DNA from: Sphingomonadales bacterium
GTDB taxonomy: Bacteria; Pseudomonadota; Alphaproteobacteria; SMXS01
Direction: 5' to 3'
Length of the DNA stretch: 64,000 nt
Assembly (NCBI GenBank): GCA_022844405.1
Contig: JALHLV010000006.1
Location: 62,001 to 126,000 of the forward strand
Below are positions 1 through 64,000 of this stretch, one piece after another (the first letter of the stretch is position 1; every line of letters starts with the position of its first letter). The position numbers and the translations under genes are program-made. The notes beneath the pieces are model-generated. The model had not been told where the DNA came from, searched no databases, and saw only the letters and a list, made by a program, of their open reading frames with translations.

Positions 1-1
1 C

Positions 2-46
2 GGCGCGCAATCGAACCACAAGTTCACCGCGTTCTGGCGGCAGTAG
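2..46 (+). CDS. C-terminal tail of a truncated upstream gene
   Basis: An open frame enters from the left edge and ends at a TAG at 44-46, giving 14 visible residues ending FTAFWRQ. It is immediately followed by a perfect hairpin, as expected for the end of a gene converging on the SDR at 94-915. Too little is visible to assign a family, and it could be a chance frame. Confidence 0.4.
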   Translation, partial: GAQSNHKFTAFWRQ

Positions 47-56
47 GACCATCGCC

Positions 57-87
57 CGCTCGGCGCCTGAAGATCAGGCGCCGAGCG
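57..87. terminator. Bidirectional hairpin between convergent genes
   Basis: A perfect 14-bp inverted repeat (arms 57-70 and 74-87, loop AGA) lies between the stop of the truncated plus-strand gene and the stop of the minus-strand SDR. It has no long T run on either side. The placement and symmetry suggest a shared transcription terminator or mRNA-end stabiliser. Confidence 0.6.
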
Positions 88-93
88 CGGCGT

Positions 94-915
94 TCAGTCG
101 CGCTTCATGGCCGCACGGGTGAGCGCGGCGGGCGATTGGGAAACGTCGATCCAGCCGCCGATGAGCCCCGCCGTCAACCCGCCGTCGACGGCGATGTCGA
201 CGCCGTTGAGCCAGCCGCAGTCGCCCTGGGCGACGAAGTCGATGATTTTGGCGATGTCGTCCGGCTCGGCGGGTCGGCCGATCTGTGCGGTCATCCATGC
301 CACCTGCGCGGCGCCGATCTGCGCGGTGAAGTTCTCGGTCAGGCGGGTCTGGGTGCCGCCCGGACTGACGCTGTTGACCCGGACGCCCCGTTCGAGGCCC
401 AGGCCCGCCGCCCGATAGGTCCAGGCGACCGCGCATTGCTTGGAGAAGGTATAGGGGTCCTTCTCCCACAGCGCGGCGTTGTCGCGGCACCAGGCCAGCC
501 CCGAGGCGAAATCCGGCGTGTCGAGCAACTGGCCGACCACGGCGGCCCGGCGCTGCCAGTCCCGGCCGGCGGTGGAGGCCACGATGGTGACGCTGCCGCC
601 GGACCGCAGCCGCGGAATCATCCGCTGGGTCAGATGACGCATGCCCAGGAAATTGACGGCGACGACCGGCTCGGCGGGGCGCGGGCCCGGTATGCCCGCG
701 ACGTTCACCAGCGCGTCCCAGGGTCCGTTCAGTGCCTCGAGCGCTGCGTCGATGGCATCGGCGTCGGACAGGTCGCACGGCAGGAACCGTCCGTGACCAT
801 GGGTGGGCTCGACCACGTCGAGGATGACGATGTCGGCGCCCTGGGCCGCCATGCGCGCGGCGCTGGCGGCGCCGATACCGGTCGCACCGCCCGTCATGAC
901 CACCTTGACATCCAT
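94..915 (-). CDS. SDR family oxidoreductase, 3-alpha-HSD/coniferyl-alcohol dehydrogenase-like
   Basis: A 273-residue classical short-chain dehydrogenase. The nucleotide-binding motif TGGATGIG is at residues 8-15, N88 lies in VNFLG, and the catalytic Ser, Tyr and Lys are about S114, Y155 and K159 (YTFSK). A DV pair after the second beta strand (ILDVV) suggests NAD(H) preference. The ATG at 915 is chosen because AAGGAG precedes it and homology begins there; a longer frame to 1056 only covers the end of the upstream gene. It lies 16 bp downstream of the acyl-CoA synthetase on the same strand, so the two are probably co-transcribed. The subfamily is suggested by overall pattern; the substrate is inferred only as an alcohol, steroid or aromatic carbonyl. 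Confidence 0.85.
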   Translation of the reverse strand: MDVKVVMTGGATGIGAASAARMAAQGADIVILDVVEPTHGHGRFLPCDLSDADAIDAALEALNGPWDALVNVAGIPGPRPAEPVVAVNFLGMRHLTQRMIPRLRSGGSVTIVASTAGRDWQRRAAVVGQLLDTPDFASGLAWCRDNAALWEKDPYTFSKQCAVAWTYRAAGLGLERGVRVNSVSPGGTQTRLTENFTAQIGAAQVAWMTAQIGRPAEPDDIAKIIDFVAQGDCGWLNGVDIAVDGGLTAGLIGGWIDVSQSPAALTRAAMKRD

Positions 916-931
916 CGGGGTCTCCTTGTTT

Positions 932-2461
932 TCAGGCGTGTCCGGGCGCTCGCGACCGGGTCCGTTGGATGGCCCGCAGGGCGTGTTCGGCGACCTTGGC
1001 GCGGTCGATCCTGCCGTTGGCCAGACGCGGCAGCGCGTCGGTATAGGCGAACGCACCGGGCCGCTTCTCGGGAGGCAGCTTGGCGGTGCAGTGCTGCACC
1101 AGCGCGTCGTGCTGGGGCGCGCCCTTGGCGACGATCAGGCCGACGACCTCGCGCCCGCCCTGCCGCGTCGGTAACCCGACCACGGCGGCGTCGCTGACCG
1201 ACGGATGGGCACGCAACACGGCCTCGACCTCCACCGGATAGACCTCTACCCCGTTGCGGACGATGATGCCGCCGACCCGGCCCTTGAGCTGCAGGAACCG
1301 GCTGCTGTCGAACATGGCCAGGTCGCCCGTGTGGAACCAGCCGTCGCGGTAGCCTTCGTTGGTCATTGGCTCAGGCACCACATAGGCGGTCGACGTCGTC
1401 GCGCTGCGGCAACGGAGCCGGCCCACCTTGTTGGCCGGCAGTGCGTTGCCCTCAGCGTCGACGATCTCGACCTCCATGCCGGGAACCGTGCGTCCCACGC
1501 TCTCCGAGCGCCGCGCCATGTCCTCGGGATGCAGCACCGAAACCCAGCCGGTCGAGGACGTGCCGTAGACTTCGTGGTAATGCGGCGTGACGCCGGCCAG
1601 CATGGCCTTCTTGCTTTCCGGCGCGAGCGGCGGTCCGCCGCCGACGAGCGCCCGGATGTTGGGAAGCAGCATGGTGCCCTTCTGGGCGCAGGACAGGAAC
1701 ACCGTGCACAGCTCGGGCGTGACCATGGCGACGGCGTTGTCGTAATAGCTGAAGTTCCTGACGATGTCGTAGAAACGCGAGAACTCGGGCAGCATCACGA
1801 TCTTGGCGCCGGACATGACCTGGTACATCAGGAAGCCATGGAAGCCGGCGAAGGAGAGGCTGCCGATCGTCAGAACCGTGGCGGGGTCCTTGCTGGAGAT
1901 GATCCCCGTATTGCCGTAGCCGGCAAGGTATTCGCGGTAGCGCGCGATCACCTGGCGGTGGTGGACGACCACGCCCTTACTCACGCCGGTGCTGGACGGG
2001 GTAAGGTCCACGAACCAGGGCTCTCCCTTCGTGTCGTCGTGACGAACATCGCCGGTGCACGCCTCCACGGCCGCCCGCCAGTTGATGTCGACGACGATCG
2101 CCCGCGCGCCGCGATAGGTTTTCATCGGCGGTTCCACGAACAGCTCGGTCAGCGAGAACTTGCGGGTGATCGCCTCCAGCTGCTTCGGCGAATGGTTGGG
2201 CGACAGCTCGAACTTCACCGCGCCCATACGAAGCAGCGCCAGCGACAGGATCAGGTGATCGGCGCTGTTGGTCATGCGCACGCCGACCCGGTCGCCTGGC
2301 TTGATCTTCTGCTGCGCCAGCCACGCGGTTGCCTTGGCGATAAGATCGGCGAAGCTTCGGAATGTCAGGGCCGTCGGTCCCTCGACCACCGCGACGGCCA
2401 TCGGCCGGGTCCTAGCATGGTCGAAAATGGTGTCGGTGATATTGGTCCAGGCAGCCGACAT
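932..2461 (-). CDS. AMP-dependent acyl-CoA synthetase/ligase (ANL family), divergent
   Basis: A 509-residue ANL enzyme, expected to activate a carboxylic acid as acyl-AMP and then acyl-CoA. The phosphate-binding loop is degenerate (TPSSTGVSKG instead of the usual TSGTTGxPKG). The other core motifs are present: YGTSSTGW, GWFHTGDL, and a GR-x-GGIIVRNGVEVYP hinge region. At the A10 position, where adenylating enzymes carry the catalytic Lys of GKxxR, this protein has Arg484 (ANGRIDRA). The start at 2461 has an AAGGA site and begins the family homology (MSAAW). It precedes an SDR, suggesting one small catabolic operon. The substrate is unknown, and the altered motifs leave activity uncertain. Confidence 0.85.
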   Translation of the reverse strand: MSAAWTNITDTIFDHARTRPMAVAVVEGPTALTFRSFADLIAKATAWLAQQKIKPGDRVGVRMTNSADHLILSLALLRMGAVKFELSPNHSPKQLEAITRKFSLTELFVEPPMKTYRGARAIVVDINWRAAVEACTGDVRHDDTKGEPWFVDLTPSSTGVSKGVVVHHRQVIARYREYLAGYGNTGIISSKDPATVLTIGSLSFAGFHGFLMYQVMSGAKIVMLPEFSRFYDIVRNFSYYDNAVAMVTPELCTVFLSCAQKGTMLLPNIRALVGGGPPLAPESKKAMLAGVTPHYHEVYGTSSTGWVSVLHPEDMARRSESVGRTVPGMEVEIVDAEGNALPANKVGRLRCRSATTSTAYVVPEPMTNEGYRDGWFHTGDLAMFDSSRFLQLKGRVGGIIVRNGVEVYPVEVEAVLRAHPSVSDAAVVGLPTRQGGREVVGLIVAKGAPQHDALVQHCTAKLPPEKRPGAFAYTDALPRLANGRIDRAKVAEHALRAIQRTRSRAPGHA

Positions 2462-2670
2462 GTGGATTCCTTGTCTTCGATGCGCGCGGTCGCCGGTTGC
2501 AGGCAATCGCCAGGCCGGCTGCCCCTACCCGATAGCGGCTCCACCGGGCCGCCGCAATGATTCTTAGAGCAGTGGCGTGAGCCGAAGCAACCGACCCGCC
2601 GCGTTCGACAACCGCGGTAACTGCTCTGTGTCCCGCCGCGTTGCCGGCGCCGTCCGCAACGATTCCTGAC

Positions 2671-3849
<1,179 letters not shown>

Positions 3850-4581
3850 TCAGACATTCGCACCGCCGTCAGCCACGATCCCCTCACCCGTGACGAAGGC
3901 GGACAGCGGGCTGGCGAGGAACAAGGCGATGCCGCCCATCTCCTCCGGCGTGCCCCAGCGGCGCAGCGGCGTGCGCTTGATCGAGGCTTCGTAGAGTTCC
4001 GGATTGTCGCGGGTCACCTTGGTCAGTTTCGTGTCCACCAGGCCAGGCAGGATGGCGTTGACGCGGACGCCGGCCCGTCCCCAGGCGTTGGCGAGGGTGC
4101 GCGTCAACGTCAGGCCGCCGCCCTTCGAGGCGCTGTAGGCCGGATTGCCGGGCGTCGAGCGGAAGCTGGCCACCGAGGTCACGTTGACGATCGAGCCCTT
4201 GGTCTCGACCAGCATGGGATGGAACTTGGTGCACATGTGCATCATGCCCATGATGTTCACGTCCATCACCCTGCGGAACGTCTCCATCTCGTATTCCTGG
4301 CGCCTGTAGGCCACGGTTCCCGCCGAGTTCACCAGCACGTCGAGCCGGCCGATGCCGGGATCGAACGCCCTCACCGCCTCGTCGTCGCCGACGTCGAGCT
4401 GGAAAAACCGCATGCCGGCGCAGTCCGTGTCTCCGTAGTCGGCGGCCGACGCGCGCGTGCCGGTGATCACCACCGCCGCGCCGCAGTCGCGGAAGCTGCG
4501 GGCGATGCCGTTGCCGATGCCGCTGGAGCCGCCGGTGACCAGCACCGTCTTGCCGGTGAAATCGAGCGCGTTCTTGAACAT
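3850..4581 (-). CDS. SDR family oxidoreductase
   Basis: A 243-residue classical SDR with TGGSSGIG at residues 16-23, NSAG near 86-89, catalytic Ser in VTSVAS and YSASK at 149-153, and the C-terminal FVTGEGIVADGG typical of FabG-like enzymes. The ATG at 4581 is supported by GGAAGG just upstream; a longer in-frame extension to 5595 is antisense to the neighbouring monooxygenase and is not coding. It lies 39 bp before tgt on the same strand and is divergent from the LLM oxidoreductase. It probably oxidises or reduces a small alcohol or ketone; the substrate is not readable from the sequence. Confidence 0.9.
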   Translation of the reverse strand: MFKNALDFTGKTVLVTGGSSGIGNGIARSFRDCGAAVVITGTRASAADYGDTDCAGMRFFQLDVGDDEAVRAFDPGIGRLDVLVNSAGTVAYRRQEYEMETFRRVMDVNIMGMMHMCTKFHPMLVETKGSIVNVTSVASFRSTPGNPAYSASKGGGLTLTRTLANAWGRAGVRVNAILPGLVDTKLTKVTRDNPELYEASIKRTPLRRWGTPEEMGGIALFLASPLSAFVTGEGIVADGGANV

Positions 4582-4665
4582 GATCCTTCCCGCTTTCCGT
4601 GTCGTATGGGTTACAGTCGCGCGACACTCTAGTCGACCAAGAACCGGGAACAATCGAAAACACCC

Positions 4666-5604
4666 ATGCGCATCGGACTCGCCCTGCCCCAACTCGGCCT
4701 CGCCGCCACGCCGAGAGTCATCAAACGTTTCGCCATGGACGCCGAGGCCGCCGGCTTCGACAGCCTGTGGGTGCACGAACGCCTGTTCAACCCGCAACAT
4801 CCGCCGCGCCTGGACTCGCCTGGCCGGGACCTGTCGCCCATGGAGCTGCTGTCCTTCGCCGCAGCAGTGACCAGCAAAATAAAGCTGGGCACGTCGGTGA
4901 TCACGCTGGGCTACCACCGGCCGATCATGCTGGCCAAGCAGGCGGCCACGCTCGACGTGCTGTCGGAAGGGCGTGCCATTCTCGGTATCGGCCTTGGTCT
5001 CAACAAGGAGGAGTACCGGCAGAGCGATATTGATTTCCACACCCGCGGCAAGCGCAGCGCCGAGTTCATCCATGCGCTGCGCGCCTGCTGGAAGGCCGAT
5101 CCGGTGGAATTCCGCGGCCAGTTCTTCGATATCCCGCCGGCCACCACCAGCCCCAAGCCGGTCCAGCGCAACGAGGCGGGCGAGCCGGCCATCCCGATCA
5201 TCGGCGGCTTCAGCTCCAAGCCTGGCCAGCGCCGCACCGCCGAACTGTGCGACGGCTGGCAGACCGCCGGCAAGGATCTGGCGACCGCCATGGCCGACTA
5301 CGAGGAGGCCAACCGCGCCGCCCAGGAGGAGTTCGGCCGCGGGCGGCTGCCCTGCTACTGGCGGGTTTGGGCGATTCCGCCGTTCTCGAAGCGCGCCGCG
5401 CCCAAGCAGCTGGGCGACCGGATCGTCGCCTACTGGCTGGGCTCGATCGACGAGATGGCCGAACAGGTTCAGGCTGCCCGCGAGGCCGGCGTCGACGAGG
5501 TGATCATGGACAGCAACCGCTTTCTCGACGACGGGACGGAAGACGAATGGGACCGCCAGGTCGAGGGCTTCTCGGCGCTGGTGAAAGTGGCGCATGGCAA
5601 GTGA
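4666..5604 (+). CDS. LLM class (luciferase-like) flavin-dependent oxidoreductase
   Basis: A 312-residue TIM-barrel protein of the luciferase-like monooxygenase superfamily, starting MRIGLALPQLG and carrying EAAGFDSLWVHE, LGTSVITLGYH and GRAILGIGLGLNKEEY. These match the F420- or FMN-dependent subfamily (often TIGR03619-like). The enzyme should hydroxylate or dehydrogenate a small substrate with reduced flavin or F420; the cofactor cannot be decided here. It is the only plus-strand gene between tgt and queA and runs into the queA 3' end with only an AT-rich hairpin between them. With the adjacent SDR it looks like a small inserted catabolic cassette. Confidence 0.88.
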   Translation: MRIGLALPQLGLAATPRVIKRFAMDAEAAGFDSLWVHERLFNPQHPPRLDSPGRDLSPMELLSFAAAVTSKIKLGTSVITLGYHRPIMLAKQAATLDVLSEGRAILGIGLGLNKEEYRQSDIDFHTRGKRSAEFIHALRACWKADPVEFRGQFFDIPPATTSPKPVQRNEAGEPAIPIIGGFSSKPGQRRTAELCDGWQTAGKDLATAMADYEEANRAAQEEFGRGRLPCYWRVWAIPPFSKRAAPKQLGDRIVAYWLGSIDEMAEQVQAAREAGVDEVIMDSNRFLDDGTEDEWDRQVEGFSALVKVAHGK

Positions 5605-5632
5605 TGTTGTAGGTTAGATATAACCTATAACA
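5605..5632. terminator. AT-rich hairpin between convergent LLM and queA genes
   Basis: Two 12-nt arms (5605-5616 and 5621-5632) pair with one G-T wobble around a GATA loop. The hairpin starts right after the LLM stop codon, 12 bp from the queA stop, in an unusually AT-rich patch for this genome. It is probably a terminator working in one or both directions. Confidence 0.5.
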
Positions 5633-5643
5633 CATTACAATAA

Positions 5644-6699
5644 TTATGAGTCGCCCGCGGAAAAAATCAGGCTGGCGTCGCCGTAGGAATAGAACCGGTA
5701 GTGCTCGAGGATGGCGTGTTCGTAAGCCGCCTTCATCGTCTCCAGCCCGGCGAAGGCGCTGACCAGCATGAACAATGTGCTCTTGGGCAGGTGGAAATTG
5801 GTCATCAGCACGTCGACGGCGCGGAAGCGGTAGCCGGGCGTGATGAAGATGTCGGTCTCGCCGGCGAACGGATGGATCGTGCCGTTCTCGTCGGCGGCGC
5901 TTTCCAGCAAACGCAGCGACGTGGTGCCAACGGCCACGATTCGGCCACCCTTTCGCCGACATTCGTTCACAATTCGCGCCGCGTTTTCGGAGATTTCACC
6001 CCATTCCGCGTGCATCCGGTGGTCGCGCGTGTCCTCGGCTTTCACCGGCAGGAAGGTGCCCGCGCCCACATGCAGGGTCAGCGTCACATGGCCGATGCCG
6101 GCCTCGGCAAGCCGTCCCATCAGCCCTTCGGTGAAATGCAGCGAGGCGGTCGGCGCGCCGACGGCGCCGTCGCGGGCGGCGAACATGGTCTGGTAGTCGG
6201 AACGGTCGCCGTCGTCGGTGGCGCGCTTGCCGGCGATGTAGGGCGGCAGCGGCATTTCGCCGTGGTCGAGGATGGCCAGGTCGAGATCGCGGCCGGACCG
6301 GTCGAACCGGACCAGCAGCTCGCCGCCGTCGCCCTTCATCATCACGGTGGCCGCGAGATCGCCGATGTGGATGTCGTCGCCCGGCCGCAGGCGTTTGCCG
6401 GGGCGCGCGAAGGCCTGCCATTCCCGCTCGTCGACCCGCCTGTGCAGCAGCAGCTCGATGCGGGCTTCTCCCCGCGAGCCGTCGGCCCGGCGGATGCCGT
6501 GGAGGCGCGCGGGAATCACCCTGGTGTCGTTGAACACCAGGATGTCGCCGGCGCACAGCAGGCCGGGCAGGTCGGCGACATTGGAGTCGACAAGCCCGTC
6601 GTCGCCGATCACCAGCAGGCGGGCGGCGTCGCGCGGCCGGGCGGGCCGCAGGGCGATGCGGTCCTCGGGCAGGTGGAAGTCGAAATCCGAGACTTTCAT
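5644..6699 (-). CDS. queA: S-adenosylmethionine:tRNA ribosyltransferase-isomerase QueA
   Basis: At 351 residues this is the usual QueA length. It transfers and isomerises the ribosyl moiety of SAM onto preQ1-34 tRNA to give epoxyqueuosine. Diagnostic segments are [16 protein letters not shown] at the N-terminus, [26 protein letters not shown], and the C-terminal [16 protein letters not shown]. The start at 6699 is the first ATG and matches the family N-terminus. It belongs to the gyrA-coaD-ppi-queA-tgt series, but a nucleotidyltransferase gene lies upstream and the SDR/LLM pair downstream. Confidence 0.97.
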
Positions 6700-6739
6700 G
6701 GCGGCACGTCAATGCCGCAAGCGCCGGCGCAAGGGAAGC

Positions 6740-7567
6740 CTATTCTGAACCGGTCAGCGCTGCCAGACTTGCCGAAAGGCGGTGCAGCGCCGCCAGCGCG
6801 GCGTCGAACCGGCCGTCACCGATCTCCCGCCAGACCAGCGCCTCGGCGGTGGACAGGCCGTCGATGGTGACGGGAAAGGTCGCGGCTTCGGCGACCGCTC
6901 CCTTCTCGTTGATCAGGTAGCGGCCGTTGAGCGCGAACAACACCTGCGCCAGGCAGCACAGCGCCCGGTAGGCGCATCCGGCGATATGGGTCCGCTCGCC
7001 GCGCCGCGCCGCCAGTTCGGCGTTGTCGATGGCGAAACCCACTTCCCAGCCGAACCGGGCGACGAGCGCCTGCCGCAGCGGGTCCGGGTAAGGCCGGGTG
7101 CGCTCCTTCAGAGCGGCGAGCACGCCGTCCGGATCGGACAGCACCCGGCAGGTGGCGACCTCGCCCATCCAGATCACCGAGCAGAAGCCGTGCGGGTGAC
7201 CGACCTGGTAGTCCATGGTGAAGCGGCCCTGCCGCGCCTCGTCGATGACGCCGCCGACACCGTCGAGATCGCGGTAGAGCAGGTCGACCTCCTGGCCGTC
7301 GATGGTCAGCCAGCCGCCGCCGATGATCCAAGGGCCCCATTCGCCGATGCCGGTGACGGTCGCGGACGGATCATCGACCAGCGGTGCGATCGCCGCGCGC
7401 AGCGCCGCGACGTCGAGCGGCCTGTCGCGGCGGTAGTAGAGGCCGATGTCGTAGTCCGAGGCGGGGCCGTCGGTGCCGCGGCCGCGCGAGCCGCCCAGCG
7501 CCACAGCCGCCAGCCCCTCGACGGGTCCAAGCGCCTCGACCAGGCGTGCGAGCATGGGGTGGTCCAT
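6740..7567 (-). CDS. Nucleotidyltransferase-fold protein
   Basis: A 275-residue protein with a minimal nucleotidyltransferase core: GGSRGRGTDGPASDYDIGLY supplies the GS loop and D-x-D metal ligands near residues 26-45, and EVDLLYRDLD a likely third acidic residue. This resembles stand-alone DNA-polymerase-beta-like proteins related to aminoglycoside adenylyltransferases, but no substrate can be assigned. The C-terminal half is helical and rich in Ala. It lies 40 bp upstream of queA on the same strand and 0.3 kb from ppiB, interrupting an otherwise conserved order. It could act on a small molecule, or as the nucleotidyltransferase part of an unrecognised system. Confidence 0.75.
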   Translation of the reverse strand: MDHPMLARLVEALGPVEGLAAVALGGSRGRGTDGPASDYDIGLYYRRDRPLDVAALRAAIAPLVDDPSATVTGIGEWGPWIIGGGWLTIDGQEVDLLYRDLDGVGGVIDEARQGRFTMDYQVGHPHGFCSVIWMGEVATCRVLSDPDGVLAALKERTRPYPDPLRQALVARFGWEVGFAIDNAELAARRGERTHIAGCAYRALCCLAQVLFALNGRYLINEKGAVAEAATFPVTIDGLSTAEALVWREIGDGRFDAALAALHRLSASLAALTGSE

Positions 7568-7633
7568 CCGCCGATTATGCCACTGGATGGATGAACCGCA
7601 AAAGCTGGAGCGGTGGCCGAATAATCTCGTCCG

Positions 7634-7868
7634 CTGACCGAGCAGCTGATCCGCTTCGGAACCGCTTCGCGGTCCCCCTCACCTGGCCGATTCCGGCTTC
7701 GCCCGTTGGGCTACGCCGGACAGGTCGCGGCCATCCTCTCCCCGTTGGGGCGAGGGGAAGCCGCCTGGGAGATGGCACCGTCGGAAGCCTTCTCCCCGCC
7801 GGGGAGAAGGTGGCGCGAAGCGCCGGATGAGGGTGGCCGCGTTAGCGGCTCGCGGGTGCCGCTGACCC
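7634..7868 (+). repeat. Intergenic GC-rich repeat element, copy A
   Basis: This non-coding spacer between the nucleotidyltransferase and ppiB holds a mosaic of short hairpins, including CTTCTCCCCGCCGGGGAGAAG and a CTCTCCCCGTTGGGGCGAGG pair. It matches, in inverted orientation, the element at 25252-25453: blocks such as CGGAACCGCTTCGCGGTCCC and GGTGGCGCGAAGCGCCGGAT are identical. Copy A has about 38 extra bases in the middle (7690-7728). Short open frames across it are chance. It resembles REP/BIME-type intergenic mosaic elements. Confidence 0.8.
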
Positions 7869-7887
7869 AACCTTAACAAGTTTTGCT

Positions 7888-8364
7888 TCAGACCGTGTCG
7901 CCGGCGATGGTCGCCTTCAGGATCGTGTCGGGGTCCTTCACCGAACCGTTGGAGTAGGAATCGCCCTTCTTGATGGCGTCCACATGCTCCATGCCGCCGG
8001 TCACCTGGCCCCAGGCGGTGTACTGGGCGTTGAGGTGCGGCGCGTTGGCGAAGCAGATGAAGAACTGGCTGTCGCCGCTGTTGGGATCCTGGGCGCGGGC
8101 CATGGAGACGGTGCCGCGCACATGCGGCGTGTCGTTGAACTCGGCCTTCAGCTTGCGGCCCGAGCCGCCGGTGCCGGTGCCGTGCGGGCAGCCGGTCTGG
8201 GCCATGAAGCCGTCGATCACCCGGTGGAACTTCAGCCCGTCATAGAAGCCCTGGCGCACCAGCTCCTTGATGCGGGCGACGTGGCCGGGCGCCTTGGCGG
8301 GCAGCAGCTCGATGGTGACACGGCCACCCTTCAGGTCCAGGTACAGCGTGTTTTCGGCGTCCAT
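7888..8364 (-). CDS. ppiB: Cytoplasmic peptidyl-prolyl cis-trans isomerase (cyclophilin)
   Basis: A 158-residue single-domain cyclophilin without a signal peptide, expected to accelerate proline isomerisation in the cytoplasm. GLKFHRVIDGFMAQTG carries the catalytic Arg, SMARAQDPNSGDSQFFI the substrate-binding segment, and a Trp is retained in AWGQVTGGMEH. AGGAG precedes the ATG at 8364. It is a paralogue of the adjacent exported cyclophilin (8404-9024), and both belong to the coaD/gyrA gene group. Confidence 0.95.
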   Translation of the reverse strand: MDAENTLYLDLKGGRVTIELLPAKAPGHVARIKELVRQGFYDGLKFHRVIDGFMAQTGCPHGTGTGGSGRKLKAEFNDTPHVRGTVSMARAQDPNSGDSQFFICFANAPHLNAQYTAWGQVTGGMEHVDAIKKGDSYSNGSVKDPDTILKATIAGDTV

Positions 8365-8403
8365 GATGTCTCTCCTGATTCTGCGGCGCCGGGCGCCGCG
8401 GTC

Positions 8404-9024
8404 CTATTGGGGCGCGCCGGCGGCCGGTGCGGGTGTAGCTGGTGTCGACGGCCCGCGTTCCTCGGGCGTCATGTCGGCGGCGACCCTGAGCGACGTGATG
8501 GTGTCGGGAAAGTCGACCTTGCCGTTGTTCTCGTCGGTGCCCTGGCGGATCTTGTCGACGGCTTCCATGCCCTCGATCACCCGGCCCCACACCGTGTACT
8601 GGTTGTCCAGCGACCGCTTGGCACTCAGCATGATGAAGAACTGGCTGTCGGCACTATCGACGTTGCCGCCCTCGCGGGCCATGGAGACGGTGCCGCGCAG
8701 ATGCCGCAGGCTGTTGAACTCGTTCTTCAGCTCCTTGCCGGAGCCGCCGGTGCCGTCGCCCTTGGGGTCGCCGGTCTGGGCCATGAAGCCGGGGATCACC
8801 CGGTGGAACTTGAGGCCGTCATAGAAGTGCTGGCGCACCAGCTCCTTGATCCGGGCGACGTGATTGGGCGCCTTGTCGGGCCGCGTCTCGATGATGACCC
8901 GGCCATGTTGCAGCTCGAGGACCAGGGTGTTCTCCAGGTCGAGCTTTTCCCACTCCACGGCGTGCGTCGGCAGGCCGAAGCCCGCCATCACCGCCGCCAG
9001 CAGCAGGGTACGGATCATACGCAT
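8404..9024 (-). CDS. ppiA: Periplasmic peptidyl-prolyl cis-trans isomerase (cyclophilin)
   Basis: A 206-residue cyclophilin starting with a Sec signal peptide (MRMIRTLLLAAVMAGFGL, cleavage after THA), so it acts in the periplasm. The core contains GLKFHRVIPGFMAQTG and SMAREGGNVDSADSQFFI, followed by a low-complexity Pro/Ala tail. The ATG at 9024 starts 2 bp after the coaD stop; longer upstream frames run antisense or out of frame through coaD and have no support. It is followed by ppiB after 39 bp. Confidence 0.94.
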   Translation of the reverse strand: MRMIRTLLLAAVMAGFGLPTHAVEWEKLDLENTLVLELQHGRVIIETRPDKAPNHVARIKELVRQHFYDGLKFHRVIPGFMAQTGDPKGDGTGGSGKELKNEFNSLRHLRGTVSMAREGGNVDSADSQFFIMLSAKRSLDNQYTVWGRVIEGMEAVDKIRQGTDENNGKVDFPDTITSLRVAADMTPEERGPSTPATPAPAAGAPQ

Positions 9025-9026
9025 GG

Positions 9027-9530
9027 CTATTTCTGCTCCTTCAGCCGCGCCAGGGTGCGCGCCTTCACGTCCGGCGGCACGAAATGGCCGATCTCGCCGC
9101 CCATCATGGCGATCTCGCGGATCAGCTTGCCAGCGATGGATTGGAGACCGACGCTTGCCGCCAGATAGACCGTCTCGACTTTCGGGTTGAGCGCGGTGTT
9201 CATGCCGTTCATCTGGAACTCGTAGTCGAAGTCGGTGACGCTGCGCAGCCCGCGCACCAGCACCGTGGCGCCGACCTCGTCGGCGAATTGCACCACCAAG
9301 CCGCTGAACGGCCGCACGTCGACGGCGCCGTCCGCCCGCAGCCGGCCGGTCTCGCTCCGGACCATCTCGACCCGCTCCTCGAGCGTGAACACCGGCCCCT
9401 TGCCGGCATTGATCGCCACGCCGATCACCAGCCGGTCCACCAGCCGCAGCGCGCGGCCGATGATGTCCATATGGCCGTTGTGGATCGGGTCGAAGGTGCC
9501 CGGATAAAGCCCCACGCGTTCCTTTGTCAT
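9027..9530 (-). CDS. coaD: Phosphopantetheine adenylyltransferase
   Basis: A 167-residue enzyme of coenzyme A synthesis that joins 4'-phosphopantetheine and ATP to dephospho-CoA. YPGTFDPIHNGHMDIIGRA gives the T/HxGH nucleotidyltransferase signature, and LVRGLRSVTDFDYEFQM the phosphopantetheine-binding region. A clear GGAGG lies 6 bp before the ATG at 9530. It is 11 bp downstream of gyrA, matching the conserved alphaproteobacterial order. Confidence 0.98.
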   Translation of the reverse strand: MTKERVGLYPGTFDPIHNGHMDIIGRALRLVDRLVIGVAINAGKGPVFTLEERVEMVRSETGRLRADGAVDVRPFSGLVVQFADEVGATVLVRGLRSVTDFDYEFQMNGMNTALNPKVETVYLAASVGLQSIAGKLIREIAMMGGEIGHFVPPDVKARTLARLKEQK

Positions 9531-9541
9531 GCTTCCTCCGC

Positions 9542-12322
<2,781 letters not shown>

Positions 12323-12350
12323 GTCCTGGGACTGCCTTCCAGAAATGCAG

Positions 12351-12372
12351 TGCGCCGCGCATGCGCGGCGCA
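12351..12372. promoter_or_regulatory. Perfect 22-nt palindrome in the gyrA leader
   Basis: The palindrome (half TGCGCCGCGCA) lies between the predicted gyrA promoter and the TTG start. In the mRNA it would fold as a strong stem whose loop must span the central bases. It may modulate translation or be bound by a protein. Its position also argues against the upstream ATG at 12376 as the true start. Confidence 0.5.
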
Positions 12373-12396
12373 ACATGTGGTAGCGATGAGGTTTTC

Positions 12397-12425
12397 ACTA
12401 TACCAGTCGGAGGGTGTGGCGACAA
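12397..12425 (-). promoter_or_regulatory. Predicted sigma70-type gyrA promoter
   Basis: Reading the minus strand, a -35 TTGTCG (12420-12425) and a -10 TATAGT (12397-12402) are separated by 17 bp. The predicted transcription start is near 12390, giving a leader of about 68 nt to the TTG start. This is sequence inspection only. Confidence 0.6.
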
Positions 12426-12476
12426 GGATTCCCGCTCGCTGTAAGTCCTTGGAAATACGTCCTTTTTCGGGCGCCG

Positions 12477-13916
12477 TCACGGCGTGTTGCGGGTCAGCAC
12501 CGTGTAGGTGAAGGTGGTCTGTCCCTCGGCCGGGGCGCGGACGGTCCAGACGGCCTCGTTGGCCGACTCCTTCCTGTGCGGCAGGCTTTCGGCGGTGACG
12601 GTCCAGTCGCCCTGCATGGTCTCGACCACGCGCACGTCGACCGGCTCCTTCTTGCCGTTCTTGACGGTCACTTCCCAGGACGACGTTGCCTCGGAAAGCT
12701 GGCCTTCCGGCGTGTTCACCTGCCGGTAGTCGGTCTGCTTGCGGTTGACGGTCACGTCGAACGCCTGGCCCAGATTCAGCGTGACTTCCTCGTTACGGGG
12801 CGTGTGACGGACATTGTCCTCGCCGACGAACTGGGTCTGACCGCTAGAATCGTCCTTGTAGACGCGGACCACGCCGCCGGGCAGCGGCTTGCCGAGGCCG
12901 GCGGCTTCCTTGTTGTCGAACTTCAGCGAGATGGAAGCCGGCTGGGACGGCATCTGACCGATGCGCGACAGGTACCAGTAGCCGCCGCCCCGACTCTCGA
13001 GCACCCGCGTCGCGGCGATCCGCGGCGCTTCCAGCATGGCGACCTGCTTGGTCTGGTTCTCGGCCAGGCTGACGGCGCCGGGCAGCGTGTAGAGGTGATA
13101 TTCGAAGAATGATTCTTCCGTCGCCATGGCCTTCATAGCCATGGCCGGCGGCGGCGGCTTGAAGTCCGCATAAACCTCCCGGCCTTGCGATACCCGGTTC
13201 ACCTGTCCCGCGACAACCTGCACGCGGGCATTGTCGTAAGGCGTGCCGCTGGTGTTGGTGATGGTGATCCAGCCCTGCAGCGACAGCGACTTCTCGTCGG
13301 GCGCCAGGTTGGCGACGTAGTCGGCCTTCCAGCCCAGGCCGCCGGTCATGTAGGTCAGCATCAGGTCGCGGGTGACCGCACTGGCGGCGTCGATGCTCAT
13401 GGACAGCGTCGGCCGCGACCGGAGGGTGGCGGGCAGGCTGTCGAACAGCAGCCGCGTGTTCGGGCCGTTGACGCCGGACATGGTCTCGATCCGGTCGCCG
13501 ATGCGCAGCACCACGCCGCCGGTCGCGCCCAGCAGGGTCGCGGTCTCGGTCGTCTCCTCGCCGGTGCCGGGGTTGGTGCGCACCAGCCGGACGGTGCGCC
13601 CCACCGACTTCTCCAGCAGCTTTTCCGGGCTGAGCAGGTCGAAGTCGAAGTTCTGTTCCAGCACGTCGAACGGCGCGCCCTTGAGCAGCGCCGTCTCGGC
13701 CTGGATCTGGGCGGCGACGTCGACGAAAGCGAGCACGCTGCGCCCGGCGGGTACGGCGACGGTGCGGGTGTCGCGCACAAGCCCGGTGCCGCCATTGTAG
13801 ACGGTGAGGCTGAGCGCCTTCCTGTCCTGCAGGGTGACGCTGGCGTCCTCAGCCCATGCAACACCGCCACAGGCGGCTGATACCAGCAGGGCCGCCGTCA
13901 AAGCCTTCGCGCGCAT
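12477..13916 (-). CDS. Secreted DUF4139 domain-containing protein
   Basis: A 479-residue protein with a Sec signal peptide (RAKALTAALLVSAACGGVAWA), so it is exported. Most of the chain matches the DUF4139 layout: an N-terminal VYNGGTGLVRDTRTV segment, a central LTYMTGGLGWKADYVANL, and beta-rich repeats with KQVAMLEAP and FDVTVNRKQTDYR. DUF4139 proteins occur widely but have no established biochemical role. The ATG at 13916 has GGGAGA upstream; the in-frame ATG at 13934 would spoil the signal peptide. The gene stands alone between gyrA and ssb. Confidence 0.85.
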   Translation of the reverse strand: MRAKALTAALLVSAACGGVAWAEDASVTLQDRKALSLTVYNGGTGLVRDTRTVAVPAGRSVLAFVDVAAQIQAETALLKGAPFDVLEQNFDFDLLSPEKLLEKSVGRTVRLVRTNPGTGEETTETATLLGATGGVVLRIGDRIETMSGVNGPNTRLLFDSLPATLRSRPTLSMSIDAASAVTRDLMLTYMTGGLGWKADYVANLAPDEKSLSLQGWITITNTSGTPYDNARVQVVAGQVNRVSQGREVYADFKPPPPAMAMKAMATEESFFEYHLYTLPGAVSLAENQTKQVAMLEAPRIAATRVLESRGGGYWYLSRIGQMPSQPASISLKFDNKEAAGLGKPLPGGVVRVYKDDSSGQTQFVGEDNVRHTPRNEEVTLNLGQAFDVTVNRKQTDYRQVNTPEGQLSEATSSWEVTVKNGKKEPVDVRVVETMQGDWTVTAESLPHRKESANEAVWTVRAPAEGQTTFTYTVLTRNTP

Positions 13917-14015
13917 GATTGGTCTCCCGTCCATCGACTGTGCAATGGACTAAACCTATTGCGGTTTACCGGTACCGCAACGGTTGCCGGGAACTTTCCG
14001 GACAACAGGCGGTGA

Positions 14016-14510
14016 TCAGAACGGAATTTCGTCGTCCAGGTCGCTGGCGCCGCCGCGTCCGCCGCCGCCACCCGACGACGAGCCGCCACCGCCGGCATAG
14101 CTGTCCTCGCGGGCGCCGAAGCCGCCGCTGCCGCCACTGGAAGCGCCGCCGCCGTCACCCTTGCCGTCGAGCATGGTGAGTTCGCCGCGGTAGCGCTGCA
14201 GCACCACTTCGGTGGTGTATTTCTCGGCGCCGTCCTTGTCGGTGTATTTGCGGGTCTGGAGCTGGCCTTCCACATAGACCTTGGAGCCCTTGCGCAGGAA
14301 GCGCTCGGCGACGTCGGCCAGGTTCTCGTTGAAGATCACCACCTTGTGCCATTCGGTGCGCTCCTGGCGGTCGCCGCTCTGCTTGTCGCGCCAGGTTTCC
14401 GACGTGGCCAGGTTCAGGTTCACGACCTTGCCGCCGTTGTTGAGGGTACGCACTTCCGGGTCGCGGCCCAGATTACCGACGAGGATGACTTTGTTGACGC
14501 TTCCGGCCAT
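14016..14510 (-). CDS. ssb: Single-stranded DNA-binding protein
   Basis: A 164-residue SSB. An N-terminal OB fold ([18 protein letters not shown] through [12 protein letters not shown]) is followed by a Gly/Ser-rich linker and the acidic tip DLDDEIPF that recruits replication and repair partners. It coats ssDNA during replication, recombination and repair. It is divergent from uvrA, and the shared spacer contains a LexA-type box, which suggests SOS control as in other alphaproteobacteria. Confidence 0.97.
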
Positions 14511-14565
14511 GTGACGAGCCTTTCGTTGACTGAAACTCGGGAGATGCTAGTGTAAACCGGAACGA

Positions 14566-14580
14566 GAACAAAAAGTAAAC
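14566..14580. promoter_or_regulatory. Alphaproteobacterial LexA box between ssb and uvrA
   Basis: On the minus strand the site reads GTTT-N7-GTTC, one mismatch from the alphaproteobacterial SOS consensus GTTC-N7-GTTC. It lies 56 bp from the ssb start and 176 bp from the uvrA start, overlapping a possible ssb -35 element. The divergent ssb/uvrA pair is a classic SOS arrangement in this class. Confidence 0.65.
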
Positions 14581-14755
14581 ATCTCGGATTCGCGGGCACC
14601 ATGAATCGGGTAACGTTGCTATACCAGATCGCCGCGCGGGTCGGCAAAGAAAGAGCGGGATTTATCGCCGCCGCGACACCATGTAACCTCGCCCCGGCCG
14701 GCCAAGGGCCGTCGCGGGAAACCCTAGCACACAGCAGAGCCGGCAACGATCCTCG

Positions 14756-17614
14756 ATGAACAAGAACATCACCATCCGCGGCGCCCGCGAGCACAACCTC
14801 AAGAGCATCGACGTCGTCCTGCCGCGCGACGAGCTGATCGTGATCACCGGCCTGTCGGGCTCGGGCAAGTCGTCGCTGGCGTTCGACACCATCTATGCCG
14901 AGGGCCAGCGCCGCTACGTCGAGAGCCTGTCGGCCTATGCGCGCCAGTTCCTCGAACTGATGCAGAAGCCGGACGTGGACCATATCGAGGGACTGTCGCC
15001 GGCCATTTCCATCGAGCAGAAGACCACCTCGCGCAACCCGCGCTCGACCGTCGGCACGGTGACCGAGGTGCACGACTACATGCGCCTGCTGTTCGCGCGC
15101 ATCGGCGTTCCGTACTCGCCGGCGACCGGGCTGCCGATCGAGAGCCAGACGGTGAGCCAGATGGTCGACCGGGTGATGGCGCTGCCGGAAGGCACGCGGC
15201 TCTACCTGGTCGCGCCGGTGGCGCGCGGTCGCAAGGGCGAGTACCGCAAGGATCTGGCCGATTACCAGAAGCGCGGCTTCCAGCGGGTGAAGGTCGACGG
15301 CGTCATGTACGAGATCGACGACGTCCCGGCGCTGGAGAAGAACATCAAGCACGACATCGACGTGGTGGTGGACCGCGTGGTGGTGCGCGACGGGCTGCAG
15401 CAACGCCTGGCCGACAGCTTCGAGGTCGCGCTGAACCTGGCCGACGGCCTGGCCATCGCCGAGTTCGCCGACGAACCGGGCGAGCGCACCGTGTTCTCGT
15501 CGAAATTCGCCTGCCCGGTGTCGGGCTTCACCATCGAGGAGATCGAGCCGCGGCTGTTCTCGTTCAACAACCCGTTCGGCGCCTGCCCGGTGTGTGACGG
15601 CCTGGGCAGCAAGTTGACCTTCGACCCGAGCCTGGTGATCCCGGACGAGGAGGTCACCATCAAGGGCGGCGCCATCGCGCCGTGGTCGCGCACGGCGGTG
15701 CCTTCGCCCTACTACAACCAGACCTTGGACAGCCTGTCGAAGCACTTCGGGTTCCGCATGACGGCGCGCTGGATGGACCTGCCCGAGGAGGCGCGCAACG
15801 TCATCCTCTACGGCTCGGACGGCAAGGCGATCCCGATGGTCTACGAGGACGGCAAGCGCCGCTACGAGACCACGCGGGCGTTCGAGGGCGTCATCCCCAA
15901 TTTGGAGCGGCGCTGGCGCGAGACTGACAGCGCCTGGATCCGCGAGGAACTGAGCCGGTTCCAGAACGCCACGCCCTGCGAGGCGTGCGGCGGCTACCGG
16001 CTGAAGCCCGAGGCGCTGGCGGTGAAGATCGACGGCCTGCATATCGGCCAGGTGTCGGAGATGTCGATCCAGCACGCGCACGCCTGGTTCGGCAGCCTGA
16101 ACGAGAAGCTGCGGCCCAAGGAGCGCGAGATCGCCGCGCGCATCCTGCGCGAGATCGTCGAGCGGCTGGGCTTCCTCAACAATGTGGGGCTCGACTACCT
16201 GACCCTGTCGCGCCAGTCGGGCACGCTGTCGGGCGGTGAATCCCAGCGCATCCGGCTCGCGTCGCAGATCGGCTCGGGCCTGACCGGCGTGCTCTACGTG
16301 CTCGACGAGCCCAGCATCGGCCTGCATCAAAGGGATAACCACCGGCTGCTGGAGACGTTGCGGAACCTGCGCGACATGGGCAACACGGTGATCGTCGTCG
16401 AGCATGACGAGGACGCCATCCGCACCGCCGACCACGTCATCGACATGGGACCGGGCGCCGGCGTGCTGGGCGGGACGATCGTGGCCCAGGGCAAGCCCGA
16501 GGACATCATGGCCTGTCCGGACAGCCTGACCGGCAAATACCTGGTCGGGCTGGAGCAGATCCCGGTGCCGGCGGCGCGCCGCGAAGGCGAGACGGCCAAG
16601 AAGATCGTGCTGCGGGGGGCGCGGGCCAACAATCTGAAGAACGTCACCGCCCGGTTTCCGCTGGGCACCTTCACCTGCGTCACCGGCGTCTCGGGCGGCG
16701 GCAAGTCGACGCTGGTGATCAACACGCTGTACGAGGCGCTGTCGCGCATCCTCAACCGGAGCCGGACCCATCCGGGCGAGCACGACCGGATCGACGGCGT
16801 CGAGCACATCGACAAGATCGTCGACATCGACCAGTCGCCCATCGGCCGCACGCCGCGGTCGAACCCGGCGACCTATACGGGTGCGTTCTCGCCGATCCGC
16901 GACTGGTTCGCGGCGCTGCCGGAAGCGCAGGCGCGCGGCTACAAGCCGGGCCGGTTCTCGTTCAACGTCAAGGGCGGGCGCTGCGAGGCGTGCCAAGGCG
17001 ACGGCGTGATCAAGATCGAGATGCACTTCCTGCCCGACGTCTATGTGGAATGCGACGTCTGCCACGGCAAGCGCTACAACCGCGAGACGCTGGAGGTGCA
17101 TTACCGCGACCGGAGCATCGCCGACGTGCTCGACATGACCGTCGACGACGGCGCCGATTTCTTCAAGGCGGTGCCGGCGATCCGCGACAAGCTGGTGATG
17201 CTGCAGAAGGTGGGCCTGGGCTACATCAAGGTCGGCCAGCAGGCGACGACGCTGTCGGGCGGCGAGGCGCAGCGGGTGAAGCTGGCCAAGGAACTGTCGC
17301 GCCGGGCCACGGGCCGGACGCTGTATATCTTGGATGAACCTACCACGGGTCTGCATTTCCACGACGTGAAGAAACTTCTAGAAGTGCTTCATGCGCTTGT
17401 GGAAACCGGCAACACGGTGCTGGTGATCGAGCACAATCTGGACGTCATCAAGACCGCCGACTGGATCATCGACATGGGTCCCGAAGGCGGCGACGGCGGC
17501 GGCCAGATCGTCGTCGAAGGCACGCCCGAGGACGTGGCCGCCTGCCCCGGCAGCTACACCGGCCAGTTCCTCGCGCCGCTGCTCAAGATGAAGGACCGGC
17601 GGAAAAGGGCGTGA
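14756..17614 (+). CDS. uvrA: UvrABC system protein A
   Basis: A 952-residue ABC ATPase that detects bulky DNA lesions and loads UvrB in nucleotide excision repair. Both Walker A motifs are present ([14 protein letters not shown] and [14 protein letters not shown]), with signature segments [12 protein letters not shown] and [12 protein letters not shown]. Zinc modules include [28 protein letters not shown] and [10 protein letters not shown]. The length is normal and the frame intact. The ATG at 14756 directly begins the conserved [16 protein letters not shown]. The promoter region is shared with ssb and carries a LexA box. Confidence 0.98.
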
Positions 17615-17645
17615 TGAGAGACCGGTTCGCATCGTGCTTCGCGCG

Positions 17646-17666
17646 GCTAACGCTGCCGTCGTTAGC
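17646..17666. terminator. Hairpin between convergent uvrA and AbrB genes
   Basis: A 7-bp perfect inverted repeat (GCTAACG/CGTTAGC) with a 7-nt loop overlaps the AbrB stop codon, 32 bp after the uvrA stop. There is no T run, so it is only a possible terminator. Confidence 0.35.
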
Positions 17667-17874
17667 AGCGGTCCTCGCGGTCGCGGCAGTTGTTCGTGAG
17701 CGCGCCCTTGGCGATGCCCGCCAACTCCTCAAGGTTGGGAACGGGCATTAGCAGGACACCCTTGCCCTTGGGAATGAACACGAGTTCCTGCCCGGCGGCC
17801 CAGCGCAGTTGCTCGCGGATGGCCTTGGGAATGGAAATCCGGAAGTTGTTAGACAGAGTGGCGGCTGCAGCCAT
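17662..17874 (-). CDS. AbrB/MazE-fold antitoxin-like DNA-binding protein (orphan)
   Basis: A 70-residue protein with the swapped-hairpin SpoVT/AbrB fold ([33 protein letters not shown]) and a C-terminal [20 protein letters not shown] segment of the kind that binds a PIN toxin in related antitoxins. The ATG at 17874 begins the domain; the long upstream extension overlaps vapC and is not used. No toxin follows before uvrA, so it is either solitary or works with the VapC-like toxin 29 bp upstream. Confidence 0.75.
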
Positions 17875-17903
17875 TGGCGTATTCTCGGCGTTAGTGGCTC
17901 GGG

Positions 17904-18329
17904 TTAGGCGTCGTCCCAAGGGTTGATCAACGTAAGGTCCAGGTGGGAAAAGTCCTTCGTATTCCGGGTTACAAGAGCCATCTGATGGACGCGTGCGGTT
18001 GCCGCCAGAAACGCGTCCATGGTGCCGATTGGCCGGCCAACCGCGAAACGCTCCGCGACGACAAAGCCCCACATGTCGGCAATGGCGTCACCAATGTCCA
18101 GAATGCGTCCTTCAAATCGTTCGCGCAGATCGTTCTGGAGCCATTCCGTCAATTGATTTCTACGCCTCCCGGTGGGTAAGCGCTGAATGCCTTGGCGCAA
18201 TTCGGCCAGAGTCGCGACACTCAGGAATGTTCGATCCTCATCGATAGAACGCCACCACTCGACCACTCGTGGATCGCTCTCCGGTTTCACCCATTCGGAA
18301 ACCAGGTTTGTATCCACGAGAAACGTCAC
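17904..18329 (-). CDS. PIN-domain VapC-family toxin
   Basis: A 141-residue PIN ribonuclease-like toxin. Acidic metal ligands are visible in FLVDTNLVSEW, the TLAELRQGI helix, and GTMDAFLAATA. The start is GTG at 18329, overlapping the Phd antitoxin stop by 4 nt (GTGA), which indicates translational coupling. Homologues cleave RNA, often tRNA, when released from antitoxin; here that is family knowledge only. The partner is the upstream Phd-like protein. Confidence 0.88.
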   Translation of the reverse strand: MTFLVDTNLVSEWVKPESDPRVVEWWRSIDEDRTFLSVATLAELRQGIQRLPTGRRRNQLTEWLQNDLRERFEGRILDIGDAIADMWGFVVAERFAVGRPIGTMDAFLAATARVHQMALVTRNTKDFSHLDLTLINPWDDA

Positions 18330-18616
18330 AGATCGATCTCTCGGGGCAAATCCTTAAGACGCTCTATCTCAAGGCCTGATCCCCGTAGTGGCGATGACGC
18401 AAAGAAGTCGGCGAGTGTCCCCTTCCGCTTTGTCTTCCGCTCCCACTCCCCGGCATCCACGACAACGACGGCCTTCTTGCCGTTGCGCGTGATGAGTTGG
18501 GGGCCGTCGGACTGGGCGCGGTCGATGACCTCGCTCAGCTTCGCCTTGGCTTCCGCTACCGTCCAGCTATCGTCCACGGCACTCTCCTGAATAGTCATGA
18601 TGACCATGATAGTCAT
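18326..18616 (-). CDS. Phd/YefM-type antitoxin
   Basis: A 96-residue antitoxin. The Phd fold is seen in SWTVAEAKAKLSEVIDRAQ, QLITRNGKKAVVVVDAGEW, and a C-terminal toxin-binding tail ending LPREIDL. Phd-type proteins bind their own promoter and neutralise the partner toxin, here the VapC-like gene overlapping by 4 nt. Three in-frame ATGs (18616, 18607, 18598) exist; the first has a weak AGAAG site. The start region itself consists of overlapping palindromes that look like the operator. Confidence 0.85.
   Translation of the reverse strand: MTIMVIMTIQESAVDDSWTVAEAKAKLSEVIDRAQSDGPQLITRNGKKAVVVVDAGEWERKTKRKGTLADFFASSPLRGSGLEIERLKDLPREIDL
18591..18616. promoter_or_regulatory. Overlapping palindromes at the Phd start codon
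   Basis: ATAGTCAT occurs twice (18591-18598 and 18609-18616), with inverted pairs GTCAT/ATGAC (18594-18604) and ATGAC-N7-GTCAT (18600-18616). The block coincides with the first codons (MTIMVIM) of the antitoxin. This suggests an autoregulatory operator that includes the translation start. Confidence 0.5.
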
Positions 18617-18687
18617 CTTCTACTATTCGGGCAAATAGGATGGCTGGCCAAGGTGACAATGGCAGGGCGATGAGCTAAATCACGCCC

Positions 18688-20049
18688 ATGACCAGACCCA
18701 TTCATGTCATCGGCGGCGGATTGGCGGGCAGCGAGGCGGCGTGGCAGATCGCGCGGGCCGGGGTGAAGGTGATCCTGCACGAGATGCGGCCGGTGCGGAT
18801 GACCGACGCGCACCAGACCGACGGCCTTGCCGAACTGGTATGCTCGAATTCGTTCCGTTCGGACGACATGGAGAACAACGCCGTCGGCCTGTTGCACGAG
18901 GAGATGCGCCGCTGCGGATCGCTGATCCTGTCCGCGGGCGATGCCAACCGCGTCCCCGCTGGCGGCGCACTCGCCGTCGACCGGGAAGCGTTCAGCGCCG
19001 CCGTCGAAGCCGCAATCCGCGCCGAACCGCTGATCGCCATCGAGCGCGGCGTGGTCGAAACCCTGCCGCCGGAGGACTGGGGCAGCGTGGTCATCGCCAC
19101 CGGACCGCTGACCGCCGCGCCGCTGGCAGAGGCGATCCGCGCCGAGACCGGCACCGACTCCCTCGCCTTCTTCGACGCCATCGCGCCCATCGTCTACAAG
19201 GACAGCATCGATTTTTCCAAGGCGTGGTTCCAGTCGCGCTACGACAAGGGCGACGGCGCCGATTACATCAACTGCGCCATGGACGAGGCGCAGTACCGCG
19301 CCTTCGTCGCCGCGCTGGTCGCCGCGCCCAAGACCGAGTTCAAGGAGTGGGAGAAGGACACGCCCTATTTCGAGGCGTGCCTGCCGGTCGAGGTGATGGC
19401 CGAACGCGGTCCGCTGACATTGGCCTATGGTCCGCTGAAGCCGGTCGGCCTGACCAACCCGAACGATCCGACGAAGCGGGCGTTCGCCGTGGTCCAGCTG
19501 CGCCAGGACAACACGCTGGGCAGCCTCTACAACATGGTCGGCTTCCAGACCAAGATGAAGCACGCGGCGCAGACCGAGGTGTTCCGCACCATTCCCGGCC
19601 TGGAGAACGCCCAGTTCGCCCGGCTCGGCGGCATCCACCGCAACACGTTCCTGAACAGCCCGGTGCTGCTCGACCGGCAGCTCCGGCTGAAAGTGAAGCC
19701 GCACATCCGCTTCGCCGGCCAGGTGACCGGCGTCGAAGGCTATATCGAGAGCGCCGCCATCGGCCTGCTCGCCGGCCGTTTCGCCGCGGCGCAGGCGCTG
19801 GGCGGGGAAGCGACGCTGCCGCCCGAGACCACGGCACTGGGCGCGCTGCTCAATCACATCACCGGCGGCCACACCACGGGCCGCGACGTGCCGGACAGCT
19901 TCCAGCCCATGAACATCAATTTCGGCCTGCTGCCGCCGCCCGACGAGAGGGTGCGCAAGAACGAGCGCAAGCGGTCGGTGGCGCGCCGGGCGCTCAGGGA
20001 TCTGGATGCGTGGCTGGGTGTGACCGCGCGCGACGCGGCGGCGGAATAG
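18688..20049 (+). CDS. trmFO: Folate-dependent tRNA (uracil-54-C5)-methyltransferase TrmFO
   Basis: A 453-residue flavoprotein using methylenetetrahydrofolate and FADH2 to methylate U54 of tRNA. The N-terminal dinucleotide-binding motif is [29 protein letters not shown] and [13 protein letters not shown] contain the family's functional cysteines, and [14 protein letters not shown] is the C-terminal FAD segment. Length and motifs are normal. It converges on the next gene with no spacer: its stop is directly adjacent to the opposite stop at 20050. Confidence 0.97.
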
Positions 20050-20898
20050 TCAGAACCTGCGGGTCAGTCCCGCCCAGGTGAGCCGCAATTGCCGGCCCAG
20101 CGCGCCGCGCTCGTAGTTCACGTGGTCGGGGACGTAGTTGCTGCGCTCCAGGCAGGCCAGATAGCCGTCGGCGAGGCAGGCCAGGCGCAGGATCGGCTTC
20201 ACCTCGGGCGGCACCGACTGGCCTTTCTGCCGGGCGCAGATCAGGTGGGCGCGCGCCCGGTCGCCGATGCGGCGCAGGATGCGCGACAGCGCCTGGGTCT
20301 GTTCCAGGTCGGGCAGCAGCGGATCGACAAGGCCCTCCTCGCGCATCAGGTCGGCCGGCACGTAGATGCGGCCGTGATGCAGGTGCCAGGGCAGCGCGCG
20401 CACCAGGCCGGTCAGCGCCCAGGCGATGCCGACATGGCGGGCGGCCTCGAGCGCGCCGTTGGTGGCGCCGACGCACAGTGCCGCCAGCGCCTGGATGCCG
20501 CCGCCGGTACGTTCGGCATAGGCCTCGAGCTGCCGCAGGGTCTGCGGCTGCTCGTCATAGAGGTCGCCCTCGCGGGCGTCGATCAGGTCGAGCAGCGCTT
20601 TCTCCGGCAGATCCCGGTCATGCAGCAGGTCGGCGAGCGCCTTGACCACCTCATGCTCGCGGCACTGGCCGCGGTAGAGCTGCTCGATGGTCTCGCGCCA
20701 CCATTGCAGCCGGATCTCGCCCAGCGCCGGCTCGGTGACCACCTCGCGCGTCTTGGCCACCTCGACATTGAAGGCATAGAGCCCGAACAGGCCGGGCCGG
20801 TCGCCGGTGCGCGCGTGCAGCACGGTCAGATAGCGGTCGTGATCGTGGCGCCGAACGATGGACGCACACTGGTAGGTATGGTTGGCCACGGTCTGCAT
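20050..20898 (-). CDS. NDUFAF6-like squalene/phytoene synthase-fold protein
   Basis: A 282-residue all-helical protein of the squalene/phytoene synthase superfamily. Both Asp-rich catalytic motifs are missing. The first region reads LYAFNVEVAKTREVV where enzymes have a DxxxD, and the second reads VRALPWHLHHGRIYVP where enzymes have DVxED. The retained sequence (AFNVE, RLQWWRETIEQ) instead matches the NDUFAF6 branch, whose eukaryotic member assists complex I assembly. An Mth938/NDUFAF3-like gene and yajC lie nearby on the same strand, the grouping reported for alphaproteobacteria. A role in carotenoid or hopanoid synthesis is unlikely. The assignment is inference from motif loss and context. 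Confidence 0.82.
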   Translation of the reverse strand: MQTVANHTYQCASIVRRHDHDRYLTVLHARTGDRPGLFGLYAFNVEVAKTREVVTEPALGEIRLQWWRETIEQLYRGQCREHEVVKALADLLHDRDLPEKALLDLIDAREGDLYDEQPQTLRQLEAYAERTGGGIQALAALCVGATNGALEAARHVGIAWALTGLVRALPWHLHHGRIYVPADLMREEGLVDPLLPDLEQTQALSRILRRIGDRARAHLICARQKGQSVPPEVKPILRLACLADGYLACLERSNYVPDHVNYERGALGRQLRLTWAGLTRRF

Positions 20899-21051
20899 GC
20901 GTGCCTTTTAATCCAGATTCGCGCGGCCACGAAGGGCCTCATTAGGGGGCATGCGCCTTGTTCCCCCATCATCTTGTGGTATCATCTCGCGACGAAGAGG
21001 CGACAGTCGCTCAGCGTCTCTGATCTAGCGCCAAACGGGGGAGAGACAACC

Positions 21052-21657
21052 ATGTCAAAGATAACCGACTCGTTACCGATCACAATCGTCTGCGGATTCA
21101 TCCTTACGATCATCATGGTGTTGGTCGGTCAGCACACCATCACCGGCTCGCTGTCCATGGGTCCGGTGGTCGACGCGGGCCTGTATGCGACGTTCCTGAC
21201 CCGGTGGCTGCACGTGATCTTCGGCATCATGTGGATCGGCCTGCTGTGGTACTTCAACTTCGTGCAGATTCCGACCATGCCGAAGATCCCCGACGAACTG
21301 AAGCCGGGCGTCTCCAAGCATATCGCGCCCGAGGCGTTGTTCTGGTTCCGCTGGGGCGCCATGTTCACCCTGATCACCGGCCTGCTGCTGGCGCTTCTCA
21401 GCGGCTACCTGATCGACGCCCTCGCCCTGCGCCACGGCATCGGCTACGGCATGTGGTTCGCCATGATCATGTGGTTCAACGTCTGGTTCGTGATCTGGCC
21501 GAGCCAGAAGATCGCTCTGGGCCTGGTCGAAGCGGATCCGGCATCCAAGCCGAAGGCCGCCGCCCGCGCCAAGATGTTCTCGCGCATCAACACCATGCTC
21601 TCGATCCCCATGCTGTACGCCATGGTGGGCCAGATGCATGGCGGCTTCGACTTCTGA
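21052..21657 (+). CDS. PuuD-like (urate hydroxylase N-terminal, DUF989) membrane protein
   Basis: A 201-residue integral membrane protein with about four hydrophobic segments (residues about 8-27, 43-66, 101-121, 137-156). Conserved-looking segments are TRWLHVIFGIMWIGLLWYF and HIAPEALFWFRWGAMFT. These match the membrane domain of PuuD-type urate hydroxylases, but the C-terminal cytochrome c domain (CxxCH) of true PuuD is absent. A GGGGGAGAG site precedes the ATG at 21052, and a strong terminator follows. It could bind heme or quinone; function not established. It is a lone plus-strand gene between two minus-strand assembly-factor homologues. Confidence 0.8.
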   Translation: MSKITDSLPITIVCGFILTIIMVLVGQHTITGSLSMGPVVDAGLYATFLTRWLHVIFGIMWIGLLWYFNFVQIPTMPKIPDELKPGVSKHIAPEALFWFRWGAMFTLITGLLLALLSGYLIDALALRHGIGYGMWFAMIMWFNVWFVIWPSQKIALGLVEADPASKPKAAARAKMFSRINTMLSIPMLYAMVGQMHGGFDF

Positions 21658-21679
21658 TCGGACCCGCCATCCGATACGG

Positions 21680-21705
21680 AAAGGGCGCCTTCGGGCGCCC
21701 TTTTT
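21680..21705 (+). terminator. Rho-independent terminator
   Basis: A 10-bp stem AAAGGGCGCC/GGCGCCCTTT with a TTCG loop runs into a T5 tract, 22 bp after the stop of the PuuD-like gene. This is a textbook intrinsic terminator on the plus strand. Confidence 0.9.
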
Positions 21706-21730
21706 GTTGCTACACCGGTTTTATCAACGC

Positions 21731-21834
21731 CGTCATCGCGAGGAACGGAGCGACGCGGCGACCCAGTCTGCCCGGCGCTGCGGCAAGTGAAGAGAGGGCT
21801 GGGTTGCCGCGCCCCTTCGGGGCTCGCAATGACG
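21731..21834. repeat. Intergenic inverted repeat of the GTCATCGCGAGG type
   Basis: The element is bounded by CGTCATCGCGAG and its near complement CTCGCAATGACG and contains short internal complementary blocks (CGGCGACCCAG versus CTGGGTTGCCG). It resembles small mobile intergenic repeats common in alphaproteobacteria. Related ends appear at 45070-45165 and, as a fragment, near 23620-23650. No coding potential is seen. Confidence 0.6.
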
Positions 21835-21848
21835 GTGAAATAATCTGT

Positions 21849-22229
21849 TCAATCCACCGGGATCAGCGCGGCGGCTACCTGCCTACCGTCGCTCAGCAGG
21901 ACGTTGAAGGTGCGGCAGGCGGCGCCGGTGTCCATGACGTCGATGGCGATGCCGTGCTCGTCGCGGAGGCGCCGGAGCAGGGCGCGGTCGACGGGTGCGA
22001 TGCTCTTGCCGCCGCCGAGCAGCAATACGTCGATGTCATCGGCCGCGTCGATGGCCGGCTGGAAGCTTTCATGGGTGATCTCGGAAACGCTGGCGGCCGC
22101 CCATGGCACGATGCCGCCGGGCAGGACCAGGATCGGCCCCTGGTAGCGCCGGCCGGCGATGCGGAAGCCGCCGGCGCCATAGCCCTGGATCAGGAACCGG
22201 CCGCCCTGCGCCTGTTCCTCGAGGTGCAT
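21849..22229 (-). CDS. Mth938-like domain protein (NDUFAF3 homologue)
   Basis: A 126-residue protein with the Mth938/DUF498 fold: IQGYGAGGFRIAGRRYQGPI, a central DDIDVLLLGGGKSIAPVD, and TGAACRTFNVLLSDGRQVAAALIPV. The mitochondrial relative NDUFAF3 is a complex I assembly factor, and in alphaproteobacteria the gene typically follows yajC-secD-secF. Here it starts 1 bp after the yajC stop with no secDF between. Export or complex I biogenesis is inferred from family and context only. Confidence 0.88.
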   Translation of the reverse strand: MHLEEQAQGGRFLIQGYGAGGFRIAGRRYQGPILVLPGGIVPWAAASVSEITHESFQPAIDAADDIDVLLLGGGKSIAPVDRALLRRLRDEHGIAIDVMDTGAACRTFNVLLSDGRQVAAALIPVD

Positions 22230-22230
22230 G

Positions 22231-22551
22231 TCACTCGGCGTCGTTGGCCGGCTTCTTGGTCGCCGCCGGCTCCTTCACCGGCTCGCCCTTGGCGCGCACG
22301 TCGGCGATGGTGGCGGAAACCAGGCGGACCTGGGTGTTCGGCGCGATCTCGACGACGACTTCCTCGCCGCTCTCGACCTTGACCACCTTGCCGATAACGC
22401 CGCCGCCGGTGACCACCGTATCGCCGCGCCGGATGGCGGCGATTCGTGCCTTGTGTTCCTTCACCCGCTTCTGCTGCGGACGGATCAGCAGCAGGTAGAA
22501 CACGGCGAACATCGCCACGAGCAGAAAGATTTGTTCCATTCCGGCGGGCAT
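22231..22551 (-). CDS. yajC: Preprotein translocase subunit YajC
   Basis: A 106-residue single-pass protein: the N-terminal membrane segment EQIFLLVAMFAVFYLLLI is followed by RPQQKRVKEHKARI and the cytoplasmic RRGDTVVTGGGVIGKVVKV barrel typical of YajC, an accessory subunit of SecDF-YajC. CAGGAG precedes the ATG at 22551. The C-terminal Lys/Ala-rich tail is usual. secD and secF, normally next, are not in this window. Confidence 0.95.
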   Translation of the reverse strand: MPAGMEQIFLLVAMFAVFYLLLIRPQQKRVKEHKARIAAIRRGDTVVTGGGVIGKVVKVESGEEVVVEIAPNTQVRLVSATIADVRAKGEPVKEPAATKKPANDAE

Positions 22552-22703
22552 CGTCGCTTCTCCTGATTGATTGCGCGGGGAATATACCCTCAGCACGGCC
22601 GAAAGCAAACGCCGACGCCCCGATCGTTGGCTCCGCGGCCGGGCGCATGCTAACGTCCCGCCGCCCAAGGACCGACTGAATTGGGCCCATGTGGGGAACG
22701 ACC

Positions 22704-23573
22704 GTGACCGGAACCAGCGACGCCAGCGAGATTCTAGCCGTGCTGCGGCGTATCGCCGACGCGCTCGAGCGCCAATCGCCGCCGCCGGTCGACGCGCTGT
22801 CGCTGACCGGCGCCGATGCGTTCGTCTGGCACCCCGATCCGGACAGGCTGACGCCGGTGCCGGTGGTCAACCGGGTGGATGTGGAGCTGCTGCGCGGCAT
22901 CGACCGGGTGCGCGACATCCTGCTCGACAACACCATGAGGTTCGCCAGCGGCTTTTCCGCCAACAACGCGCTGCTGTGGGGCGCGCGCGGCATGGGCAAG
23001 AGCTCGTTGGTCAAGGCGGCCCACGCCCAGGTCAACAAGGACAGGCCCGGCGCGCTGGCCCTGGTCGAGATCAACCGCGAGGACATCCCCACCCTGCCCC
23101 GGCTGCTGCACGGCCTGCGCGGCCAGACCCGGCGCGCGGTGCTGTTCTGCGACGACCTGTCGTTCGACCAGGACGATACCACCTACAAGTCGCTGAAGGC
23201 GGTGCTGGAAGGCGGCCTCGAAGGCAGGCCGGAGAACGTGATCTTCTACGCCACCTCGAACCGCCGCCACCTGATGCCGCGCGACATGATCGAGAACGAA
23301 CGGTCGACGGCCATCAACCCGGCCGAGGCCGTCGAGGAGAAAATCTCGCTGTCCGACCGGTTCGGCCTGTGGCTGGGCTTCCACACCTGCAGCCAGGACG
23401 ATTACCTGGCCATGATCGCCGGCTACCGCGACCGCCATGGCCTGGCGGGCGACGACGAACTGATCCGCGCCGAGGCGCTGGAATGGTCGGTCACCCGCGG
23501 CGCCCGTTCCGGCCGCGTCGCCTGGCAGTTCATCCAGGACCTGGCGGGGCGGATGGGCCGGACGCTGGCGTGA
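22704..23573 (+). CDS. DUF815 AAA-type ATP-binding protein
   Basis: A 289-residue ATPase with Walker A GARGMGKSS, a following VKAAHAQVNKD helix, Walker B-like RRAVLFCDDLSFD, and a sensor segment FYATSNRRHLMPRDM. This is the DUF815 family, found next to yajC in many alphaproteobacteria; its role is not known. The GTG at 22704 is preferred because GGGGA lies 6 bp before it; an ATG at 22689 has no site. The gene is divergent from yajC across a spacer of about 150 bp. Confidence 0.88.
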   Translation: MTGTSDASEILAVLRRIADALERQSPPPVDALSLTGADAFVWHPDPDRLTPVPVVNRVDVELLRGIDRVRDILLDNTMRFASGFSANNALLWGARGMGKSSLVKAAHAQVNKDRPGALALVEINREDIPTLPRLLHGLRGQTRRAVLFCDDLSFDQDDTTYKSLKAVLEGGLEGRPENVIFYATSNRRHLMPRDMIENERSTAINPAEAVEEKISLSDRFGLWLGFHTCSQDDYLAMIAGYRDRHGLAGDDELIRAEALEWSVTRGARSGRVAWQFIQDLAGRMGRTLA

Positions 23574-23882
23574 GCAAGAGCCGATAAGGCTGGCTCGCGT
23601 CCGACAGAAATTCTTCCAGCGGTGACTTCGCTGCGCTCGCAGAATCACGAAAAAGAGGAGCCTGGGATGTCGACGTAAGCGGCGATTCCAAACCTAGCAG
23701 GGCTGCCAGCCAACGGTAACCGGCGTTGCCCTGTGAAATCCGGGCGTTCGAGATCCGGCTCAATGCGGCGTCTTCCAGCGCGGCGCGGTCCGCCGGATTT
23801 TATATTTTACGCTGTAAATTATCATTGAAATTCATCTCGCGCTGCTGGACATTATCGCCACCCCAATCAAGGAGCCCGGATC
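23574..23882. other. Intergenic region with repeat fragment and operator-like palindrome
   Basis: No gene is supported here. The segment 23620-23650 (CTTCGCTGCGCTCGCAGAATCACG) matches one end of the element at 45070-45165. The last 80 bp before the carotenoid oxygenase are AT-rich and include TTTAC-GCT-GTAAA at 23806-23818, a symmetric site of the TetR-operator style, and AAGGAG as ribosome-binding site. Confidence 0.6.
23806..23818. promoter_or_regulatory. TTTAC-N3-GTAAA palindrome upstream of carotenoid oxygenase
   Basis: A 13-bp perfect palindrome in an AT-rich stretch, 64 bp before the start codon at 23883. Sites of this type are often bound by TetR/AcrR-family repressors. No such regulator is encoded nearby, so this is a weak inference. 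Confidence 0.35.
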
Positions 23883-25238
23883 ATGTCAGCAGTCCTGCAA
23901 GATACCACCCCCGCCCATCACCGCGGCAATGGCCGTCCGGTCACCAAGGAACAGACCCTCACCGACCTGAAGGTGACGGGAAGCATTCCCCGCGAGCTCG
24001 ATGGCCGCTATGTGCGGGCGGGCGCCAACCCGCTCAGCGGCACCAGCGACCATCCGTTCTTCGGCGACGGCATGATCCACGGCGTGCGGCTGCGCGACGG
24101 AAAGGCCCAGTGGTACCGCAACCGCTATGTGCAGACGCCGTTCATCAAGAATCCGGGCCTGAACATCCTCGATCCGGCGGTGATGATGGACATGACCGCG
24201 TCGAAGGCCAATACGCATGTCATCGGTCATGCGGGCAAGATCCTCGCGCTCGAGGAAGGCCACTTTCCCTATGAGATGGACGGCGACCTGAATACGGTCG
24301 GGGCGACGGACTTCAATGGCGCTCTCAAGGGCTCGTTCACGGCGCACCCGAAGATCTGCCCGGTGACCGGCGAGCTGATCGCCTTTGGCTACGCGGCGTT
24401 CCCGCCCTATCTGCGCTATCTGCGCGTCTCCGCCGACGGAAAGCTGGTGCAGACCGAGAACATCACCGTCGGCGGGCCGACGATGATGCACGATTTCAAC
24501 ATCACCCAGAACCATGTCATCTTCATGGACCTGCCGGCCGTGTTCAACCTGCAGGCGGCGATGAGCGGCGAGATGCCGATCCGGTGGGACGACAATTATC
24601 CGGCGCGCCTCGGTGTGATGCCGCGCAACGGCACGGACGCGCAGGTGGTCTGGTACGACATCAACCCGTGCTATGTCTTCCACCCGATGAACGCCTATGA
24701 GGACGGCGGCAAGATCGTGATCGACGTCGCCCGCTTCGACTATATCTGGCGCCACTCGACCATGGATTTCCCGGACCCGGTGCTCTGGCGCTGGACGATC
24801 GACACCGCCACCGGCCGCGTTCACGAGGAACAGGTGGACGACCGCCCCGCCGAGTTCCCGCGAGTCGCCGACAGCGTCGTCGGCCTCAAGCACCGTTTCG
24901 GGTACATGATGAGAAGCGTGAAGGGCTTCCTTTCAAGCGATCCCGAAAAGTCGTCCGGCGGTATCCGCAAATACGACCGGCAGACAGGTTCGCATTCGGA
25001 CATCGACTTCGGTGTCGGCCGCCAGGGCGGTGAGCCGGTATTCGCGCCGCGGGCCAATCCCAAGAGCGAAGACGATGGCTACCTGATGACCTACGTCCAT
25101 GACGCGAACACGGACACCAGCCAACTGGTGATCATGGACGCGGCATCGATGGACGACACGCCGGTGGCGGTTGTCGAGCTGCCGCGCATCCCGAGCGGTT
25201 TTCACGGCAGCTGGGTTCCGGCTTCGGTGGTTGGCTGA
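23883..25238 (+). CDS. Carotenoid cleavage dioxygenase family protein
   Basis: A 451-residue seven-bladed propeller dioxygenase with the four iron-binding histidines visible: H155 (TAHPK), H203 (MMHDF), H267 (VFHPM) and H441 (SGFHGSW). It should cleave a conjugated double bond with O2 and Fe(II). In non-pigmented bacteria many members act on lignostilbene-type phenolics rather than carotenoids. No carotenoid biosynthesis gene is present in the window, so a phenylpropanoid or apocarotenoid substrate is possible. AAGGAG precedes the ATG. It opens an accessory block inserted between the yajC group and nlpD, and is followed by a repeat element. Confidence 0.92.
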   Translation: MSAVLQDTTPAHHRGNGRPVTKEQTLTDLKVTGSIPRELDGRYVRAGANPLSGTSDHPFFGDGMIHGVRLRDGKAQWYRNRYVQTPFIKNPGLNILDPAVMMDMTASKANTHVIGHAGKILALEEGHFPYEMDGDLNTVGATDFNGALKGSFTAHPKICPVTGELIAFGYAAFPPYLRYLRVSADGKLVQTENITVGGPTMMHDFNITQNHVIFMDLPAVFNLQAAMSGEMPIRWDDNYPARLGVMPRNGTDAQVVWYDINPCYVFHPMNAYEDGGKIVIDVARFDYIWRHSTMDFPDPVLWRWTIDTATGRVHEEQVDDRPAEFPRVADSVVGLKHRFGYMMRSVKGFLSSDPEKSSGGIRKYDRQTGSHSDIDFGVGRQGGEPVFAPRANPKSEDDGYLMTYVHDANTDTSQLVIMDAASMDDTPVAVVELPRIPSGFHGSWVPASVVG

Positions 25239-25251
25239 CGGAGACGGTTGG

Positions 25252-25453
25252 TCAGCGGGACCGGTGTGCCGCTGATGCGGCCACCCTCATCCGGCGCTTC
25301 GCGCCACCTTCTCCCCGGCGGGGAGAAGGGTTACGGCCGTGCCGTTGCTTCGGCGGATTCCCCTCGCCCCAACGGGGAGAGGATGGCCGCGAAGCGGCCA
25401 GGTGAGGGGGACCGCGAAGCGGTTCCGAAACGGATCGGCTGCTCGGTCGGCGG
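25252..25453 (-). repeat. Intergenic GC-rich repeat element, copy B
   Basis: This is an inverted copy of the element at 7634-7868. It carries the same hairpin blocks, including CTTCTCCCCGGCGGGGAGAAG and CGGAACCGCTTCGCGGTCCC when read on the minus strand. It lacks about 38 central bases of copy A. It fills the spacer between two convergent genes and may also act as terminator. Confidence 0.8.
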
Positions 25454-25486
25454 AACAGACTTCTCGGCTGCCGCTTTAGCTGACCA

Positions 25487-27415
25487 TCACTTCTTCGGCA
25501 GCGTGTAGGCGATGATGTAATCGCCCAGCGGGCTTTGCAGCGCCATGTGGCCGCCGGCGGCGATCACCACGAACTGACGGCCGCTGGCCGGCGAGATGTA
25601 GGTCATCGGCGTCGCGTGGCCGCCGACCGGGAGCCTGGCCTTCCACAGGATGTCGCCGGTCTTCTGGTCCACCGCGCGCAGCGTCCGCTCCATGCTTGCG
25701 CCGATGAACACCAGGCCGCCGCGGGTGCTGACCGAGCCGCCGATGGCCGGCACGCCCATGGTCAGCGGCAGCATGGAGGGAATGCCCCACGGGCCGTTGT
25801 CCCTGGCGGTCCCCAAAGGCCCGGACCAGATCACCTTGCCGGTGGACAGGTCCACAGCGGTCAGCGAGGCATAGGGCGGATTGATGCACGGCACGCCCAG
25901 CGGCGACAGGAACGCGCTGGTCCTGGCGGCGAACGGCGTGCCTTCCTGGGCCTGGGCCTTGCGCGGAACATAACCCATCGGGCCAGCCTTGATGCCCATG
26001 GCGTCCGCTTCCTTGCGGGGGATCAGCCGGGTGTAGTTGGGCATGCGGCTCCAGTTGACGATCATGATCTGGCGCACCGGATCGACCGAAACGCCGCCCC
26101 AGTCGATGCCGCCCAGATAGCCCGGATGGGTGATCGACGGCCGGATTCCCGGCGGCGTCATCGGGCCGTCATAGCGCGCCTGCCTGAACTTGATGCGGCA
26201 CCAGAGCTGGTCGAACGGCGTCAAGCCCCACATGGACTTTTCCGTTAGGTCCGGCCCAGTGAAATCGGGCATGCCGGTCGAGAATGGCTGGGTGGGCGAC
26301 AGCCAGTCGCCGGGCGCGGGACCCTGCGGCACCTTGCGCTCCTCGACCTCTTTCAGCGGGCGGCCGGTGCGCCGGTCGAGCACGAAGACCTGGCCACGCT
26401 TGGTCGGCTGGATCAGCGCCGGCACCGGCTGACCGCCGATCTGCAGATCGACCAGGGTCGGCTGCGCGGGGACATCGTAGTCCCAGACGTCGTGATGGAC
26501 CGTGCGGTAGAGCCAGCGCAGCGCGCCGGTCTCGGCGTCGAGCGCCAGCACCGCGCTGGTGAATTTTTCGGATTCGGGCGTCCGGTGCGCCCCCCAATAG
26601 TCGGGCGTGGCGTTGCCCATGGGTGCGTAGACCAGGCCGAGCGACTCGTCGGCGCTCATCGGCGCCCAGGAATTGGGCGTGCCCAGCGTGTAGGTTTGGC
26701 CGGGCAGCGGCTCGCCGTGATATTCGGGCCGTCCCGGGTCGAACGCCCACGAGAAGGCGCCGGTCAGGGCGTCATAGGCGCGGATCACGCCGGGCGGCTC
26801 GTTCACATGCTGGTTGTCGGCCACCCAGCCGCCCATCACCACCCGGCCGCGGATGATCACCGGCGCCGAGGTGACGTAGTAGTAGTTCGGCTTCACCTCG
26901 CCCATGCCGGTCTTCAGGTCGACCATGCCGCCGGCGCCGAACCCGGCGCAGGGCTTGCCGGTGCGCGCGTCGAGCGCCACGAGCTGGGCCCTGGCGGTGG
27001 TGCTGAAGATGCGCTCGGCGCAGGCGCCGACGCCGCCAGGCACCTTGTAATAGGTGACGCCGCGGCAGGTGCGCCGGCGGTCGTTGGGCGCGGGCGGCTC
27101 CCAGCGCCAGCGCTGCGCGCCGGTTTCGGCATCGAGCGCGATGACCTGGTTGGACGGCGTGCAGATGTAGAGCGCGTCGCCGACCATCAGCGGCGTGACC
27201 TGCAGGTGGGTCTTCAGCGTCTCGCCCGGATTGGTGCGGTAGACCCAGGCCTGCTGCAGCCCGGACACGTTGGCGGGGGTGATCTGGTCGAGCGGCGAAT
27301 AGCGCGTGCCGCCCAGGTCGTTGCCGTAGTGATGCCACTCGCCGTCGGCCGCCCATGCCGAGGCGGCCAGCAGCGGCAGGGCGAAAGCGAGGGCGGTACG
27401 TCTGATCATGCGCAT
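25487..27415 (-). CDS. PQQ-dependent dehydrogenase, Gcd/quinate-shikimate family catalytic subunit
   Basis: A 642-residue quinoprotein propeller with a Sec signal peptide (RMIRRTALAFALPLLAASAWA). It matches the periplasmic domain of the membrane-bound glucose/quinate/shikimate dehydrogenases: TCRGVTYYKVPGG, SEKFTSAVLALDAETGALRW, VHHDVWDYDVPAQPTLVD, MWGLTPFDQLWCRIKF and GGIDWGGVSVDPVRQI. The family oxidises a sugar or polyol with PQQ and feeds electrons to ubiquinone. The usual N-terminal five-helix anchor is missing but is encoded by the gene immediately upstream. The ATG at 27415 is preferred because GGAGCG precedes it and a full signal peptide follows. Substrate unknown; no pqq genes are in the window. 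Confidence 0.92.
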   Translation of the reverse strand: MRMIRRTALAFALPLLAASAWAADGEWHHYGNDLGGTRYSPLDQITPANVSGLQQAWVYRTNPGETLKTHLQVTPLMVGDALYICTPSNQVIALDAETGAQRWRWEPPAPNDRRRTCRGVTYYKVPGGVGACAERIFSTTARAQLVALDARTGKPCAGFGAGGMVDLKTGMGEVKPNYYYVTSAPVIIRGRVVMGGWVADNQHVNEPPGVIRAYDALTGAFSWAFDPGRPEYHGEPLPGQTYTLGTPNSWAPMSADESLGLVYAPMGNATPDYWGAHRTPESEKFTSAVLALDAETGALRWLYRTVHHDVWDYDVPAQPTLVDLQIGGQPVPALIQPTKRGQVFVLDRRTGRPLKEVEERKVPQGPAPGDWLSPTQPFSTGMPDFTGPDLTEKSMWGLTPFDQLWCRIKFRQARYDGPMTPPGIRPSITHPGYLGGIDWGGVSVDPVRQIMIVNWSRMPNYTRLIPRKEADAMGIKAGPMGYVPRKAQAQEGTPFAARTSAFLSPLGVPCINPPYASLTAVDLSTGKVIWSGPLGTARDNGPWGIPSMLPLTMGVPAIGGSVSTRGGLVFIGASMERTLRAVDQKTGDILWKARLPVGGHATPMTYISPASGRQFVVIAAGGHMALQSPLGDYIIAYTLPKK

Positions 27416-27428
27416 GGTCCGCTCCATC

Positions 27429-27779
27429 TCACAGCAGCCCGCGCCGCGCCCATGGCATCAGCAGCCACAGGCCCAGAACGGTCAGCAGCAGGACCCGGGG
27501 CATGAGCTGCCAGCCGTCCAGCCCCACCTCCCAGATCGCCCAGCCCCAGGTACCGAGTAGGATCAGCAGAAACAGCCAGGCGCCCATGCGGCGGCCGCGC
27601 CAGAGCAGAATGCCGCAGACGACCAGCGCCGCGCCGGCGATGGCGTAGTAGAGCGCGCCGCCGAGCAGGGCGAGTTGGACGCCGCCGGCGGCAAGCACGG
27701 CGCCGATCAGCAACAGCAGCGCGGCGAAGAGTCGCGGCGGCCTCGCGGCCCGGTTGGCAGGCCCTGCCATCTCGATCAT
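27429..27779 (-). CDS. Membrane anchor of a split Gcd-like PQQ dehydrogenase
   Basis: A 116-residue protein with about four to five transmembrane segments. Its central sequence (LGGALYYAIAGAALVVCGI, then LLGTWGWAIWEVGLDGWQLMPR) matches the N-terminal membrane domain of Gcd-type PQQ dehydrogenases, normally fused to the catalytic propeller. The stop at 27429 lies 13 bp before the start of the catalytic gene in a different reading frame. GGGGGGA precedes the ATG at 27779. It probably docks the secreted dehydrogenase and passes electrons to quinone. The two-gene arrangement is the unusual feature. Confidence 0.82.
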   Translation of the reverse strand: MIEMAGPANRAARPPRLFAALLLLIGAVLAAGGVQLALLGGALYYAIAGAALVVCGILLWRGRRMGAWLFLLILLGTWGWAIWEVGLDGWQLMPRVLLLTVLGLWLLMPWARRGLL

Positions 27780-27890
27780 GAAACGTCCCCCCGCTTTTCA
27801 TGCCGCGCTTGTTCCGCGCGCTTTGGATGCGGCCACTGTAGCCAGATTGGCCGGCGGCCCGCCATGAAATCCTGTGTCAGGCCAGCTTGC

Positions 27891-29426
27891 TCAGGCCAAT
27901 CTGGGGCCGGGCCTGCCGTCCTCGACCACGAAGCGTTGCAGCGAGCGGCTGGGCGATGCGGGATCGGTCTGGTCCTCGACCATGCGCATGTCGGCCTCGA
28001 TGCCGTTACGGTCGAACGCGAACCGGACATAGCCCTGATGCGTGGTGTCGGAGAACCGCACATGCGGGTTCTCCTCGCCGGGCGCGAACAGGCCCGGCGG
28101 TAGCGTGCTGTTGGCCAGCGCGCTGGTGACGAACTCGCTGGCAATGACAGGCGAGGCTGGGTCGTTGAAGTCCGCCTTGACGTCGTTTGCCCAGAACGAG
28201 TGGATGTCGCCTCCGAAGAACACCGGGTTGCGCGGTGCGGCCCGGCGCAGCGAGCCAGTCAGGCGCCGGCGCGCAGCACCGTAGCCGTCCCAGCCCTCGT
28301 TCGACAGCGCCTCGCCGGGTCCTGCCTGCAGGTCCAGCCGGGCGAACGCGGTCTGCTGCGCCAGCACGGTCCAGCGGGCCTTGTCGCCCGTGAGACCCTC
28401 GTCCAGCCAGCGCTCCTGAACGGCGCCGAGCAGGGTCCGCTCCTCGGCATCCACTTCGGGGCAGTCCGTCACCCGCCGCCCGCCGAGCTGGCCGGGCACC
28501 GGGCAGGCCTGGTCGGAGCGGTACTGGCGGGCGTCGAGCACATGGAACGTCGCCAGGTCGCCCCAGGCGAGGCGGCGGTACATCTGCATGCCGCCCTCGC
28601 CCAGCATGGCGCTGGGCCGCAGCGGCATGTGCTCGAAATAGGCCTGGTAGGCGGCGGCGCGGCGGCGGCCGAAGATGTCGGGCGCCGTGCCGTCCTCGGG
28701 GATCAGGCCGGCATAGTCGTTCTGCACCTCGTGGTCGTCCCAGGTGACCACCCAGGGCGCGGCGGCATGGGCGGCACGCAGGTCGGCGTCGGATTTGTAG
28801 AGCGCATGGCGGGCACGGTAGCCGGCCAGATCCATGGGGATACCTGCGCCGAACGGCCGCACCGCCGTGCCGCGCGTCGGCGATTCGTAGATGTAGTCGC
28901 CGGCGTGGACGATCAGGTCCGGCTCGCCCGCCAGCATGTCCTTGTAGGCGGCGAAGTAGCCGTTCTCCCAGTGCTGGCACGAGGTGAGCGCCAGCTTCAG
29001 CCGCTCGGGCCGCTCGGGGACTGTCAGCGTGCGTCCGGCCGGGCTGACCGCCTTGCCGGCGTGGAATCGGTACCAGTAAGGCCGGCCGGGCCGGAGACCT
29101 TCGATCTCGGCATGGACGGAATGAGCGAGGTCGCGGATCGCCATGGCGCCGCCGCGATGGACGATGCGCCGGAAGCCCTCGTCCTCGGCCACTTCCCAGC
29201 CGACCGGGAGTTCAGGTTCGTCGAGCAGCGCGAGGTTTTCGCCGACCAGGCGGGTCCACAGCACGAAGCCGCCGGCCGAGGGCTCGCCCGACGCCACGCC
29301 GAGCGCGAACGGATCGGCCCTGAAGCGGTGCGATCCCAGGGGCACGGCCTGTACCGGCCGCAGCATGGACCACGCCACCGCCGCCGACAGACCACCGATC
29401 ACATTCCTGCGCGTGAAACCGTTCAT
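27891..29426 (-). CDS. phoD: PhoD-family alkaline phosphatase/phosphodiesterase, Tat-exported
   Basis: A 511-residue enzyme of the PhoD family. The twin-arginine signal is at the N-terminus (TRRNVIGGLSAAVAW). Mature-domain landmarks include DPFALGVASGEPS, LVLTSC-like KLALTSCQHWENGYF, DLIVHAGDYIYE, TWDDHEVQND, and FFGGDIHSFW, which supply the metal-binding Asp, Asn and His residues. It hydrolyses phosphodiesters or monoesters in the periplasm to scavenge phosphate. A GGGAGAGAG site precedes the ATG at 29426; the longer frame to 29588 lacks support. The tatABC export genes lie about 4 kb upstream. No clear Pho box was identified. Confidence 0.92.
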   Translation of the reverse strand: MNGFTRRNVIGGLSAAVAWSMLRPVQAVPLGSHRFRADPFALGVASGEPSAGGFVLWTRLVGENLALLDEPELPVGWEVAEDEGFRRIVHRGGAMAIRDLAHSVHAEIEGLRPGRPYWYRFHAGKAVSPAGRTLTVPERPERLKLALTSCQHWENGYFAAYKDMLAGEPDLIVHAGDYIYESPTRGTAVRPFGAGIPMDLAGYRARHALYKSDADLRAAHAAAPWVVTWDDHEVQNDYAGLIPEDGTAPDIFGRRRAAAYQAYFEHMPLRPSAMLGEGGMQMYRRLAWGDLATFHVLDARQYRSDQACPVPGQLGGRRVTDCPEVDAEERTLLGAVQERWLDEGLTGDKARWTVLAQQTAFARLDLQAGPGEALSNEGWDGYGAARRRLTGSLRRAAPRNPVFFGGDIHSFWANDVKADFNDPASPVIASEFVTSALANSTLPPGLFAPGEENPHVRFSDTTHQGYVRFAFDRNGIEADMRMVEDQTDPASPSRSLQRFVVEDGRPGPRLA

Positions 29427-29487
29427 GGACTCTCTCCCAGCAATGGGAGGCAGCCTAGCACGCGACGGTGACGGTTGATGAGAGGGT

Positions 29488-30618
29488 TCAGGCGGGCGGC
29501 AGGTATTGGGTGGGATCGACCGCCCGGGCGCCCTGGCGCAGCTCGAAATGCAGTTGCGGCTCGCCAACCTGACCGCTCGATCCGGCACGGGCGATCGGCG
29601 CGCCCCGGTTCACCGCCTGGCCGCGGCTGACCAGGATGTCGTCATTGTGGGCATAGGCCGACACCCAGCCCTGGTCGTGGCGTAGCAGGATCAGATTGCC
29701 GAAGCCCTTCAGATCGTTGCCGGCATAAGCGACGGTGCCGGCGGCGGCGGCCACCACCGGGGTGCCGCGCTTGACGCGGATGTTGATGCCGTCGTTGCGC
29801 ATGCCGCCGTCCTTGCCGCCGAAGCCGGAGATCACCGGGCCGCGCGCCGGCCAGATGAAGCCGCCGGCCAGCGGCTTCACCGGCGGCTCGGTTCCGGTGG
29901 TGGCGGGCAGCACGTCGGCGACGGACGTGGCGGGCTCGAGCACGCCGCCGGCGCGCGCCGGGATCGCCAGTATCTGGCCGACGACGATGCCGTGGGACTG
30001 GTCGATGCCGTTGGCGGCCATCAGCCTGGTGATGTCGACGGAATAGCGCCGCGAGATGCCGTAGATCGTGTCGCCGGGGATGACGGAATGATGCTCGCCG
30101 CCCGGAATCTTGAGCTTCTGGCCGACCTTCAGCGTGTAGGGCGGCTGCAGGCCGTTGAGCTCGATGATCTCCCGGGCGTTCACATTGTGGCGCCGGGCGA
30201 TGGCGTAGACCGTATCGCCCTGCTGGACGGTGACGGTCTTGCCGACCAGCACGCCGCCCGGCGTCGACGGCCTGGGCGCGCCAGGCGTGGCGGGCGTGGG
30301 CTCGGCCGGCCTGGACGGCGCAACGGATTTGCCGCCATAGGACGGGCGCCTGGGCGGCGGCGCCATGGTGCCGCCGCCGGGAACGTCGTCGAGGGTGGTC
30401 ACGCCGACGTCCTTTCTGCCCGGCGCGGGCGCGTCGATGGGGTAGGCCGCAGCGGGCTTGTCGATGGGCTCCGGCACGGGGAACGGCGCATTGGGTCCAC
30501 GCGCCGGCACGTCGGGGGGGACGTAGCGGTATTCGATGTCGCGGCTTTCGCACGCCGCCAGGGCGGCCATGGACACGGCCACGGCGATCCCGCAAAACCT
30601 TCTGATATTCAATCGCAT
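29488..30618 (-). CDS. nlpD: NlpD-like lipoprotein: two LysM domains plus degenerate LytM/M23
   Basis: A 376-residue lipoprotein. The lipobox is LAAC after a short signal sequence. Two LysM repeats (VQQGDTVYAIARRHNV and VIPGDTIYGISRRYSV) bind peptidoglycan. The C-terminal M23 domain is degenerate: RNDGINI replaces HxxxD, and QLHFELR lacks the first His of HxH, as in E. coli NlpD (NKGIDI, RLHFEIR). So it should activate an amidase for septal wall splitting rather than cut the wall itself. The ATG at 30618 begins the signal peptide. It heads toward pcm and surE, the usual alphaproteobacterial order. Confidence 0.93.
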   Translation of the reverse strand: MRLNIRRFCGIAVAVSMAALAACESRDIEYRYVPPDVPARGPNAPFPVPEPIDKPAAAYPIDAPAPGRKDVGVTTLDDVPGGGTMAPPPRRPSYGGKSVAPSRPAEPTPATPGAPRPSTPGGVLVGKTVTVQQGDTVYAIARRHNVNAREIIELNGLQPPYTLKVGQKLKIPGGEHHSVIPGDTIYGISRRYSVDITRLMAANGIDQSHGIVVGQILAIPARAGGVLEPATSVADVLPATTGTEPPVKPLAGGFIWPARGPVISGFGGKDGGMRNDGINIRVKRGTPVVAAAAGTVAYAGNDLKGFGNLILLRHDQGWVSAYAHNDDILVSRGQAVNRGAPIARAGSSGQVGEPQLHFELRQGARAVDPTQYLPPA

Positions 30619-30675
30619 GGCATTGATCTTAGGTACTCCGCGCCCGGGCTTCAATGCCATGCGGGTTTTACGAGC

Positions 30676-31308
30676 CTATCCTTCGGTGCCGTCGAGCATG
30701 GGGACGAAGCGCACCGGCATCAGCGGCGACGATTCGAACGAATCGCCCCGCCGGATCACCCGGGTGATGGTCTGGTTGCCCGACAGGCCGACCGGGATGA
30801 TCATCATGCCGCCCTCGGTAAGCTGCTTGACCAGGTTCATGGGCACGACCGGCGCCGCGGCGGTGCCGATGATGCGGTCGAACGGCGCCACTTCCGGCCA
30901 GCCCTTGAAGCCATCGCCGAAGCGGGTCACCACGTTGCTCAGCTTGAGTTCCCTGAAGCGGTCGGAGGCTGCCTTGAGCAGATCGCGCTGGCGCTCGATG
31001 GTGTAGACCCGTCGCACCAGCGGCGACAGCACGGCGGTCTGGTAGCCCGAGCCGGTGCCGATCTCCAGCACCAGCATGCGCCGCTGCAACTCCAGCGCCT
31101 GGGTCATGAAGGCCACGACGTAGGGCTGCGAAATGGTCTGGCCACAGGCGATGGGCAGCGCCGTGTCGTCGTAGGCGCGGTCGCGGAACGCATCCGGCAC
31201 GAACAGGTCGCGCGGCACGCCCTCGACCGCCGACAGCACCGCCGTGTCGCCGATGCCGGCGCGGCGCAGCTCCATCAGCAGCCGGATCTTGTTCGACGGG
31301 TCATACAC
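30676..31308 (-). CDS. pcm: Protein-L-isoaspartate O-methyltransferase
   Basis: A 210-residue SAM-dependent repair methyltransferase acting on isoaspartyl residues. Diagnostic parts are the GQTISQPYVVAFMTQAL substrate loop, the SAM motif VLEIGTGSGYQTAVLS, and GGMMIIPVG. The start is GTG at 31308, overlapping the end of surE by 8 nt. surE-pcm-nlpD is a common stress-survival grouping. A second PCM-family gene exists at 56097-56750. Confidence 0.95.
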   Translation of the reverse strand: MYDPSNKIRLLMELRRAGIGDTAVLSAVEGVPRDLFVPDAFRDRAYDDTALPIACGQTISQPYVVAFMTQALELQRRMLVLEIGTGSGYQTAVLSPLVRRVYTIERQRDLLKAASDRFRELKLSNVVTRFGDGFKGWPEVAPFDRIIGTAAAPVVPMNLVKQLTEGGMMIIPVGLSGNQTITRVIRRGDSFESSPLMPVRFVPMLDGTEG

Positions 31309-32122
31309 GGCCGGCGACCTCCCCGGCCGCCCTCACGAGGCGCTGGCGGTCCTTTTCGTGGGTCAGGTCGAGATGGAGCGGCGTGACCGAGACGCGGCCC
31401 TGGCGCACCGCCTTGATGTCGGTGCCGTCGACGAGATGCTCGCGCGAGCGGCGATAGCCGATCCAGTAATAGGTCTCGCCGCGGGTGTCGACGCGCTGGT
31501 CGAACTGGATGTCGGCGGGATCGCGCATACCCTGGACGGTGATCTCCATCTCGGTCACCGCGCCGCGCCGCGCGTCGGGAAAATTGACGTTCATCAGGAT
31601 TTCGGGCGCCCAGCCGACCGACACCAGCCAGCGGATCATCCGCTCCATGGCGGTTTCGGTGCCCTGCCAGTCCATCTCGGTGGCGCCGGGATAGATGGAC
31701 TGGCTGAGCGCGATCGACGGGATGCCCAGCAGGGTGCCTTCCATGGCGGCGGCGACGGTGCCCGAATAGGTCACGTCCTCGCCCATGTTGGCGCCCCGGT
31801 TGACGCCGGACAGCACCAGCGTGGGCCGCTTGCCCGGAATGATCCGGTTGACGCCCAGCAGCACGCTGTCGGTGGGCGTGCCGCGCACGGCGAAGCGCCG
31901 TTCACCGACCTGCCGGAAGCGCAGCGGCTGTGTCAGGGTCAGCGAATGGCCGGTGCCGCTCTGCTCGTATTCCGGCGCGACCACCCAGACGTCGTCGCTG
32001 AGGCGGCGGGCGATCCGCTCGAGGATTTCGATGCCGTCGGCGCTGTAGCCGTCGTCGTTGGTAACGAGGATCCGGTGCTGGGTGAGGTCGCAGGCGACAT
32101 CGGGCAACGGGAAGAAGGTCAT
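31301..32122 (-). CDS. surE: 5'/3'-nucleotidase SurE
   Basis: A 273-residue metal-dependent nucleotidase with the diagnostic ILVTNDDGYSADGIEIL near the N-terminus, DSVLLGVNRIIPGKRPTLV, SGVNRGANMGEDVTYSGTV, and a downstream NVNFPD. It dephosphorylates nucleoside monophosphates and short polyphosphates. The ATG at 32122 lies 1 bp after the serS stop, and the 3' end overlaps pcm by 8 nt, so serS-surE-pcm are probably one transcript. The first 15 or so residues before the conserved ILVTNDDG are unusually long. Confidence 0.95.
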   Translation of the reverse strand: MTFFPLPDVACDLTQHRILVTNDDGYSADGIEILERIARRLSDDVWVVAPEYEQSGTGHSLTLTQPLRFRQVGERRFAVRGTPTDSVLLGVNRIIPGKRPTLVLSGVNRGANMGEDVTYSGTVAAAMEGTLLGIPSIALSQSIYPGATEMDWQGTETAMERMIRWLVSVGWAPEILMNVNFPDARRGAVTEMEITVQGMRDPADIQFDQRVDTRGETYYWIGYRRSREHLVDGTDIKAVRQGRVSVTPLHLDLTHEKDRQRLVRAAGEVAGRV

Positions 32123-32123
32123 C

Positions 32124-33401
32124 TCAGCGTCCCGCCCCGATCACGTCGTGGCCGTCCATGTACGGCCGCAGCGCCTCGGGCACGGTGATGCCGCCATCGG
32201 CGCGCTGATAGTTCTCCATGACCGCGATCAGCGTCCGGCCGACAGCGAGGCCCGAGCCGTTCAGGGTGTGGACGAAGCGGGTCTGCTTTTCGCCGTCCTC
32301 GCGGAAGCGGGCCTTCATGCGGCGCGCCTGGTAGTCGCCGGTGTTCGAGCAGGACGAGATTTCCCGGTAACGGCCCTGGCCAGGCAGCCAGACCTCGAGA
32401 TCGTAGGTCTTGCGCGCGCCCGCGCCGGTATCGCCCGAGCACAGGATCATCACCCGGTAGGCGAGGCCCAGGCGCTTTAGCACCTCCTCGGCGCAGGCGG
32501 TGAGCCGCAGGTGCTCGGCCTCGGAGTCTTCGGGCCGGGTGATGCTGACCAGCTCGACCTTCTTGAACTGGTGCTGGCGGATCATGCCGCGGGTGTCCTT
32601 GCCGGCAGCGCCCGCTTCCGACCGGAAGCACGGCGACAGCGCGGTGACGCGGATCGGCAGGTCGACGGCGTCGAGGATCTGTTCGCGGACCAGATTGGTC
32701 AACGTCATCTCCGAGGTCGAGATCAGCCAGAAATCATTGGTCGTGTGGAACATGTCCTCGGCCGACTTGGGCAACTGGCCGGTGCCGTAGGCCGCCTCGG
32801 TGCGCACCATCAGCGGCGTGTCGCATTCGGTGTAGCCGAATTCGGTGGTGTGCAGGTCGAGCATGAAGGCGCCGAGGGCGCGCTCGAGCCGGGCGAGCTG
32901 GCCCTTCAGCACCACGAAGCGCGACCCCGACATGCGCGCGGCGGCGTCGAAGTCCATCAGGCCCATGGCCTCGCCCAGCGCGGCGTGATCCTTCGGCTCG
33001 AAATCGAACGAGGGCGGCGTGCCGATCCGGCGCAGCTCCACATTGGCGGTCTCGTCGGGTCCGTCGGGCACGTCGTCGTCGAGATGGTTCGGGACGGCGG
33101 CCAGCAGGTCGTCCAGCTCGGCCTGCAGGGCGCGCTCGCGCTCCTCGCCGTCCTGGATCTCGGTCTTCAGCGCGCCGACCGCGTCGAGGACCGCCTGAAC
33201 GTCCTCGCCTCTCGACTTGGCGATGCCGATTTCCTTCGACCTGGTGTTGCGTTCCGCCTGGGCTTCCTGCAGCCGCGTCTTCAGCGCGCGGAGCGACGAA
33301 TCGAGGCCGATCACCTGCCGCGACAAGGGCTGACGGCCGCGCCGCGCGAGGCCCTTGTCGAAGATTTCAGGGTTCTCCCGGATCCATTTGATGTCGAGCA
33401 T
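32124..33401 (-). CDS. serS: Serine-tRNA ligase
   Basis: A 425-residue class II synthetase. The N-terminal long antiparallel coiled coil (residues about 30-100) recognises the tRNA variable arm. Class II motifs follow: motif 2 around [22 protein letters not shown], and motif 3 with [19 protein letters not shown]. Length is standard. The ATG at 33401 begins the conserved [12 protein letters not shown]. It lies between tatC and surE. Confidence 0.98.
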
Positions 33402-33474
33402 GGAGGCGCGTTTCGCTTGGCGGTGGACAGCCTGTATAGCCGGGCGGCTTCGCCCCGTCCAGCCACGCTCCGGG

Positions 33475-34275
33475 TTAAATTTCGGCCGCCGCCGCGCGCT
33501 TCTTTTCGGTCAGCCGGACCATGATGATGGAGGCTTCGTAGAGCAGGCAGACCGGCAGCGCCAGCGCGCACTGGCTGAACACGTCGGGCGGCGTCAGCAC
33601 CGCGGCGACGATGAAGATCAGGATGATGGCGTATTTGCGCTTATCCCTCAGCCAGCTCGAACTGATGATGCCCACATAGCCCAGCAGCGTCAGCGCCACC
33701 GGCACCAGGAACATCACGCCGAAGGCGAAGATCAGCTTCATGGACAGGTCGAGATACTCGTTGACCTTGCCCTCGAACTGGATCGGCAGGCCGCCGGTTT
33801 CCACGGCCGGTGTCTGGAAGCTGAGGAAGAAGGTCCAGGCCAGAGGAAACACCACGTAATAGGCCATGGCCGCGCCGGCGGTGAACAGGACGGGCGTGGC
33901 GACGAGGAACGGCAGGAAGGCGCGGCGCTCGTTCTTGTAGAGGCCGGGGGCGACGAACGCCCAGACCTGCACGGCGACGAGCGGGAACGACAGCATGATC
34001 GCGGCGAAGAACGCCACCTTGATATGGACCAGCATGGCCTCGGTCAGGCCGGTATAGATCAGCCGCCGGCCGGGCTGGTCCTTCAGGGCGTCGGACAGCG
34101 GCCGCACCAGGAACTCGTAGATATCCAGGGCGAAATACAGGCTGATGGCGAACACGACGACGAAGCCGAGCACCGAATAGATCAGCCGCTTGCGCAGCTC
34201 GATCAGGTGCTCGATCAGCGGCGCGCGCGTGCCCTCCAGTTCGTCGGTCTCTCCGGCCGCGGCGTTCTCGGTCAC
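33475..34275 (-). CDS. tatC: Sec-independent protein translocase TatC
   Basis: A 266-residue polytopic protein with six membrane segments, the core receptor for twin-arginine signal peptides. Conserved parts are the N-terminal [10 protein letters not shown], the FWAFV-like [16 protein letters not shown] loop, and the [11 protein letters not shown] helix. The start is GTG at 34275, overlapping the tatB stop by 4 nt (GTGA). It exports folded proteins such as the nearby PhoD. Confidence 0.97.
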
Positions 34276-34694
34276 GGCGTTCCCTGCCCTTCTGGCTTTG
34301 GCGCCGGCTGGGCAGGCGCGGAATCGATCGTGGCTTTGGTCACGGGCGGTGGCGTTTCGCCGGTCTCGGGGGCGGCCAGTTGGGGCGGCGCCGGGGCGTT
34401 TTTCGGGTCGTTGACGACGGCCGGCTTGCTGTTGCCGACGGGGTCGAGCAGGTCGTCGAAGTTGCCCTGCCCCTTCATGGCGCGGCGGGTCTTGTCGACC
34501 GCGTCGCGCAGCTCCTGCAGCTCGGATTCGCGGACGTAGTCGTTCACCGTGCCCATGAACTCGTCGACCATGCGTCGCATTTTGGCGATGCTGCGCGCGA
34601 AGCCGCGCACGACGCGCGGCAGGTCCTTCGGCCCGACCACCACGAGCGCGACGATCACGATCACCAGCAGTTCGGGGAGGCCGACGTCAAACAT
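34272..34694 (-). CDS. tatB: Sec-independent protein translocase TatB
   Basis: A 140-residue protein: a short N-terminal membrane helix (MFDVGLPELLVIVIVALVVV), a GPKDLP hinge and an amphipathic helix (ARSIAKMRRMVDEF), then a Pro/Ala-rich tail. This is the TatB pattern, which bridges TatC-bound cargo to TatA. It starts 20 bp after tatA and overlaps tatC by 4 nt, giving the operon order tatA-tatB-tatC. Confidence 0.96.
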   Translation of the reverse strand: MFDVGLPELLVIVIVALVVVGPKDLPRVVRGFARSIAKMRRMVDEFMGTVNDYVRESELQELRDAVDKTRRAMKGQGNFDDLLDPVGNSKPAVVNDPKNAPAPPQLAAPETGETPPPVTKATIDSAPAQPAPKPEGQGTP

Positions 34695-34714
34695 GGTTTA
34701 CGCTTGTGCCCGGC

Positions 34715-34948
34715 TCAGGTCTTGGCCGCGTCGTCCTTACGCGGCGTCACGTCGGTCAGCGAGGCGTCCTGGTCGAGCTGACGGGTGTCCTGCGGCTTCG
34801 CGGGCGGCGGGTCGTCCTCGGACATACCCTTGCGGAAGCTTTTGATGCCCTTGGCCACGTCACCCATCATGCCCGAAATCTTGCCGCGCCCGAACAGCAG
34901 CACGACGATCAGGACGATGATGAGGATTTCTGTCCAGCCGAGATTCAC
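34715..34948 (-). CDS. tatA: Sec-independent protein translocase TatA
   Basis: A 77-residue single-span protein forming the Tat pore. [19 protein letters not shown] is the membrane helix, [21 protein letters not shown] the amphipathic helix. The start is GTG at 34948, with GGAG 8 bp upstream; it reproduces the short N-terminus typical of TatA, whereas the longer frame to 35029 would add about 27 hydrophilic residues. Confidence 0.95.
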
Positions 34949-35053
34949 ACGCTGTACTCCGATTGCCGAAACTCGCGGCGTCCTTGCGCCATTTGCCAGA
35001 CAAATAGGCCCGAACGGCTGCCAGCACAAGGCGAACCGATCTGGGCGAACCCG

Positions 35054-35686
35054 TCAGCCGCGTCCGGCCTCGACCGGATCGTCGAACGGCAGCCGCACCT
35101 CCTCCTCGGTATCTTCCTCGACCTCGTCGATGGGCAGCAGGCGGAAGCTTTCGGGCGGCTCGGTGTCGAGCAGGCCGGCGGCCTTGAGCTCGTCGATACC
35201 GGGCAGATCCTTCACCGACTCCAGCCCGAACTCGATCAGGAACTGCTCGGAGACGCCGTAGGTAACCGGCTTGCCGGGCGTCTGGCGCCGACCCATGATC
35301 CGCACCCAGCCGATCTCCATCAGCAGGTCGACGGTGCCCTTGCTGACGGTGACGCCGCGGATGTCCTCGATCTCGGCGCGGGTGGCCGGCTGGTGATAGG
35401 CGATGATGGCGAGCGTCTCCTGCGCCGCGCGCGACAGCCGGCGCTCTTCCTGCACCTCCTGCTGCAGCAGAAACGCCAGGTCGGGCGCGGTCTGGAACAT
35501 CCATTTGCCGGCGCGCCGCACCAGGTTCACGCCGCGCCGCGCGTACATCTCCTGCAACTCGGCGAGCAGCGGGCCGACTTCGGGATGGCCTGGCAGGCGC
35601 TGGACGATGCTTTCCTCGTCGAGCGGCTCGGCGGCGGCGAACAGCAGCGCCTCGACCATGCGGAGATGTTCCAGATGTTCGGTCAT
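35054..35686 (-). CDS. scpB: Segregation and condensation protein B
   Basis: A 210-residue winged-helix protein of the SMC-ScpAB chromosome-condensation complex. Typical parts are EALLFAAAEPLDEESI, RRAGKWMFQTAPDLAFLL, LSRAAQETLAIIAYHQPATR and YGVSEQFLIEFGLESVKDLPG. It overlaps scpA by 4 nt and precedes tatA, so scpA-scpB-tatABC may be co-transcribed. Confidence 0.96.
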   Translation of the reverse strand: MTEHLEHLRMVEALLFAAAEPLDEESIVQRLPGHPEVGPLLAELQEMYARRGVNLVRRAGKWMFQTAPDLAFLLQQEVQEERRLSRAAQETLAIIAYHQPATRAEIEDIRGVTVSKGTVDLLMEIGWVRIMGRRQTPGKPVTYGVSEQFLIEFGLESVKDLPGIDELKAAGLLDTEPPESFRLLPIDEVEEDTEEEVRLPFDDPVEAGRG

Positions 35687-36486
35687 TCGTCCTGTCCCGC
35701 CGCGCGCACGCGCGACCGCATCAGCAGCGGCCCGAAGGTCTCGGTCTGCCGCAGCTCGATCTTGCCCTGACGGGCATATTCCAGCGCCGCCGCGAAGGTC
35801 GAGGCCAGCGCCGAGCGCGACAGTGCCATGTCGCTCATGGCCGGCGGCAGGAACTGCCGCAGGCTGGTCCAGTCGGGAACGTGGCCGACCAGCCGCTCCA
35901 GCCGGCGCAGCGCATCCTCCATGGTGAACACGGGGCGGCGGCGTATCTGGTAGTCGTCCTTGACCTCGTTACGCGCCGTCTGCGCCGCATAGGCGCGCAG
36001 CAGGCCGTAGAGATCGGCGATATAGGCCGACTTGCGGATCACCCGGATGCCTTCCGGCAGGCCGCGCAGGAACACGTCGCGGCCGACGCGGTGACGCGAC
36101 ATCAGCACCGAGGCGCGCCCGCGCATGGCTTCGAGCCGGCGCAGGCGGAACGCCAGGTGCGCGGCCAGCTCTTCGCCGCTCGGTTCGTCGCCCGATTCCT
36201 CGGCGGGCAGCAGCAGACGGGATTTCAGATAGGCGAGCCAGGCCGCCATCACCAGGTAATCGGCGGCCAGCTCCAGCCGGATGCGGCGGGCGGCGGCGAT
36301 GAACTCCAGATATTGCTCGGCGAGCTGCAGGATCGAGATCGCCGCCAGATCGACCTTCTGGTTGCGCGCCAGCATCAGCAGCACGTCGAGCGGCCCTTCC
36401 CAGCCGTCGATGTTCAGCACGAACTGCTCCGCCGCGGGGCGGGCCGGCTCCTCGAAGGATATGATGCTGCCCGAAGGGTCGCTCAC
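35683..36486 (-). CDS. scpA: Segregation and condensation protein A
   Basis: A 267-residue kleisin that links SMC heads. The N-terminal DGWEGPLDVLLMLARNQKVD and ADYLVMAAWLAYLKSRLLLP are diagnostic, and the C-terminus carries the winged helix (FAAALEYARQGKIELRQ). The start is GTG at 36486, shortly after the upstream M50 gene. It overlaps scpB by 4 nt. Confidence 0.96.
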   Translation of the reverse strand: MSDPSGSIISFEEPARPAAEQFVLNIDGWEGPLDVLLMLARNQKVDLAAISILQLAEQYLEFIAAARRIRLELAADYLVMAAWLAYLKSRLLLPAEESGDEPSGEELAAHLAFRLRRLEAMRGRASVLMSRHRVGRDVFLRGLPEGIRVIRKSAYIADLYGLLRAYAAQTARNEVKDDYQIRRRPVFTMEDALRRLERLVGHVPDWTSLRQFLPPAMSDMALSRSALASTFAAALEYARQGKIELRQTETFGPLLMRSRVRAAGQDE

Positions 36487-36493
36487 TCAGGCC

Positions 36494-37171
36494 TCAGACG
36501 AACAGGAACACTTTGTCGATGGCACTATACAGGAATTTCACCACCGGTTGGATGATTGCCCATACCGGGTGAAAGTTGGTACCGAAAGCCTCGTTGATCA
36601 GCGACGGCACGAGCAGCAGGCCGAAGATGATGAACAGGCCGTAGCGTTCGACGCTCGCCAGGGGCCGCGCCAGCGTCACAGGCAGCAGGCCGACGGCGAC
36701 TCGTCCGCCGTCGAGCGGCGGCAGCGGGATCATATTGAACACCATCAGCACCACGTTCGCGGCGATACCGATCTGCGCCATGTCCGCGAACCAGATCTGG
36801 ATGCCGCCCGACATGAAGGCGCCAAGGTTCGACAAGATCGCCCAGCCGATGGCCATGAACAGGTTCACCGCGGGTCCGGCCGCAGCCACCCAGACCATGT
36901 CGCGCTTGGGGTTTTCAAGATTCAGGAAATTCACCGGCACCGGCTTGGCGAAGCCGAAAGGAGGCAGGCCGGCGAGCAACAGAATTCCCGGCAGCAGGAC
37001 AGTGCCGAATGGATCCACATGCTTCAGGGGATTGAGGGTCAGCCTGCCCGCCCGCGCGGCGGTATCGTCGCCATGCTGGCGGGCGACATAGCCGTGGGCC
37101 ACCTCGTGCACGGTGATCGCCAGCACCACGGGGATGATGGCCGCCGAGATCATGTAGAGGGTTTCGTTCAT
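36494..37171 (-). CDS. Site-2 protease family (M50) membrane metalloprotease
   Basis: A 225-residue intramembrane zinc protease with HEVAH (ITVHEVAHGYVA) near residue 20 and the distal NMIPLPPLDGGRV that carries the third metal ligand. It has about six hydrophobic segments. This is the small rhizobial/alphaproteobacterial M50 type found between nagZ and scpA. The substrate is unknown. It overlaps the nagZ stop by 1 nt (TGATG), indicating coupling. Confidence 0.94.
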   Translation of the reverse strand: MNETLYMISAAIIPVVLAITVHEVAHGYVARQHGDDTAARAGRLTLNPLKHVDPFGTVLLPGILLLAGLPPFGFAKPVPVNFLNLENPKRDMVWVAAAGPAVNLFMAIGWAILSNLGAFMSGGIQIWFADMAQIGIAANVVLMVFNMIPLPPLDGGRVAVGLLPVTLARPLASVERYGLFIIFGLLLVPSLINEAFGTNFHPVWAIIQPVVKFLYSAIDKVFLFV

Positions 37172-38202
37172 CAGCCTCCGACGCGGGCGAGCAGCGCGTC
37201 CCTTTCCCAGGCGCCGGCTTCGCGGTCGAACGGCTTGGGTGGTGCCAGCCAGCTCATCGCCCGAGTCAGCCGCCGCAACGTGGCGGGCGACGCGCGCTCC
37301 AGGCCGCCGGCGACGGCGACCATGTCGTCATAGTCGCCGTTGCAATGCAGCGCCAGGTCGCAGCCGGCCTGCTGGGAGGCGAAGGCGCGCTCCGCCAGGG
37401 TGCCGCTGAGCGCCTGCATGTTGAGGTCGTCCGACATCAACGCGCCGTCGAAGCCGATAATCTTGCGGATGACGCCGTCGATCACCGCGCGCGACGTGGT
37501 CGCCGGGAAATCCGGATCAATGTCGGCATAGATCACATGGGCGGTCATGGCGAAGGGCGCGTCGCGAAGGGCCTTGAACGGCGCGAAGTCGGTCCGGCGC
37601 AGGGTGGCCGCCTTCGTCGCCACCGTCGGCAGCGCGATATGGGTGTCGGCCGCGGCCCGGCCGTGGCCGGGAATATGCTTGATCACCGGCAGGACGCCGC
37701 CGTCGATCAGGCCCGCGGAGGCCTCGCGTCCAAGCTGGGCGACGGTGTCGGCGTGGCGGGCGTAGGCGCGGTCGCCGATGACGTCGTGGCCGCCGCGCGC
37801 CGGTACGTCGAGCACCGGCAAGCAATCGACGGTGATGCCGAGCTCGTGCAGGTCCGCCGCGATCAGCCGCGAGTTCAGGTAGATGGCGCGCCTGGCCGCC
37901 GCCGGATCGAGCTTGAACAACCGCCCGAACACCGCGCCGCGCGGATAGGTGGGCCAGTGCGGCGGGCGCAGCCGCGCCACCCGGCCGCCCTCCTGGTCGA
38001 TCAGGATCGGGCACGGATTGGCCGCCGCCAGGGGTTTCAGGGACCCGGTGAGCGCCCGGACCTGGTCGGGATCGCCGATATTGCGTGCGAACAGGATGAA
38101 GCCGAACGGCTTGACCTGCTGGAAGAATGCCCGCTCGCGGTCGGTCAGGGTCTTGCCGGAGACGCCGAAGATGGCGGGACAGAGCGATGGATCAATTGGC
38201 AT
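37171..38202 (-). CDS. nagZ: Beta-N-acetylhexosaminidase NagZ
   Basis: A 343-residue GH3 enzyme that removes GlcNAc from anhydro-muropeptides during cell-wall recycling. IDQEGGRVARLRPPHWP and KHIPGHGRAAADTHIALP carry the substrate and catalytic His/Asp residues, with MSDDLNMQALSG as the nucleophile Asp segment. The ATG at 38202 overlaps the SPOR gene by 11 nt and gives the normal N-terminus PAIFGVSG; the longer frame to 38247 is not needed. Confidence 0.95.
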   Translation of the reverse strand: MPIDPSLCPAIFGVSGKTLTDRERAFFQQVKPFGFILFARNIGDPDQVRALTGSLKPLAAANPCPILIDQEGGRVARLRPPHWPTYPRGAVFGRLFKLDPAAARRAIYLNSRLIAADLHELGITVDCLPVLDVPARGGHDVIGDRAYARHADTVAQLGREASAGLIDGGVLPVIKHIPGHGRAAADTHIALPTVATKAATLRRTDFAPFKALRDAPFAMTAHVIYADIDPDFPATTSRAVIDGVIRKIIGFDGALMSDDLNMQALSGTLAERAFASQQAGCDLALHCNGDYDDMVAVAGGLERASPATLRRLTRAMSWLAPPKPFDREAGAWERDALLARVGG

Positions 38203-39091
38203 TGACGATGCAATCCCGTCCCTGGGCCTTGAGCTGGGCACAGACATCCACAGCGGCGCTTCGCTCGGCGAACGGGCCGATCACCAGCCGGTAGAGATCG
38301 CCCTTGCCCGGCGCGTTGAACTTGATCACCTGCGGCGTCAGGCCGGCGACCACGGCGCCCTGCTTGCGCTGAACCTGGGCCCATGAATCCAGGGCGCCGG
38401 CCTCGCTGCCATAGGCGCCGAGCTGGACGACCGGCGACTTGCCGCCAGCCGGCGCGACCTCGACGATCTCGGCCGCGACGGGTTTGGCCTCGACCGCCGG
38501 AACGGGCGGCGCGGTCGCCGTGGCTGGCGGAGTCAGCGGCTGCTGCACGATCACCGGCTTGGGACCGGCCGGACCGGCCTTGGCGACGGGCAGCGTCGCC
38601 GGATCGGCGGGTTTCCCCGGCGCCGTGGCCGGCTGGGCGCCTGGAAGCGACGGCGCTTGCGCGAGCGGCTGGACGGCTTCGGGTGGAGGCGCCGGCGGCG
38701 GCTCGGGGGCCGGCGGCACGAACTTGCGGACCGGAACCGACTCGGGCCGGGCCTGGGGCGCTTCCGGTTCGTCGCCCAGTATGTCCTCGGTGTCCGTGGT
38801 CCTGCCGACGGCCTCGTTGAACACCAGCTTGTCTTGGTCGGGGATGATCTCGCCGCCCGGATTGTCCGGTTTCACCTTGTAGGGCGTGGTGTCGGCCTCG
38901 ACGGTGCGGACCGGGCCGATGGAGCCGCTGCTGCCGCTGGTGTAGGCGTACCAGACGACACCGCCGAACAGCGCCAGGCTGAGCACGGCGACGGCCCATT
39001 TCCACCAGGCGCCGCCTTCGGCCTCCTCGGGCGCATCATCCCAGCGCGACTCGTCGTCCTGCAGGAAGTCGCCGTCGGGCCGGTATGGCAC
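38192..39091 (-). CDS. SPOR domain-containing membrane protein
   Basis: A 299-residue protein with a short acidic cytoplasmic N-terminus, one membrane helix (WAVAVLSLALFGGVVWYAY, about residues 32-50), a long Pro/Ala-rich periplasmic linker, and a C-terminal SPOR domain (VQLGAYGSEAGALDSWAQVQ to KAQGRDCIV). SPOR domains bind denuded glycan at the division site. The start is GTG at 39091, overlapping the argS stop by 1 nt. The argS-SPOR-nagZ order is conserved. Confidence 0.93.
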   Translation of the reverse strand: MPYRPDGDFLQDDESRWDDAPEEAEGGAWWKWAVAVLSLALFGGVVWYAYTSGSSGSIGPVRTVEADTTPYKVKPDNPGGEIIPDQDKLVFNEAVGRTTDTEDILGDEPEAPQARPESVPVRKFVPPAPEPPPAPPPEAVQPLAQAPSLPGAQPATAPGKPADPATLPVAKAGPAGPKPVIVQQPLTPPATATAPPVPAVEAKPVAAEIVEVAPAGGKSPVVQLGAYGSEAGALDSWAQVQRKQGAVVAGLTPQVIKFNAPGKGDLYRLVIGPFAERSAAVDVCAQLKAQGRDCIVNAN

Positions 39092-40845
39092 TACCGCATC
39101 TCCTCCGCGGGCGTCACGCCGAGCACCCCGAGTCCGGACGCGATCGTCAGCGCCGCGGCCCGGATCAGGGCGAGCCGGGCCGCTGTCAGCGCGGGTTCGT
39201 CTGTGCGGATGAAACGCAGCGTCGGATCCTCCTTGCCCTTGTTCCAGTAACTATGGAAGGAAGCGGCAAGGTCATAAAGATAAAACGCAATCCGGTGCGG
39301 CTCGTGCGCCAGCGCCGCGGCCTCGACGGCGCGCGGCCAGTCGGCCAGCGCCTTCATCAGCGCCAGTTCGGCTTCGTCGGAGAGCAAGCCGAGGTTCGCC
39401 TGTTTCAGTGCCGCATCGCTCAGATCCGCGTCCGGCAGCTCGTCGACGACGTTGCGAAAGACCGACCGGATGCGCGCATGGGCGTACTGGACATAGAAAA
39501 CCGGGTTGTCGCGCGAGTGCTCGACCACCTTGGCGAAGTCGAAATCCAGCGGCGCGTCGTTCTTGCGGGTCAACATGATGAAGCGGACAACGTCCCTGCC
39601 CACTTCCTCGACCACCTCGGCCAGGGTCACGAAGCTGCCGGAGCGCTTTGACATCTTCACCGGTTCGCCGTCGCGGGTCAGCCGCACGAGCTGGCACAGC
39701 CGCACGTCCAGCTCGCCCTCGCCACCGGTGATGGCGGTGACCGCCGCCTTCATGCGCTTGACGTAGCCGCCGTGGTCGGCGCCCCAGACGTCGATCATCT
39801 GGCGGAAACCGCGGTCGAACTTGTCCTTGTGGTTGGCGATGTCGCTGGCGAAATAGGTCCACGAGCCGTCCGACTTCTTCAGCGGCCGGTCCACGTCGTC
39901 GCCGAACTGGGTGGCGCGGAACAGGGTCTGCGGCCGTTCCTCCCAGTCGTCGGGCAGCTTGCCCTTGGGCGGCTCGAGCACGCCGGTATAGATGAGCTGC
40001 CGCGTGGACAGCTCCTCCAGCACGCTGTCGACCTGTCCGTTCTCGACCAGGGCCCGTTCGGACGTGAACACGTCGAAGCGGATGCCGAGAGCGGCGAGAT
40101 CGTCGCGGATCATGGCCATCATGGCGTCGATGGCCGCGTCGCGGACGGTGGCCAGCCAGTCGCTCTCCGGCGAGTTCAGCCAGCGGTCGCCATGCTGCCG
40201 GGCGAGCGCCTGCCCCACGGGCACCAGATAGTCGCCCGGGTACAGTCCTTCGGGGATGTCGCCGATGTCCTCGCCCAGCGCCTCGCGGTAACGCAGCCAG
40301 GCGGACCGGGCGAGCATGTCGACCTGGGCGCCGGCGTCGTTGATGTAGTATTCGCGGGTGACGTCGAAGCCGGCCTTGCGCAGCAGCGCGCAGAGCGCAT
40401 CGCCGAACACGGCGCCGCGGCAATGGCCCACATGCATGGGGCCGGTCGGATTGGCCGAGACATATTCGACATTGACCTTCTCGCCGCTGCCGGCGCGGCT
40501 GTCGCCATAGCTTTGTCCGGCTTCGAGAATATGTACTATCACAGTATGATAGAGGCCATTCTTCAATCGGAAATTGATGAATCCTGGCCCGGCGATCTCG
40601 GTCGACGTCACGTCCGGATCATTGGCGAAGCCGGCGACGATCAGCGCCGCCAGATCGCGCGGCTTCATGCCCGCGTCGCGCGCCAGCACCATGGCGGCGT
40701 TGCACGACATGTCGCCGTGCGATGCCTCGCGCGGCGGTTCGGTGACGATGCGCGACGTGTCGAGGCCGCGCGGCAGCCTGCCCTCGGCCGCCAGCGCGTC
40801 GATCCGGGCGGCGATCCGTTCGCGGAAGGTGTCGAAGATGTTCAT
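39091..40845 (-). CDS. argS: Arginine-tRNA ligase
   Basis: A 584-residue class I synthetase with the HIGH-type motif in [26 protein letters not shown] as the KMSKS-type loop, and the DALR anticodon-binding C-terminus. Length and order of domains are normal. The ATG at 40845 overlaps the dgt stop (ATGA), so dgt and argS are probably translationally coupled. Confidence 0.98.
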
Positions 40846-42029
40846 GTTCGGGGCGTTCCGAAAAGACGTTCGTGTTCCATCAGCGCGAAGCGGTCGGTCA
40901 TGCCGGCGATGAAATCGGCGATGGCCCGCGCGGCGGCGTCGGCGTTCCGGCCCACCACCGCGGCCTCGTGCTCCGCCGGCAGTTCGCCGGGTTCCGCCAT
41001 ATAGCGGTGAAACAGGTCGCCCACAACATGCTTGGCGCGCATGGCCTCGGCGGCGACATGCGGGTGGCGGTACATGTGCGCCATCAGAAAATCCCGCAGC
41101 GCCTTCTCATGGACCTTCATCTCGTCGGAGAAAGCGATCACCGGCGCGTCGAGTTCGCGGATCTGCTGGGCCGCGCGCACGCCGGCGGCGTCGATGCGGC
41201 GGCAGGATTCGCGCAGCAGGTCGCTGACCATCAGGTCGATCATGCGCCGCACCATCTCGTGCTTCAGCCGCGAGCCTTCGAGGCCCGGATAACGCTGGCG
41301 CAGGCCCGACAGCACCGGACCGATCAGCGGCAACTCCTCGAGCTCATCGATCTGGAACAGGCCCGCGCGCAGTCCGTCGTCGATGTCGTGGTTGTTATAG
41401 GCGATGTCGTCGGACAGCGCCGCCACCTGCGCCTCGGCGCTGGCGAAGGTGTGGATTTCCAGGTCCTGCCGCTTAAGGTAGTCGAGCAGCAGCGGGTCGA
41501 GGAACGCCTCCTCGCCCTTGCGGCACAGCGGGCCGTTGTGCTTGGCGATGCCTTCCAGCGTCTCCCAGGTCAGGTTGAGGCCGTCGAACTCGGCATAGCG
41601 CTGCTCGATGCTGGTCAGCAGCCGCAGCGAATGGATGTTGTGGTTGAAGCCGCCGTAAGGCCGCAACACCGCCGACAGCCCGTCCTCGCCGGAATGGCCG
41701 AACGGCGGATGGCCGAAATCGTGGGCCAGCGCCAGCGCCTCGGCCAGATCCTCGTTCAGGCCCAGGAACCGGGTGATCGAGCGGGCGATCTGCGACACTT
41801 CCAGGCTGTGGGTCAGTCTGGTGCGGTAGTAGTCGCCCTCGTGATAGACGAAGACCTGGGTCTTGTGCTTGAGCCGGCGGAACGCCTTGGAATGGATGAT
41901 GCGGTCGCGGTCGCGCTGGAACACGGTGCGGAACGGGCTTTCGTCCTCCGGATACAGCCGGCCGCGCGTTTCCGCGGGACGGGACGCGAAGGGCGCGATG
42001 TCGCCGTAAGGCTTTACGATCCGGTCCAG
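40842..42029 (-). CDS. dgt: dGTP triphosphohydrolase-like HD protein
   Basis: An HD-domain dNTP triphosphohydrolase of about 395 residues with [33 protein letters not shown] and NYND-like [13 protein letters not shown] metal motifs. The conserved N-terminal stretch [19 protein letters not shown] lies upstream of the first GTG (41924), so that GTG is too late. From the TGA stop that opens the frame to this GTG there is no ATG, GTG or TTG in frame. The best start is CTG at 42029, 7 nt after GGAG. The start is an inference. argS follows with a 4-nt overlap; erpA is divergent. Confidence 0.9.
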
Positions 42030-42042
42030 AAAAGTACTCCGA

Positions 42043-42070
42043 TTGACAACCGGTCAAGGGCGCCTACATT
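42043..42070 (+). promoter_or_regulatory. Predicted sigma70-type promoter for erpA
   Basis: A consensus -35 TTGACA (42043-42048) and a -10 TACATT (42065-42070) are 16 bp apart, about 38 bp before the erpA ATG. The -35 sits immediately upstream of the predicted dgt ribosome-binding site on the other strand, so the two transcription units are tightly packed. Confidence 0.55.
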
Positions 42071-42107
42071 AGGCAGGCAGCGAGTTAGAGAGGTTCTAAG
42101 GGACAAG

Positions 42108-42443
42108 ATGAGCGAGTCGCAACTGGTATCCGTCACGGACAGCGCCGCCCGGCGCATCGCCGTCCTGATCAGGGACGACGGCGGCGAAACGGCGCTGCGA
42201 GTCGCCGTCAATGGCGGCGGCTGCTCGGGCTTCCGCTACGACTTCACCTTCGACGATTCCCGCCAGGACGACGACCTGGTCATCGAGAAGGACGGCGCCG
42301 TGGTGGTGATCGATCCCATGTCCCAACTTTATCTGGCCGGTGCCGCCATCGACTTCGTCGAGGACGTGATCGGCTCCAGCTTCCAGATTACCAACCCGAA
42401 CGCCACGTCGTCCTGCGGCTGCGGCAGTTCGTTCTCGGTCTGA
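42108..42443 (+). CDS. erpA: Iron-sulfur cluster insertion protein ErpA/IscA type
   Basis: A 111-residue A-type carrier that delivers Fe-S clusters to apoproteins. The three conserved cysteines are C39 (GGGCSGFRYDF), C103 and C105 (SSCGCGSSF). AAGGGAC precedes the ATG at 42108. It is divergent from dgt, as in many alphaproteobacteria where xthA then follows; here five other reading frames separate it from xthA. Confidence 0.94.
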   Translation: MSESQLVSVTDSAARRIAVLIRDDGGETALRVAVNGGGCSGFRYDFTFDDSRQDDDLVIEKDGAVVVIDPMSQLYLAGAAIDFVEDVIGSSFQITNPNATSSCGCGSSFSV

Positions 42444-42480
42444 TCGTACCGAGGCCGGTAACGGCGAGCGAGCCCCGCTC

Positions 42481-43182
42481 CTACAAGGCCTTCCCGACGA
42501 TCGCGCCGATACCTGCCGTGAGCGCCATGGCCAAGGCTCCCCAGAACGTAACTCTCGCCGTCGCCTTGAGAATATTGGCGCCGCCCGCCCGTGCGCCAAG
42601 CGCCCCCAGGATGGCCAGAAAGCCCAGGGAAGCGGCCGATACAATGGGAACAAGCAGGGCAACGGGCGACACCACGACCATCAGTAACGGCATCGCCGCC
42701 CCGACCGCGAAGGTCGCCGCCGACGTCAGGGCGGCCTGCACCGGGCGTGCGGTGGTTGCGTCGGAGATTCCGAGCTCGTCATGGGCATGGGCTCCCAATG
42801 CGTCCGCGGCCATCAATTGGTCGGCGACTTTCAGCGCCAGGTCCTGGTCCAGTCCCCGCTTCCGGTAGATGGCCGCGAGTTCTTCCCGCTCGAATTCGGG
42901 GTCGTCGGCCAGTTCGTTGCGCTCCCGCGCCAGATCGGCCTGCTCGGTGTCGGCCTGGGAACTGACCGACACATACTCGCCGGCGGCCATGGACATGGCG
43001 CCGGCGACTAGGCCCGCGACGCCGGTGATCAGCACGTCGCCGGGCGCGGCCGCCGCCGCCGCGACGCCCACGATCAGGCTCGCGGTCGAGACGATGCCAT
43101 CATTGGCGCCGAGCACCGCCGCCCGGAGCCAGCCGACGCGCGAGACAAGATGCCGTTCGGTATGGAGGCGAAGACGACTCAT
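42481..43182 (-). CDS. VIT1/CCC1 transporter family protein
   Basis: A 233-residue membrane protein with about five helices of the vacuolar iron transporter family. VLGANDGIVSTASLIVGV is the first helix signature and AGAMSMAAGEYVSVSSQADTE the second. A cytoplasmic Glu-rich helical insert follows (residues about 80-130), the metal-binding region in this family. It likely exports or sequesters Fe2+ or Mn2+. It converges on erpA, an Fe-S carrier gene, which fits iron handling but may be coincidence. Confidence 0.92.
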   Translation of the reverse strand: MSRLRLHTERHLVSRVGWLRAAVLGANDGIVSTASLIVGVAAAAAAPGDVLITGVAGLVAGAMSMAAGEYVSVSSQADTEQADLARERNELADDPEFEREELAAIYRKRGLDQDLALKVADQLMAADALGAHAHDELGISDATTARPVQAALTSAATFAVGAAMPLLMVVVSPVALLVPIVSAASLGFLAILGALGARAGGANILKATARVTFWGALAMALTAGIGAIVGKAL

Positions 43183-43242
43183 GCCGCGTTCCTCTCGCGG
43201 TTCGCTGGGGCCGCCACCGCTCGCAACCCAGGAAACCGCGAT

Positions 43243-43389
43243 CTATTTCTGGTCAATGGAAATGCCGTTGTCGTTGATCTCTATTTCGATGCCGGTGGGC
43301 TTTTGCCGCTCCTTGTAGAACAGGTAACCCAACACCAGGCTGGCGACGACGAGTGCGGCGATAACGGCGTAGAGCTTGTTGCGGTTCAT
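43243..43389 (-). CDS. Small single-pass membrane protein
   Basis: A 48-residue protein: MNRNKLYAVIAALVVASL begins a membrane helix, followed by FYKERQK and a short periplasmic tail ending GIEIEINDNGISIDQK. Similar tiny proteins with an N-terminal helix and an isoleucine-rich tail occur in alphaproteobacteria, with no known function. The ATG at 43389 is chosen because the longer frame adds a charged, unlikely N-terminus. Confidence 0.65.
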   Translation of the reverse strand: MNRNKLYAVIAALVVASLVLGYLFYKERQKPTGIEIEINDNGISIDQK

Positions 43390-43832
43390 CGTCCGGGCTT
43401 TCTCATTTTGTACCGACCTGCGTGCCGGGACATGCATGTGTTTGGCGCCTGACGGATGCCGGCGCCAACTGCTGGCCTCGGCCATGGTGTCATGAGGCTC
43501 TGGTCAGCCAGTTAAGGCATCAATGTCCGGCTCGGTCACGCTCATTATCCGCGTCATCCGGATTCTTCCTCGGCTTGCCCGGTTTGTCCTCGTGCTGCGG
43601 AGGCGCCGCCCGCTGCGGCGCGGACTGCTGCCGGCCGCTTTCGCGGTGCTCCGGCATCGCCTTGCGGCGATTGAAGATTTCGTGAAAACCGCTCCCGCCC
43701 CACCCGGGCCACAACTCCGACAATTTTTTCCTTCAGAACCCGCTTCGACAGGGGAACGAACTGCCCCCCTGTCGGTTACCGGGTCATGTCGCGTTTCCAC
43801 CGGCGCATCACGTCAGAACTGGGGAGTACAGC
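43390..43832. other. 443-bp spacer, no established gene
   Basis: Apart from one possible small minus-strand frame (43520-43723) nothing conserved was recognised. The right end carries the GGGGAG ribosome-binding site of the gene at 43833. No strong terminator or repeat was seen. Confidence 0.5.
43520..43723 (-). CDS. Possible small hydrophilic protein
   Basis: A 67-codon frame starting at TTG (43723), 6 nt after AAGGA. The product begins MSELWPGWGGSGFHEIFNRR and continues into a Gln/Pro/Lys/Asp-rich tail that looks disordered. No family is recognised. The good ribosome-binding site is the main support; a chance frame in GC-rich DNA is possible. Confidence 0.3.
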   Translation of the reverse strand: MSELWPGWGGSGFHEIFNRRKAMPEHRESGRQQSAPQRAAPPQHEDKPGKPRKNPDDADNERDRAGH

Positions 43833-44120
43833 ATGAGCAACGGGGACAGCTTCGCCGCCGCCATCTCGCACTGGCTGATCGAACCGCGCGCCGCCTCGAC
43901 TGCCGGCGGCAGAACAGCGTTCCGCCGGATGATCGTCGCCGCCGACAGCGCCGCCGCGGCGCGGCAATATGCCGAACACTGGCGGATGTCGCGTCCTTAT
44001 GCGATCAGTGGACCCTTCACCGACCAGCACCATTACCTGGTGCGCCGGCTGCCCGACCAGGCGGTCGACGAACCGGGACAGAACGCCGGCGTGATCCACT
44101 CCGAACTGCTGCCGTCATAG
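43833..44120 (+). CDS. Hypothetical 95-residue protein
   Basis: A small protein starting MSNGDSFAAAISHWLIEP, with a helical AADSAAAARQYAEHW segment and a C-terminal HHYLVRRLPDQAVDE. GGGGAG lies 6 bp upstream of the ATG. No domain is recognised. It has neither signal peptide nor membrane helix, so it is presumably cytoplasmic. It precedes xthA by 77 bp on the same strand. Confidence 0.6.
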   Translation: MSNGDSFAAAISHWLIEPRAASTAGGRTAFRRMIVAADSAAAARQYAEHWRMSRPYAISGPFTDQHHYLVRRLPDQAVDEPGQNAGVIHSELLPS

Positions 44121-44197
44121 CACTGTCCTCATCGTATCCGGGCTGGGCAGACGCATTGCGTCTGTTAACATGCGGGGCTCGATCGCATGGGGACATG

Positions 44198-44968
44198 ATG
44201 AAAATCGCTACCTGGAACGTGAACTCGGTGAAGGTACGCCTGCCGCGGCTGCTGGAATGGCTGAAAGAGGCCAGCCCGGACGTAGCCTTGCTTCAGGAGA
44301 TCAAGGTGGTCGACGACGGCTTTCCGTCCATGGAGATCGCCGACCTGGGCTACAACATCGTCACCCACGGCCAGAAGACCTACAACGGCGTCGCCATCCT
44401 GTCGAAGCACCGGCTGGAGGACGTGTCCATGGGCCTGCCCGGCAATGACGGCTCGGACGCGCAGGCGCGGTATCTGGAAGCGTTCACCGGCGGTGTCCGT
44501 GTCGGCTGCATCTACCTGCCCAACGGCAATCCGGCGCCCGGCGAGAAGTACGACTACAAGCTGGCCTGGATGGACCGGCTGGTGGCCCATGCACGCGAGC
44601 TGCTGACCTGGGAGGAGAACCTGGTGCTGGGCGGCGACTACAACGTCTGCCCGGCCGACGAGGACGTGTGGAGCCCGGCGGCGTTCGCGGGCGACGCGCT
44701 GTGCCTGCCGCAGAGCCGCAACCGATTCCGGCAGCTGCTGAACCTGGGCTACACCGACGCCATCCGCACCTTCCATCAGGGGCCGCTCTATTCCTACTGG
44801 GATTACCAGGCGGGCGCCTGGGAGAAGGACCACGGCCTGCGCATCGACCACCTCCTGCTGTCGCCGCAGGCCGCCGACCGGCTGACCGCCGCCGGCGTCG
44901 ACCGCGCCCCGCGCGGCCGGGAAAAGCCGTCCGATCACACGCCGGTGTGGTGCGAACTGGAGGTCTGA
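44198..44968 (+). CDS. xthA: Exodeoxyribonuclease III
   Basis: A 256-residue AP endonuclease/3'-exonuclease of the EEP superfamily for base-excision repair. Catalytic segments are KIATWNVNSVKVRL, ALLQEIK, YLPNGNP, LGGDYNVCPADEDVW, LRIDHLLLS, and KPSDHTPVW. Two ATGs are adjacent (44195 and 44198); the second has better spacing from GGGGA. It lies in the erpA-xthA neighbourhood usual for the class. Confidence 0.95.
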   Translation: MKIATWNVNSVKVRLPRLLEWLKEASPDVALLQEIKVVDDGFPSMEIADLGYNIVTHGQKTYNGVAILSKHRLEDVSMGLPGNDGSDAQARYLEAFTGGVRVGCIYLPNGNPAPGEKYDYKLAWMDRLVAHARELLTWEENLVLGGDYNVCPADEDVWSPAAFAGDALCLPQSRNRFRQLLNLGYTDAIRTFHQGPLYSYWDYQAGAWEKDHGLRIDHLLLSPQAADRLTAAGVDRAPRGREKPSDHTPVWCELEV

Positions 44969-45069
44969 GCGAATCTTCCCGTCGTACCCTTCATTGTCAT
45001 CCCGGGAACATGTCCGGGGACCGTGTCGCGGCGTGACGGAGCAGCAGGCCTTGCTCTTCCAAACTACCG

Positions 45070-45165
45070 TGATTTTGCGAGCGAAGCGCGGCAATCCAGC
45101 CCCTCCGCCACACGACCCTCTACGGCACGGCTGGGCTGCTTCGCTCCGCTCGCAGAATCACGCAG
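45070..45165. repeat. Intergenic inverted repeat of the TTGCGAGC type
   Basis: The element has ends TTGCGAGCGAAGCG and CGCTCCGCTCGCAGAA, with internal GGCAATCCAGCCC opposed by GGCTGGGCTGC. Its right end is nearly identical to the fragment at 23620-23650 and it is related to the element at 21731-21834. It fills the 288-bp spacer between xthA and the ABC transporter. Confidence 0.55.
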
Positions 45166-45256
45166 GGTTGAGGCAAGGGATGACGCCAACGCCAAATCCT
45201 CCTTGCGGCCAAGCCGTTGAAACGCAATCCTCACCGGGGCAAGAGGGAGACTGCAC

Positions 45257-46267
45257 TTGAACGGATTGCGCTTGTTCGCCGTAACGTGCCTGGGCCTGCT
45301 CGCCGCCGCGTGCTCGGAGCAGAAGAAGGCGGACCCGCCCGCCGCCTCGTCCAGAACCCACATCACCTTCGCCACCGACTGGCGCGCCCAGGCGGAACAG
45401 GGCGGTTTCTACCAGGCCGTGGCGACCGGCGAATACACCAGGCGCGGGCTCGACGTCACCATCATGCAGGGCGGGCCGGCGGTGAACGTGCCGCAGCTTC
45501 TGGCGGCCGGCTCGGTCGACATGGGCATGGGCTCCAACAGCTTCATCGCCCTCAACCTGGCCGCCGAGAAGGTGCCGGTGAAGGTGGTCGCCGCGTTCAT
45601 GCAAAAGGATCCGCAGGTGCTGATGGCCCATCCGGACCAGGGCATCAGGTCCATCGCCGACATGAAGGGCCGCCCGATCCTGCTGAGCGACGCCTCGATC
45701 ACCGCGTTCTGGGTTTGGCTGAAGGCGAAATACGGCTTTACCGACGACATGGTGCGCAAATACACCTTCAATCCCGCGCCGTTCATCGCCGACAAGAAGG
45801 CGATTCAGCAGGGCTATGTAACCAGCGAGCCCTATACCATTGAGAAGGAGGCCGGCTTCGCGCCCGCCGTGTTCCTGCTGGCCGACGAAGGCTATCCCGG
45901 CTACGCCACCATGGTCCTCGTGCCCGACGCCTTCATCGCCCGGAACCCGGAGGCGGTGCGCGCCTTCGTGGAAGGGTCCGCGGCCGGCTGGAAATCCTAC
46001 CTGAACGGCGATGCGGCACCCGGCGACGCGCTGATCCTGAAGGACAATCCCGAAGCGACGCCCGACCTGCTCGCCCAGGCGCGCGAGAAGATGAAGTCTT
46101 ACAGCATCGTCGAGTCCGGCGATGCTGCGACCGCCGGGATCGGCGCCATGACCGACGAACGCTGGGCCGCGTTCTTCAAGGTGGCGTCCGAACAGGGCGT
46201 CTATCCCAGGGACATGGACTACAAGAGCGCCTATACGCTCGAGTACCTCGAGCCCGCCGCGCCCTGA
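45257..46267 (+). CDS. ABC transporter substrate-binding lipoprotein, NitT/TauT type
   Basis: A 336-residue binding protein with a lipoprotein signal (LRLFAVTCLGLLAAAC) followed by the NMT1/SsuA fold: ATDWRAQAEQGGFYQAVATG, GGPAVNVPQLLAAGSVDMGMG and DMKGRPILLSDASITAFWVW. Relatives bind nitrate, sulfonates or thiamine pyrimidine precursors; the ligand is not readable here. The start is TTG at 45257 with GGGAG upstream. It overlaps the ATPase gene by 1 nt (TGATG), so the three transporter genes form one operon. Confidence 0.9.
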   Translation: MNGLRLFAVTCLGLLAAACSEQKKADPPAASSRTHITFATDWRAQAEQGGFYQAVATGEYTRRGLDVTIMQGGPAVNVPQLLAAGSVDMGMGSNSFIALNLAAEKVPVKVVAAFMQKDPQVLMAHPDQGIRSIADMKGRPILLSDASITAFWVWLKAKYGFTDDMVRKYTFNPAPFIADKKAIQQGYVTSEPYTIEKEAGFAPAVFLLADEGYPGYATMVLVPDAFIARNPEAVRAFVEGSAAGWKSYLNGDAAPGDALILKDNPEATPDLLAQAREKMKSYSIVESGDAATAGIGAMTDERWAAFFKVASEQGVYPRDMDYKSAYTLEYLEPAAP

Positions 46268-47013
46268 TGGCTGTCGCCTCCCTCGCCGCCGTCGAGGTCG
46301 AGTATCCGGGCCGGGGCAAGGCGCTCGGGCCGTTCGACCTGGCGCTGGAGGAAGGCGAGATCGTCGCGCTGGTCGGCCCGTCGGGCTGCGGCAAGAGCAC
46401 GGCGCTGCGGCTGCTGGCCGGGCTGGAGCAGCCGACCCGCGGCAACGTCACCCGCACGCCGGGCCGCGGCGAGACGTCGGTGGTGTTCCAGTCGCCCAAC
46501 CTGATGCCCTGGGCGTCGGCGCTGGCCAACGTGGCGTTGCCGCTGGAGCTTGACGGCGTCGACAAGGCCGAGGCGCGCAGGCAGGCGGCCGACGCGTTGG
46601 CGCGCGTGGGCCTAGCGGGAGCTGCCGCCGCCAAGCCGGCGCAGCTTTCCGGCGGCATGGCCATGCGGGTGTCGCTGGCCCGCGCGCTGGTGACCGAGCC
46701 GAAGCTGCTGCTGCTCGACGAGCCGTTCGCGGCCCTCGACGAGATCACAAGGCGCGATCTGGCCGCCGACATCCACCTGCTGTGGGACGAGACACGGCCG
46801 GCGGTGATCTTCGTCACCCATAACGTCGAGGAAGCGGTGTACATGGCGTCGCGCGTGGTGGTGATGAGCGCCTCGCCCGGCCGCACGTTCAACGTCGTGC
46901 GGACCGATCCCGTGCTGCCCCGGCCCGCGCATTTCCGCACGACGCTGGAGTTCCGGTCGGCGGCGGAAGCCATCTCCCGCGACCTGGCGGCCAGCATGGG
47001 GCGCGACGCATGA
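46267..47013 (+). CDS. ABC transporter ATP-binding protein, NitT/TauT type
   Basis: A 248-residue ATPase with Walker A GPSGCGKST, Q-loop VVFQSPNLMPW, signature LSGGMAMRVSLARAL, Walker B LLLLDEPFAALDE and the H-loop FVTHNVEEAV. It powers uptake of the ligand bound by the preceding lipoprotein. Its start and stop overlap both neighbours. Confidence 0.94.
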   Translation: MAVASLAAVEVEYPGRGKALGPFDLALEEGEIVALVGPSGCGKSTALRLLAGLEQPTRGNVTRTPGRGETSVVFQSPNLMPWASALANVALPLELDGVDKAEARRQAADALARVGLAGAAAAKPAQLSGGMAMRVSLARALVTEPKLLLLDEPFAALDEITRRDLAADIHLLWDETRPAVIFVTHNVEEAVYMASRVVVMSASPGRTFNVVRTDPVLPRPAHFRTTLEFRSAAEAISRDLAASMGRDA

Positions 47014-47780
47014 ACCGGGCCGTCGTCGACATCGCCGCGCCGCTGGTGCTGATCGCCGTGCTGCTGGCGGGGTGGGAAGCGGCGTGCCGGATCATGGAAA
47101 TTCCCAGCTACTTCCTGCCGGCGCCGTCCGAGATCGCCAAAGCTGCGGTCAACAGCGCACCGATCCTGTTCATGTCCGCCTGGAACACGCTGTTCATGGC
47201 ATTGAAGGCGCTTGCCGTCGCCAGCGTGCTGGCCTGCGGCGTGGCGCTGGTCGTCGCGCTGAACCGGACGCTGGAGAAGGCCGTGCAGCCGCTCGCCGTG
47301 GCGCTGCAGGTGACGCCGGTGATCGCCATCGCGCCGCAGGTGGTGATCTGGGCCGGCCTGGCGCATCCCGAGCGGGCCATCGTCGCCCTGGCGGTGATCG
47401 TGGCGTTCTTCCCGATCTTCTCCGGCGCCCTGACCGGCCTGAAGGCCACCGATCCTGACCTGGAGCGGCTGTTCGACCTCTACGGCGCGACCCGCCGCCA
47501 GCGCCTGTGGCGGCTGCGCATCCCGTCCTCGGTGCCGTTCGTGCTGGAAGGCCACAAGGTGGCCGGCGGCCTGGCGGTGATCGGCGCCGTCGTCGCCGAG
47601 TTCGTTGCCGGATCGGGCGGCGCGCAGGGCCTGGCGTGGCGCATCCTGGAATCCAGCAACCGGTTGCAGACCGCCCGGACCTTCGCGGCAGTGATTGTGC
47701 TGGCGATTATGGGCGCGCTGCTGCACGCGGCGTTGCGATACGCGGAACAGGCGATCCTGAAGCGGCTGCGCGGGCGTTAG
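47010..47780 (+). CDS. ABC transporter permease, NitT/TauT type
   Basis: A 256-residue membrane protein of the BPD-type permease family with about six helices. The coupling region reads RLFDLYGATRRQRLWRLRIPSSVPFV. It overlaps the ATPase gene by 4 nt and meets the oppositely oriented next gene tail to tail with a 4-nt overlap. Confidence 0.93.
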   Translation: MNRAVVDIAAPLVLIAVLLAGWEAACRIMEIPSYFLPAPSEIAKAAVNSAPILFMSAWNTLFMALKALAVASVLACGVALVVALNRTLEKAVQPLAVALQVTPVIAIAPQVVIWAGLAHPERAIVALAVIVAFFPIFSGALTGLKATDPDLERLFDLYGATRRQRLWRLRIPSSVPFVLEGHKVAGGLAVIGAVVAEFVAGSGGAQGLAWRILESSNRLQTARTFAAVIVLAIMGALLHAALRYAEQAILKRLRGR

Positions 47781-48679
47781 CCATCCTGGCCGGGTTTGCG
47801 GCGCGTCAGGAAGAATCCGACCAGGCCGCCGGCCAGGATGACGCCGACGCCCAGAACGATGACCAGGAGCATGTTCTTGCCATCCTCGCCTGTCGCACCG
47901 CTGTCATCCACGCCGGGCGTGAAGCCGGGAACAGCCGGAAGCGGTGTGGCGGGCGCGCCGCCATTCATGCTCACCAGGCTGGCCATGTCCCCCTTCAAGT
48001 CCGCGATCATGGCCGTGTACGTCTCGGCGCTCTCGTAGGGGCGGTAGATGTTCACCGTCACCACATAGCCGTTGATCAGCGTCATGCCGATGACGCAGGC
48101 GATGTTCTGAGCGACGTCGGCCATGGTCTGGCTCATCAACAGGCCGGAATAGATCGCCGCGTCGTCCTTCGCCAGAACACCGAGACTCTTGATCTGGCCC
48201 ATCTGGTAGCTGCCCTGCAGCGTCTGGTTGATGCGTTGCTCGATCGAGCCCTTCTGGACGTCCAGATAGGCCTGCAGGTCGGTGCCGGCGGCGGCCTTGC
48301 CCATCTCCTCGATGACCTGCGCACGGGTGTAACCGGCCGCTGAAACGACCTGGCCGCCGGAGAGCGGCAGCAGGACGATGGTCCACACGGTGATCGGCTG
48401 GGCGATGCCCTGGCGCATGCTGGCGAGGACGTTACAATCGATGAACAGCGCGAGCAGGTTGTTGGTGCCCACATACATCTGGTTCATGGTGGCGAAATAG
48501 GCGGCGTCGAACTGGTTCGCCGACGGCTCGATCACGCACTGGCCATCCGGGGCGTCCATTTCCATGCTGGTGCCGGGAACGATCTGGATGGTCGCGGCCG
48601 ACGCCGGCAGCGCCACGGCCATCGTCAGCGCACAGAATGCGCGGCCGGCCCATGACGTGAGGAATCGCGGCTTGCCCAT
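47777..48679 (-). CDS. Hypothetical secreted protein with C-terminal membrane anchor
   Basis: A 300-residue protein: N-terminal signal sequence (WAGRAFCALTMAVALPASAA), a periplasmic helical body, a Pro/Gly-rich linker, and a C-terminal helix (NMLLVIVLGVGVILAGGLVGFF) closed by RRKPGQ. It is thus held in the membrane with the body outside. No domain is recognised. GGAGGGG precedes the ATG at 48679. It stands alone on its strand, converging on the ABC operon. Confidence 0.75.
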   Translation of the reverse strand: MGKPRFLTSWAGRAFCALTMAVALPASAATIQIVPGTSMEMDAPDGQCVIEPSANQFDAAYFATMNQMYVGTNNLLALFIDCNVLASMRQGIAQPITVWTIVLLPLSGGQVVSAAGYTRAQVIEEMGKAAAGTDLQAYLDVQKGSIEQRINQTLQGSYQMGQIKSLGVLAKDDAAIYSGLLMSQTMADVAQNIACVIGMTLINGYVVTVNIYRPYESAETYTAMIADLKGDMASLVSMNGGAPATPLPAVPGFTPGVDDSGATGEDGKNMLLVIVLGVGVILAGGLVGFFLTRRKPGQDG

Positions 48680-48731
48680 GTCATTCCCCTCCTGAAACGC
48701 CCTGGAGGGAGTGTAGCACGCGGCCCGCGCG

Positions 48732-50456
48732 TCAGATATCCGCGTAGACGTGGGTCTCGGCCGCGGCGCCCGGATGGGTCACCGCGCCCTTCCAGGCCGG
48801 GCCGACGAGCTGGACGTACTTCCACAGCGCACCGGACTGGTAATCGTTGGCGCGCGGCGTCCACGACTTGCGGCGGGCGTCCAGCTCGGCATCGGACAGC
48901 TCCACGTCCAGCGTTCCGGCGTCGGCGTCGATATGAATGACGTCGCCGTCCCGCAGCAGCCCGATCGGGCCGCCCAGCGCCGCTTCCGGTCCCACATGGC
49001 CGATGCACAGGCCGCGCGTGCCGCCGGAGAAGCGGCCGTCGGTGACCAGCGCCACCTTGGAGCCCATGTCCTGGCCGACGATGGCGGCGGTGGTCGACAG
49101 CATCTCGCGCATGCCGGGGCCGCCCTTCGGCCCCTCGTAGCGGATGACGATGACGTCGCCCTCGCCATAGGCGCGGTTCTGCACCGCCTCGAACGCCGCT
49201 TCCTCGCCGTCGAAGCAGCGGGCACGGCCGGTGAACTTCAGGTTCTTCATGCCGGCGACCTTCACGATCGCCCCTTCCGGCGCCAGGTTGCCCGACAGGC
49301 CGACGACGCCGCCCGTGGGCGTGATCGGATTGGTGTAGGGGCGCATCACGTCCTGGTCGTCGTTCCAGCGCACGTCCTTCAGGTTCTCGGCGATGGTCTT
49401 GCCGGTAACCGTCATGCAGTCGCCGTGAATGAAGCCGCCGTCCAGCAGGGTCCGCAGCAGCATCTGGATGCCGCCCGCCTCCCACATGTCCTTGGCGACG
49501 TATTTGCCGCCGGGTTTCATGTCGGCCAGATAGGGCGTGCGCTTGAAGATCTCGGCCACGTCGTGCAGCGTGAACTCGATGCCCGCCTCGTGGGCGATGG
49601 CCGGCAGATGCAGGGCGCCATTGGTCGAGCCGCCGGTCGCCGCGATGACGACCGCCGCGTTCTCCAGCGATTTGCGGGTGACGATGTCGCGCGGGCGGAT
49701 GTTGCGGGCGAGCAGCTCCATCACCGCGACGCCGCTGTCATAGGCGAACTGGTCGCGGGATTCGTAGGGCGCCGGCGCGCCGGCCGAACCGGGCAGCGCC
49801 AGGCCCATGGCTTCCGAGACGCAGGCCATGGTGTTGGCGGTGAACTGGCCGCCGCACGAGCCTTCCGACGGGCAGGCGACGCATTCCAGCTTGAACAGCT
49901 CCTCGTCCGACAGGTTGCCGGCCGAATGCTGGCCGACCGCCTCGAACACGTCGACCACGGTCACGTCGCGGCCGTGGAACTTGCCGGGCAGGATGGAGCC
50001 GCCATACATGAACACCGACGGCACGTTGAGGCGGACCATGGCCATCATCAGGCCGGGCAGCGACTTGTCGCAGCCGGCGAATCCAACCAGCGCGTCGTAG
50101 CAGTGGCCGCGCATGGACAGCTCGACCGAATCGGCGATCAGGTCGCGGCTGGGCAGCGACGAGTACATGCCCGCATGACCCATGGCGATGCCGTCGGTGA
50201 CGGTGATGGTGGTGAACTCGCGCGGCGTGCCGCCGGCCGACCAGACGCCGTCCTTGGCGACCTTGGCCTGGCGCATCAGCGCCGTGTTGCAGGGCGCCGA
50301 TTCGTTCCAGGTGCTGACCACGCCGACGAGCGGCTGGTGGATCTGCTCGTCGTTCAGCCCCATGGCATAGTAGTAGGACCGGTGCGGCGCCCGCGACGGG
50401 CCTTCCGTCACATGGCGGCTGGGCAGCCTGGATTTGTCGAAACGGTGGGCGTCCAT
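48732..50456 (-). CDS. ilvD: Dihydroxy-acid dehydratase
   Basis: A 574-residue Fe-S dehydratase for branched-chain amino acid synthesis. The three cluster cysteines are seen in NESAPCNTAL, VGFAGCDKSLPG and CVACPSEGSCGG, and GTRGLCIGHVGPEA is the C-terminal signature. Length is normal. GGGAGAAC precedes the ATG at 50456; the longer frame to 50612 has no support. No other ilv gene is nearby. Members of the IlvD/Edd family can also act on sugar acids, but this sequence looks like a true DHAD. Confidence 0.93.
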   Translation of the reverse strand: MDAHRFDKSRLPSRHVTEGPSRAPHRSYYYAMGLNDEQIHQPLVGVVSTWNESAPCNTALMRQAKVAKDGVWSAGGTPREFTTITVTDGIAMGHAGMYSSLPSRDLIADSVELSMRGHCYDALVGFAGCDKSLPGLMMAMVRLNVPSVFMYGGSILPGKFHGRDVTVVDVFEAVGQHSAGNLSDEELFKLECVACPSEGSCGGQFTANTMACVSEAMGLALPGSAGAPAPYESRDQFAYDSGVAVMELLARNIRPRDIVTRKSLENAAVVIAATGGSTNGALHLPAIAHEAGIEFTLHDVAEIFKRTPYLADMKPGGKYVAKDMWEAGGIQMLLRTLLDGGFIHGDCMTVTGKTIAENLKDVRWNDDQDVMRPYTNPITPTGGVVGLSGNLAPEGAIVKVAGMKNLKFTGRARCFDGEEAAFEAVQNRAYGEGDVIVIRYEGPKGGPGMREMLSTTAAIVGQDMGSKVALVTDGRFSGGTRGLCIGHVGPEAALGGPIGLLRDGDVIHIDADAGTLDVELSDAELDARRKSWTPRANDYQSGALWKYVQLVGPAWKGAVTHPGAAAETHVYADI

Positions 50457-50633
50457 GTTGTTCTCCCGAGGTCTGGGCAGGGTTATAGCGGCGGCGTGCG
50501 TGGTGGCCAAGCGTGGATGCTTGGAGGCACCCACCCAACACTTGTCATCCCGGCGAAAGCCCATAGGCGTCATCTTAGGGCAGCGTGGACGATTGGCCTT
50601 GTCCTGAAGCAACCATCGGGGTGTTGGAAAAGC

Positions 50634-50733
50634 CCCCTCACCCTACCCTCTCCCACAAGGGGAGAGGGGCGATACCATTGATGACGTTGATACTTTCCCC
50701 TCTCCCCTTGTGGGAGAGGGTTAGGGTGAGGGG
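50634..50733. repeat. Long perfect-arm hairpin repeat
   Basis: Arms of 36 and 37 nt (50634-50669 and 50697-50733) differ by a single extra base and enclose a 27-nt loop. They are built from CCCCTCACCCT and CTCTCCCACAAGG blocks, a common dispersed repeat in proteobacteria. It lies in the 445-bp spacer between ilvD and valS, which otherwise holds a GTCATCCCGGCGAAAGCC fragment near 50541 and no gene. Confidence 0.75.
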
Positions 50734-50901
50734 TTGCCGCGAAGCGGCTCTTCTCGCCGATCACGGGGATTTCGCCATTAAGTTTACGCCTGTGGGGAAA
50801 GCCGGGCCCCAGCCCCTTGTTTCAGCAGATACGCCTTACGAGGCAGGGCTCCACTAGCGTCGGGGATGACAATATTTTTATCTTTCAATCAGTTGGAGCG
50901 T

Positions 50902-53559
50902 CTACGCCAATGCGTCGAGACGGGCGATGGCCTCGTTGAGGGTGCCGACGAGCTGGGCCATTTCCTCGCGCCGCTCGCGCTGTTCCTCGACCACGGCCTC
51001 GGGCGCCTTGGCGACGAAACCGGGATTGTTGAGGCGGCCGTCGAGGCTGGCCATCTCCTTGGTCGCCTTGTCGATTTCCTTGCGCAGGCGGGTCTTTTCC
51101 GCTCCGAAGTCGATCACGTCGGCGAGCAGCAGGCCCAGCGTGGCGTCGCCCACGGGAATCTGCACCGTGCCGCGCGGGAAGCCGGCGACGGTGTCGACCC
51201 GGTCGATGCGCGCCAGACGGGTGATGACCGGCTGCAGCACCGCGCCAACATCGGTCAGCATGGCGAACGCGCCCGCTTCCGAGCTCTGTACGGCGACGGC
51301 GATCTTGGCACCGGGTGGCACGTTCATCTCGGTGCGCACGGTGCGGACGCGGGTGATCAGGTCGATGACGCCCTCGATCTCGCGGCCCGACGCCGCATCG
51401 GCCAGGTCGGTGCGTGGCGCGGGCCAATCGGCCAGGATCAGCAGGCCATCATGGGTCTGGCGCCACAGGTGCTCGGTGATGAACGGCATGAACGGATGCA
51501 GCAGGCGCAGGATCTGCTCCATGGCCCACGCGGTGGTGCCGCGCGTCTCGGCCTTCACCGCGTCGTCGGTGCCGCCCAGCAGCGGCTTGGTGAATTCCAG
51601 GTACCAGTCGCAGAAGTCGCCCCAGACGAACTGGTAGAGCGCGCCCGCCGCCTCGTTGAAGCGGTAGGCTTCCAGCGCCTCGGTCACGGCGGCGGCGGTC
51701 GCGGCGACCCTGCCCGCCAACCAGCGGTTGACCGGCTGCCCGGCCGATGCCGGATCGAAGCCGGAGGCTTCCAGCGCATCGTTCATGCCGCAATAGCGGT
51801 AGGCGTTCCACAGCTTGGTGCCGAAGTTGCGGTAGCCTTCGACCCGCTGCTTCGACAGCTTGATGTCGCGGCCCTGCGCCGCCATGGCGGTCAGGGTGAA
51901 GCGCAGCGCGTCGGCGCCGTATTCGTCGATGAGCTGGAGCGGGTCGATGACGTTGCCCTTGGACTTCGACATCTTCTGGCCCTTCTCGTCGCGGACCAGC
52001 GCATGGATGTAGACCGTGTGGAACGGCACTTCCTGCATGAAATAGATGCCCGACATCATCATCCGGGCGACCCAGAAGAAGATGATGTCGAAGCCGGTGA
52101 CCAGCACGTCGGTCTGGTAGTGGCGCTTCAGCTCCGGCGTCTGCTCGGGCCAGCCCAGGGTCGAGAACGGCCAGAGCTGGGACGAGAACCAGGTGTCGAG
52201 CACGTCCTCGTCGCGCCTCAGCGGCTCGTCCCTGCCGTAGTGGGCGCGCGCCTCGACGGCGGCCTCTTCCTCGGTCAGGGCGACGAACACCTTGTTATCC
52301 GGGCCGTACCAAGCCGGGATCTGGTGACCCCACCAAAGCTGGCGCGAGATGCACCAGGGCTGGATGTTGCGCAGCCATTCGAAATAGGTCTTTTCCCAGT
52401 TGCGCGGCACGAACACGGTCTGGCCGCGCTCGACGGCCTCGATCGCCGGCTTGGCCAGCGTCGCCGCGTCCACATACCACTGGTCGGTCAGCCACGGCTC
52501 GATGATCACGCCGCTGCGGTCGCCGTGCGGCACCGAATGAACGTGGTCATCGATCTTCTCGACCAGGCCGAGCGCGTCCAGGTCCTCGACCACTTTCATG
52601 CGCGCCTTGAAGCGCTCCATGCCGCGATAGGTCTCGGGGACGTTCTCGTTGAGGCGCGCGCAGGCGTCGAGGATGTTGATCATCGGCAGGCCGTGGCGGC
52701 GGCCAACCTCGAAATCGTTGAAGTCGTGGGCCGGCGTGATCTTGACCGCGCCCGAGCCGGTTTCGGGATCGGCATAGCTATCGCCGACGATGGGGATCCG
52801 GCGGCCGGTGAGCGGCAGCTCGACCATCTTGCCGACCAGGTCCCTGTAGCGCTCGTCGTCCGGATGCACGGCGACGGCGGTGTCGCCCAGCATGGTCTCG
52901 GGCCGGGTGGTCGCGACGACGATGAACCGGCCCGGCTCGCCCGCGATCGGATAACGGAAGTGCCAGAGATGGCTCTTCATCTCCCGTGGCTCGACCTCCA
53001 GGTCGGAGATGGCGGTCAGCAGGTTGGGATCCCAGTTGACCAGCCGCTTGTCCTTGTAGATCAGGCCGGCGCGGTACCACTCGACGAACACCTTGAGCAC
53101 GGCCTCGCTGAGGCCCTCGTCCATGGTGAAGCGCTCGCGCGACCAGTCGCAGCTGGCGCCCAGCCGGCGGAGCTGGTTGATGATGGTGCCGCCGGATTTT
53201 TCCTTCCAGGTCCAGACCCGCTTGAGGAACTCGTCGCGGCCCATATCCTGGCGGCGGATGTTGCCCTGCTCGGCAAGCTGCCGCTCGACCACCATCTGGG
53301 TGGCGATGCCGGCATGGTCCGTGCCCGGCTGCCACAGCACGTCGCGGCCGCGCATGCGCTCGAAGCGCACCAGAACGTCCTGCAGCGTGTTGTTGAGCGC
53401 ATGGCCCATGTGCAGGCTGCCGGTGACGTTGGGCGGCGGGATGACGATGGTATAGGGCCTGGCGTCCGGACGCCTTCCGGCGGCGAACGCGCCGGCCTCC
53501 TCCCACAGGGCGTAGATTTCGGGTTCGACCTCGGCGGGCCGAAAGACTTTATCCTGCAT
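50902..53559 (-). CDS. valS: Valine-tRNA ligase
   Basis: An 885-residue class I synthetase. The HIGH-type motif is GSLHMGHALNNTLQD, the editing domain includes TTRPETMLGDTAV, and the KMSKS loop reads GQKMSKSKGNVIDPL. The C-terminal coiled coil (FGAEKTRLRKEIDKATKEM) is present. The ATG at 53559 is preferred over a GTG at 53568 that is too close to the GAGAAG site. popZ lies upstream in the same direction. Confidence 0.97.
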   Translation of the reverse strand: MQDKVFRPAEVEPEIYALWEEAGAFAAGRRPDARPYTIVIPPPNVTGSLHMGHALNNTLQDVLVRFERMRGRDVLWQPGTDHAGIATQMVVERQLAEQGNIRRQDMGRDEFLKRVWTWKEKSGGTIINQLRRLGASCDWSRERFTMDEGLSEAVLKVFVEWYRAGLIYKDKRLVNWDPNLLTAISDLEVEPREMKSHLWHFRYPIAGEPGRFIVVATTRPETMLGDTAVAVHPDDERYRDLVGKMVELPLTGRRIPIVGDSYADPETGSGAVKITPAHDFNDFEVGRRHGLPMINILDACARLNENVPETYRGMERFKARMKVVEDLDALGLVEKIDDHVHSVPHGDRSGVIIEPWLTDQWYVDAATLAKPAIEAVERGQTVFVPRNWEKTYFEWLRNIQPWCISRQLWWGHQIPAWYGPDNKVFVALTEEEAAVEARAHYGRDEPLRRDEDVLDTWFSSQLWPFSTLGWPEQTPELKRHYQTDVLVTGFDIIFFWVARMMMSGIYFMQEVPFHTVYIHALVRDEKGQKMSKSKGNVIDPLQLIDEYGADALRFTLTAMAAQGRDIKLSKQRVEGYRNFGTKLWNAYRYCGMNDALEASGFDPASAGQPVNRWLAGRVAATAAAVTEALEAYRFNEAAGALYQFVWGDFCDWYLEFTKPLLGGTDDAVKAETRGTTAWAMEQILRLLHPFMPFITEHLWRQTHDGLLILADWPAPRTDLADAASGREIEGVIDLITRVRTVRTEMNVPPGAKIAVAVQSSEAGAFAMLTDVGAVLQPVITRLARIDRVDTVAGFPRGTVQIPVGDATLGLLLADVIDFGAEKTRLRKEIDKATKEMASLDGRLNNPGFVAKAPEAVVEEQRERREEMAQLVGTLNEAIARLDALA

Positions 53560-53631
53560 CGCGGACACGCTTCTCGACAGAACTCGGATTCGGCCGGGGT
53601 TTTACCGGGAAACGGCCCGCGATTCCAGCGG

Positions 53632-54507
53632 TTAGCGGGCGAGCCGCCGGATTTCCGCCTGGACGATCTCCTCGACGACGCGGGGCAGGTTGGCGTCGAG
53701 CCATTCCTTCAGCAGCGGCTTCAGCATGGCGCGGACGACGCCTTCGAGCGTGTTGGCATCGCCGTCATAGCCCGAGATCAGAGTCTGGGCGAGCTGGCCG
53801 AACGCCGCGCTGGTCTTGACGGCGGCTTCGGGTGACAGGATCCGTTCCTTCGGGGCGTCCATGGATGAAACCTCTTCGTGCGGTGCATGGGCCATGCCGG
53901 CGGGCGCATCGGCCGGTTGGCCGGTGGTAGGCTCGACGACGCTGTCGTCCGGCTCGTCAAAGGTGGCCGTCCGGTCGACGACGGGCGGCGGCTCGTCAAG
54001 GAAGCGCGGGATATCGCCCAGGTCGGGCTCGCCATCCTCGCGCTCGACCAGGTCGGACACCAGGTTCAGGCCCACCGTGACAGGTTCCTGAGCCAGTGGC
54101 GCATTGTCGATCGGCCCCCACGACGGATCCTCGAGTTGCGCCGATTCCGCCGCGGTTTCGACGTGCGGAACGCTCTCCTCGATGGCGAACTCGGTTTCCA
54201 GATCGAGCGGCTCGTCCGCTAGGCCGTCCATGGGTTCGGTGATGTACTCCTCCGGCGGTCCATCCCAGGCGGGCGGTGTGTCGGATGGCGCCGTGCCTTC
54301 CCGAACGGTGACGCCATCCTCCGGCAGCTCGTCGATGAGATCGAGCACCTCGTCGTCGGCCGCTTGTTCCTCCGACGGCAGGCCGCCATCGCGGTCGCCG
54401 CGCGTGGCGTCCATGACATCCTGGTCCTGGGCGATCATCTTCCGGATCGACGCCAGGATGTCCTCCATGGACATCTCTTCCGCTGGCCTGTTGTCAGCTT
54501 TGCTCAT
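53632..54507 (-). CDS. popZ: Polar organizing protein PopZ (DUF2497)
   Basis: A 291-residue protein with the PopZ N-terminal helix MSMEDILASIRKMIAQDQ, a long acidic Pro-rich disordered middle, and a conserved C-terminal oligomerisation helix region (MLKPLLKEWLDANLPRVVEE). In Caulobacter PopZ forms a polar matrix that anchors the chromosome origin. The ATG at 54507 gives the standard short N-terminus. The tolC-popZ-valS order supports the call. Confidence 0.93.
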   Translation of the reverse strand: MSKADNRPAEEMSMEDILASIRKMIAQDQDVMDATRGDRDGGLPSEEQAADDEVLDLIDELPEDGVTVREGTAPSDTPPAWDGPPEEYITEPMDGLADEPLDLETEFAIEESVPHVETAAESAQLEDPSWGPIDNAPLAQEPVTVGLNLVSDLVEREDGEPDLGDIPRFLDEPPPVVDRTATFDEPDDSVVEPTTGQPADAPAGMAHAPHEEVSSMDAPKERILSPEAAVKTSAAFGQLAQTLISGYDGDANTLEGVVRAMLKPLLKEWLDANLPRVVEEIVQAEIRRLAR

Positions 54508-54652
54508 GATCGATCTCGTGGACGACTGATACCCCAGCGCGTGCCCACACACTATACGCCCGGATAGCGCCGGCTGGAACGGAAAACATTAAAAATCCTT
54601 AGTTTTCAGTGCTTATCGCACAACTCTAAGTCTTACGATGAAGTTCAGGGGC

Positions 54653-56014
54653 TTACTCGCCCGTACCCCAGCCAAACCAGCTGCCGGTGGCATGATCGTA
54701 GTAGTCTACCGGATCGTAACGCTCGACCGGCAGGTTCAGCGCCTCGGCGGTGGCCCGGCCCATGGCCGACAGCAACTGGAACGATGCCACGTACTCCTCG
54801 CGCCGCGCGCGGACCAGCTCCACTTCCGCGTCGAGCGCTTCCTGTTCCGCGTCGAGGACGTCCAGGGTCGTCCGGGAGCCCACTTCCTGCTCCTGACGCA
54901 CGCCCTCCAGCGCGATCCGGTTGGCTTCCACCTGGGCCTTGCTCGACACGATGATGTCCCGGGCGGCGCGCAGCCGTTCCCAGGCGATGCTGACCGCCTC
55001 GCGGACCTGCCGTTCAGTTTCGACCGCCTGCATGCGGCGCTGGGAATTCACCTGCTTGGCCTGGCGGATGCGCGAGCTGGTCACGCCCGCGGCGTAAATC
55101 GGCACCCTCGCCTTGGCCATGATGCTGGTGGTGCCGGCGGAGAAGCCGCTGACGAACTGGTCTTCCTGATAGTCATACTGCGCGACGATGCTGAATTCCG
55201 GGCCGAGCTCGGACTTGGCGGTGCTGATCGCCTGGCGCGCCGCCTCTTCCTCCAGCCTGGCGGCTTTCAGCTCGGGATTGTCCGACAGCGCGATCTCGGT
55301 GGCACGCGCCTCGGAGTCGGGAAGGACGCCCATGGGCGCCGGCTGTTCCAGACTGCCCGGCGCGTTGCCGACGACACGCGCATAGGCGGCGCGGCTTGCC
55401 GTCAGGTCGGCTTCGGCGGCGGTACGGCTGGAAATGGCGCCCGACTTGCGGGCCTCGGACTGGGCCACGTCGGTGCGGGTGATCTCGCCCACCTCGAAGC
55501 GGTCGCGCGATGCACCTAGTTGCCGGTCGAGCACCTGCACGTTGTTGCGGCGCAACTCCAGCACCGCCTCGTCGCGGAGCACATCCATGTAGGCGGCCAC
55601 CGTGTTCAGCAGCACGTCCTGCTCGGTCGCCGTCAGGCCGCTGCGGGCCGCCTCGACCCTGGTCTTTGATTCCCTGACCGCGTTGTAGGTCCGGAAGCTG
55701 CGGAACACCGGCTGTTCCACCCCGACCGAGGCCGAGAGTGGCGTCAGGGTCGATTTGCCGCCGGTCGGGGAAAAGAAGTTGCGGCTGCGCTCCTTGGCGA
55801 TGGTGGCCTGGCCGCTGACCGTCGGACGATAACCCGACAGCGCCTGGGAGACGTTCTCGTCCCCGGCCCGCACGCCGGCGCGCTCGGCTTCGAGGATCGG
55901 GTTGTTCTGGTAAGCCGTGGCGAGCGCTTCCTTCAGCGTCTCGGCCTGCGCGGGCGCCGCGCCCAGCGCGATGGCGGCAACGCCCAGGGCAAGCCGCTTC
56001 GTCAATCCAGCCAT
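54653..56014 (-). CDS. tolC: TolC family outer membrane efflux protein
   Basis: A 453-residue outer membrane channel. A signal peptide (GLTKRLALGVAAIALGAAPA) precedes two repeats of long helices: ETLKEALATAYQNNPIL and SGYRPTVSGQ in the first, and LSDNPELKAARLEEEAARQ with ERLRAARDIIVSSKAQVEAN in the second. It forms the exit duct for type I secretion and drug efflux; no inner-membrane partner is in the window. The ATG at 56014 begins the signal peptide. Confidence 0.94.
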   Translation of the reverse strand: MAGLTKRLALGVAAIALGAAPAQAETLKEALATAYQNNPILEAERAGVRAGDENVSQALSGYRPTVSGQATIAKERSRNFFSPTGGKSTLTPLSASVGVEQPVFRSFRTYNAVRESKTRVEAARSGLTATEQDVLLNTVAAYMDVLRDEAVLELRRNNVQVLDRQLGASRDRFEVGEITRTDVAQSEARKSGAISSRTAAEADLTASRAAYARVVGNAPGSLEQPAPMGVLPDSEARATEIALSDNPELKAARLEEEAARQAISTAKSELGPEFSIVAQYDYQEDQFVSGFSAGTTSIMAKARVPIYAAGVTSSRIRQAKQVNSQRRMQAVETERQVREAVSIAWERLRAARDIIVSSKAQVEANRIALEGVRQEQEVGSRTTLDVLDAEQEALDAEVELVRARREEYVASFQLLSAMGRATAEALNLPVERYDPVDYYDHATGSWFGWGTGE

Positions 56015-56096
56015 CGTCAAATGACCCCACTCCTCATTGGCCCGCTTCGGTTCCCGCACGGGCTTCGTGCGATACCATACGAGGCCTTGGGCCCGG

Positions 56097-56750
56097 CTAA
56101 AACACAAAACCGGCTTCGCGGGCGAAACCGGGCAGCGGCGGCAGGCCGGCATCGAACAGCTGGCGGTGACCGATGACGCCGCCACTGCGGGTGTAAAGGG
56201 TCGCCTTGCCCATGCCGCGGCCGGCGAGCACGGCGACCAGCCGTCCGCCTTCGCCGAGCTGGTCGAGCAACGGCGCGGGAACCTCTTCGACCGACCCTTC
56301 CAGCACGATGACGTCATAAGGCGCCTGTGCCGGATAGCCGGCATTAAGCGGACCGGCGGTGACCGCGGCGTTCTCCACGCCGGTCGACGCCAGATTGGCC
56401 GACGCCTGGGCGGCGAGCGCGATGTCTTCCTCGACCGCGACGACGACGCCCGCGATCCGCGCCAGGACGGCGGTGGAATAGCCGGTGGCGCAGCCCACAT
56501 CGAGCACCGCGTCGGTCTTGCGGATCGCCGCCTCCTGCAGCATGCGGGCGAATACCATGGGCTCGATCACGTAGCGCCCCGGCGCGACCTGCACATCCTC
56601 GTCCACATAGGCCACGCCGCGCCGCGATTGCGGCAGAAACGCCTCCCGCGGCACCGCGCTCATGGCCTCGATCAGACGGGCGTCGGTCACCTTGTTGGGC
56701 AGCAGCTGGGAATCGACCATCTGCTTGCGCGCGGCTGCGTAGTCGGTCAT
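56097..56750 (-). CDS. PCM-family SAM-dependent methyltransferase, second copy
   Basis: A 217-residue protein of the protein-L-isoaspartate methyltransferase family with DSQLLPNKVTDARLIEAM, VPREAFLPQSRRGVAYVDED, and SAM motif VLDVGCATGYSTAVLA. It differs from the pcm at 30676-31308 in the substrate loop (APGRYVIEPMVFARMLQ replaces GQTISQPYVVAFMTQAL), so it may not repair isoaspartate. Its place upstream of tolC is conserved in alphaproteobacteria. Confidence 0.88.
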   Translation of the reverse strand: MTDYAAARKQMVDSQLLPNKVTDARLIEAMSAVPREAFLPQSRRGVAYVDEDVQVAPGRYVIEPMVFARMLQEAAIRKTDAVLDVGCATGYSTAVLARIAGVVVAVEEDIALAAQASANLASTGVENAAVTAGPLNAGYPAQAPYDVIVLEGSVEEVPAPLLDQLGEGGRLVAVLAGRGMGKATLYTRSGGVIGHRQLFDAGLPPLPGFAREAGFVF

Positions 56751-56900
56751 CGGCGGGTCCTGCTCAGGGGATGCGGTTCGGGCTGATGCCGCGCCGCATC
56801 GTCGGTTGCGCCGGATTTATATCGCCGGCGCCACGGGCTGACAATCATACGATTGTCGGGCCTGCCCTGCTCTGCTATAGACCCCGCCTGCACCACAGGC

Positions 56901-56974
56901 GGCGACGTGGCGGAGTGGTGACGCAGCGGACTGCAAATCCGTATACGCCGGTTCGATTCCGGCCGTCGCCTCCA
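56901..56974 (+). tRNA. tRNA-Cys (GCA)
   Basis: The cloverleaf is complete: acceptor GGCGACG pairs with CGTCGCC, the anticodon loop reads CTGCAAA (anticodon GCA), the T arm contains GGTTCGATTCC, and CCA is encoded at 56972-56974. Confidence 0.97.
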
Positions 56975-57084
56975 ATGCTTCTTCAAGGGCTAAATCCAGC
57001 GAAGGGGTAAAACGTGCTTTGCAAGCCGGTATGGCTTTGCTAAACACACGCCGCTCCGGGCACCACCCCGGAACTGACCACTGG

Positions 57085-57160
57085 TCCCCGGTAGCTCAGC
57101 TGGTAGAGCACGCGACTGTTAATCGCTAGGTCGTTGGTTCGAGTCCGACCCGGGGAGCCA
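57085..57160 (+). tRNA. tRNA-Asn (GTT)
   Basis: Acceptor TCCCCGG pairs with CCGGGGA, the D arm contains AGCTCAGCTGGTAGAGC, the anticodon loop is CTGTTAA (anticodon GTT), and the gene ends with encoded CCA. It is a target of queuosine modification (GUN anticodon), which links it to queA and tgt. Confidence 0.98.
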
Positions 57161-57169
57161 TTTCGAGAA

Positions 57170-57197
57170 GGGGCCGGCCGCAGGGCTGGCCCCTTTT
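57170..57197 (+). terminator. Rho-independent terminator after tRNA-Asn
   Basis: GGGGCCGGCC and GGCTGGCCCC form a GC stem followed by TTTTT, starting 10 bp after the tRNA-Asn 3' end. Confidence 0.85.
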
Positions 57198-57308
57198 TCG
57201 ATGTTGCAGGATGCTTACGTGCAGATACCCGCGCCCTTACACCCTATGCTGCCGTTGAGGAACTCCCAGGGCAGCAGTAGAAGTCCTGCGTTGATCGAGG
57301 TTGACGGG

Positions 57309-57692
57309 TTATAGGGCAGCGCCGATATCGGTCTTGGCAAAGTCGTTGCCGATATAGAGCAGTTGGCAATCGTATGCGCGGGCGGCCTCATAGGCGAAAC
57401 AGTCGCCAAAATTAAGGCCCGCCGGATGCATGCCTTTTCCCCAACTGCGGTATATGTAGGCCGCTCGCCGGACGGATGCCGCCGTCACGGGCACGATCTC
57501 GACGGCGAGGTCATCAATCAGACCAAGGGTGATGTCCTCCACATTGCGACGTATTGAAACGATGAGGGCTTCCGCGAGGGTTCCAGCCGACATCAAAGGC
57601 CGATCATCGCCCTCAAGCGCCGCCTTGCAGGCTTGGCCCGCAGGTTCGTCCAGTACGATGGCCATGATCGCCGACGTATCGACGACGATCAT
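57309..57692 (-). CDS. PIN-domain VapC-family toxin (second module)
   Basis: A 127-residue PIN-domain protein: MIVVDTSAIMAIVLDEP at the N-terminus, GTLAEALIV in the middle, and GLNFGDCFAYEAARAYDCQLLYIGNDFAKTDI at the C-terminus give the acidic catalytic residues in usual order. It overlaps the upstream antitoxin gene by 4 nt. It should be an RNase neutralised by that antitoxin. The module sits downstream of two tRNA genes on the other strand. Confidence 0.93.
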   Translation of the reverse strand: MIVVDTSAIMAIVLDEPAGQACKAALEGDDRPLMSAGTLAEALIVSIRRNVEDITLGLIDDLAVEIVPVTAASVRRAAYIYRSWGKGMHPAGLNFGDCFAYEAARAYDCQLLYIGNDFAKTDIGAAL

Positions 57693-57946
57693 TTCGGCAG
57701 TCCGTATTCATCGTAAAGAAAATCCTGGCTGTGCGCCGCATCCGGCCCGGGCGTCGCCTTGGCCCGTCCGGCCTTGCTCGCAGCATCCAGAATCGCGCGG
57801 CGGGATTCCCTGTCGAGAACTGCAGCGACCGGCACGAGCCGCACGGCTGGATGGCCATGGCGCGTGAGAATAACCTCGTCGCCTGCTTCGGCGCGCCGGA
57901 CCAACTCGGTGAGCTGGCCTTTGGCGTCTGTCACGGAAATACGCAT
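57689..57946 (-). CDS. Phd-type antitoxin (second module)
   Basis: An 85-residue antitoxin of the Phd/YefM-like class: ISVTDAKGQLTELVRRAEAG and EVILTRHGHPAVRLVPV, followed by a C-terminal toxin-binding arm ending FLYDEYGLPK. It probably represses its own promoter through the two palindromes just upstream. AGGTG precedes the ATG at 57946. Family assignment between VapB and Phd is approximate. Confidence 0.9.
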   Translation of the reverse strand: MRISVTDAKGQLTELVRRAEAGDEVILTRHGHPAVRLVPVAAVLDRESRRAILDAASKAGRAKATPGPDAAHSQDFLYDEYGLPK

Positions 57947-57957
57947 TGCGGCACCTG

Positions 57958-58006
57958 TTTAATGGACCATTGTCTGGTCCATTAAATTAGACCATCGAAT
58001 GGTCTA
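57958..58006. promoter_or_regulatory. Twin palindromic operators of the second toxin-antitoxin module
   Basis: Two perfect palindromes lie next to each other. TTTAATGGACCA pairs with TGGTCCATTAAA (57958-57986, 5-nt spacer), and TAGACCAT pairs with ATGGTCTA (57988-58006, 3-nt spacer). Both contain the core GACCAT. They occupy the 5' region of the antitoxin gene and are likely cooperative binding sites for the antitoxin or the complex. Confidence 0.75.
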
Positions 58007-58041
58007 CATCAAACGGCGGTGTCGAGTGCTCCCACGCTGCT

Positions 58042-58458
58042 TCAGGCCGTCCGCTTTCTTCCCAGGCCGATCTTCATGGCCAGCTCGCGCCGGCGCGCCG
58101 CGTAGTTCGGCGCCACCATGGGATAGTCGGCCGCCAAGCCCCAGCGCTTGCGGTACTGGTCCGGCGTCAGGTTGAATGACGTTTTCAGATGCCGCTTGAG
58201 CATCTTCAGTTTCTTGCCGTCCTCCAGGCACACGATGTAGTCCGGCATCACCGAGCGGCGCGGATTGACGGCGGGCGTCAATTCAGGGGGCCGCGCCTCG
58301 GCGGGCGTGTTGCCCAGCCCGGTCAGCGTCGCGAACACGATCTCGACAAGACGCGGCAAATCGGCGGCGGAAACGGGGTTCTTGATCACATGCGCAGAGA
58401 CGATTTCCGATGTCAGTCCAAGCAATTCCAGATGGTCGACTTCAAGATGATCGGACAT
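58042..58458 (-). CDS. MucR/Ros family transcriptional regulator
   Basis: A 138-residue DNA-binding protein. The DNA-binding half is CLEDGKKLKMLKRHLKTSFN followed by LTPDQYRKRWGL, DYPMVAPNYAARRRELA and KIGLGRK, all typical of MucR. In Ros the zinc ligands are Cys, Cys, His, His; here they are C77, D80 and H90, and the last His site is S94-F95. MucR proteins bind AT-rich DNA as higher-order oligomers and act as silencers, including of their own gene. AGGAG precedes the ATG at 58458. Confidence 0.92.
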   Translation of the reverse strand: MSDHLEVDHLELLGLTSEIVSAHVIKNPVSAADLPRLVEIVFATLTGLGNTPAEARPPELTPAVNPRRSVMPDYIVCLEDGKKLKMLKRHLKTSFNLTPDQYRKRWGLAADYPMVAPNYAARRRELAMKIGLGRKRTA

Positions 58459-58499
58459 GTCACTCCTAGGGTTGGATGTTTTGCCATCGCATGGTGTAT

Positions 58500-58560
58500 T
58501 GATTTCGGGATACATATAGTCTGTCATTACTGACAATGCCATTTAATAATAATCCATTAC
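58500..58560. promoter_or_regulatory. AT-rich region upstream of mucR
   Basis: This stretch is notably AT-rich for the genome and contains TGTCA-TTAC-TGACA (58522-58535) and several T-A steps. MucR/Ros proteins bind such DNA and often autoregulate. Autoregulation here is an inference. Confidence 0.4.
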
Positions 58561-58644
58561 TTGCACCGGTGACGCCGCCTTGGGCGGCTAATCCGTATCG
58601 ACGAACCCTGTTTCGATGAGTCCGAGAGGCTTGGAGCCACGCCG

Positions 58645-59796
58645 ATGACGCTTGATCCGGCGCGGAAATGTTCCTATTCAGTTCCTGGCGCTCACCATCC
58701 GGCGATCGGGCCGATGACCCACGGCATCCGCAAGATCATCCATGTCGACATGGACGCGTTCTATGCGTCGGTGGAGCAGCGCGACGACCCGGCATTGCGC
58801 GGCAAGCCTGTCGCCGTGGGCGGACCCAGCAAGCGCGGCGTGGTGGCGGCGGCGAGCTACGAGGCGCGGGCGTTCGGCGTGCGCTCGGCCATGCCGTCGG
58901 TGACGGCGGCGCGCAAGTGCCCGGACCTGGTGTTCGTCAAGCCGCGCTTCGACGTCTACAAGCAGGTGTCGCGCCAGATCAGGGACATCTTCGCCGAGTT
59001 CACGCCGCTGATCGAGCCGCTGTCGCTGGACGAGGCTTATCTGGACGTCACCGAGAACCTGAAGCGCAACCCGTCGGCGACCCTGATCGCCCGCGAGATC
59101 CGCGCCCGCATCCTGGAGGAGACCGGGCTGACCGCCTCGGCCGGCGTGTCCTACAACAAGTTCCTGGCCAAGATCGCCTCCGACTACCGCAAGCCCAACG
59201 GCCAGTTCGTCATCACGCCCGACATGGGCGAGGCGTTCGTCGGCGAACTGACGGTGGGCAAGTTCCACGGCGTCGGTCCGGCGACAGCCGAGAAGATGAA
59301 CCGGCTGGGCATCTTCACCGGCGCCGACCTGCGCGCGCTGCCGCTCGACGTGCTGCAGCGGCATTTCGGCAAGTCCGGCGCGTGGTACCACGCCATCTCG
59401 CGCGGCGAGGACGACCGGCCGGTGAAGCCCGACCGGCAGCGCAAGTCGATCGGCTCGGAAACCACGTTCTTCGACGATCTGGGCGAGCCCGGCGAGATCG
59501 AGGACGGCGTCATCGCCATGCTCGACGACGTGTGGACCCATTGCGAAAAAGGCGGCATCACCGGCCGGACGGTGACGGTCAAGATCAAGTTCGCCGACTT
59601 CCAGATCATCACCCGCAGCCGCACCCTCGCCTCGCCGATCACGGCGCGCGGCCAGCTCGAACAGGCGGCCATCGCGCTGCTGCGCGGCGCCTATCCGCTG
59701 CCCAAGCGGGTGCGGCTGCTGGGCGTCACGCTGTCAAACCTTGAACGGGAAGCGGCGCCCGCGACGACACCTCAGCTTGATCTGGGACTGATCTAG
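58645..59796 (+). CDS. dinB: DNA polymerase IV (DinB)
   Basis: A 383-residue Y-family translesion polymerase. Motifs: IIHVDMDAFYASVEQRDD, RGVVAAASYEARAFGVRSAM, PLSLDEAYLDVT with the catalytic SLDE, and the helix-hairpin-helix region GVGPATAEKMNRLGI. The ATG at 58645 has GGAG 8 bp upstream; an in-frame ATG at 58714 would give the shorter, more usual N-terminus but has only a weak site. The C-terminus ends with QLDLGLI, a clamp-binding-like peptide. No clear LexA box was found upstream. The gene end overlaps the sensor kinase by 71 bp. Confidence 0.94.
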   Translation: MTLDPARKCSYSVPGAHHPAIGPMTHGIRKIIHVDMDAFYASVEQRDDPALRGKPVAVGGPSKRGVVAAASYEARAFGVRSAMPSVTAARKCPDLVFVKPRFDVYKQVSRQIRDIFAEFTPLIEPLSLDEAYLDVTENLKRNPSATLIAREIRARILEETGLTASAGVSYNKFLAKIASDYRKPNGQFVITPDMGEAFVGELTVGKFHGVGPATAEKMNRLGIFTGADLRALPLDVLQRHFGKSGAWYHAISRGEDDRPVKPDRQRKSIGSETTFFDDLGEPGEIEDGVIAMLDDVWTHCEKGGITGRTVTVKIKFADFQIITRSRTLASPITARGQLEQAAIALLRGAYPLPKRVRLLGVTLSNLEREAAPATTPQLDLGLI

Positions 59797-61141
59797 GGAA
59801 GCTGAGCACGACGCGCAGCCCCGGCCCCGCGTCTTCCAGCGCGATCTGGATGTTGTGCAACCTGGCGATGGCAGCGACCAGGCTGAGGCCCAGGCCGTTG
59901 CCGGGCGTGGTGCGGCTGGCTTCCAGACGGACGAAGCGGTCGAATACCCGGTCACGGGATTCGGCCGGTATGCCCCTGCCCCGGTCCTCGACGATGACGC
60001 GCACGCCGCCGCCGGCACGCTCTAGCCGCAGCTGGACCGGCGTGCCCTTGGGTGTGTGCTTCAGGGCGTTCTCGATCAGGTTCGACAGCATCTGCAGGAT
60101 CAGCGCCCGGTCGCCGCGCACTTCGACACCCGGCGGAACGTCGACCTCGAACGGCCGGCCTTCCTCGTCGGCAAGCGGACCATAGGCCTCGCCCAGGGTG
60201 ACGAGGATGTCGGACAGCCTGACGGTGGTGAACGTCTTGGCCGACATGGTGCCTTCGACCTGGGCGATGCCCAGGATGGCGTTGAAGGTCTCCAGGATGC
60301 CGGCGCTTTCCTCGATCGCCAATTCCAGCGCCTGATTGCCCTCGGCTGTCCCGGCGGCGTCGCGCGCCTCCTCGAGACGGCGGCCGAGCCGGCTGAGCGG
60401 GGTGCGCAGGTCGTGGGCGACGCTGTTGGTCACCTCGCGGGTCTCCGTCACCAGGACGTCGATGCGGTCCAGCATGGCGTTGAGGCCGGCGGCGAGCCGG
60501 TCGAGTTCGTCGTTGGTGTCGCGGGTCTCCACGCGGCTGTGGAGCTCGCCGCCCATGATATCGACCACCGTCGAGGTGATGGCATCGATGCGGCGGAGGA
60601 ACCGGCGGGTCATCAGCGCGCCGATGGCGCCGCCCAGCAGCACGGCGGCAACCAGTGTGCCCAGGGCGGCGCGGACGAACAGGCTGTCGATCGCCTCGCG
60701 CCAGACCGGCTCGACGCCGACGGTGAGCGTGGCGCCGCCGATTCTGACCGTGCGCGCGACGACCCGGATGTGTTCCGGCGCGCCCTGGACGTCGACCTCG
60801 ACAGCGAATTTCCGGTGTCCGGGGATGACGGGAATCTCGGGGAGATTGGCGGCCAGGACGCGTCCGGTCGCATCGGTCAGCCGGTAGAATGTGCGCAGCT
60901 TGACGTGCGCGCGCCGCCGCGCCTCGATGTCCTCGATCACCTCTGGCATGCCGCCTAAGCCGTAGGCGTCCTCCAGTTCCTCGACGCGGGCGTCGACCCG
61001 GTCGCGGATATCCTGGTCGAGGCTGCGCGCCTCGATCAGATAGAGAGTAACGAGCAGGACGATCGTGGCCAGCAGGTAGAGCGCGACATAGAGCAGCGTG
61101 AAGCGGACGCCGGTGGAGCGAAGGAACTCACTCCGGCGCAT
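59726..61141 (-). CDS. HAMP-domain sensor histidine kinase
   Basis: A 471-residue membrane kinase. Two membrane helices (about residues 13-35 and 148-172) flank a periplasmic sensor of about 110 residues, followed by HAMP, the H-box SVAHDLRTPLSRL, the N-box LIENALKHT, and ATP-lid segments EDRGRGIPAE and GNGLGLSLV. It pairs with the response regulator, whose gene overlaps its start by 14 bp. The signal sensed is unknown. The last 24 or so residues are encoded antisense to the dinB 3' end. Confidence 0.93.
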   Translation of the reverse strand: MRRSEFLRSTGVRFTLLYVALYLLATIVLLVTLYLIEARSLDQDIRDRVDARVEELEDAYGLGGMPEVIEDIEARRRAHVKLRTFYRLTDATGRVLAANLPEIPVIPGHRKFAVEVDVQGAPEHIRVVARTVRIGGATLTVGVEPVWREAIDSLFVRAALGTLVAAVLLGGAIGALMTRRFLRRIDAITSTVVDIMGGELHSRVETRDTNDELDRLAAGLNAMLDRIDVLVTETREVTNSVAHDLRTPLSRLGRRLEEARDAAGTAEGNQALELAIEESAGILETFNAILGIAQVEGTMSAKTFTTVRLSDILVTLGEAYGPLADEEGRPFEVDVPPGVEVRGDRALILQMLSNLIENALKHTPKGTPVQLRLERAGGGVRVIVEDRGRGIPAESRDRVFDRFVRLEASRTTPGNGLGLSLVAAIARLHNIQIALEDAGPGLRVVLSFPRSVPDQAEVSSRAPLPVQGLTA

Positions 61142-61805
61142 AGATGCTGTAGCCGGCCCCTCTGACGGTGTGGATCAGCGGGGTGTCCGAATCCCTGTCG
61201 ATCTTCGACCGGAGGCGGCTCATATGCGTCTCGATGATCTTGGTCTTGGGATCGAAATGGAAGTCCCAGACATGCTCGAGCAGCATGGTGCGCGTCACCA
61301 CGTCGCCGGCGTTGCGCATCATGTATTCCAGCAGCTTGAATTCCTGGGGCTGAAGGTCGACCAGACGGCCGGCGCGCTTCACCTGGCGGCGGCGCAGGTC
61401 CATTTCCAGGTCGCCCACCTTCAGCACGGGTTCGACCTTGGCCAGCACCGGGCGGCGGCCCAGCGCATGCACACGGGCGGCGAACTCCGAGAACGCGAAT
61501 GGCTTGACGAGATAATCGTCGGCGCCGGCATCGAGGCCTTCCACCCGTTCGTTGACGCCGTCCAGAGCCGTCAGGAACAGCACCGGCGTCTTGACGCCGG
61601 CGACGCGGATGCTCTTCAGGATGGTGACGCCATCCACTTCCGGCAGCATGCGGTCGAGCACGATGACGTCGTAAGGGCTGCTGGAGGCGAGATGCAGGCC
61701 TTCATCGCCGGATTCGACCTTGTCGACCGTGTGGCCGAGCTGTCCGAGGCCACGCGCCACATAGGTCAGCGTGTCGGCATCGTCTTCGACTACGAGTATT
61801 TTCAT
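61128..61805 (-). CDS. OmpR/PhoB-family response regulator
   Basis: A 225-residue regulator: receiver domain with the phosphorylation site D51 (YDVIVLDRMLP), conserved DD pair at the N-terminus, and K in YLVKPFAF; then a winged-helix domain with QPQEFKLLEYMMRNAG, RTMLLEHVWDF and the recognition helix ETHMSRLRSKID. It is the partner of the adjacent kinase. The ATG at 61805 starts the conserved KILVVEDD. Targets are not known, but tandem 11-bp repeats at 63954-63986 are a candidate type of site. Confidence 0.95.
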   Translation of the reverse strand: MKILVVEDDADTLTYVARGLGQLGHTVDKVESGDEGLHLASSSPYDVIVLDRMLPEVDGVTILKSIRVAGVKTPVLFLTALDGVNERVEGLDAGADDYLVKPFAFSEFAARVHALGRRPVLAKVEPVLKVGDLEMDLRRRQVKRAGRLVDLQPQEFKLLEYMMRNAGDVVTRTMLLEHVWDFHFDPKTKIIETHMSRLRSKIDRDSDTPLIHTVRGAGYSIYAPE

Positions 61806-62065
61806 CGGCGGCCAATTCCCTGGAGGCTCTTGGCGTACAGATAATCGCCCGGTGCAAATCGCCACATACACACCGCGATTTCTTTTAGTTTGTCATAGGT
61901 TGCCGGAGGCTGTCCAAGTATTTTGGCAAAGTCGACCGACGCTGGCGCAGCGCCTGACCGGGGCTCGTTCCCTGATCAGGAGTTGACCGGCGGCGCCATC
62001 CAGCGTCTTGCTTTTCCAGCGCGTCCGCAGGAAAGTCGGCCGACACGAACGACGGGAGACGGCTG

Positions 62066-63448
62066 ATGGGATATGATCTGCAGAAGGTGCCGGCGCAGGC
62101 GCTGCCGCACACCACCTATCAGGAATATCTCGACAGGGACCGGCACGAACCGGCGCGCAGCCTGCGCGAAGTGGGCAATACCGATCTGGGGACGGCCGAT
62201 GTCGACAAGCGCCGCTACATCGACCGGGCATGGTACGAGCAGGAAAAGAAGATCTGGGACCATGTCTGGCAGGTGGCGTGCCGCGAGGAGCACATCCCCG
62301 ATCCCGGCGACTTCCACGTCTACGACATCGGCACCCGCTCCTACCTGATCGTCCGCACCACCGACGGCGGCATCAAGGCCTATCCCAACGCCTGCCTGCA
62401 CCGCGGCCGCAAGCTGCGGCTGGAATCCGGCCATGTCGAAAAATTCCGCTGCCCGTTCCACGGCTTCACCTGGACGCTGGAGGGCAACATCGCCCATGTC
62501 CCGTGCGAATGGGACTTCCCGCAGGTCGACAAGGACGCGTTCCACCTGCCCGAGGCACATGTGGGCACCTTCGCCGGCTGGGTGTTCATCAACCCCGACC
62601 CCGACGCCATGCGGCTGGAGGATTTCCTCGACCCGATCTGGCGGCACTACCAGCCCTATGCCTGGGACCAGTCCTATCTGGGCGTGCATGCGGGCAAGGT
62701 GCTGAAGGGCAACTGGAAGATCATCCAGGAGGCCTTCATGGAGGCGTTCCACTCGCTCGACACCCATCCGCAGATCCTCGGCAGCGTCGACGATTTCGGC
62801 TGCCAGTACGACGTCTGGGAGGGCAAGCCGCACGTCAACCGGATGATGGCCGTGTTCGCGGCGCCCAGTTCCTACGTGATCGACCAGGTCACCGAGCAGG
62901 ACGTGCTCGACGAGTGGCTCGGGCGGAAGTGGGACGATCCGGGCAAGATCACCCTGGCGGCCGGCGAAACCGCCCGCACCAGGACCGCCGACATGAAGCG
63001 AGAGCAGACCGAGGCGCAGCTCGGCTATGCAGTGCCCGAGCTGTCCGACGCCGAGCTGGTCGACGGCTGGTACTATGTGGTGTTCCCGAACTTCATGCTG
63101 TGGGGCGGCTTCGGACCGAACATGTGGTACCGCTTCCGGCCGTGGAACGACAGCCATGAGGAGACGCTGATGGAGGTGGGCTACATCATGCGCCATCCCA
63201 GGAACGAGCCCAAGCCAACGCCCATGCCGATGATCATGCTCGACATCAACACCAAGTGGGACAGCGTCGAGGCGCTGGGCGGGCTGGGTTTCGTGCTCGA
63301 CCAGGACACCACCAACATGGCCGCCATCCACGACGGCCTGAAGGCCTCGTTCAAGCCGGGCGTGACGCTCGCCTCCTACCAGGAGAAGCGCATCCGCCAC
63401 TTCCACCAGACGCTCGATCTGTACATGGAGCGCTACGCCAACTCGTGA
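62066..63448 (+). CDS. Aromatic ring-hydroxylating Rieske oxygenase, alpha subunit
   Basis: A 460-residue oxygenase. The Rieske [2Fe-2S] ligands are in CLHRGRK and CPFHGFTW (C-x-H and C-x2-H). The mononuclear Fe site is in the helix IIQEAFMEAFHSLDTHP (bridging Asp/Glu and two His) with a distal Asp near QDTTNMA. It should hydroxylate or demethylate an aromatic or steroid substrate with electrons from a separate reductase; none is encoded nearby. GGGAG precedes the ATG at 62066, and a strong hairpin terminates the transcript. It is divergent from the two-component system. Confidence 0.93.
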   Translation: MGYDLQKVPAQALPHTTYQEYLDRDRHEPARSLREVGNTDLGTADVDKRRYIDRAWYEQEKKIWDHVWQVACREEHIPDPGDFHVYDIGTRSYLIVRTTDGGIKAYPNACLHRGRKLRLESGHVEKFRCPFHGFTWTLEGNIAHVPCEWDFPQVDKDAFHLPEAHVGTFAGWVFINPDPDAMRLEDFLDPIWRHYQPYAWDQSYLGVHAGKVLKGNWKIIQEAFMEAFHSLDTHPQILGSVDDFGCQYDVWEGKPHVNRMMAVFAAPSSYVIDQVTEQDVLDEWLGRKWDDPGKITLAAGETARTRTADMKREQTEAQLGYAVPELSDAELVDGWYYVVFPNFMLWGGFGPNMWYRFRPWNDSHEETLMEVGYIMRHPRNEPKPTPMPMIMLDINTKWDSVEALGGLGFVLDQDTTNMAAIHDGLKASFKPGVTLASYQEKRIRHFHQTLDLYMERYANS

Positions 63449-63453
63449 AAAGC

Positions 63454-63483
63454 GAAGGGCCGCTTCGCAAGAAGCGGCCCTTC
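63454..63483 (+). terminator. Strong hairpin after the Rieske oxygenase
   Basis: A perfect 13-bp stem (GAAGGGCCGCTTC / GAAGCGGCCCTTC, loop GCAA) starts 6 bp after the stop. There is a weak T-rich tail (TTC then CTC). It lies between convergent genes and may act both ways. Confidence 0.8.
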
Positions 63484-63512
63484 CTCAGGATTCGAGAAGC
63501 CGGCAGGGGGGA

Positions 63513-63866
63513 TTAGCCGATCCGCTCGAGGCTCCTGATGTTGCACTTCTGGTCGCGCACCAGCACGGCGCCGAACTTGTCGAACGAACCGCCGGGCGAG
63601 GTCACGAAGCCGACCGTGTCGCTGAACCGCAGCCCGTGGCAGTGGCTCGCGAACGTCGCGCGGTAGGTGTCGCCCGACGCGGTGGTGATGATCATCGAGC
63701 GGCTCGACTCCACCTTCCAGTCCTTGATCGAACCGAAATTGGCGAAGCTGATCGCGTTCGCGGAGCTGGCGTTGGCGCTGTTCAATCCGATGAACAGGCC
63801 GGTTACGACGCCCACGGTCAGGACCGCGGCGACGATCTTGGGGATAATGCTGGTCCTCTTGTTCAT
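63513..63866 (-). CDS. DUF6491-like exported small protein
   Basis: A 117-residue protein with an N-terminal signal or anchor helix (KIVAAVLTVGVVTGLFIGL) and a small beta-rich domain with DTYRATFASHCHGLRFSD, SFDKFGAVLV and DQKCNIRSLERI. Two cysteines sit where DUF6491 proteins have them. Function is unknown. AAAGGA precedes the ATG at 63866. Tandem 11-bp repeats lie about 90-120 bp upstream. Confidence 0.7.
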   Translation of the reverse strand: MNKRTSIIPKIVAAVLTVGVVTGLFIGLNSANASSANAISFANFGSIKDWKVESSRSMIITTASGDTYRATFASHCHGLRFSDTVGFVTSPGGSFDKFGAVLVRDQKCNIRSLERIG

Positions 63867-63953
63867 TGTTGTCGTCCTTTCGAACCGGCGCCGGGGTGTT
63901 GCCTGTTTTCCGCGCCGTTGATGCGCCGTTGTAAGTCCCGGCCCCTGAACGCT

Positions 63954-63986
63954 GCATTAACCCGGCATTCATCCGTCATTCACCTT
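63954..63986. promoter_or_regulatory. Three tandem 11-bp repeats upstream of DUF6491 gene
   Basis: GCATTAACCCG, GCATTCATCCG and TCATTCACCTT follow one another without gaps, one turn of the helix apart. Such 11-bp-spaced direct repeats are typical binding sites of OmpR/PhoB-family regulators. The site is 88 bp from the start codon, and possible regulation by the neighbouring response regulator is an inference. Confidence 0.45.
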
Positions 63987-64000
63987 CTGGGGATTGTCGG

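Follow-up and report, generated by a model that had tools for sequence, protein, structure and literature searches.

We investigated two adjacent genes on the reverse strand of the window, the whole 64,000-nucleotide stretch of DNA from a Sphingomonadales bacterium that was analysed here. The upstream gene (positions 27429..27779, reverse strand) is an open reading frame for an SldB-like membrane anchor of 116 amino acids, which ends in ...WARRGLL followed by the TGA stop codon at 27429-27431. Its ATG is preceded by a G-rich, Shine-Dalgarno-like stretch (27787..27792, reverse strand), and a G-rich stretch likewise lies upstream of the gene in relatives. The downstream gene (25487..27415, reverse strand), assigned with TIGR03074 and the Pfam PQQ family, encodes an exported eight-bladed propeller PQQ dehydrogenase of 642 amino acids. 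The earliest in-frame ATG of this catalytic reading frame lies at 27427, one base past the anchor stop codon; the ATG at 27415 is the likelier start, because GGAG (27422..27425, reverse strand), directly after the anchor stop, stands 6 nt before it, and because the relative G007 has lost the ATG at 27427 and kept that at 27415. We infer that the catalytic gene is translationally coupled to the anchor gene. The preliminary description was thus right in the extent of the 116-residue anchor frame, in the end of the catalytic frame at 25487 with its start at 27415, and in assigning the two genes to separate frames, each with a ribosome-binding site. As for the flanks, a PhoD-like phosphatase gene lies upstream of the pair (window 27891-29423), where phoD is present in some relatives and absent in others, and a carotenoid-cleavage-type dioxygenase gene lies downstream (window 23883-25238), at this place in the window genome only.

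Both chains were compared with the NCBIfam model TIGR03074, which describes the membrane-bound PQQ dehydrogenases of the glucose/quinate/shikimate family over 783 profile positions. As a result, the anchor aligned with positions 2-98 (E 3.4e-25) and the catalytic chain with positions 152-783 (E 2.9e-256), the latter scoring 852.2 bits, above the curated cut-off of 832.65; these E-values exclude a chance match for either chain. The catalytic chain also matched Pfam PQQ PF01011 (E 3e-239). The anchor is a homologue of the membrane-embedded domain of the fused Gcd enzymes, and the kinship that had been proposed for the small gene is borne out by its profile match. The two chains together leave positions 99-151 uncovered, corresponding to TM5 and the linker. 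Indeed, the anchor has four hydrophobic, predicted transmembrane helices and not the five at first ascribed to it, and where the fused enzymes have their fifth helix, the catalytic gene has its signal-peptide region; the split pair thus departs from TIGR03074 in lacking a five-helix N-terminal domain in one chain with the propeller. The putative Sec signal peptide, MRMIRRTALAFALPLLAASAWA (27350..27415, reverse strand), was judged by eye; its n-, h- and c-regions are conserved in the genus, and cleavage would probably occur after AWA. As read from the alignment, the predicted signal peptide is located at the former TM5 position, replacing TM5 of the fused enzymes, in which TM5 runs from cytoplasm to periplasm, as a signal peptide does. 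The anchor matched no solved structure, and among the matches listed for the catalytic chain there were other PQQ dehydrogenases and BamB only, none of them labelled as a membrane-anchored Gcd of the TIGR03074 type.

Alignment of the catalytic chain with E. coli Gcd demonstrated that D354, W404, D466, K493, N607 and H775 are all kept, as D204, W254, D316, K343, N458 and H627. Asp316 (numbered from the ATG at 27427; positions 26480..26482, reverse strand) and Lys343 (26399..26401, reverse strand) correspond to D466 and K493, which we take to be the catalytic base and a PQQ contact, respectively, both tied to ubiquinone/PQQ; the two equivalents are on the catalytic chain and not on the anchor. 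D730 is replaced by Glu in the window chain. The pair is therefore homologous to the fused Gcd/quinate family (TIGR03074) over the profile except for TM5 and the linker, with the active-site residues kept, but differs from it in consisting of two genes and in having a signal peptide instead of TM5. Furthermore, H262, which contributes to glucose specificity in E. coli Gcd, is replaced by Arg118, so that a substrate other than glucose is likely, presumably one of the polyol or cyclitol type.

The supply of the cofactor was addressed with the genes of PQQ biosynthesis. In eight genomes of the family f1 (G000, G001, G003-G005 and G007-G009), pqqC was not found, and pqqE gave weak radical-SAM matches only, which fall far short of the cut-off. 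Five genomes of acetic acid bacteria were clearly positive for both genes; genus g1, to which the window genome belongs, differs from these bacteria in that neither pqqC nor pqqE was found. External, scavenged PQQ is therefore the probable source of cofactor for the enzyme, as it is for E. coli Gcd. The f1 genomes encode several PQQ-type dehydrogenases.

The closest known counterpart of this architecture is SldB-SldA of Gluconobacter and Acetobacter, which is described in the literature as a PQQ-dependent sorbitol/polyol (glycerol) dehydrogenase with two subunits. In 2002 its activity was reported to need the upstream gene sldB, and Miyazaki et al. 2002 describe SldB as needed for the development of activity in E. 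coli. In the acetic acid bacterial pair L127, a four-helix SldB of 130 amino acids is followed by an SldA with a signal peptide. The g1 pair is alike in having a small four-helix anchor gene upstream, without TM5, and a catalytic gene with its own signal peptide downstream, and the propellers are about 46% identical. Since the same anatomy exists in the known SldB-SldA, the two-gene architecture is not new. However, the g1 catalytic chain falls in a clade separate from SldBA, and it lacks the long Pro/Ala-rich N-terminal extension of SldA. Our literature search for a gene-fission or TM5 mechanism in the Gcd family found nothing specific, only an analogy with the reductive dehalogenase RdhA/RdhB, in which an exported catalytic subunit is paired with a separate small membrane anchor and fused hybrids are reported from other lineages (PMC6797604). 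The split anchor arrangement is similar there, whereas the proteins and their chemistry are unrelated.

We also surveyed the split and fused forms more widely. Among 385 alphaproteobacterial genomes, 23 anchors were detected, four of which (genus g1) are split, while the other 19 continue into the propeller in one frame, two of these being broken further downstream. The 60 genomes of the acetic acid bacterial family yielded 12 split pairs, all of which were read, and a 398-genome sample of the phylum afforded two further pairs, L199 and L200. Three short anchor matches (G799, G486 and G650) were rejected, as one is without a nearby dehydrogenase, one is interrupted within the anchor and one is without a recognisable propeller. 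The window genome encodes a single anchor of the TIGR03074 type. It also encodes another Gcd-like propeller (L198:3369-5351, contig C14), which has a signal peptide and no anchor gene nearby, and anchorless propeller copies of this kind form a separate clade (L017, L020-L024, L029, L111, L112 and L114). One g1 member carries a conventional fused Gcd of about 840 amino acids besides its split pair (L009, G002:C82).

From these comparisons, the pair is quite probably an SldBA-like two-subunit, membrane-anchored PQQ dehydrogenase, whose ancestor would be a single-chain Gcd-type enzyme that split between TM4 and TM5. The upstream gene would provide the four-helix anchor subunit, and the downstream, translationally coupled gene the propeller subunit, which would be exported by Sec with loss of its signal peptide and would bind PQQ taken up from outside. 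By analogy with the fused relatives, the propeller may then dock on the anchor, on the periplasmic side of the inner membrane, where the enzyme would oxidise a sugar alcohol, a cyclitol or a similar alcohol and pass the electrons to ubiquinone. The anchor is possibly a separate quinone-reducing subunit, as had been suggested, but its putative role may equally be one of attachment or maturation. As to the origin of the pair, TM5 may first have shrunk to a signal-peptide-like segment, a state that the fused enzyme of sister genus g3 still shows; a stop and a new start would then have parted the two halves and left a cleavable signal peptide where TM5 had been.

That one fused gene has merely been broken here by sequencing error, frameshift or decay into a pseudogene might be thought from the difference between the two frames, and other members of the family (L115, L195, L196 and L202) are indeed broken. 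Those frameshift breaks look different, however, as they fall within a domain or a linker, whereas in the present pair TM5 is missing and not merely out of frame. Moreover, the anchor and catalytic genes are separate in 7/7 genomes of genus g1, five of which are at least 98% complete and one of which (G003) is assembled in two contigs, and the junction recurs in all of them, with the anchor stop, the Shine-Dalgarno sequence and the catalytic start conserved. The g1 anchors are 58-86% identical and stop just past a conserved basic ...RRGL/RHRL motif, and the gene order pcm-nlpD-(phoD)-anchor-catalytic-yajC is kept in the genomes with readable flanks. Purifying selection acts on both genes, dN/dS being 0.14-0.32 in the anchor gene and 0.12-0.28 in the catalytic one. 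Because the junction recurs throughout the genus and both genes are so constrained, the split is no sequencing error or frameshift, and a breakage is scarcely credible. The preliminary description had proposed a two-gene form of the Gcd family in which the catalytic chain is exported and the anchor is a protein of its own, and the profile coverage and the 7/7 genomes uphold it. It had also argued against a frameshift from the gain of an export signal; the absence of a frameshift stands, but the export signal replaces TM5 and is no unexplained extra. It is unlikely, though by no means absurd, that the catalytic chain works in the periplasm as a soluble dehydrogenase and that the small membrane protein serves assembly or maturation instead of electron transfer. 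The anchorless paralogue with its own signal peptide in the same genome (L023/L198) indicates that a propeller of this family need not have an anchor gene beside it, and the role of SldB in "activity development", as worded by Miyazaki et al. 2002, would fit maturation as well as electron transfer. On the other hand, the homology of the anchor with the membrane domain of Gcd in its fused form, and its conservation and constant adjacency to the catalytic gene in the genus, argue against this reading.

The number of origins of the split was examined in a propeller tree, in which the g1 pairs formed one clade (SH-aLRT 99-100) whose nearest relatives are the fused enzymes of the sister genus g3 (SH-aLRT 97 under LG+G4 and 92 under a mixture model). 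Unlike the g1 pair, the g3 enzyme is a single reading frame, and the propellers of the g3 fused enzymes (L042/L015 and L016) are 60-63% identical to that of g1. The search for genomes with the pair or with a fused Gcd, which had been called for earlier, thus returned the pair in all g1 genomes and fused forms in their g3 relatives. Both genera are placed among further fused enzymes, at a distance from SldBA. When all split sequences were forced into one clade, the AU test rejected the arrangement (p = 0.0002 with L186 included), and the p value was 0.035 when the long branch L186 was set aside and L086 included. We thus favour, without regarding it as certain, a split in g1 that arose separately from that of SldBA, and its site appears to be the last anchor helix, which became an export signal. 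A single ancient fission giving rise to both the g1 pair and SldBA, followed by re-fusion in g3 and the other fused relatives, would account for the shared anatomy and gene order, and L086, which is fused, has a TM5 resembling a signal peptide and sits inside the SldBA clade, suggests that re-fusion does happen. Both AU results speak against it, however, and the fused lineages between the two split groups would demand several re-fusions, so that we hold this course of events to be quite improbable. A second, divergent split pair of an acetic acid bacterium (L186, G400:C35) may represent a third origin; it shares about 50% identity with the window chain, and its place in the tree is unstable.

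Finally, the stretch between TM4 and the propeller was measured in the fused proteins, eight of which were left out as the motif rule failed for them. It comprises 21-22 residues in the two g3 proteins, compared with 41-82 in the other fused proteins measured. The g3 junctions read RRGL-SVLLIAGMGLTSMPDAVAA-GEEW and RRGL-AAIALIVAGGLMMPTSVQA-AGEEW, and the segments have a basic end, a short and weak hydrophobic core and an A-x-A-like site, their likeness to signal peptides having been judged by eye. In the AlphaFold2 model of L042 (g3), four confident helices were predicted (11-36, 42-58, 63-83 and 87-105), while the region at the TM5 position (112-141) had a pLDDT under 50 and no helix, although ordinary signal peptides and linkers are likewise modelled with low confidence. 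The control L044, with a normal TM5, gave a fifth helix at 120-144, at a pLDDT of only about 56-68. With the L042 model as query, a fold search matched the catalytic part to propellers only, some of them known PQQ propellers, and barely probed the anchor part. The g3 fused proteins with their shrunken TM5 are an apparent evolutionary intermediate, and this appears to be a new observation. L086 (L086:2458-4875, Sulfitobacter) is a fused SldB-SldA-like protein that carries a signal-peptide-like TM5 within its chain and branches amid split relatives; re-fusion or internal cleavage is possible for it.

More tentatively, and with more doubt than conviction, the conversion of TM5 into a cleavable signal peptide could be a general, repeatable and perhaps reversible route between one gene and two, in which the g3 proteins (and L086) would be precursors already cut into two subunits by signal peptidase, that is, living fission intermediates. 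The g1 pair and its fused g3 relatives thus offer a testable case of a last anchor helix becoming a signal peptide and of one gene becoming two. For annotation, where a protein matches only the propeller of this family, the DNA upstream should be examined for a small anchor gene before the protein is called soluble or truncated. The assemblies that hold L039, L040 and L041 bear the names Candidatus Kuenenia or Rhizobium, which look wrong, as their contigs are close to the window genus.
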